From a virus, in IMG/VR virus record IMGVR_UViG_3300006100_000062, positions 1 to 28,302 of that record: 28,302 nucleotides of DNA. The stretch is one strand, 5' to 3'. Shown here in pieces: positions 1 to 28,302 of this stretch. The notes under the pieces are model-generated. The model saw only the letters and a program-made list of their open reading frames with translations, was not told the origin of the DNA and made no database searches. The position numbers and the translations under genes are program-made. Each line of letters opens with the position of its first letter. Position 1 is the first letter of the stretch.

Positions 1-2
1 TG

Positions 3-272
3 GGTTCGAATGGACCTACATTTGTCGCACCTGGCACAATCATAAACATACTAAACCCAGGCGGGGTGGAATCAAAGAATGCTTTTGCTGACTACATGGT
101 AGAATGGTATAGCATGAATCCTAATAAGATTATGCAGTCATCTGGTTTTTATGAAGCTTTAATCAAAGATGCTTCAAAAGCAATTAATGATGGTCAAGGC
201 GTTGCAGGTGTTATAAAAGCTGCTAAAGCTTTAGCCGATAAAGTTGGCGGTACAATTAAGGAGATAGCATAA
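3..272 (+). CDS. Neck or tail-completion protein, C-terminal fragment
   Basis: The reading frame is open from the left edge to a TAA at 270-272, so the true start lies outside the window. A GTG at 66 is in frame, but the codons before it (reading G-S-N-G-P-T-F-V-A-P-G-T) look coding, so I treat the gene as 5'-truncated. The visible 89 residues begin with a Gly/Pro-rich stretch and end in alanine- and lysine-rich helix-forming sequence. Its stop overlaps the ATG of the next gene (TAATG), which implies translational coupling. Lying directly before a tail terminator and the tail tube gene, it fits a head-tail connector or HK97 gp10-like tail-completion protein. That function is inferred from position only; no diagnostic motif is visible. 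Confidence 0.6.
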   Translation, partial: GSNGPTFVAPGTIINILNPGGVESKNAFADYMVEWYSMNPNKIMQSSGFYEALIKDASKAINDGQGVAGVIKAAKALADKVGGTIKEIA

Positions 273-784
273 TGGCAGATTATACAAAAGTAGCATCATA
301 TGATGTAAGAAAAGTGATATGGCAAGAACTTCAAGATGCTGGTCTTTTCAATGAAAATGATTATGTAGCGGATGGCTTTGCTATGCCCCTGATTCCAATT
401 ATCCCATCTCAACAAGTTCCAGAATTTAATAACCTACTGCCTGGGAAGACTTATATAGTTTATGATATTATGCAAAAGAATTATGGCGTACAATGGTGGA
501 TGTCTCAAGAAAGCATGACAATCGAAATTACTTCAACATCTCCCGAAGAGATACAGACTGTAAGCAACTTAATGGTAGACGTATTTAGAAGGTATGATAA
601 GTCAGCTTCTGAGGTTAATTTAAAGCTAGACCCAGAAAGCCCCTACAACTTCCACTTTTTCAAGCTAGTCAGCAATGACCCAGTTCAGTCGTTTCAGACA
701 GAAGGCGGGATGATGACAGGTGTAATGACCATAGATTATGTCTATAGTCGAGACCTAGATCCAGTAACTGGAAGATACCTGTAA
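272..784 (+). CDS. Probable tail terminator protein
   Basis: This 170-residue protein starts at the ATG that overlaps the previous stop. It has a helical N-terminus, a Pro/Ile-rich middle and an alternating beta/helix C-terminal half, with a segment around residues 88-112 (T-S-P-E-E-I-Q-T-V-S) resembling the helix that packs against the sheet in tail terminator folds. Length, fold impression and position immediately before the major tail protein match the protein that caps the tail tube and joins it to the head. Recognition rests mainly on synteny; a tail-to-head joining protein of another family is the main alternative. Confidence 0.55.
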   Translation: MADYTKVASYDVRKVIWQELQDAGLFNENDYVADGFAMPLIPIIPSQQVPEFNNLLPGKTYIVYDIMQKNYGVQWWMSQESMTIEITSTSPEEIQTVSNLMVDVFRRYDKSASEVNLKLDPESPYNFHFFKLVSNDPVQSFQTEGGMMTGVMTIDYVYSRDLDPVTGRYL

Positions 785-788
785 AACT

Positions 789-816
789 TTGTTTTATTAA
801 GCTTTAATGCTATGCT
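789..816 (+). promoter_or_regulatory. Possible promoter of the major tail protein gene
   Basis: A TTGTTT at 789-794 is followed after 16 bases by TATGCT at 811-816, with TG at 808-809 giving an extended -10. Only part of each hexamer matches consensus. The 98-base leader before the tail tube gene and the terminator behind that gene make a promoter here reasonable. Confidence 0.3.
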
Positions 817-847
817 TTATCTGAGGAAATGTGAATTACATGCTTTT

Positions 848-861
848 TTATTTTAAAATAA
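848..861. repeat. AT-only perfect palindrome in the tail tube leader
   Basis: TTATTTTAAAATAA is a perfect 7+7 palindrome directly before the SD sequence. It may be an operator-like site or a weak hairpin, or chance in AT-rich sequence. No function can be assigned. Confidence 0.4.
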
Positions 862-882
862 ATAAGGTGGTGAAATAAATAA

Positions 883-1617
883 ATGGCTACAAATACTAGA
901 AACGTAATCGTTGGTGCAGCAGATCTTTTCGTAAGCACAGGAACTGGCTCAAGCCGTCCAGCAACAACAGATGCAGCTCTATCAACATTGTTCGGTGGCT
1001 CTTCAAAGGCTTCCGCACGTACAGGTTTGATTAACTCAGCTAATTATCGTGAAGTAGGTTACACATCTACAGGTCTTGAAGTTTCATACGAGCCAGTATA
1101 TGGTGAAGTTATGGTTGATCAGCTTCTTGATGCAGCACGTCTTTTCAAGCAGACTCTTAAGGTTATCCTTAAGTCAGAGCTTGCAGAAGCAACTCTCGAG
1201 AATCTTCAGCTTTCATGGGGTCAAATGGATACCTATTATGCAAATACAGGTTCTGCAATTGCTCCAGTAACAAATCTTAATGAATCAACTCCAGTATCAG
1301 GCGAAACTGGTGCGACACTTAATCTCGCAGCAGGTGCTCTTGGTGATGCCCCAGTAGAGCGTGTACTCATTGCCGTAGGTAATGCTCCACGTACAATTGG
1401 TGCAGCTACAGGTGGTTCAACTTCTGATCTCCGTAACAAGGAGCGTGTTTATGTTGCACGTCGTGTAGTATCTATTGATACAACAATGCATGCACTTAAG
1501 CGTGATGCAGCAACCGTGTTCCCAGTGAACTTCCGTTGCTTGCCAGACGATACAGATCCATCATACGCAGGCCGTGAATACGGTGTCGTTATTGACCGTG
1601 TATGGGGAACTATCTAA
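883..1617 (+). CDS. Major tail protein (tail tube subunit)
   Basis: The product has 244 residues and is preceded by the strong SD sequence AAGGTGGTGA at 864-873. It is rich in Ala, Thr, Gly and Val with beta-strand character. Near residues 60-75 it has G-L-E-V-S-Y-E-P-V-Y-G-E-V, typical of tube subunits in which early strands precede a helix (V-D-Q-L-L-D-A-A-R). The C-terminal part (F-P-V-N-F-R-C-L-P-D-D and a final V-I-D-R-V-W-G-T-I) also fits siphovirus tube proteins. It would polymerise into stacked hexameric rings around the tape measure protein. It follows the tail terminator and precedes the chaperone pair. Codon choice looks more uniform and C-ending than in the neighbours, as expected for a very highly expressed gene. 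A rho-independent terminator follows directly. Confidence 0.85.
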   Translation: MATNTRNVIVGAADLFVSTGTGSSRPATTDAALSTLFGGSSKASARTGLINSANYREVGYTSTGLEVSYEPVYGEVMVDQLLDAARLFKQTLKVILKSELAEATLENLQLSWGQMDTYYANTGSAIAPVTNLNESTPVSGETGATLNLAAGALGDAPVERVLIAVGNAPRTIGAATGGSTSDLRNKERVYVARRVVSIDTTMHALKRDAATVFPVNFRCLPDDTDPSYAGREYGVVIDRVWGTI

Positions 1618-1648
1618 TCTTTGATTAGACTATAACTTAATATAGAAT

Positions 1649-1681
1649 TTCAAGCCCTCCGAGAAATCGGGGGGTCTTGAA
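1649..1681 (+). terminator. Rho-independent terminator behind the tail tube gene
   Basis: The left arm (1649-1662) pairs with the right arm (1667-1681) around a GAAA tetraloop. About 14 base pairs form, with one G-T wobble and one bulged T, and the loop-proximal stem is GC-rich. A modest T-rich stretch (ATTTGTATT) follows. It lies 31 bases after the tail tube stop codon and before the next promoter. Confidence 0.8.
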
Positions 1682-1701
1682 TTTGTATTCATGCATAATA
1701 T

Positions 1702-1710
1702 TGGTATAAT
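1702..1710 (+). promoter_or_regulatory. Extended -10 promoter for the tail chaperone operon
   Basis: TGGTATAAT is a perfect extended -10 element. A weak TTGTAT lies at 1683-1688. The 13 bases TTGGTATAATTTA (1701-1713) recur identically at 27450-27462. The SD AAAGGAG (1722-1728) and a TTG start (1736) follow. Confidence 0.7.
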
Positions 1711-1735
1711 TTAACTAACACAAAGGAGCTATAAA

Positions 1736-2074
1736 TTGGCAACAGCAGTATATGATATTGTAGACATTGAACTCAGTGACGGATCACAGATCACATTGAA
1801 GCCTCTGCCTATTAAGCAGATTAGAAAATTTATGGAAGTTATTCAGACAATGGATGATCCAGCTAATGCAGATGAAAATGCAGCTATGGATATATTTATT
1901 AAGGCAGCAATGATTTGCCTCGAAACATCAGCCAGACCAGAACTCGGAACTGATAGAGATCAGTTTGAGAATGTAATTGAAATTCCTACAATGATGAAGA
2001 TTCTTGAAATTTGTGGGGGTCTAAAATTAACTGACCCAAACCTCCTGGGAGCGGCACTAGTTGGGACGAACTAG
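1736..2074 (+). CDS. Tail assembly chaperone, short form (gpG-like)
   Basis: The 112-residue product starts at TTG (1736), seven bases after a strong AAAGGAG, so the rare start is well supported. The N-terminus is a beta stretch (Y-D-I-V-D-I-E-L-S-D-G-S-Q-I-T-L) followed by the K-P-L-P-I-K-Q-I-R-K-F motif common in tail chaperones, then acidic helices. It ends at a TAG (2072-2074) that lies inside a small hairpin. It sits between the tail tube and tape measure genes, exactly where the lambda gpG equivalent lies. The role would be to bind and protect the tape measure protein until the tube assembles on it. A second product arises by -1 frameshifting near its end. Confidence 0.85.
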   Translation: MATAVYDIVDIELSDGSQITLKPLPIKQIRKFMEVIQTMDDPANADENAAMDIFIKAAMICLETSARPELGTDRDQFENVIEIPTMMKILEICGGLKLTDPNLLGAALVGTN

Positions 2075-2361
2075 ACCTACGCTCCTTAGAGTCTGAAGTT
2101 TTCTTGCTGGGTCATTGGAAAAATTTCGATGAACTAGAAAGTAATATTTCTTTGGAGGAGTTGATGGCTTTGCTAGATGCTTCAAGAAAGAAAGCAGCTG
2201 AAGACAGAAAGTTCCTTGCAGCAATTCAGGGAATTGAGTTGGATGAAGTTGAGGAAGAACCTGTAGATGTTGCAGATCTTCGAAACAGCTTCCAGGCCAA
2301 ACAAGAAGGATTCGGTGAAGGCGAAGGTCTTGGCTTTATGACTTTAGGGGGTGAGGATTAA
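1736..2361 (+). CDS. Tail assembly chaperone, -1 frameshift product (gpGT-like)
   Basis: Reading 1736-2041 and then continuing from 2041 after a -1 slip gives about 208 residues: 102 from the short form plus a 106-residue extension. The extension frame opens only after a TGA at 2032-2034 and closes with TAA at 2359-2361, so the shift must happen between 2035 and 2072. CCCAAAC at 2035-2041 is read C-CCA-AAC in the first frame, a perfect X-XXY-YYZ site. The extension is helical, with W-D-E-L-D-L-R-S-L-E-S-E-V-F-L-L-G-H-W, and ends in an acidic, Gly-rich tail. It has no convincing start codon and SD of its own. In lambda-like phages the T extension recruits tail tube subunits. The stop overlaps the tape measure ATG. 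Confidence 0.85.
2035..2041 (+). promoter_or_regulatory. -1 ribosomal slippery heptamer CCCAAAC
   Basis: CCCAAAC is in the exact phase needed for tandem slippage from CCA-AAC to CCC-AAA. It lies between the upstream stop of the -1 frame (2032-2034) and the zero-frame TAG (2072-2074). Confidence 0.85.
2057..2074 (+). promoter_or_regulatory. Hairpin downstream of the slippery site
   Basis: CTAGTT (2057-2062) pairs perfectly with AACTAG (2069-2074) around a six-base loop. The stem begins 15 bases past the heptamer and contains the zero-frame stop codon. At six base pairs it is weak, so its stimulatory role is uncertain. Confidence 0.5.
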
Positions 2362-5300
2362 TGGCTAATGTTGAATTAAACATAGTAGCATTAGGAGATT
2401 TTTCATCTGTTAATGCAGGAATTAAATCACTTCAAGAGCAAGTAGCTCTCCTTCAAAAAAATCTTTCAGGTGTTGGATTAAATGCAACACTAACAAAAGA
2501 CCTAGCAGGCATGCAAGCTCAGTTCAAGCAGACTATGCTTTCAGCTGGGCAGTTTACACAATCAACAGTTGCAATGACATCCGAAACAGAACGTTTTGGA
2601 ACAGCTCTTGCAGCAGGTAAACTAAAGCTTACAGATTATTATAATATTATTCGTCAAAAAACTTCTGAGGCTGTAACTCAAGTTAAAGCATTAGCTATTG
2701 AACAAACTAAACTTCAAAACTCAATTGTCATGAACGATCCTTCCAAGCAAGGAATTTTATCTGTATATACACCCACACAAATTGACAAAGTTTCTAATGC
2801 TACAAGGATAGCTGCAAATGAAGCAAACCTTTATGCAATTGCAGTTCAAAAGGGATCTCAAGCCCTTACAAACTGGGGTAAGAATACACAGTGGGCGGGT
2901 CGTCAGTTAACTGTCGGTATGTCTGTACCATTAATGATATTTGGACAGCAAGCAACATCAGCATTTACATCTGTAAATACAGAGCTTACTAGATTACAAA
3001 GACTTTATGGTGAAGGACTTAAGCCACCAAGCCAAGCTGAACTTGATCAAATTTCAGGTCAGGTTTTACAGCTAGGAAAGCAAATTGCCAATACAATGGG
3101 TATTGCACAAACTGAAACTGTTAAGACTGCTGCTAACTTTGCAGCAATGGGTAAGCAAGGCCAAGATCTTCTTAATATTACAATGCAGGCGGAAAGACTT
3201 TCAAAGCTTGGCGGTATTGACACAAATCAATCAACCAATGCTATTGTTGCTCTTCAAAACGTATATAGAGTTAGCACAACAAACTTAGCAGACGCAGTTA
3301 ACTTCCTATCTGATATGCAAAAGCAAACAACAATGTCTCTTTCCGATATGACGGATGCGATCCCTCGTGTTGGACCAATTATGCAGCAGTTGGGTGGAAG
3401 CTATAAGGATACAGCTGTTATGCTTCTTGCTATGAAAGAAGCTGGTGTACCAGCTGCACAAGCTGCTAACGCACTTAAATCTGCATTTGCATCTATCATC
3501 GCACCTACATCTGCAGCAACACAAGAATTTTCTAAATTTGGAATTAATTTATCTGCAGTTAAAAATGCAGGAACTCCAGTACAAATGATTGAAAAACTAC
3601 AAGAAGGTCTTAAAGGATTAACACCACTTGTCAGAGAACAATTAATTGAAAAGCTTTTTGGTAAGTTTCAGTTTGCTCGTGTGTCAGCACTTCTTGACAA
3701 CTTTGGTAGAATTGGATCTCAAACCCAAAATGCATTGAAGGTTGCAGGAGCAACATCTAGTCAGTTAGCAGACCTTGCAAACCAAGAAATGAAGCAAGCA
3801 ACATCTTCTCCAACTGCTAAATATCAGAGAGCACTTGAAACATTTAAAGCCGATCTTGTTCCAGTAGGACAAAAGATTCTTGAATTTGCAACCAAACTCA
3901 TGAACTTTGGTAATGCTGTTGCCAATGTATTTGGTAAGCTCCCAGGCCCAGTTAAAACAGTTATGGGTGCAATAGCAATTGGTGTAGTTCTGGCTGGACC
4001 AATCATCATGTTAACTGGTTTGATGGCCAACTTTATAGGATTCCTTGTTAAGGGTATATTTAACATTAAGCAACTTGCAACAGGTGGCAAGACTTTAGGT
4101 CAACTATTAACTCCAGAACTTGTTGCTGCTCAAAATGCTTCAAGAATGTTTAATGATGATATGTTAAACAATGTAAGCTCTGTTGATTTGCTTGCAGGTG
4201 CAATTGATAAGCTTACAATTAGTATTAATGGAATGGTGAAAGCTCTTGACGTTGGAACGGGAGTAGATGGCCTAGTACAAACAATTGGTGCAGTTGCAAC
4301 AACAGAAGCATCTGTATATACACAGATGCACCTACCTGGATTTAATAGCGGAACAACAAGCGTTCCAGGAAGTGGCAATGAAGATAATTATCCAGCATTG
4401 TTAACTCCAGGTGAGGCAGTAATCCCTGCTGATAAGGCAAGAATGTATGGTCCGTTTATTTCAGCAATGATTGATGGTACATTGCCTAGACATAGAAGTG
4501 GAACAAAGGGCTACGCAACAACGCTTTCAGAAGATCACCCACTTGCTGGAGTTGTTTCAGCTCTTGATGCAAAAGAACAAGCTAAAGCAATTCAACTTAT
4601 TAATGCTGAAGAATCAAAGCTTTTGTCAACTACTGCAAAGATTGGAGATTCTTTAAAGCCAGCAGCACTTGTTGAAATGAGAAAGAATCTTAAAGGTGCA
4701 ATCGAAGACGTACAATCGTCTGGCAAGAAACTTACTTCTGGAAGCCTTGGCACAGCATATAGATCTCGTTCTACAGCTTTAGAAGATATTTCTGACCCAA
4801 CATTACGATCATACTTTGCGGGCAAGGGAGTTACGGAAGTCCCAGCAGTAGGATTTAGAGCGGGAATGAATGCTAATTCATCATCACAAATGCAGTTCGG
4901 TCACGTAGGCTCTGGTGTACAAATGTCTGCATCTGATATGTTGATGCAGGTTAAAAGCGGTGCTATTGAATTAAAGGGTAAGGCATTAACTGATTTAGAA
5001 GAACTTGTTAGAAAGTCTCCAGATTCTCGTGTAGGAATAAAGAGTGGCCTAGGCTACGATATGGCTGGTAAGTATAACAATGTCATGCATCCAGGAAAAG
5101 GCGGAGCAAACCTCGGTGAGTTTGTAGATGATTATAAAGCTGGCGGTGCGGGTAAGTGGGATCAATCATTAGTTCATGCTGGAGTTAATCCTAATGATCC
5201 AACTGTACTAGAAGCTAAAAAAGCATATGATGATGCAATGGTCCAAGAACTTGAAAACCTTAAAGAAAAGGTTGGACCTAATTTTGGCATTATGGATTCA

Positions 5301-7832
5301 GATATTACTCAAATTGAGGCATCTGTAAGAGAAAAAATTCGTGGTATATATCCAGCATTTGCAAGCATAGTTGATAAAGCAGAAAAGACTATTACTGAAA
5401 TTCGTGTAGATGGCGGTAATAGATTAGGCGGTTCAAGCCCTTATTCAGGCAGAGTTGCAGGCGGTTGGGGAGCATCAGACATGCTCAATGCAGAAGCTAT
5501 GGCACTGTCTGGTAAAAATGCTGTTGATGAAATTCTTGTATCAGCCAAAAAAGAAGGAAGAATTAATAGTCCTTCAGAATTATTTAGTGAAGAAGTCGGT
5601 GTTCCAATTGGCCAGGGAATTCAAAAAGGTTTCCAAGAAACACTTCCTGGCATGGAAAACATGCTTTCTACTTCTATGCAAGACATTGCAAACACACTAC
5701 TTGCTGAAGATAAGCAGTTTAATCTTATAGGTGCAACTATTCCAGAAGCACTCGGAAAAGGAATTGTTGAAACAACCCCAGAAGCACTTGCTATTGCAAA
5801 AGACTTTGCTATGCAGACTGGAAATGCAATCAATACAACACTCGAAGAAGAGGCTGTTAAAACTAGAGGCATTGTAGGTAGAATTGCTTCAAGCAAGATG
5901 GGCCTTGCTAGCGGTATGATGGGTGTTGGTATGGTTGGTGGCATGATCGGTGGCAGTGCAGGTTCGGCTTTAGGCACTGCAGGTTCACTTGCAGGTATGG
6001 CTGGAATGATGGCTCCAAAAGAATACGCTGCAGAAGTTATGGCGGGAGTATTTGCAGTCTCTCTACTCTACTCAGGTGTATCTAAACTTATTGAAATGGA
6101 AAAGCAACACCAAGCAGCTGCAGACTCTGCTTATCAAACAAGTGATAGCGTTATGTCTCAATATAAAGATGGAATTGATAAAGTTAATTCAGCTCTTTCT
6201 TCAACTGCAGATTATGTAAATGCAATTCCAGCCACAAAGAATGTAACTGTAAATATTAATCAGACAACTTCAGGAAGTACCGCAGGTGGTGGACTTTCTC
6301 CTGATGCACTTTCTGCAAACGTAAAAAGAATTGAAGCTCTTGATAAGAGCAATGTTGAAAGATTAAATTTTGAAGGTTTGAGAGATATTGGAGATGGTAG
6401 TGGAAATCAACAGATTGCTTTCCTTACTAAATTAGCTAAAGCACAGGCAGCAAGAGGTGGGTCGCAAGGAGATGTAACAAGTTATTTGTCAGGACTAGCC
6501 CAGACTGCAGGTCAAGGTTTTGTAACAGGAGATAGATTAAATTCAGCAATTGCTGCTGTATTTAAGGGCGGACAGCAAAAAGCAATTACCGATACTGTGT
6601 CTGGACAAATTGATTTTGTTACAAATGATACTTTAAAGGGATTTGCTCAATCTAAGGACGGAATGACAATCCCTGGCGTTAGCTATGTAGATTCACAGCA
6701 AGCAAGAAATGAAGCTGTTAATTCAATTAATGATTTAATCACAAATAAGGGCCAGGGTCAAACATTTGAGATGGCAACTGATATAACTCAATCAAAGGCA
6801 AAAAGAGATTCTTATATTAACGCTTTAGCTAATACTTCTTATAATAAAGCTCCAGATATCGTTACGGATGCTATGTCAAGATCTACAGACCCATCAATGC
6901 AAAACCTTGCACGTCAACTTCAAACAGTCGGTGCAAGCGGTAAAACTCTAGCTGATAAGTTAAGACTTGTAAATGAAAACACCGTAATCGGTCAAACATT
7001 GATGAATTCTAGTTGGGTTGCTAAGGGTAAAGAAATTACTATGCAAAAAGAATTTATTGCATGGCAAGAAAAAAATGCAGCAGCATTAAAAGCAGGAACA
7101 ATTGCTACAGGAGACTTCTTTAAGCAAAATAAAGATTGGGCAACATGGGCAGATAATTGGACTGCTCCAATTCCGCCAGGTTCTTCCAGCTCATCAAGTA
7201 GTAGCAGCACTAATGACGGAACTGTAGTAGACCCATCAGTTGCATTGCAAAATAAATATAAAACTCTTATTGATCAGCAAAATAAGCATATTGCATATCT
7301 TGATAAATTGCAGACAGCTATGGACAGAGTTAACACTCTTGCTCAAAATCAGTTAAGCTATGCAACAAAGCAGACTGATATTCAAAATCAAATTACTCAA
7401 GCAATGGCATCTGGAGATTATTTAAAGGCTAACCTGTTAAGACAAGATGCAGCAGCATCAACAGATGAATTTAATAGACAGTCTATAACTAACTCTAATA
7501 AGTCCGCATTGGACGATGCAAAACTTGCAATGTCTGATTTCCAAGACACTATTTCTCAAGGACTTAATCCAACTGCAGCTCAAATTCAAGCTCTCAAAAA
7601 TGTTCAAAAGGTACAATTGGGAACATATACTCAGGCAACAATGAATAGCCCAGCAGCAGTTGCACTTGCAAAGGGTGCATCAACAATGGGTTCTGTAGTT
7701 TCTGCAAGTCCGTCTCAAGACACATATCTTGTTACAATTAATGCAGGTAAGGCATCAGCAGCAGATATAGCAAAAGCACTAGATCAGCTGCAAAAGAAAA
7801 ATGGTGCTAGCTTTACAATTGGAGGTCTATAA
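2361..7832 (+). CDS. Tape measure protein
   Basis: At 1823 residues this is the longest gene in the window; it starts at an ATG overlapping the chaperone stop. Residues 1-170 are coiled-coil-like. About 173-390 match the TP901-type tape measure core: a Q-W-A-G-R-Q-L-T-V-G-M-S-V-P start, then M-G-I-A-Q-T-E-T and repeated helices ending in A-A-Q-A-A-N-A-L-K-S-A-F-A-S-I. Hydrophobic helices lie near 523-570. Near 655-720 is the familiar F-N-S-G-T...P-A-L-L-T-P-G-E-A-V-I-P segment. A Gly/Ala/Met-rich hydrophobic region spans about 1177-1240, a serine run sits near 1608-1617, and the C-terminus is coiled coil. It sets tail length and may form a membrane channel during DNA entry. At about 0.15 nm per residue the tail would be around 270 nm. 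Confidence 0.95.
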   Translation: MANVELNIVALGDFSSVNAGIKSLQEQVALLQKNLSGVGLNATLTKDLAGMQAQFKQTMLSAGQFTQSTVAMTSETERFGTALAAGKLKLTDYYNIIRQKTSEAVTQVKALAIEQTKLQNSIVMNDPSKQGILSVYTPTQIDKVSNATRIAANEANLYAIAVQKGSQALTNWGKNTQWAGRQLTVGMSVPLMIFGQQATSAFTSVNTELTRLQRLYGEGLKPPSQAELDQISGQVLQLGKQIANTMGIAQTETVKTAANFAAMGKQGQDLLNITMQAERLSKLGGIDTNQSTNAIVALQNVYRVSTTNLADAVNFLSDMQKQTTMSLSDMTDAIPRVGPIMQQLGGSYKDTAVMLLAMKEAGVPAAQAANALKSAFASIIAPTSAATQEFSKFGINLSAVKNAGTPVQMIEKLQEGLKGLTPLVREQLIEKLFGKFQFARVSALLDNFGRIGSQTQNALKVAGATSSQLADLANQEMKQATSSPTAKYQRALETFKADLVPVGQKILEFATKLMNFGNAVANVFGKLPGPVKTVMGAIAIGVVLAGPIIMLTGLMANFIGFLVKGIFNIKQLATGGKTLGQLLTPELVAAQNASRMFNDDMLNNVSSVDLLAGAIDKLTISINGMVKALDVGTGVDGLVQTIGAVATTEASVYTQMHLPGFNSGTTSVPGSGNEDNYPALLTPGEAVIPADKARMYGPFISAMIDGTLPRHRSGTKGYATTLSEDHPLAGVVSALDAKEQAKAIQLINAEESKLLSTTAKIGDSLKPAALVEMRKNLKGAIEDVQSSGKKLTSGSLGTAYRSRSTALEDISDPTLRSYFAGKGVTEVPAVGFRAGMNANSSSQMQFGHVGSGVQMSASDMLMQVKSGAIELKGKALTDLEELVRKSPDSRVGIKSGLGYDMAGKYNNVMHPGKGGANLGEFVDDYKAGGAGKWDQSLVHAGVNPNDPTVLEAKKAYDDAMVQELENLKEKVGPNFGIMDSDITQIEASVREKIRGIYPAFASIVDKAEKTITEIRVDGGNRLGGSSPYSGRVAGGWGASDMLNAEAMALSGKNAVDEILVSAKKEGRINSPSELFSEEVGVPIGQGIQKGFQETLPGMENMLSTSMQDIANTLLAEDKQFNLIGATIPEALGKGIVETTPEALAIAKDFAMQTGNAINTTLEEEAVKTRGIVGRIASSKMGLASGMMGVGMVGGMIGGSAGSALGTAGSLAGMAGMMAPKEYAAEVMAGVFAVSLLYSGVSKLIEMEKQHQAAADSAYQTSDSVMSQYKDGIDKVNSALSSTADYVNAIPATKNVTVNINQTTSGSTAGGGLSPDALSANVKRIEALDKSNVERLNFEGLRDIGDGSGNQQIAFLTKLAKAQAARGGSQGDVTSYLSGLAQTAGQGFVTGDRLNSAIAAVFKGGQQKAITDTVSGQIDFVTNDTLKGFAQSKDGMTIPGVSYVDSQQARNEAVNSINDLITNKGQGQTFEMATDITQSKAKRDSYINALANTSYNKAPDIVTDAMSRSTDPSMQNLARQLQTVGASGKTLADKLRLVNENTVIGQTLMNSSWVAKGKEITMQKEFIAWQEKNAAALKAGTIATGDFFKQNKDWATWADNWTAPIPPGSSSSSSSSSTNDGTVVDPSVALQNKYKTLIDQQNKHIAYLDKLQTAMDRVNTLAQNQLSYATKQTDIQNQITQAMASGDYLKANLLRQDAAASTDEFNRQSITNSNKSALDDAKLAMSDFQDTISQGLNPTAAQIQALKNVQKVQLGTYTQATMNSPAAVALAKGASTMGSVVSASPSQDTYLVTINAGKASAADIAKALDQLQKKNGASFTIGGL

Positions 7833-8338
7833 TGTCTCATTTAATTAACGGCGGTATTGCAGTTTCTACTGACAATACAAATTGGTATTATATTACTGAT
7901 GAAAATAGAAACCCAATTAAGATTTCATACGAGGTAATTGAAAAAACCAACCGTATGGCAGACGGAACTTTAAGAAGATTTGTTATTGCTAGAAAACATA
8001 AGATAGCCACTGATTGGAAGCTTACATCATCTTCAAGCGTAATAACTTGGGATCATGCAGTTTTGCCAAACAACTATAAAGGCGTAGGTCTTGCATGGTT
8101 GAAATCATTTTATGAAGCAAATGTATTTGTTCCAATATACGTAAAGGTAATTAGCTCAGGATTATCTACTGATTCTGCTAATCCAACTCCATTTACCCCC
8201 GACCCAGGAACCTTTTTAAGTGCAGTAAACAACTCTTCCGTGTATACTGTATTCATGACATCTTTTACATATGATGTAGAGAAGAGAAGCAATACCCAAG
8301 ATTTGGTCACAGCTAATATAGAATTTACGGAGATATAA
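7832..8338 (+). CDS. Probable distal tail (Dit-like) or minor tail protein
   Basis: This 168-residue protein begins at an ATG overlapping the tape measure stop (TAATG), and its own stop overlaps the hub start. It is beta-rich. An early W-Y-Y-I-T-D-E-N segment leads to I-S-Y-E-V-I-E-K-T-N-R-M-A-D-G-T-L-R-R, followed by K-H-K-I-A-T-D-W-K-L. A late S-F-T-Y-D-V-E-K-R substructure ends in strand-forming V-T-A-N-I-E-F-T-E-I. The slot between tape measure and hub is normally held by Dit, the ring at the end of the tail tube that anchors the hub and fibres. The function is inferred from this position and the beta-rich content; sequence recognition is limited. Confidence 0.6.
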   Translation: MSHLINGGIAVSTDNTNWYYITDENRNPIKISYEVIEKTNRMADGTLRRFVIARKHKIATDWKLTSSSSVITWDHAVLPNNYKGVGLAWLKSFYEANVFVPIYVKVISSGLSTDSANPTPFTPDPGTFLSAVNNSSVYTVFMTSFTYDVEKRSNTQDLVTANIEFTEI

Positions 8339-11300
8339 TGCTAGGAACAACTCCAGTAAAACAATATTTCTCATCAGGAAGCACACACCACGTTACACCA
8401 GCAGTTTCTGCTGAGTGGAACTATAACCTCTTTTATACACCTCTTACCACTTTCTCTGGAGATGGATCTCAAGTATCTTTAGATTGGACAAATGCTGATC
8501 AGTGGACTGCAACAGGCTCATCTGTAAGCAACGAAGGTGTCGGAAGATTTACTACCGCATATCCATCTCCACATAGTTCACTTAAGCTTTCCACAATAAA
8601 TCAAGCGGGAGCTGCAAAGATAAATGTTTCAGTCCCTAATGGACTTAATACCTATAAAGTTGTATTCTTTGCAAGAGTAAACCAAGATACTCAAGTTACT
8701 TTATCTGCACAAACATATATAGATTCTCATAGATCTTCAACAACATCTGTTGTTCTGGATAGTGCTATATGGACACGTGTAGAAGTGCTTGTTAGTTCAA
8801 GGCCTGTTGATACACCATATAGCAACTTTACGCTAACCCTTGATTACACAGCTATTGACACAAGCTTTAATGAAATTGATATATTTGTAGATCAACTTCA
8901 AATTTATCAAACTAGCATATTTGATTATCAGTATGGAAATTTATGGCCAACTTCTGCACCATTTACACATTTTAGACCAGGTGAAAGCTATGTACCTTCA
9001 GGTAATTCTTTAACACCATTGCCAAATAACTTTAGAAGAGTAAGCACAGATTTATCAACATCAAAAACTTGGCCAACACAAATGCCAATTAGCCCAGCTG
9101 TATTTCACCCAAGACTTTTGGGCCTAGCAAATTCAAATCCTCTTTATAAAAATGGAATGGTTTCAGATTACTCTACTTATAGATATTTTGTTTCAGATAT
9201 TGGCTCCCCATACCTAGGTGGAGTTTATGATCAGATACTAAATACTAATAAAATAGTTTTAAAGTTTAATGTAGCATATGGAAAGCCAAGTGCATTTACA
9301 GTTGCCCTATCTAATACAGTGACTGGGTATTCAAGATCTATATCGCTAACTGATGCAGATGTTGATGATTCTGGACTATGCATTCTTTATCTACAGGTAG
9401 ACGGATCTTGGGCATCAAGAGGAACCTGGTCTACAATGCCAGCCTTTAATCTTGCAGGAGATATACGTTTTGGAATTGCATCTCAAGTAGAAGCGTATCA
9501 GCCAATTAACAAAATTGTATTACATCAAACTAGCTTTAGCATAAATTCTAATTTTGCTAGCTCTTCAGATGTTGCACATTCTGACATGAGCAGATTGCAA
9601 GTTGTAGAAATTTCTCCAAGATTAGAAGTAGATCTAACATACTTCTTGATGACATTTGATACTACATCTGAGCTAGATAACAAGCAAAGCCCATTGCCAA
9701 TTTCAGCAATTTCATCAAATAGTGCAACGATAGAATTGTCAAATGTTCCATTAGTTGTTAGCAACAATGTTTTAAGTTTGTTTTCAAATAACTCATCTAC
9801 TTCACCGCTTAAAGGTTTGTTTAAGAAGAATGTAAAGTTTTACATCAACTATGTAATTCAAGATGCTGTTTCAGGTACCACCCCCGCAGATAGAGTGCTG
9901 CCTGGTGGAGTTTGGTACGCAGAGTCCTGGGACAATAAGGATATAGAAAAAGTCACGGTTAACCTTTTTGATATAACAAAATACCTACAATTTTTGTCTC
10001 CAACGGATTATGTTTGTCAATCAGAAAATATCTTTAATGTTATTAGTAATATATTAGATATGTCTGGTTTTACAGATTATGATTATGATAGCTTGAGAAA
10101 AGTTTCTTTAAGAAGTACTTCTATTAATGGAAGTCCATATGTTAATAGCCAGCCAATAATAGCTTCCTATTTTTATTGTGACAGCACTCAGCAAAAAGTG
10201 TTTGACGTTCTTCGTGAAATATTTGAAGCGTATCAAATAGGTGCATATATTGATACTTATGGGGTAATGAAGTTTTTGAACCTTGATCAAATTTTAAGTA
10301 ATCAAAATAGTGATTTAATTGTTCATGACTCTACGCTTCCAAAAGTTATGGTCACACCAGAAAATGAAACTCTTTTGGTTAGCCCAAATATTATTACAGA
10401 TACTTATACTGAAACAATTAAAACTAAAATCGGACAGGCAACGATTAAGTACAAGATTCCACAAAATAATAAAACATTAGACCCTTCAGGCACGGGGTTA
10501 AAGGGGCCAACTGCAGTAAGAGTTATTGATAAGAATGACGTTCTTTGGACATTGGATAAAGATGACGCATTAACCTTTAACTATCTATACAGCAATATAG
10601 ATACAATATCCCAAAACTATTTTAATCTTGATCCAAATGACGTACTTAATCCATTCACACAATGGGGCGTAGATCATGATGGCTATGCAATTATTGAAGG
10701 TGAGATAGTAAGCTTTGCTGATAAGGAATATTCTTTCACTATAACTCAGGATGCAAATCCAAGCTCTGTAACTCCGACCATATCAACTGGAACTTATAGT
10801 AGCATCATCAGCAACTCAAATGATTTAAAGGCAGCGATAGCCACATATTCTGCAGAAGCAGGTTTTACAGGACAGATACAATATTATCCTACGGGCAAGA
10901 TTGCAAATGTTCAAAGAGGTTTATTTAATAGTCCAGTTAGAACTCACAAAATAATCACCAATAAATCAGACCTTGATGAAAAAGCAACTATTCTTGCAGG
11001 ATCAAATTGCACAATTGCAAACCATGAAATTATTATGCCTGCAAATCCAGGTGAGTATTCAATTTTGGTTCCTAAAGATGATTCTGGCAACCATGAGGTT
11101 AGCTATGACTATCATACATATTCTACAAAAATGGTTATAGGGCCAAATGCTGTTACTCCAAATGACGGTGCAGGCGGGGGAATTGTAGTAGGTTTAGATG
11201 GAGCAAATCCAGTATATGTAGAAATCAGACAAGACTTTCAGAAAAAAGTAATAAATAAAAAAGGTGTTAGCGTACCTTCATATCGTTTATATGTTTATAA

Positions 11301-12807
11301 AAATCAAGATGAAAAGCAATCCCTTCTTTCTGTACCATATTATGATGTAACAGCATCTCTACTTAATCAATCTGATGTATATCCATCTGATTCTCCTTTT
11401 GCAGAATTTGGTAAAGTGGTCAATTTAAAGTTTGTTGTTTTGCCACCAGAAGAAAGATTTATTGTAACCTCTGCAACTGGGTCATATAAGAGTCCAGCTT
11501 TTGAAATCTATTTAAATAAGCATAAGATTAATATTCAAACCCAAGATGTAATTATTGATACAACAGGAACATTTGGAATATTTGCCCATAGTGCAGTTGC
11601 TGGGTCAATAGGATCTATACCGTTTACAGAAATTTATGCTTGTCAAACTGCACTAGATAGTGCAACAAAGCAATACCACTATGAATTAGAAAGCTTTGCA
11701 AACACTATAGCAAGTAAAAATAAAACTTTTGAAATCAACTACATGCTACAGACCAGACCAATGGTTGTGGGAATCAACTATTACGATGTACAGTATAGTC
11801 TTGCACCAGCTATTAATGCTTACCCAGTCCCAATCAGCTACTCTTGGTACTACTGGACACCAGCAAAAGGCAGTGCACCTGGCCCAGTTACCACAGCAAA
11901 TGGTACTACGGCGGAAGTACAAAATCATATTATTGTTAATGAAGATGCACTAAATTACTCTGGTATATATCATTCAGGGTTTAGAGGAAGATTTGCTGTG
12001 ATCAATAGCTCACCTTCATCTATATGGCTAAAGAAAACCCCAGATACAACTAACTCCATAGATGTATCATTTATGGTAAATACAAACGATGCCATTCAGC
12101 TAAGTGCAGAGCAGTCAATTAGTCAGGTCTTTGACCCAGCAAATATGTCTGAAAGTATTACAATTAACTCTAACTGGGTTCAATCAAAAACTGCTGCTAT
12201 TGGTATACTAAGAAATATTTTTAGAGCACTAGATGGATTTAGTAGAGATACTCAAATATCAATATATGGAAATCCATTAGTACAAATTGGGGATGTTGTT
12301 ACAATTGATTACAACTTAAAAAATATTCAAAATACAAATTATTTTGTTCAAGGTGTTAAGCAAACATTTAACAGTGGACTTGAAACCATTCTAACGTTAA
12401 ATCAAATTTCAAATACTCCAACGACTCCAATTACATCTGCTCCGCCAACTACAACATCAACTACGCCTCCTGTGACTCCACCGAGCACTAACACTCCAAC
12501 TGCTACAGGATATATAACTCCTACTTCAACTGGGTCGGGTACAAACGGATTGCCTGCACCTTATAATATTTACTATGATGCTGCAAAGAATTGGTTATAT
12601 TGGTTGCCAGGAGAAGGTGCTCCGTTAGTTGAATTTGCATTTGATAATGTAGATTATGGGTTTGCTCAATCAGTAGTTAATCCAGCAGATAATCACATAT
12701 CTATGGGATTATTTACCGAAGGCTCTGGACCTCATATTGTAAAGTTACAATCTCGTGCAAACGATAAATCTTTGGGTGGGTATGTAGTATGTACAATAGT
12801 TTATTAA
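8338..12807 (+). CDS. Large minor tail protein, probable baseplate hub
   Basis: This 1489-residue protein starts at an ATG overlapping the previous stop. The N-terminal third looks like beta-sandwich carbohydrate-binding modules (residues about 35-190 and 300-400). Around residues 615-650 is F-D-V-L-R-E-I-F-E-A-Y-Q-I-G-A-Y followed by D-T-Y-G-V-M-K-F, characteristic of hub-type minor tail proteins. Residues about 935-1100 resemble a concanavalin/LamG fold. Near 1318, I-G-D-V-V-T-I-D-Y followed by Y-F-V-Q-G-V-K-Q-T-F is typical of hub domain ends. A Thr/Pro-rich linker (about 1361-1400) leads to a 70-residue beta domain. The protein probably combines tail tip structure with surface binding. 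No peptidoglycan hydrolase motif is evident. Confidence 0.75.
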   Translation: MLGTTPVKQYFSSGSTHHVTPAVSAEWNYNLFYTPLTTFSGDGSQVSLDWTNADQWTATGSSVSNEGVGRFTTAYPSPHSSLKLSTINQAGAAKINVSVPNGLNTYKVVFFARVNQDTQVTLSAQTYIDSHRSSTTSVVLDSAIWTRVEVLVSSRPVDTPYSNFTLTLDYTAIDTSFNEIDIFVDQLQIYQTSIFDYQYGNLWPTSAPFTHFRPGESYVPSGNSLTPLPNNFRRVSTDLSTSKTWPTQMPISPAVFHPRLLGLANSNPLYKNGMVSDYSTYRYFVSDIGSPYLGGVYDQILNTNKIVLKFNVAYGKPSAFTVALSNTVTGYSRSISLTDADVDDSGLCILYLQVDGSWASRGTWSTMPAFNLAGDIRFGIASQVEAYQPINKIVLHQTSFSINSNFASSSDVAHSDMSRLQVVEISPRLEVDLTYFLMTFDTTSELDNKQSPLPISAISSNSATIELSNVPLVVSNNVLSLFSNNSSTSPLKGLFKKNVKFYINYVIQDAVSGTTPADRVLPGGVWYAESWDNKDIEKVTVNLFDITKYLQFLSPTDYVCQSENIFNVISNILDMSGFTDYDYDSLRKVSLRSTSINGSPYVNSQPIIASYFYCDSTQQKVFDVLREIFEAYQIGAYIDTYGVMKFLNLDQILSNQNSDLIVHDSTLPKVMVTPENETLLVSPNIITDTYTETIKTKIGQATIKYKIPQNNKTLDPSGTGLKGPTAVRVIDKNDVLWTLDKDDALTFNYLYSNIDTISQNYFNLDPNDVLNPFTQWGVDHDGYAIIEGEIVSFADKEYSFTITQDANPSSVTPTISTGTYSSIISNSNDLKAAIATYSAEAGFTGQIQYYPTGKIANVQRGLFNSPVRTHKIITNKSDLDEKATILAGSNCTIANHEIIMPANPGEYSILVPKDDSGNHEVSYDYHTYSTKMVIGPNAVTPNDGAGGGIVVGLDGANPVYVEIRQDFQKKVINKKGVSVPSYRLYVYKNQDEKQSLLSVPYYDVTASLLNQSDVYPSDSPFAEFGKVVNLKFVVLPPEERFIVTSATGSYKSPAFEIYLNKHKINIQTQDVIIDTTGTFGIFAHSAVAGSIGSIPFTEIYACQTALDSATKQYHYELESFANTIASKNKTFEINYMLQTRPMVVGINYYDVQYSLAPAINAYPVPISYSWYYWTPAKGSAPGPVTTANGTTAEVQNHIIVNEDALNYSGIYHSGFRGRFAVINSSPSSIWLKKTPDTTNSIDVSFMVNTNDAIQLSAEQSISQVFDPANMSESITINSNWVQSKTAAIGILRNIFRALDGFSRDTQISIYGNPLVQIGDVVTIDYNLKNIQNTNYFVQGVKQTFNSGLETILTLNQISNTPTTPITSAPPTTTSTTPPVTPPSTNTPTATGYITPTSTGSGTNGLPAPYNIYYDAAKNWLYWLPGEGAPLVEFAFDNVDYGFAQSVVNPADNHISMGLFTEGSGPHIVKLQSRANDKSLGGYVVCTIVY

Positions 12808-12808
12808 A

Positions 12809-12817
12809 TGATATAAT
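12809..12817 (+). promoter_or_regulatory. Extended -10 promoter at the start of the fibre genes
   Basis: TGATATAAT is a perfect extended -10 lying just after the hub stop codon; no good -35 is visible. Transcription would start near 12824, inside the SD (GGAGGG, 12822-12827), giving a leader of only about 8 bases before the ATG at 12832. The same motif and spacing recur at 21553. Confidence 0.55.
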
Positions 12818-12831
12818 TAATGGAGGGCAAA

Positions 12832-13623
12832 ATGGCATACAGTAATAGACCAGCTAGTAGTAGATCTGCATCTGTTCAAAAACGTAAAACTCTCTACATT
12901 GCTGAGAGTGATCCAAGAAATAATCCAAAATACAAGATGGATTATTATGGAGAAATTGTTGTTTTATCTGATTTAGAGTATGCGAATTTACTAAAAAGAT
13001 ATACTTATCTAAACCCTCAAGATGCATCAATAACTTTGCCAGAACCTTCAAAAGAGGTATCCACACTTCACCCACCAACTAACCTGTATTGGGATTATGC
13101 AGATAATAATGCTACTGAATACGTGCCAAGTACAACATCAACATCCATAAATGTTTATGTAACGTTTGATCCAGGATCGGATGATGTTCAGTCTGATGGT
13201 CCAATAACATATGAGTATGTTGTGACCCCAGTAACTTCTCAGGGTGCAAGTTCAGTAGGAGGTTCAGGTTCAGGATCAGCAGCGGGAGGTAAAGGTTTGG
13301 GAGGCACAGCTTCTACTAATCAGGCTAAACTTCAAACAGTTGCAGTTACTGTTGCACACAAGACAGCAAATCTTATTGAACTGACATGGGGTCAGCTTGC
13401 AGGAGCTACTTCATATTTAGTTAAGATTAAAGGTGCAAACCAAGCAAATAGCAATGGTAAAGCTACAATGGACTATAACGAAGCTGCAACCTCAGATGCA
13501 ACCAGATATTTTAGTATATACCCAATGTCTGGTAAAATTTTCTCAGGAGCTTATACTTACAGTGTTAGTGTAGTTTATCCTAATGGTACATCAAAGGCGG
13601 TGACTGGAAATTTCACAATTTAA
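12832..13623 (+). CDS. Fn3-like minor tail protein with Gly-rich linker
   Basis: I choose the ATG at 12832, which follows GGAGGG at 12822-12827, over the in-frame ATG at 12820, which overlaps that SD. The product has 263 residues: a Ser/Arg-rich N-terminus, a small mixed domain (about 15-120) with Y-Y-G-E-I-V-V-L-S-D-L-E-Y, a Gly/Ser linker (about 140-165) and a C-terminal Fn3-like beta sandwich (about 168-263) with L-I-E-L-T-W and S-Y-L-V-K-I-K and a terminal A-V-T-G-N-F-T-I. It is probably a structural tail tip or fibre base protein. The next gene overlaps its 3' end, and the SD for that gene lies within its last codons. Confidence 0.6.
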   Translation: MAYSNRPASSRSASVQKRKTLYIAESDPRNNPKYKMDYYGEIVVLSDLEYANLLKRYTYLNPQDASITLPEPSKEVSTLHPPTNLYWDYADNNATEYVPSTTSTSINVYVTFDPGSDDVQSDGPITYEYVVTPVTSQGASSVGGSGSGSAAGGKGLGGTASTNQAKLQTVAVTVAHKTANLIELTWGQLAGATSYLVKIKGANQANSNGKATMDYNEAATSDATRYFSIYPMSGKIFSGAYTYSVSVVYPNGTSKAVTGNFTI

Positions 13624-14506
13624 AGGTACATATGTATTTAAGCAAAATGGCCAAGAAATTGGAAGATCTGAAAACCTAATTACCTCTAATGGTAGGAAGG
13701 TTCTTCTTCAGTACCTTTGTGGCATTAAAAACAACTGGGCCTCACACATGGCTGTAGGAGCAATTCAAGGTACGCCAAGCGTGAACGATTTAGAGTTAAA
13801 CTTTGAAACACTTAGATTCCCAGTTACTCTAAAAACTTTTCAATCAGCCACCCCTACATCTCCAGACATGATTGTTGTAAGGGCAGAAATGCCAGCAAAC
13901 ATGTATGCCAATATATATGAGGTTGGAATATACCCTGAAGATAGAGCAACCGATATTGCTAATAGAAGCAATAACATATTAACAGATTTCTTCGACCTTT
14001 CTAACTGGACAGCTACAGCAGGCAATGTGCTAGTAACTGGATTTATTCCGCAAGGGTCAAACTCTCCAAGAATCGGCGGGTATTCAGTAGAGCTGCTGCC
14101 AAATACTACATATCAAAATAATACATATAACATTAACATGCTAGGATACTCTGATCTTGATACATTGCAGATCCTTGCATACAATACAGTTGCTGGAACG
14201 CTAACTGTAACCCTTACAGATACATACGGGAATCAATATCCATTTACATATACATTACAAAATAATGATGGATATCAAGTATTGTCTGCCCCATTCCCTC
14301 CAGGAATCCACTGGACTAATACGGTTAACTCAATATCAATACAGACAGACGGAAGTGCAGTTGTAACAATTGATGCTATTAAAGCTTCTGTAACAAAAGA
14401 ATTGGGATCTAGTGATTTTATTATTAGTAAGTCTTCACTTAATACACCGATAGCAAAAAATTATGGGGTACCTCTGGATATTGAATATTATATCCAGTTG
14501 TTATAA
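13610..14506 (+). CDS. Minor tail protein with probable ATT start
   Basis: The first ATG in this frame is at 13748, but the frame is open back to a TGA at 13601-13603. The upstream stretch reads like conserved tail-protein sequence (Q-E-I-G-R-S-E-N-L-I-T-S-N-G-R, then L-L-Q-Y-L-C-G-I). AAGGCGGTGA at 13594-13603 matches the ideal SD at 9 of 10 bases and sits 9 bases before an ATT at 13610, giving about 298 residues overlapping the previous gene by 14 bases. A CTG at 13604 is closer than usual, and a +1 frameshift from the previous gene is an alternative. The N-terminal part resembles phage tail fibre-attachment proteins (G-R-S-E-N-L-I-T, A-V-G-A-I, A-N-I-Y-E-V-G-I-Y). Residues about 120-270 look like a carbohydrate-binding beta sandwich. 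Confidence 0.6.
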   Translation: MSQFKGTYVFKQNGQEIGRSENLITSNGRKVLLQYLCGIKNNWASHMAVGAIQGTPSVNDLELNFETLRFPVTLKTFQSATPTSPDMIVVRAEMPANMYANIYEVGIYPEDRATDIANRSNNILTDFFDLSNWTATAGNVLVTGFIPQGSNSPRIGGYSVELLPNTTYQNNTYNINMLGYSDLDTLQILAYNTVAGTLTVTLTDTYGNQYPFTYTLQNNDGYQVLSAPFPPGIHWTNTVNSISIQTDGSAVVTIDAIKASVTKELGSSDFIISKSSLNTPIAKNYGVPLDIEYYIQLL

Positions 14507-14520
14507 GAAAGGGGTAAAAA

Positions 14521-17500
14521 ATGGCTGTAGGCACAATATCAAATATTAGCGTATCTGTATCAGCAAATACAGCTACAGTTTCCTTTCTTAGACCCTCAAA
14601 TGTAACCTCTTATGTAGTAGCATTTACATCTCAAGATTTTACTCAAATAGTAACAAAAACATTTAATGTTAAAGCAAACGTTGGGGCTAAAGAGTCCTTT
14701 GCTGTAAGTGGATTGACTGCAGGCGTAAATTATTATTTAAATGTAACTCCTAAAAATGGTTCTACTTCGGGCACTCAAACACACTATGTAAATGGTCAGA
14801 CATTCGATTTAATTAAAATGCCAAAGGCAGCCATTACTCAAAGCCAACAGCAACAGGGAACATCAAGCAATCAGGGTGGATCGGTATCATCTGGAAGCAG
14901 TATAGGTAGTTCTGCAAATGGTGCTACAGTTGGCCCATCTTCTGGAGCAGGATCAAATACAGCTTTAACTCCAGGAACAACAACTCCTCCGCCAAGTGAT
15001 CTGTCAGCATCTACAAGGCAGGGATTAACTGTAACTGGTCTTGAGCCAAACCAAACATATCAAGTCCAAATTTATTCTGTAACAACACAAGCAGACGGCA
15101 CTATTGTTAAGTCTTCAAACTCAACGCCAATTACAATTAATACTCCCAACGTTGCACCTAGTGGTGGAAACTTTTCTACACAAAACTCTAATACAGATAT
15201 CCAGCTTTCTGGTGGATCTTTGTTTGCTGGAACATTTCCAATTAATTCAGGTGCTTTTGATGTCGTTAATGGCACAACAACTGGGACTGGAGTTATCCTT
15301 AATCAGACTGGGCTAGCTGGATTTAATGCAGGAGCAAAAGAATTTTGGATTGATGCTTCAACAGGTAAGGCATACTTTGCAGGGTTAGTAACAGCAGGAG
15401 GTGTTGTAATTGGTAAGGGTGTTAACCCTGTAAATAGCCCAACAACAGGCACTCCAGCGGGAACTAAAAATGGTATCTATATCAACCCAACAAACTATTG
15501 GTATGATGATGGAACATGGGCAGGAAATGCTTATCATATTGCTTCATCTTTAAAAAATAACAACCCAGGAAATGGCGTTCCATCCCTAAAGCCTTCTTCA
15601 ATTGCAAACCTTGCAGCAGCATGGAGCGGATCTGACTTAAGCATTACTTTTGATTTTGACCCATCGGTACAAAGCAATCAATTCGTTTCAGCATTTAATA
15701 TTATCTTAACTCCTTCAGGTGGTAGAGCTTACACTGTCAACAATGCAAATATAAACCTATCAACAACTCATCAGTCTTATGTATTTACAGGAACTGCAAA
15801 CCAACACTACTTTGGGTTCCCGCAAACAAGCTTTTCAAGTATTAGTGTCCAAGCAATTGATGCGTTTGGCAATGCAGGAGATATAGCAACAATTACTGGG
15901 CCAGCTTATAATAGTGGATTGCCTGTGCCAACCATTACTGTGTCTCCAATAACTAATGGTTATACTGTTTCATATACAACCCCAAGTCAACCAAACTTTA
16001 ATTATATATCTATTGAAGAGTATATTTCTGCAAGTGCAACTGAACCTACAGGTGTTACATATAGACAAGTCTATCTAGACACTGTAAACCCTGCAGTTAT
16101 AACAACATCTGATGTTCAACAAAGATGGGTTAAGGCAAGATTCACAGATAAGATAGGAACATATACAGCTTATTCTGCTGCATCGGTAGTAACCCCAGCT
16201 CCAATACAAATTGTTAACACTACTCCTCCAACTGATTTAACAGCAGCATCAGCAGCATGGAGCGGTAGTGATATTATAATTAGCTATACTAAACCAGCAG
16301 CAAATGCGGGAGTTAGATTTATAGTAACTTTAACTGCACCTAACAATGCTACTGGAACTTTTTACTTCTTCCCAGATGGAACAAATAACCTTAATCAAAC
16401 TTATAAGATAACAAAGGCAAACCTTTATGCACAGTTTGGTGCTTACTACAGCTCCTTCACTGGAACAATTGTATCTGCAAGCTCTGTAGATAATAGATCA
16501 AATGGAATATCATTTAACGTACCAGCAAGAGTAAATGGCCTTGCAAATATAACTCCAGTGTTTACAGCACTAGCAGTCTCAGATGGATACACTGTTTCAT
16601 TCAACCTTCCATCTTCTGCAACATATGCAGAAATTTATCAAAAAGCAACAGATTGGGGAACATCACCTGCTAACCCTCCAGATAACATGACTGCAACTTA
16701 TGTTTCAGGTGGGGCATCAGGAAGTAAAACTCTGACTGTAAGCTCAGCAACAGATAATGACGGAAATACAAATGTACCAATCCCTGTCGGGTATTTTGTA
16801 CTTGGCCCAGGAATTCCAAACAATACTTATGTTGTATCAGTATCTGGCAATCAGGTAACATTAAATAATTCTTTAACTCAGCAAGCATCTGGCACCTATA
16901 CCTTCTATGTATTAGTTTACTCTGGAGGAAGTCCAGCAAATGTTTATTCTAACTTCTACAGCCCTACATATTTATTAGTTAGATACTATGATGATTTTGG
17001 TGGCTACTCTTTAAACTCTGCACAACAAATAGTTACACCACTGAATCCTGGAAACTTATCTTTAATTCAAAACCCAGTAGCATTTTCAACAGACGGATCT
17101 ATTTTGGCGGGTGCTTCACCTACAACTGGCCCAAGAGTTCTTATTAATAAAACTGGAATTTATGCTTATGACAACAATGGTAATCCCACGACAACTCTTT
17201 ATGGAGATGGCACAGGATCAAACAACATAACTCTTTATACTCAAAAAGCTCAAATTGCAGATTGGCTTGTAGGCTCATCAACAATACAAAATGACTTGCA
17301 CATATCGGGAAATAATTACACAGGGCTTTCAGCATCAGGTCCGTATGCTTTTTGGGCAGGTGCTGATACATCAGGCAATTATGACGGTAATGCAAAATTT
17401 AGTGTAACTCCCGCAGGTGTAGTAAATGCAAGCAATTTAAACATTTATGGTGGAACCATTAATGTCGGTGGTGGTAACTTTACGGTAGACTCCAATGGTG

Positions 17501-18483
17501 CAATGAAAGCAACAGGGGCAGATATTAATGGAAAAATTACTGCTCAAAGCGGATCATTTGCAGGTAGCGTACATATTCAAAGTGGCGGATCTTTGTATGC
17601 AGGCCTTGTCGCTAATACAACTGGAAGCGTAAACTTTGGTGAACTAGGTATTACAGCTTTAGGTTCAAACGGATCAACCTCTATCCTAACAAATGGAACA
17701 TATACACTTTCAACAACCTCTGCAAATATTGGCGGGTGGATAGTTAATTCAAGTCAGATTGCAGATTCATCAGGTCAGTTTGTTCTAGACTCCTCAGCAA
17801 AATCTTTAACTATATCGGGAACAGTAAGCAATACCAACTATTCTGCAGGAATAAAGAACCCAACATATGCTGGAGATACAGTAATCTATGCAGGAAGTAA
17901 CTTTACCGTAGATTCCACGGGATTAGTAACAATGGTTGGTGCAACAATCAATGGCTCAAACATTACTATGAATAATGGTGGTGCTTCAGGAAATGCCATT
18001 TTATTCTCAGATACATCTATGCAATTGAAGTCTGCTCAAATTTTGCCATACAGCTACGGTGGAGGATCAGTAAGCACTGGGCTTTCAGGGTCTTATTTTA
18101 CGGGAAGCCCATCTCAAGCTTCAGGATCTTCTGCTCTTTATATGGGAGATAACACATCTAGCTATGGCGGTTACCTAGGAGTAACAACGGGATCTTCTGG
18201 GGGTGGAGTAAATATTGTTGCTAAAAATGGATCTTCAATTCAAGCTTCATTAACACTTGATGCCAACTCAGGAGTTGTTTATATTAAGAGTGCAGCAATA
18301 GATACCAATCCACACTACGATTTATCTTACAATGATATCTCCGCTGTACTTATGGCAGACTCATATGGTAGAATTAGCAGAGGAAAAGCTTTTTACTATA
18401 GTGGTTCTACATCAACTCAGATAACTGGAGGAAATTATTCCTCTGTAGGTCGTGATGGAGATATCATCTTTAGCGTAGCGTAA
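14521..18483 (+). CDS. Long tail fibre protein with repeated Fn3-like modules
   Basis: The 1320-residue product follows the SD AAAGGGG. It opens with an Fn3-like domain (about 1-100), then a Gln/Ser/Gly-rich linker (about 105-157) and a second Fn3-like piece ending near 210. A segment near 280-310 (K-E-F-W-I-D-A-S-T-G-K-A-Y-F-A-G) is of the kind found in host-specificity tail proteins. Two related modules, each opening with A-A-W-S-G-S-D (near residues 364 and 578), suggest internal duplication. From about 850 onward short strand repeats (G-G-N-F-T-V-D-S-N-G, S-N-F-T-V-D-S-T-G) resemble beta-helical fibre shafts, ending in a small tip domain. It is probably a trimeric adhesion fibre; no enzyme motif is recognised. 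Confidence 0.75.
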   Translation: MAVGTISNISVSVSANTATVSFLRPSNVTSYVVAFTSQDFTQIVTKTFNVKANVGAKESFAVSGLTAGVNYYLNVTPKNGSTSGTQTHYVNGQTFDLIKMPKAAITQSQQQQGTSSNQGGSVSSGSSIGSSANGATVGPSSGAGSNTALTPGTTTPPPSDLSASTRQGLTVTGLEPNQTYQVQIYSVTTQADGTIVKSSNSTPITINTPNVAPSGGNFSTQNSNTDIQLSGGSLFAGTFPINSGAFDVVNGTTTGTGVILNQTGLAGFNAGAKEFWIDASTGKAYFAGLVTAGGVVIGKGVNPVNSPTTGTPAGTKNGIYINPTNYWYDDGTWAGNAYHIASSLKNNNPGNGVPSLKPSSIANLAAAWSGSDLSITFDFDPSVQSNQFVSAFNIILTPSGGRAYTVNNANINLSTTHQSYVFTGTANQHYFGFPQTSFSSISVQAIDAFGNAGDIATITGPAYNSGLPVPTITVSPITNGYTVSYTTPSQPNFNYISIEEYISASATEPTGVTYRQVYLDTVNPAVITTSDVQQRWVKARFTDKIGTYTAYSAASVVTPAPIQIVNTTPPTDLTAASAAWSGSDIIISYTKPAANAGVRFIVTLTAPNNATGTFYFFPDGTNNLNQTYKITKANLYAQFGAYYSSFTGTIVSASSVDNRSNGISFNVPARVNGLANITPVFTALAVSDGYTVSFNLPSSATYAEIYQKATDWGTSPANPPDNMTATYVSGGASGSKTLTVSSATDNDGNTNVPIPVGYFVLGPGIPNNTYVVSVSGNQVTLNNSLTQQASGTYTFYVLVYSGGSPANVYSNFYSPTYLLVRYYDDFGGYSLNSAQQIVTPLNPGNLSLIQNPVAFSTDGSILAGASPTTGPRVLINKTGIYAYDNNGNPTTTLYGDGTGSNNITLYTQKAQIADWLVGSSTIQNDLHISGNNYTGLSASGPYAFWAGADTSGNYDGNAKFSVTPAGVVNASNLNIYGGTINVGGGNFTVDSNGAMKATGADINGKITAQSGSFAGSVHIQSGGSLYAGLVANTTGSVNFGELGITALGSNGSTSILTNGTYTLSTTSANIGGWIVNSSQIADSSGQFVLDSSAKSLTISGTVSNTNYSAGIKNPTYAGDTVIYAGSNFTVDSTGLVTMVGATINGSNITMNNGGASGNAILFSDTSMQLKSAQILPYSYGGGSVSTGLSGSYFTGSPSQASGSSALYMGDNTSSYGGYLGVTTGSSGGGVNIVAKNGSSIQASLTLDANSGVVYIKSAAIDTNPHYDLSYNDISAVLMADSYGRISRGKAFYYSGSTSTQITGGNYSSVGRDGDIIFSVA

Positions 18484-18492
18484 AGGATATAA

Positions 18493-21400
18493 ATGGGTAA
18501 CTCATATATTAAGGTTAGCGGTGTTTGGCAACCTATTAAAAACATGTATATGAAGATTTCTGGTGCCTGGACACCAATTAAAAATGCCTACATGAAAGTA
18601 GGAGGGGCTTGGACAAACGTATTTGCTCAATCTCGTATTCCAACCATTAAATCTAAAGTAACTATATCTACAAACAGCTCAAATTATCCTGCCACCTTAA
18701 CTGGAACTAACTACAATTGGTCAGATTCTGTATCGGACATTACTTCACTTACATATGTATTTCAAGTATCATCAGATGGCACAAACTTTGGAGCCATAGG
18801 TTCTCCACTTACAATATCAAATCCAGCTCAAGGATCTTCAACGTCCGTTCAATATGCCTTGCAAACCACAGACTTTTTAAGCACTTATCCAAATAGCTCA
18901 TATTTTAATTTTGTTGTAACAGCTACGGCTAAAGACCAACAAACAGGAGTTTCAGTTTCTGATTCAGTTCAAGTGACACCGCCCCAAGGCCCAGGACAAA
19001 TCACAGATCTTTCTGCATCAGATGTAGGAATGAACAGGCCCTGGAACAATGGTGCTATTCAGGTTTCTTGGTCAGCACCTCCAAGCAATGGAAATGCAAT
19101 TGATTATTATTTAGTTGAATATCAACCGTACGGAAGCTCCTCTTGGTATCAAGCAGGAACAACAAAATCAACTTCATACCTTTGGACGGGATTGACAGCA
19201 GGATTTCAGTATTATATGCGGGCTACAGCTCACAATGGTGGAGGATTAGCTACACCTTCAGGAGCGTCAAATCTTATCACAGTCACAACAGTTCCTAATT
19301 CTCCTACTGCAATAAGTGCTGATTCAAACTTAGATAAACAAACAAACGTTTATTTTGCTACAGTTCCTGACGGTCAAAATGGTGGATATCCAATTTCTTA
19401 CTATACTGCAACAGCTCCAGCAAGCTTATATCAAGTAGTAGCAGTAAGTAAGACGGGACAAACAAGCCCGATTAATCTTACTGGGCTGGGTAACAATGGA
19501 TATCAACTTAGTGCTTATGTTACTGCTACAAATGCTAATGGAACTTCAGCGAACTCTAGCTCAGTTTATTTTACTCCGCAAGCACCATATCACAACCCGA
19601 TCACTATTACAACAACTACTCCAGTAGGAACTTCAGATGGATTTAAGTTTTCTATAACAAATTCCAACTATTCAAGCTATAGCTGGCTCTTTACATTTAC
19701 TGGGGGAACAACTTCTGGCCCTGGACCATTTTATAGTTATGGTCAATATAGTGGTCCAACCTACAATCCTTCAACGGGATACTATGATGTTGTTGTAACA
19801 AATGTTGTAGCAGGAGGATATGCAACTTTAAAGATTGATGCATATGACCCAGGATATGGATCATTAGAAGGCGAAGTATCAGTTACTGGATATACAAAAC
19901 CAGGCCCAGCAACATTTATCCCGCACTACGGAACAGGAATTGGCTCAACAACCTCTACTTCGCAAGGATACATGACAATCTCATCTGTGGGTGCAACTTC
20001 AATAAATTACTGGGTTTACTACGGATCACACGGTACAGGCGTAACAGGATATGGAACTGATATTTCTTATACAGCTATGGATTCTGGTACTATAACAGGA
20101 TCTTCAGGAACATATTATTTCCCACAAAATGGGTACTATATTGTTCAGGCTCAGGGTCTTAATGATTACGGCGGTGTTGGAACAAGAGTTGCCTCTGATG
20201 TGTCTAATAGAAACTGGTTCTGGGGACCAATATATCAAGCTCCAACTGCGGGAGCACCTACATTAATTTCAGCAACTCCAAATTCAACTTCTTCTACACA
20301 AGCAAGTCTTACCATTAGTTATACAGCAGGGTCAAATGCATCCTCATATAACGCATATATTAATGGCGTACTTGACGGAAACACGTCAGGAACTACTTAC
20401 ACATTTAGCGGACTTGTCCCAAATCAAACAGTAAGTTGGAGGATTGTTAGTGTAAACTCGGCAGGAACAGAAGGTGGGTCTATTAGTGGTTCAGCTACTA
20501 CTCCACCATTTGTACAAATAACCGCAGGTCCACCAACAAATGTTCAATTATCTTTTGACGGTGTAAGCACAGTCACACTCACCTGGACAGCTGGAACAAA
20601 TGCTACAGGATATTCTGTATATATTAATAGTTTCTCATCTCCTGATGGAGCTACATCAACAACTTCCTACGTGTATACTGGAGCGTATGCAGGAGAAACA
20701 TTAACTTGGAAGATTGTTTCAGGTTATAATGGTCAAGCAGGTGGATCAGCCAGTGGAACTTATATAGTTACTACAGGTGGTGGAACATTTACATTTGCTC
20801 CATTTAGCTTTACTCCGTTTAGTTTTACACCGTTTAGCTTTACACCATTCTCATTTACCCCATTTGCGTTTACACCGTTTGGATTTACTCCACACTTCAG
20901 CTTTACCCCATTTGCGTTTACGCCGTTTGGATTTACTCCACACTTCAGCTTTACACCATTTGGCTTTACCCCATTTGGATTTACGCCACACTTTAGCTTT
21001 ACACCATTTGGCTTTACCCCATTTGGCTTTACACCACACTTTAGCTTTACGCCTTTTGCTTTTACATACGGATCAAGCCTTGACTTGGCAATATCTGCTA
21101 GAACAACTGAGGGTGTGATACCACTATCTTCAATAAAGCTGGGGGATAAAGTATTAACCTCTAACATAGATTCTTACATAGATTATGATGCACTTTCACT
21201 ATGGCAAGATAAAAATGTAGAGGTTTATGGTAATGAATTAGTGGAAGTTGCTGATATTGTAAATAGAAAGACTGACGTTGTTGTTATCATCAATGATGAG
21301 TACTTTACCAAAGAACATCTAATATTGATTAACAGAGATAAAATAATGTCATTTGTTAACTCCGATAATGTTGCTAAGGGTGATTATGTATGGTCGTACA

Positions 21401-21549
21401 ACAATCAATCCTGGACGGAAGTAAATAAAGTACAAGTAATTGAGGATTCATCTTATGACTTAATATCAATTAAGGTTGAACCAAATAGACCTTACTACTC
21501 AAATGATATCCTATGCTATGATTCATATGTAGGTGAAAAAAATGTTTAA
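18493..21549 (+). CDS. Fn3 fibre protein with F-x-F-T-P repeats and Hint-like C-terminus
   Basis: The product has 1018 residues after the SD AAAGGAT. Residues 5-46 hold three copies of a 14-residue unit (Y-[IM]-K-[VI]-S-G-[VA]-W-[QT]-P-I-K-N). Several Fn3-like domains follow (about 55-760). Residues 766-858 are 18 tandem F-[SAG]-F-T-P units. Residues 859-1018 look like a Hint domain: L-G-D-K-V after the first strands, T-K-E-H at 939-942 (the conserved TxxH), K-G-D-Y-V, and a closing N-D-I-L-C-Y-D-S that aligns with the usual N-G-I-L-V-H-N-S. The nucleophile position seems to hold Ser862, and the final His-Asn is Tyr-Asp. It is probably a fibre whose processing or anchoring involves the Hint module. 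Autoproteolysis is uncertain given these substitutions. Confidence 0.7.
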   Translation: MGNSYIKVSGVWQPIKNMYMKISGAWTPIKNAYMKVGGAWTNVFAQSRIPTIKSKVTISTNSSNYPATLTGTNYNWSDSVSDITSLTYVFQVSSDGTNFGAIGSPLTISNPAQGSSTSVQYALQTTDFLSTYPNSSYFNFVVTATAKDQQTGVSVSDSVQVTPPQGPGQITDLSASDVGMNRPWNNGAIQVSWSAPPSNGNAIDYYLVEYQPYGSSSWYQAGTTKSTSYLWTGLTAGFQYYMRATAHNGGGLATPSGASNLITVTTVPNSPTAISADSNLDKQTNVYFATVPDGQNGGYPISYYTATAPASLYQVVAVSKTGQTSPINLTGLGNNGYQLSAYVTATNANGTSANSSSVYFTPQAPYHNPITITTTTPVGTSDGFKFSITNSNYSSYSWLFTFTGGTTSGPGPFYSYGQYSGPTYNPSTGYYDVVVTNVVAGGYATLKIDAYDPGYGSLEGEVSVTGYTKPGPATFIPHYGTGIGSTTSTSQGYMTISSVGATSINYWVYYGSHGTGVTGYGTDISYTAMDSGTITGSSGTYYFPQNGYYIVQAQGLNDYGGVGTRVASDVSNRNWFWGPIYQAPTAGAPTLISATPNSTSSTQASLTISYTAGSNASSYNAYINGVLDGNTSGTTYTFSGLVPNQTVSWRIVSVNSAGTEGGSISGSATTPPFVQITAGPPTNVQLSFDGVSTVTLTWTAGTNATGYSVYINSFSSPDGATSTTSYVYTGAYAGETLTWKIVSGYNGQAGGSASGTYIVTTGGGTFTFAPFSFTPFSFTPFSFTPFSFTPFAFTPFGFTPHFSFTPFAFTPFGFTPHFSFTPFGFTPFGFTPHFSFTPFGFTPFGFTPHFSFTPFAFTYGSSLDLAISARTTEGVIPLSSIKLGDKVLTSNIDSYIDYDALSLWQDKNVEVYGNELVEVADIVNRKTDVVVIINDEYFTKEHLILINRDKIMSFVNSDNVAKGDYVWSYNNQSWTEVNKVQVIEDSSYDLISIKVEPNRPYYSNDILCYDSYVGEKNV
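18505..18630 (+). repeat. Three tandem 14-residue units in a fibre N-terminus
   Basis: The encoded units are Y-I-K-V-S-G-V-W-Q-P-I-K-N-M, Y-M-K-I-S-G-A-W-T-P-I-K-N-A and a shortened Y-M-K-V-G-G-A-W-T-N-V-F. The period is 42 bases. Similar tryptophan-centred repeats occur at the start of other phage fibre proteins and may dock them to the tail tip. Confidence 0.85.
20788..21066 (+). repeat. Tandem F-x-F-T-P pentapeptide repeat with 48-base superrepeat
   Basis: Eighteen units of 15 bases encode F-[STAG]-F-T-P. From 20848 the array follows a higher-order 16-residue pattern, F-S-F-T-P, F-[AG]-F-T-P, F-G-F-T-P-H, repeated four times, the first two with Ala and the last two with Gly in the middle unit. 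Codons for Thr and Pro vary between copies, so the amino acid pattern is conserved more than the DNA. This suggests selection on the protein as well as recombinational expansion. Confidence 0.95.
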
Positions 21550-21552
21550 ACG

Positions 21553-21561
21553 TGATATAAT
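21553..21561 (+). promoter_or_regulatory. Extended -10 promoter for the tail tip gene set
   Basis: TGATATAAT is a perfect extended -10. GTGAAA at 21533-21538 matches four of six -35 bases, 17 bases upstream of TATAAT. Transcription would start near 21568, at the SD GGAGG (21568-21572), giving a very short leader. Confidence 0.6.
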
Positions 21562-21578
21562 CAACTTGGAGGTAATAA

Positions 21579-21848
21579 ATGTCTGATGAAGTATTGTCGT
21601 ATGAAGACAAAGTTAATATTGTAAAATCACATCAAAAGAATCTCAGGTTTAATGAATATAACTTAAACTTGTCTTTAAAGCAGGAAAGCTCAAAGGCTTC
21701 TCCTTCTGAAGCATCTATAATTGACATTAAAGCTCAAGCTGCTGATGTTCAGAGACAGATTACCATTTTGCAAGAAGAGCTGGACTCTTTAGAGCATGAA
21801 GAACAACTAAGACTACAAAACGCAAATAAGGTGGAAAATGGCGAGTAA
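21579..21848 (+). CDS. Small coiled-coil protein, unknown function
   Basis: The 89-residue product starts at an ATG seven bases after GGAGGT. Its first half is charged and helical; residues about 45-85 (I-D-I-K-A-Q-A-A-D-V-Q-R-Q-I-T-I-L-Q-E-E) show heptad-like spacing of Ile, Val and Leu typical of a coiled coil. I do not recognise the family. It begins a new transcription unit directly after the Hint-bearing fibre and is overlapped by a second coiled-coil gene. A fibre assembly or capping role is possible but not shown. Confidence 0.7.
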   Translation: MSDEVLSYEDKVNIVKSHQKNLRFNEYNLNLSLKQESSKASPSEASIIDIKAQAADVQRQITILQEELDSLEHEEQLRLQNANKVENGE

Positions 21849-22029
21849 AGAAGAATTGATTATCATGGCTCTTCAACAAAGAATTGGAGAGATGGCAGCA
21901 CAGCACGAATTAGAAAAAGCTATCCTTAGAGCTGAATTAACTCAAAATGAAGAAGCTAAAAAGGAAAAAGAGAAAGCAATTATAGATTACAATGAAAAGT
22001 TGGAAAATCTTGTTTCAAAAGAAAGTTAA
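21838..22029 (+). CDS. Short coiled-coil protein, unknown function
   Basis: The 63-residue product starts at an ATG inside the end of the preceding gene (11-base overlap), with AAGGTGGA as SD. Almost the whole protein is Glu/Lys/Ala-rich helix with leucine and isoleucine at heptad-like positions (E-K-A-I-L-R-A-E-L-T-Q). It has no signal peptide or membrane segment. Being translationally coupled to another coiled-coil gene, it may form a hetero-oligomer with that product. The family is not recognised. Confidence 0.6.
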   Translation: MASKEELIIMALQQRIGEMAAQHELEKAILRAELTQNEEAKKEKEKAIIDYNEKLENLVSKES

Positions 22030-22396
22030 GCCAAAGCGAACATACTATCCCGTTGTTCCTAGCGGATTAATAGCTCATACTGAAAAGGGCTATTTTTATA
22101 TAAAGGGTTCAAAAAGATATACTGTTGTTTCAGAACGAGCAGCGATGTCCTGGAGCCTGCCCATTATTTCTACTAAAGATCAAATGCTTTCCAACCTACC
22201 GATTGCTGGCGTGGTTGGATTTCGTGACGGTACTTTGGTCAAAGATATATCTGATGGTAAAATATATCTTATAAGCGATTCAAAGCGTAGGCATGTTGTT
22301 GAGCCAGATGTTCTAGAGTGGCTAGAGCAAGATATAGTAGATGCGGGGCAAAAAGAAATTTTTGTTCATCCAGAGGGAGAAAAGCTAAGTGAGTAG
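21992..22396 (+). CDS. Protein with duplicated K-R-x-x-V-V surface-type motif
   Basis: The 134-residue product starts at ATG 21992, overlapping the previous gene by 38 bases. The SD is poor, and a TTG at 22010 is an alternative start. After a basic N-terminus there are two copies of a 21-residue motif: residues 34-54 (Y-F-Y-I-K-G-S-K-R-Y-T-V-V-S) and 91-111 (I-Y-L-I-S-D-S-K-R-R-H-V-V-E-P). The second is preceded by F-R-D-G-T-L-V-K. This pattern resembles the small beta repeats seen in many bacterial secreted or surface proteins (G-T-L-V-K...Y-L-I-x-x-G-K-R-R-x-I). Its position between fibre genes and a lectin-like tip suggests a virion tip or host-binding accessory protein. Confidence 0.65.
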   Translation: MKSWKILFQKKVKPKRTYYPVVPSGLIAHTEKGYFYIKGSKRYTVVSERAAMSWSLPIISTKDQMLSNLPIAGVVGFRDGTLVKDISDGKIYLISDSKRRHVVEPDVLEWLEQDIVDAGQKEIFVHPEGEKLSE

Positions 22397-22805
22397 TAAT
22401 AGAATTATTCAATCAGATAACGCAGTCCTAGATCTTAATACTATTAGCACAATGATTGATACAATAAATGGTCAGCAAAAAGCAATCGAAGATTTGCAAG
22501 CACAGGTATTTGGCACAAGCACAACAGTTGATCCCGCAACAGGACAACCTGCCACCCAATCTGGCCCACTTGTTATTGATTACGGACATACGCCAGTTAC
22601 CTCTGGAACTGTTACCGTAAAGTTTAATAAGCAGTTTAAGAGTGCCCCAGTATCAGTTGTAGGAACAATCTTGACATCTAGTGGCAATCAAGGGTATGCT
22701 TATGTATCTAAAACAATTACTGCCTCAGAAGCAGTGTTTACAATAGTTTCAAAGAGTAACACTTATAAAAATTATTACTTGTATTGGGTTGCTGTAGGTT
22801 ACTAA
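22389..22805 (+). CDS. Probable fibre tip protein with H-type lectin-like domain
   Basis: The 138-residue product starts at GTG 22389, overlapping the previous stop by 8 bases, with GAGGGAG upstream. Residues 10-40 form a trimerising-type helix (L-D-L-N-T-I-S-T-M-I-D-T-I), followed by a Thr/Pro linker and a beta domain at 59-138. That domain has I-D-Y-G, a V-T-V-K-F-N-K-Q-F-K-S-A-P strand pair, V-F-T-I-V and a closing Y-L-Y-W-V-A-V-G-Y. This order resembles H-type lectin domains (F-x-x-x-F-x-x-x-P...W-x-A-x-G). A trimeric sugar-binding receptor-recognition protein is the best guess, inferred from pattern only. Its stop overlaps the HNH gene start (TAATG). Confidence 0.6.
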   Translation: MSSNRIIQSDNAVLDLNTISTMIDTINGQQKAIEDLQAQVFGTSTTVDPATGQPATQSGPLVIDYGHTPVTSGTVTVKFNKQFKSAPVSVVGTILTSSGNQGYAYVSKTITASEAVFTIVSKSNTYKNYYLYWVAVGY

Positions 22806-23065
22806 TGTACCAGCCACTTACTTCTTGGGTAAAGAGGGAAAGTAAGGTTAGTAGAGAAGGCTACGTTTTAATTAAAGTTCCAGAACATCCTAAAAACTTT
22901 AAAGGCTGGTATTACGAACATCGGCTAGTAATAGAAAAAAAATTAAATAGAATAATCAATGATTGGGAAACTATTCATCATATCAACCATGATAAAACTG
23001 ATAATAGATTAATCAATCTTTTTTTGTGTTCACGGATTGAGCATAATAAAGCACACGCTGCTTGA
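22805..23065 (+). CDS. Free-standing HNH endonuclease
   Basis: I choose the ATG at 22805, which overlaps the preceding TAA, over an in-frame upstream start at 22784 that would run into the lectin-like gene. The product has 86 residues. An E-H-R at 38-40 and the core H58-H59-I-N-H62-D-K-T-D-N67-R-L-I-N71-L are the signature of the HNH_3 (His-Asn-His, beta-beta-alpha metal) nucleases common in phages. The size is that of a minimal stand-alone homing-type nuclease with no clear extra DNA-binding module. It lies at the junction between the tail tip genes and a new promoter, a typical insertion point for such genes. It could also have been recruited for packaging or replication, but nothing here shows that. 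Confidence 0.8.
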   Translation: MYQPLTSWVKRESKVSREGYVLIKVPEHPKNFKGWYYEHRLVIEKKLNRIINDWETIHHINHDKTDNRLINLFLCSRIEHNKAHAA

Positions 23066-23091
23066 CAAATAATAATGCATAGTAGTACAAT
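23062..23091 (+). promoter_or_regulatory. Sigma70-type promoter for the metallophosphoesterase gene
   Basis: A perfect -35 TTGACA (23062-23067) and TACAAT (23086-23091) are separated by 18 bases. The sequence after the -10 (TTTACTAAAC) resembles that at the 1702 promoter. The predicted start near 23098 leaves a leader of about 19 bases containing AAAAGGA. Confidence 0.75.
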
Positions 23092-23116
23092 TTACTAAAC
23101 CTAGAAAAAGGATTAT

Positions 23117-23875
23117 ATGACTAATGACTTAAAGTGGATGATGGTATCGGATATTCATTTCCCCCGCCATGATCCAAGAAAAGTAGAACTGTTCATGAAG
23201 GTTATGAAGTGGTTCAAGCCAGATGCAGTAGACCTGCTTGGCGATATTGATGATGCAGATTCAACCTCACGTTGGGCTGCAGAATACCCTGCAGAATTTT
23301 CTATCCCAGTATCTGACGGTGGCGTAACTGGCACAAGAGATTTTCTTGCTGATCTTAGAAAGACGGCGGGGTCAGAAGCAGAGATTCACTTTCATGATGG
23401 TAATCATGGGTGGACAAGACATGGAGATTATCTTGCAAAGAAAGCTCCAGCATTTCTAGAATTCATTACACCTGATTCACTCTATGAATATAAAAAGCAT
23501 GGCATTCACTGGCACGAATATAACGAGCCTCCTGTGAAACGTTATGGCGATATGTATGGTCACCATGGCGAGTCCATTTCCAAGCACTCTGGAGAATCAG
23601 TGCGTAATGACGTTAACAACTGGGGGGTATCCCTAGTACGTGGACATTCCCATCGTATGGGGGCCTATTATCAAACATACAATATCACGGGACAAGAGTT
23701 GCGTGGATATGAAATTGGGCATCTTTGCGATGAGGATAAGATGGATTATTCCATACAAAAGAATTGGCAGGCAGGATTTGCAGTGGCACATGTTGTCAAT
23801 GACTATCCACATATGCAGCTAATTCAAATTCATGACTACACTTGTGTAGTTGACGGTAAAATTTTTACCGCATAA
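23117..23875 (+). CDS. Calcineurin-like metallophosphoesterase
   Basis: The 252-residue product starts at an ATG four bases after AAAAGGA. It carries the ordered motifs of the metallophosphoesterase superfamily: D12-I-H14, G42-D43-I-D-D46, G95-N96-H97 and G176-H177-S-H179. These provide the two-metal site, and an additional H-H-G-E segment near 145-150 is present. Such phage proteins hydrolyse phosphomonoesters or phosphodiesters. The substrate (nucleotide, nucleic acid end or a modified base precursor) cannot be told from sequence. It begins a new transcription unit under a good -35/-10 promoter. Two small inverted repeats lie inside its last codons. Confidence 0.9.
   Translation: MTNDLKWMMVSDIHFPRHDPRKVELFMKVMKWFKPDAVDLLGDIDDADSTSRWAAEYPAEFSIPVSDGGVTGTRDFLADLRKTAGSEAEIHFHDGNHGWTRHGDYLAKKAPAFLEFITPDSLYEYKKHGIHWHEYNEPPVKRYGDMYGHHGESISKHSGESVRNDVNNWGVSLVRGHSHRMGAYYQTYNITGQELRGYEIGHLCDEDKMDYSIQKNWQAGFAVAHVVNDYPHMQLIQIHDYTCVVDGKIFTA
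23835..23870. repeat. Two adjacent inverted repeats at the gene 3' end
   Basis: ACTACAC (23835-23841) pairs with GTGTAGT (23844-23850), and CGGTAAAA (23854-23861) pairs with TTTTACCG (23863-23870). Both are perfect but small, with loops of two and one bases as drawn. No T-run follows, so they do not form a standard terminator. They may serve RNA stability or attenuation. Confidence 0.5.
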
Positions 23876-23889
23876 CCTATAGGAGAAAA

Positions 23890-24186
23890 ATGAAGATCAC
23901 AAATTCAGAGAAGACTCTGGTTGAGCACTACGTATATGCAACTGCATCAGCAGCTGTCATTCTTTGGCAGCGTGGTGGAGCAGCAAACCATAACCTCAAG
24001 CATGTTGCATTTGCAGCAATCTACGGAGTTATTGGTCCAGTTCTTGCAAAGATTAACCCACGTGGTTTGGTTGCAAAGCTAGTAAAGCAAGAGCATTTGT
24101 CTGCACCAGAAGCAGCGGTTCTTACTCAGGTAGCAACTACAGCTATTGCTGATGCTGATAAGGCTTTGGCGAAGGCAGCAAAGTAA
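23890..24186 (+). CDS. Small membrane-associated protein, holin candidate
   Basis: The 98-residue product starts at ATG 23890 after AGGAGAAAA. Two apolar stretches are visible, about residues 14-27 (V-Y-A-T-A-S-A-A-V-I-L-W) and 39-54 (H-V-A-F-A-A-I-Y-G-V-I-G-P-V-L), followed by an amphipathic alanine-rich C-terminal helix. Size and hydrophobic pattern would allow a holin, but the hydrophobic segments are short and no endolysin gene lies in the window. A small virion or membrane protein is equally possible. Confidence 0.6.
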   Translation: MKITNSEKTLVEHYVYATASAAVILWQRGGAANHNLKHVAFAAIYGVIGPVLAKINPRGLVAKLVKQEHLSAPEAAVLTQVATTAIADADKALAKAAK

Positions 24187-24394
24187 TAAAAAAATTAAAA
24201 AGTTAATACAGCTACAATGTAAAAAATGCTTAGGTCGTGTTTTTGTTGATAGAACATATCCACAAGATCAGCGAGTTGAGTTGTTTTGTATAATGTGTGG
24301 CAAAAGGTGGATGGTAAGAAGAGATAGCAGGTTTGGTGCATGGATCGGAAAAGTAGAAGAAAAGCTAGCGAGAAGCTTCGGTACTTCTATTTAA
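24152..24394 (+). CDS. Zinc-ribbon protein, start uncertain
   Basis: From ATG 24152 the product has 80 residues. Two Cys pairs, C23-x-x-C26 and C46-x-x-C49, are 19 residues apart and form a probable zinc ribbon (C-K-K-C and C-I-M-C-G-K-R-W), flanked by basic residues as in nucleic-acid-binding ribbons. The first codons lie in another frame of the preceding gene (35-base overlap) and have no clear SD. A later non-ATG start between 24185 and 24206 cannot be excluded. The next gene overlaps its end by 55 bases. A small DNA- or RNA-binding regulator is plausible. Confidence 0.6.
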   Translation: MLIRLWRRQQSNKKIKKLIQLQCKKCLGRVFVDRTYPQDQRVELFCIMCGKRWMVRRDSRFGAWIGKVEEKLARSFGTSI

Positions 24395-24855
24395 ATGGGG
24401 ACCTTCATAAGGTACTAAGACGTTCCAGAGCTGAGGACTTACTTGTTGCTTGGAATTATCGCTTGGAGAAGCGTGTTGCTTATAGTTTGGCGGATGTCAA
24501 TAAAAATAAACAACACGCTTACCCCATCTCAGAAGTAGTAAAGATTATCGGTAAACATGAAGACACAATCAAGCTTCATTTATACAGAGGTAATCTTCAA
24601 CATCCACAAAGAGCATATGCTCTTAATGGAAACAAAACTCCAGGAAAATACTTTTGGAGTGAAGATGATATTAGAAATATGCATGACTTCTTTAAAACAG
24701 TTCATAGAGGTAGGCCTAGAACTGATGGTAGAATTACTCCAGGTAATATGCCAAGCAGAGCAGAGCTAGAGGCTATGATTAATCAAGAAAGTGTTTTGTA
24801 TATGAAAAATAACGAGGGGGAGTTTGTCCCAGTTTGGAAACAGCCTGAATGGTAG
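24340..24855 (+). CDS. Helix-turn-helix DNA-binding protein
   Basis: The 171-residue product starts at ATG 24340 inside the zinc-ribbon gene. The N-terminal 50 residues are strongly basic and helical. Residues about 60-115 look like a MerR/excisionase-type winged helix: Y-P-I-S-E-V-V-K-I-I-G-K-H-E-D-T-I-K gives two helices with a turn, then Y-R-G-N-L-Q-H-P-Q and a wing ending Y-F-W-S-E-D-D-I-R-N-M. A basic G-R-P-R-T-D-G-R segment (about 120-127) resembles an AT-hook-like minor groove contact. It probably acts as a transcription or replication regulator encoded just ahead of the replication genes. Its target is unknown. Confidence 0.7.
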   Translation: MDRKSRRKASEKLRYFYLNGDLHKVLRRSRAEDLLVAWNYRLEKRVAYSLADVNKNKQHAYPISEVVKIIGKHEDTIKLHLYRGNLQHPQRAYALNGNKTPGKYFWSEDDIRNMHDFFKTVHRGRPRTDGRITPGNMPSRAELEAMINQESVLYMKNNEGEFVPVWKQPEW

Positions 24856-25082
24856 ATCAAAAGTTAAATAAAGAAGCTAAGCATGTGTTAGAACAATCAC
24901 TAAAAGTTCTTGAATATGCTATGGAAATGGCTGTACAAAAGGACGACCTAGATGCTATGATAGGCATATCTGATCGTTTGATGATGCTATACCAGCATCT
25001 TTCGGATAAAGATGTTAAGAAGTTTAAACCAGGATTTGCTCTTATGAGCAGGGAAGAAGTACACGATGGCGAATCTGACTAG
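24849..25082 (+). CDS. Small helical protein, unknown function
   Basis: The 77-residue product starts at an ATG overlapping the end of the HTH gene by 7 bases. It is predicted all-helical with leucine-rich heptads (L-E-Q-S-L-K-V-L-E-Y-A-M-E-M-A) and an acidic C-terminus. The next gene overlaps its 3' end by 17 bases. I do not recognise the family; the overlaps and its place before the replication genes argue that it is real and co-translated with them. Confidence 0.65.
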   Translation: MVDQKLNKEAKHVLEQSLKVLEYAMEMAVQKDDLDAMIGISDRLMMLYQHLSDKDVKKFKPGFALMSREEVHDGESD

Positions 25083-25293
25083 CGAGTCGGGAAATACCAA
25101 TGTTAAAGTCGAGTTGCAGTTTACAAGAAATTTGGGCAACTATGAAAGCTTGAAGGTTTCTATTGGTGTTGAAGATTTTAAGCGTAGTCATGAAACAGTT
25201 GACGAAGCCACAAACAGGGTATATACTTTTGTCGAGGGTAAGTTGATGGAAAAAGTCAACGAGATTGAAGCGGAGCTAAAAGGTAAGAAATGA
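25066..25293 (+). CDS. Conserved small phage protein, unknown function
   Basis: The 75-residue product starts at ATG 25066 inside the preceding gene, with an A/G-rich SD (GGGAAGAAG). It has beta strands early (N-V-K-V-E-L-Q-F-T-R-N-L-G-N-Y-E-S-L) and a C-terminal helix (T-N-R-V-Y-T-F-V-E-G-K-L). I recall similar short proteins with the L-G-N-Y-E-S motif in actinobacteriophages, where they are of unknown function; this is memory, not a search. The stop overlaps the next start (ATGA). Confidence 0.65.
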   Translation: MANLTSESGNTNVKVELQFTRNLGNYESLKVSIGVEDFKRSHETVDEATNRVYTFVEGKLMEKVNEIEAELKGKK

Positions 25294-25622
25294 CAAAAGA
25301 TGAAGCAAAGTTGGCTTACGGCTTAGTAGGTCTTTATTGCACTCTTTTTAAAGAGAATTACAAGAAGGCCCCAGTTGTAAATCGTTATCGTGAAAAGTGG
25401 GCAATGCAAGATGTCATTGATAGCGTAGGATATGACAGAGCAAAAGTTCTGCTTGAGTATTATTTCAAGGTGCCTAAAGCACCACACAGCATGCAGTGGT
25501 TTTTTTATAACTTCGAGAAGTTAGATTTAGCATTGCAACAGCAAGAAGAAGATAAGTCCCGACGGGAATTAATCAGATTACGTACTAAGACTATGGTTGA
25601 AGAAAGAGACAATGAACGCTGA
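25290..25622 (+). CDS. Unknown protein upstream of the helicase, possible loader
   Basis: The 110-residue product starts at ATG 25290 with a 4-base overlap (ATGA) and AAAGGTAAG upstream. It is mostly helical with conserved-looking aromatic residues (Q-W-F-F-Y-N-F-E-K-L near 71-80) and a charged, Arg/Glu-rich C-terminus. It overlaps the start of the helicase gene. Position suggests a helicase accessory or loader function, but I see no ATPase motif and do not recognise the family. The suggestion rests on context only. Confidence 0.65.
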   Translation: MTKDEAKLAYGLVGLYCTLFKENYKKAPVVNRYREKWAMQDVIDSVGYDRAKVLLEYYFKVPKAPHSMQWFFYNFEKLDLALQQQEEDKSRRELIRLRTKTMVEERDNER

Positions 25623-26838
25623 GGCTGCTGTTATAACTGCAATATGTGAGAACAAAGATATCTCTGTAGTTCTTGCTGATAATATTGATGAAGTCTTTAC
25701 TTCTCATAGAGATGTTTGGGATGGGCTAAAATCTTATTACTTTAAGTTTAAAGCAGTCCCAGATATCTCAGTCTTGAAGGAACGCTTTAAAGATTTTGAG
25801 CCAGTAAATGTAAAAGGTCAAACTGCATACTACTTAGATACTTTAAAGAATGAATATCTTGCATCACGTCTAAGAAACCTACTCCTAACTTCTGGAGCTA
25901 GTTTGAAGACAGATGCTTCATCTAGAGTTATTGATAGCATGCAAAAAGAACTTTCTAAGTTGGGCAAGCTTACATCTAATGTAAGAGACGTTGATCTAAC
26001 AGACTTTAAACTTGCTGAAAAGCACTATGAGGCTGTCAAGAACCGCTCTGACATTATGGGTGGTAGCCCAGGAATTATGACTGGATTTAAAGCTATTGAC
26101 TATGCATACCCCACAGGAATGGCTCCAGGACACCTTATCGTCATGATTGGTTGGCCAGGTAGGGGTAAGACATGGCTTTCTTCTTATCTGGCTTGTAAGG
26201 CTTGGGAGCAGGGATTTAAGCCTATGATCATCTCTCTTGAAATGACTCCTGAAAATATGCGTGACCGTATTTATACTATGATGGGGTCGGGATTGTTTAA
26301 GGCTTCTGATTTTGCTAGAGGTAGTATTGATATGTCCGAGTTTGATGATTGGGGAACTAAAAAGTTTGCTGACAAGAATCAGTTTATCCTTGTATCAAAT
26401 GAGGGTTCTGGCGAAGTAACTCCTGCTACAGTACAGGCAAAAATTGACCAGCACAAACCCGATATTGTTATTCTTGATTACCACCAGCTATTTGCTGATA
26501 ATCAAGGTTCGAAGGCTCCAACAGAACGTAACATGAATATCTCAAAGTCATTCAAGGCATTAGCTATGAATAATAATATTCCAATTATTGATATCACTGC
26601 TGCAACTATGGATGATACATCTGACCAAGATGGTCCACCTTTGCTATCACAAGTTGCTTGGTCTAAGGCTATTGAATACGATGCTGATATGGCTATTGCA
26701 GTTCATAAAAACCCTGACTCAAATGTTATGGAGATTGTAAGTAGAAAGAACCGCCATGGAACCGAGTTCGGTTTCTACTTGGACTGGGACCTAAACAGAG
26801 GTATAATTACAGAGTTGTACGATAAGGGGATTTCATAA
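25612..26838 (+). CDS. DnaB-family replicative helicase
   Basis: I choose ATG 25612 (after AAAGAG) over TTG 25597; it overlaps the preceding gene by 11 bases and gives 408 residues. The N-terminal domain (about 1-110) begins N-A-E-A-A-V-I-T-A-I and fits a shortened DnaB N-terminal domain. The RecA-like core has Walker A G180-W-P-G-R-G-K-T187, Walker B ending I-V-I-L-D289-Y, and K-N-R-H-G near 382-386, typical of DnaB. At the position where DnaB usually has a glutamine after the last core strand, this protein reads I-D-I-T-A. It would unwind DNA ahead of the phage replisome. The oxygenase ATG overlaps its TAA. Confidence 0.9.
   Translation: MNAEAAVITAICENKDISVVLADNIDEVFTSHRDVWDGLKSYYFKFKAVPDISVLKERFKDFEPVNVKGQTAYYLDTLKNEYLASRLRNLLLTSGASLKTDASSRVIDSMQKELSKLGKLTSNVRDVDLTDFKLAEKHYEAVKNRSDIMGGSPGIMTGFKAIDYAYPTGMAPGHLIVMIGWPGRGKTWLSSYLACKAWEQGFKPMIISLEMTPENMRDRIYTMMGSGLFKASDFARGSIDMSEFDDWGTKKFADKNQFILVSNEGSGEVTPATVQAKIDQHKPDIVILDYHQLFADNQGSKAPTERNMNISKSFKALAMNNNIPIIDITAATMDDTSDQDGPPLLSQVAWSKAIEYDADMAIAVHKNPDSNVMEIVSRKNRHGTEFGFYLDWDLNRGIITELYDKGIS
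26779..26807 (+). promoter_or_regulatory. Possible internal promoter at the helicase 3' end
   Basis: TTGGAC (26779-26784) and a perfect TATAAT (26802-26807) are separated by exactly 17 bases, 31 bases before the oxygenase start. The -35 matches only three consensus bases and the site is inside coding sequence. Confidence 0.3.
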
Positions 26839-27428
26839 TGCCAGGTAAAGACCAGCAAAATATAGTCGTTGATAATCTATTTAATGAAGAACAAATTCAA
26901 TGGCTCAAAAGATTTATTGATTCAAAGGAGATTGATGTTGTTGACCCACATAATGGTAGATACCTAAAGGGGCTTGATAATCAGATCAGGGAAGATATCA
27001 TGGATATCGTAGTTAAGCTAGCAAGAGAAACTTCTGGCGAAGACCTAGTTCCAGGAGATATCGGATACTCTTATTACAACAACCAATATGGCGAAGTTTG
27101 TTTGCCCCCGCATATTGATGCAAACAGAACTGAATTTGTTATTGATTATCAACTTGATGCAAACGTTGAATGGCCAATTGTTATTGAGAAGAAAGAGTTT
27201 ATCTTAAAAAATAATCAGGCTATTGTGTTTGCAGGCGGGGACCAGATCCATTGGAGACCTAGACAGAAGTTTACAGATGATCAATATACCGCTATGATTT
27301 TCTTTCATATGATTACAAAAGACCATTGGACATTGACTAATGGAGTGGATCCTAGAACTACTGAAGAGTGGCAAAAGAAATCCAAGTCTGCTTTTGGAGT
27401 TTATGAAAGAGACTACATGGACAATTAG
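26838..27428 (+). CDS. 2-oxoglutarate/Fe(II)-dependent oxygenase-like protein
   Basis: The 196-residue product starts at the ATG overlapping the helicase TAA. The central part has the Fe(II)-binding H92-I-D94 motif in P-P-H-I-D-A-N-R followed by a beta strand (F-V-I-D-Y-Q-L-D), a second strand pair with N-N-Q-A-I-V-F-A-G-G, and a distal H138-W-R140-P-R142. H-x-D...H with this strand order is the signature of the double-stranded beta helix oxygenases. The usual Arg for 2-oxoglutarate after the distal His is not in its standard place; R140 or R142 may serve. Such enzymes in phages may hydroxylate proteins, nucleotides or sugars. The substrate here is unknown. Confidence 0.8.
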   Translation: MPGKDQQNIVVDNLFNEEQIQWLKRFIDSKEIDVVDPHNGRYLKGLDNQIREDIMDIVVKLARETSGEDLVPGDIGYSYYNNQYGEVCLPPHIDANRTEFVIDYQLDANVEWPIVIEKKEFILKNNQAIVFAGGDQIHWRPRQKFTDDQYTAMIFFHMITKDHWTLTNGVDPRTTEEWQKKSKSAFGVYERDYMDN

Positions 27429-27445
27429 TTTATGAAATGATTCCT

Positions 27446-27472
27446 TATCTTGGTATAATTTATACAAAGATA
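27446..27472. repeat. 27-base near-perfect palindrome over a promoter
   Basis: Arms of 13 bases (27446-27458 and 27460-27472) pair around T27459 with a single G-A mismatch. The palindrome covers the whole extended -10 element (27451-27459) and reaches the SD. This geometry is typical of an operator for a dimeric repressor or activator. Confidence 0.65.
27451..27459 (+). promoter_or_regulatory. Extended -10 promoter before the primase unit
   Basis: TGGTATAAT is a perfect extended -10, with ATGAAA (27432-27437) as a four-of-six -35 at 16 bases. The 13-base core is identical to the promoter at 1702. Confidence 0.65.
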
Positions 27473-27479
27473 GGTGATC

Positions 27480-27761
27480 ATGTACCCAAGAAAGATACAC
27501 GATTTCTGGATGAATGGAATAATCAAAGATGATTCTAAATTTCAGAGTTCGAGAGAAAATTATGAGAGACTACTTGTTCAGCAAATGCGAGACAAAGGAT
27601 ATGTCCCAGTACTTGACATCTCACCACAATTTAATGTAAAATACAATGAGAGTAAAGACCAATACAGCTTTAATCTAGTGATGTATGGTATTTATTTAGG
27701 TAAAAAGAAAGCATTGATATACGAAGGCTTTTCAGGCCAGAGTTTAATACCAAAAGGATAA
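27480..27761 (+). CDS. Small protein of unknown function upstream of primase
   Basis: I choose ATG 27480, directly after AGGTGATC, an eight-base match to the 3' end complement of 16S rRNA; an in-frame GTG at 27474 lies inside that SD. The product has 93 residues, mixed alpha/beta, with N-Y-E-R-L-L-V-Q-Q-M-R-D-K-G-Y-V-P-V followed by strands Y-S-F-N-L-V-M-Y-G-I-Y-L-G. No motif is recognised. It begins a transcription unit under a palindromic promoter and precedes the primase gene by two bases, so a role linked to replication is a fair guess. Confidence 0.65.
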   Translation: MYPRKIHDFWMNGIIKDDSKFQSSRENYERLLVQQMRDKGYVPVLDISPQFNVKYNESKDQYSFNLVMYGIYLGKKKALIYEGFSGQSLIPKG

Positions 27762-27763
27762 CA

Positions 27764-28302
27764 ATGAAGGATGCATACTCTAAAGCGGATCTCCGCTCTA
27801 TTTTGCGTTCCTGCGGGGTCGAAGTAGTTTCGCAATCAGGAGAAGATTTTCTTTGCCTCTGCCCATTCCATCACAATACAGATTCTCCAGCCTTTGCTGT
27901 AAGTTATGCAAAAGGCCTTTATGTTTGCTATAACCAAAGCTGTAACTCTGCTGGAACAATACTGGATTTAGTTAAGAAGCTGACAAATAGAAATGACTTT
28001 GAAGCTTTAAGATTTATTCAAGCAAATAAGTTAACTGCTGCACAAGCACTTGAAGAAGAATTAAAAGATTTACTAGAAGATAAGCCAGAGTTTGAAGTAT
28101 TCCCTACTCAAACAGTAGAGGGTGCACACATGCTTTTAATGTCGAATGCTTATGGCTCAAAAGATTACTTGCTTTCTAGAAAAATTAGTGAAGAAGCAAT
28201 GGAATACTTTCAACTTGGTTTTTCTTCAATTCAGAGAATGACTATGGTTCCATTGCATTCTCCAGATGGGATGTTAGTTGGAGTAATTGGAAGATCAATA
28301 GA
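27764..28302 (+). CDS. DnaG-type primase, N-terminal part
   Basis: The frame starts at ATG 27764 after AAAAGGAT, two bases past the previous stop, and runs off the right edge after 179 codons. Near the N-terminus it has a CHC2-type zinc site: C33-P-F-H36, then Y-V-C55-Y-N-Q-S-C60 followed by G-T-I-L-D-L-V, matching DnaG C-P-F-H...C-F-x-C-G spacing except for a longer gap in the last Cys pair. Around residues 135-179 the start of the RNA polymerase domain is visible (Y-L-L-S-R-K-I-S, F-Q-L-G-F, M-V-P-L-H-S-P-D-G-M-L-V-G-V-I-G-R-S). It would lay RNA primers together with the upstream DnaB-type helicase. The Toprim catalytic residues lie beyond the window. Confidence 0.85.
   Translation, partial: MKDAYSKADLRSILRSCGVEVVSQSGEDFLCLCPFHHNTDSPAFAVSYAKGLYVCYNQSCNSAGTILDLVKKLTNRNDFEALRFIQANKLTAAQALEEELKDLLEDKPEFEVFPTQTVEGAHMLLMSNAYGSKDYLLSRKISEEAMEYFQLGFSSIQRMTMVPLHSPDGMLVGVIGRSI

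Follow-up and report, generated by a model that had tools for sequence, protein, structure and literature searches.

The window, by which we mean the whole 28,302-base virus record analyzed here, carries a cassette of four small overlapping genes, as a first-pass annotation had claimed. All four are plus-strand open reading frames, overlapping by 11 nt (P1/P2), 38 nt (P2/P3) and 8 nt (P3/P4). P1 (21579..21848, + strand; 89 aa) is a predicted helical coiled-coil protein that is optional and sometimes duplicated among relatives; P2 (21838..22029, + strand; 63 aa) is small, probably helical, and by position and sequence the counterpart of gp66 of phage Karimac; P3 (21992..22396, + strand; 134 aa) belongs to the protein family phrog_9616 and has two predicted EccB-type repeats; and P4 (22389..22805, + strand; 138 aa) is predicted to join an N-terminal helix (residues 16-40) to a C-terminal beta sandwich (residues ~41-138) of gp53-like and H-type-lectin-like fold. 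An HNH endonuclease-like gene (22805..23065, + strand; PF13392, 31.4 bits against a cut-off of 24.8; phrog_10730) forms the conserved 3' border of the cassette, and a metallophosphoesterase gene (phrog_221) lies beyond it. On the 5' side stands a long fibre gene (18493..21549, + strand; 1018 aa) with fn3 domains and F-T-P-F repeats, and farther upstream are a tape measure protein (PF10145, phrog_10030) and minor tail proteins. This neighbour had been described as a Hint fibre; the fibre is present, but the Pfam Hint match is sub-threshold (15.4 against 29.7 bits, E 0.014). The weak match falls after the F-T-P-F repeats, at the fibre C-terminus (window 20980-21546). None of P1-P4 had an above-cut-off match in NCBIfam, and no Rfam family was found between window positions 21000 and 24000.

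Between the fibre and P1 lies an extended -10 promoter-like box, TGATATAAT (21553..21561, + strand), followed before the P1 start by a Shine-Dalgarno-like GGAGGT (21568..21573, + strand; recognized by eye). The box is defined by its sequence and by its recurrence across related loci: among 30 non-redundant loci, made up of the window and 29 of the 37 relatives (eight near-duplicates being excluded), 19 carry the pattern TGnTATA(A/C)T on the plus strand in the 600 nt 5' of P3, against 88 sites elsewhere in 427,712 bases, or 0.123 per 600 nt. Judged on this extended -10 box, the promoter that had been proposed for the cassette corresponds to a recurring promoter-like element. In several of the loci that lack P1 (L004, L007, L008 and L021, for example), a -10-type site precedes P2. 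Across the loci the pattern is found 108 times on the plus strand and 20 times on the minus strand; its other plus-strand occurrences in the window are at 1702, 12201, 12809 and 27451, several of them directly 5' of gene starts.

P3 has 37 relatives in IMG/VR and, at E up to 1, matches in 134 phage records, 127 from Streptomyces phages and 7 from Rhodococcus phages. Two of these, Karimac (gp66-gp67-gp68, NC_048724) and Tomas (gp69-71), share with the cassette the order P2, P3, P4, HNH, metallophosphoesterase, holin: in both, a long minor tail protein is followed by a P2-like protein, P3, a gene in the P4 position, the HNH gene, the metallophosphoesterase and the holin. Their P3 proteins are ~41% identical to that of the window. 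They differ from the window in having no P1 match and in a P4-position protein without a Pfam match, and their counterparts of the cassette genes are annotated as hypothetical. In five further Streptomyces and Rhodococcus relatives P3 falls after the last tail-side gene and before the phosphoesterase. With gene order of the Stanwilliamsviridae type on both sides, the cassette is best read as closing the tail module of a phage akin to the Stanwilliamsviridae, a group of Streptomyces phages, and it is kept at that place in actinobacterial phages.

P4 is dispensable, being present in 23 of the 37 IMG/VR loci and missing from 14, where the HNH gene starts 1 nt past P3 (10 loci) or 21-36 nt past it (4 loci). 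Inspection by eye placed a P2-like protein in 30 of the 37 loci; by the rule used, the other seven have none or another open reading frame. Some of the IMG/VR loci carry P1-like genes, and across seven Streptomyces and Rhodococcus phage loci the only P1 match was a weak one in Rhodococcus phage NiceHouse (L045; E 6e-4). No phage record was matched by tblastn with P4, and P2 gave only a single weak row. The first-pass annotation had suggested that the four products may form one detachable complex; the lack of a P1 match in six of the seven Streptomyces and Rhodococcus phage loci, together with the absence of P4 from 14 of 37, leaves a four-protein assembly of that kind unsupported. In two of the loci without P4 (L005 and L006), other genes lie between the fibre and P3, one of them dioxygenase-like by eye.

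P1 and P2 had both been taken for coiled-coil proteins. A heptad test was clear for P1 (p = 0.0004) but gave no signal for P2 (p = 0.35); the P4 stem, scored by itself, likewise showed none (p = 0.17). P1 and P2 would act as small helical assembly or adaptor proteins, and their position makes a chaperone role possible. Two P1-like copies are present in L029, L032, L033 and L037, with tandem helical genes at 7257-7834 in L029, 7366-7824 in L032 and 3784-4267 in L037.

The last gene of the cassette had been likened to an H-type lectin-like tip, and both profile and fold comparisons agree with a tip of that kind. P4 matches the Pfam family Gp53-like_C (PF21882) with 33.9 bits, above the cut-off of 24.9, while its score to H_lectin itself (PF09458) stays below threshold (17.6 against 24 bits). 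Its AlphaFold model, a single chain built from 18 sequences (the window's own and those of 17 loci among the 23 with P4, six near-identical ones being excluded), consists of the N-terminal helix and the beta sandwich, with pLDDT 79.8 and pTM 0.58. In a Foldseek search of the PDB the first match was the R1 pyocin fibre (E 9e-4), followed by tips of other fibres and tailspikes, AP22 gp53 and lectins, and matches in BFVD were to tail-fibre and H-type lectin proteins. VIA comparisons gave Z scores of 9.3 for R1/R2 pyocin fibres, 8.8 for AP22 gp53, 8.0 for discoidin II and 7.5-8.0 for the H-type agglutinins of the snail Helix. The P4 C-terminal domain is thus predicted to be like AP22 gp53, the R-pyocin fibres and Helix agglutinin in fold, and Gp53-like_C by profile. 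Its setting differs: gp53-like and pyocin tips form the end of a long fibre, whereas P4 is a stand-alone protein of 138 aa with a short helix as its stem. A sub-threshold Pfam match to an enterotoxin family (17.6 against 21 bits) was set aside as a chance match of small beta folds, and in NCBIfam a WIAG-tail match fell below its cut-off (18.5 against 33 bits).

P4 also changes quickly. Across 171 pairs from 19 loci (L025 and L028 have identical P4), median pairwise identity was 24.0% for the C-terminal part of P4, against a shuffled baseline of 16.7%, and 30.0% for its first 40 residues, compared with 66.4% for P3 and 77.9% for the HNH protein. The tip thus changes fast on a conserved background, and the rapid divergence of the lectin-like domain, which had been put forward as a check, is what a receptor-binding part would be expected to show. 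At E 0.01, PF21882 recognizes only 3 of the 18 P4 members, suggesting that the domain may be replaced or may have diverged past detection; it recognizes none of six P4-position proteins from Streptomyces and Rhodococcus phages. P4 would then be an exchangeable receptor-binding knob whose beta sandwich contacts host surface glycans and whose short N-terminal helix probably drives trimerisation and attaches it to the tail; it would be a stand-alone knob, and some relatives manage without one.

Another account is that the cassette encodes non-structural accessory functions and only happens to lie at the end of the tail operon. Counterparts of the four genes are annotated as hypothetical in all relatives examined, and the cassette has its own promoter-like element, both of which would suit such genes. 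However, the predicted fold of P4 is of the tail-fibre tip type, and Stanwilliamsviridae and Rhodococcus phage NiceHouse preserve the position beside the last long tail gene, so we regard accessory genes as improbable. The cassette products probably help the virus to grip its bacterial host.

P3 matches phrog_9616 with E 1e-29 (residues 23-132 on positions 4-117 of 118), a family of unknown function, and has no Pfam family at E 1. A duplicated K-R-x-x-V-V motif of a cell-surface type had been pointed out in it, and the motif does occur twice, as KRYTVV (residues 41-46) and KRRHVV (residues 98-103). Across the family the hairpin that carries it is conserved and the VV is not: what was read as a duplicated motif is a hairpin within a genuine tandem repeat of ~57 residues. 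The AlphaFold model (pLDDT 84.9), built from the window and 30 of the 37 loci, 31 sequences in all after seven near-duplicates were excluded, shows the element order E-E-E-H-E-H twice, ~57 residues apart. Repeat 1 spans residues 22-76 (22055..22219, + strand), with model elements from E27-29 to H63-66 and a repeat profile match at 22-75; repeat 2 spans residues 77-134 (22220..22393, + strand), from E82-85 to H120-123.

Comparison of the two halves by hhalign was not significant with a narrow alignment (A1; 35 of 100 shuffles), and the alignment was for that reason rebuilt with Streptomyces and Rhodococcus phages (A4, 17 sequences). With A4 the halves scored 18.0; the 100 shuffles averaged 9.1 and peaked at 14.8, none reaching the real score. 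The signal differs from one single sequence to another: in the window P3, 21 of 500 shuffles scored at or above the real sequence, and 4 of the 17 sequences (L003, L039, L045 and L048) had 6 or fewer. The duplication first noticed as a motif is thus a tandem repeat above chance once diverse relatives are included, with model units to match.

A Foldseek search of the PDB with the P3 model returned, at ranks 1-11, EccB entries or B chains of the ESX-5 complex (best E 6e-4), the latter of which we take to be EccB5, and at ranks 12-13 the endolysin LysIME-EF1. In VIA, nine EccB and ESX-5 B-chain rows had Z 5.7-7.1 at 2.0-2.9 A, the highest being an EccB repeat aligned with P3 repeat 2, although Z below 8 can reflect a common arrangement. 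This places P3 with the EccB-type repeat fold. The periplasmic repeats of EccB, a component of ESX type VII secretion (5cyu, 3x3m), have the same ~55-residue repeat fold; EccB1 has four repeats and a central domain (PMC4769845), whereas in P3 two repeats follow a basic N-terminus. Endolysin domains resembled single P3 repeats weakly, at low Z (LysIME-EF1, 6ist, 4.6; the lys170 wall-binding domain, 7d55, 4.1), and all others were at 2.9 or below. Rows for the Shiga B subunit (Z 2.2-2.5) were set aside as chance matches of small beta folds.

Profile comparison points to a relation in sequence as well. P3 repeat 2 aligned by hhalign to nine EccB proteins from other actinobacteria scored 29.5, with a shuffle maximum of 16.7 and none of 100 shuffles reaching it, and two more EccB places scored 22.6 and 22.4; repeat 1 alone scored 14.95 (5 of 100 shuffles) and is not clear by itself. 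The P3 repeat is thus related in sequence to EccB repeats, as seen through the profile of repeat 2. Searches of other kinds did not recover the link: hmmsearch with P3-only HMMs did not bring up EccB with an E of 10 or less and in another run placed it at E 32, below a decoy; PDB sequence searches with profiles A1, A2, A3, A4 and A5 gave chance-level rows, with no EccB among those from A1, A4 and A5; and the whole EccB architecture (PF05108) had no Pfam match in P3 (E 1) or in the window.

Bacterial proteins share the repeat. No cellular relative came out of a genome scan with A1. With A4, two matches (E 1.5e-6 and 0.003) were obtained among 296 Actinomycetia genomes, both in large open frames, one with about nine repeats (L173) and one with two or three (L172). 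A stacked P3-repeat profile recovered both (1.1e-14 for L173, 1.4e-7 for L172), while none of 1000 shuffled decoys scored at E 10 or better; neither of the two EccB in the same set was recovered. In the reciprocal direction, a profile of the bacterial repeats only found P3 at 1.5e-7, and the EccB in the set scored at the level of the decoys or slightly better. At E 0.001 a joint profile (A5) had matches in 21 of the 296 genomes, including the two from which the seeds came, and among 15 loci examined (L174-L188) two were the seeds' own genes (L174 and L175) and 5 of the other 13 were EccB by Pfam. The EccB-repeat fold, the sequence relation and the actinobacterial repeat proteins together bear out the earlier suggestion that the duplicated motif is of a cell-envelope type.

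The EccB1 repeats resemble PlyCB, the separately assembled wall-binding subunit of a lysin, and may bind peptidoglycan (PMC4769845); this wall-binding role is itself only proposed, there being as yet no experimental data on EccB1-peptidoglycan binding according to that paper, and the proposal is repeated in PMC6986878. The published likeness of EccB to PlyCB (PMC4769845) suggests one alternative, that P3 is a lysis factor of the PlyCB kind, an endolysin wall-binding subunit encoded separately between the tail and lysis genes; in Karimac, the holin is indeed the third gene past gp68. Yet P3 keeps company with the small genes at the tail end, its frame overlapping that of P2; in Karimac and Tomas an HNH and a phosphoesterase gene intervene before the holin; and no endolysin was found among those window open reading frames scanned with PHROGs or Pfam. 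PlyCB is absent from the P3 structure-comparison rows, and no catalytic partner of P3 was found. We consider a lysis role quite unlikely.

A stronger competitor, possible in our view though doubtful, assigns P3 to the structure of the distal tail, as an adaptor or plug in which the EccB-type repeat serves as a protein-protein module with no host binding. Its median identity of 66% suits such a part, whereas receptor-binding parts usually diverge; it is retained in loci without P4; and EccB itself belongs to a large envelope assembly (PMC6986878). Against this, its fold relatives include endolysin cell-wall-binding domains and its repeat relatives are actinobacterial repeat proteins, which suggest an envelope ligand for P3. 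Retention in the P4-less loci also means that P3 is not simply the adaptor of P4.

Our overall reading, to which we give slightly less than an even chance, sees in P4 an exchangeable knob for receptor binding, in P3 a conserved part that binds the envelope or docks, and in P1 and P2 helical helpers; P3 and P4 would be carried in the virion. P3 would sit at the distal tail and use its two EccB-type repeats to grip the actinobacterial cell wall or to dock other tip parts; we infer this role from its fold, its company and its host range, and the wall grip is modelled on what its wall-associated repeat relatives are thought to do. The main text of PMC7650747, consulted for virion proteomics, contains none of the terms 'mass spectrometry', 'LC-MS' or 'structural proteins', and a search of open-licence PMC papers for a phage-EccB link returned EccB/ESX papers only. 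A bolder proposal, which we consider possible though doubtful, is that phrog_9616 comprises tail-tip proteins built of the repeat that also makes up EccB of the host's type VII secretion system, a host envelope-anchoring repeat domesticated by phages of Actinomycetota to grip peptidoglycan under or beside an interchangeable lectin-like knob. The analysis as a whole links phrog_9616 to the EccB repeat and gives this hypothetical family a testable function; if P3 does bind the wall, a small phage protein would be a handy probe for the ligands of EccB repeats. The two bacterial frames found with A4, L173:421-3093 (- strand) and L172:931-3345 (- strand), match nothing in Pfam (E 0.01) or NCBIfam (E 0.1); each holds several EccB-type repeats, and together they apparently represent an unnamed bacterial repeat family.
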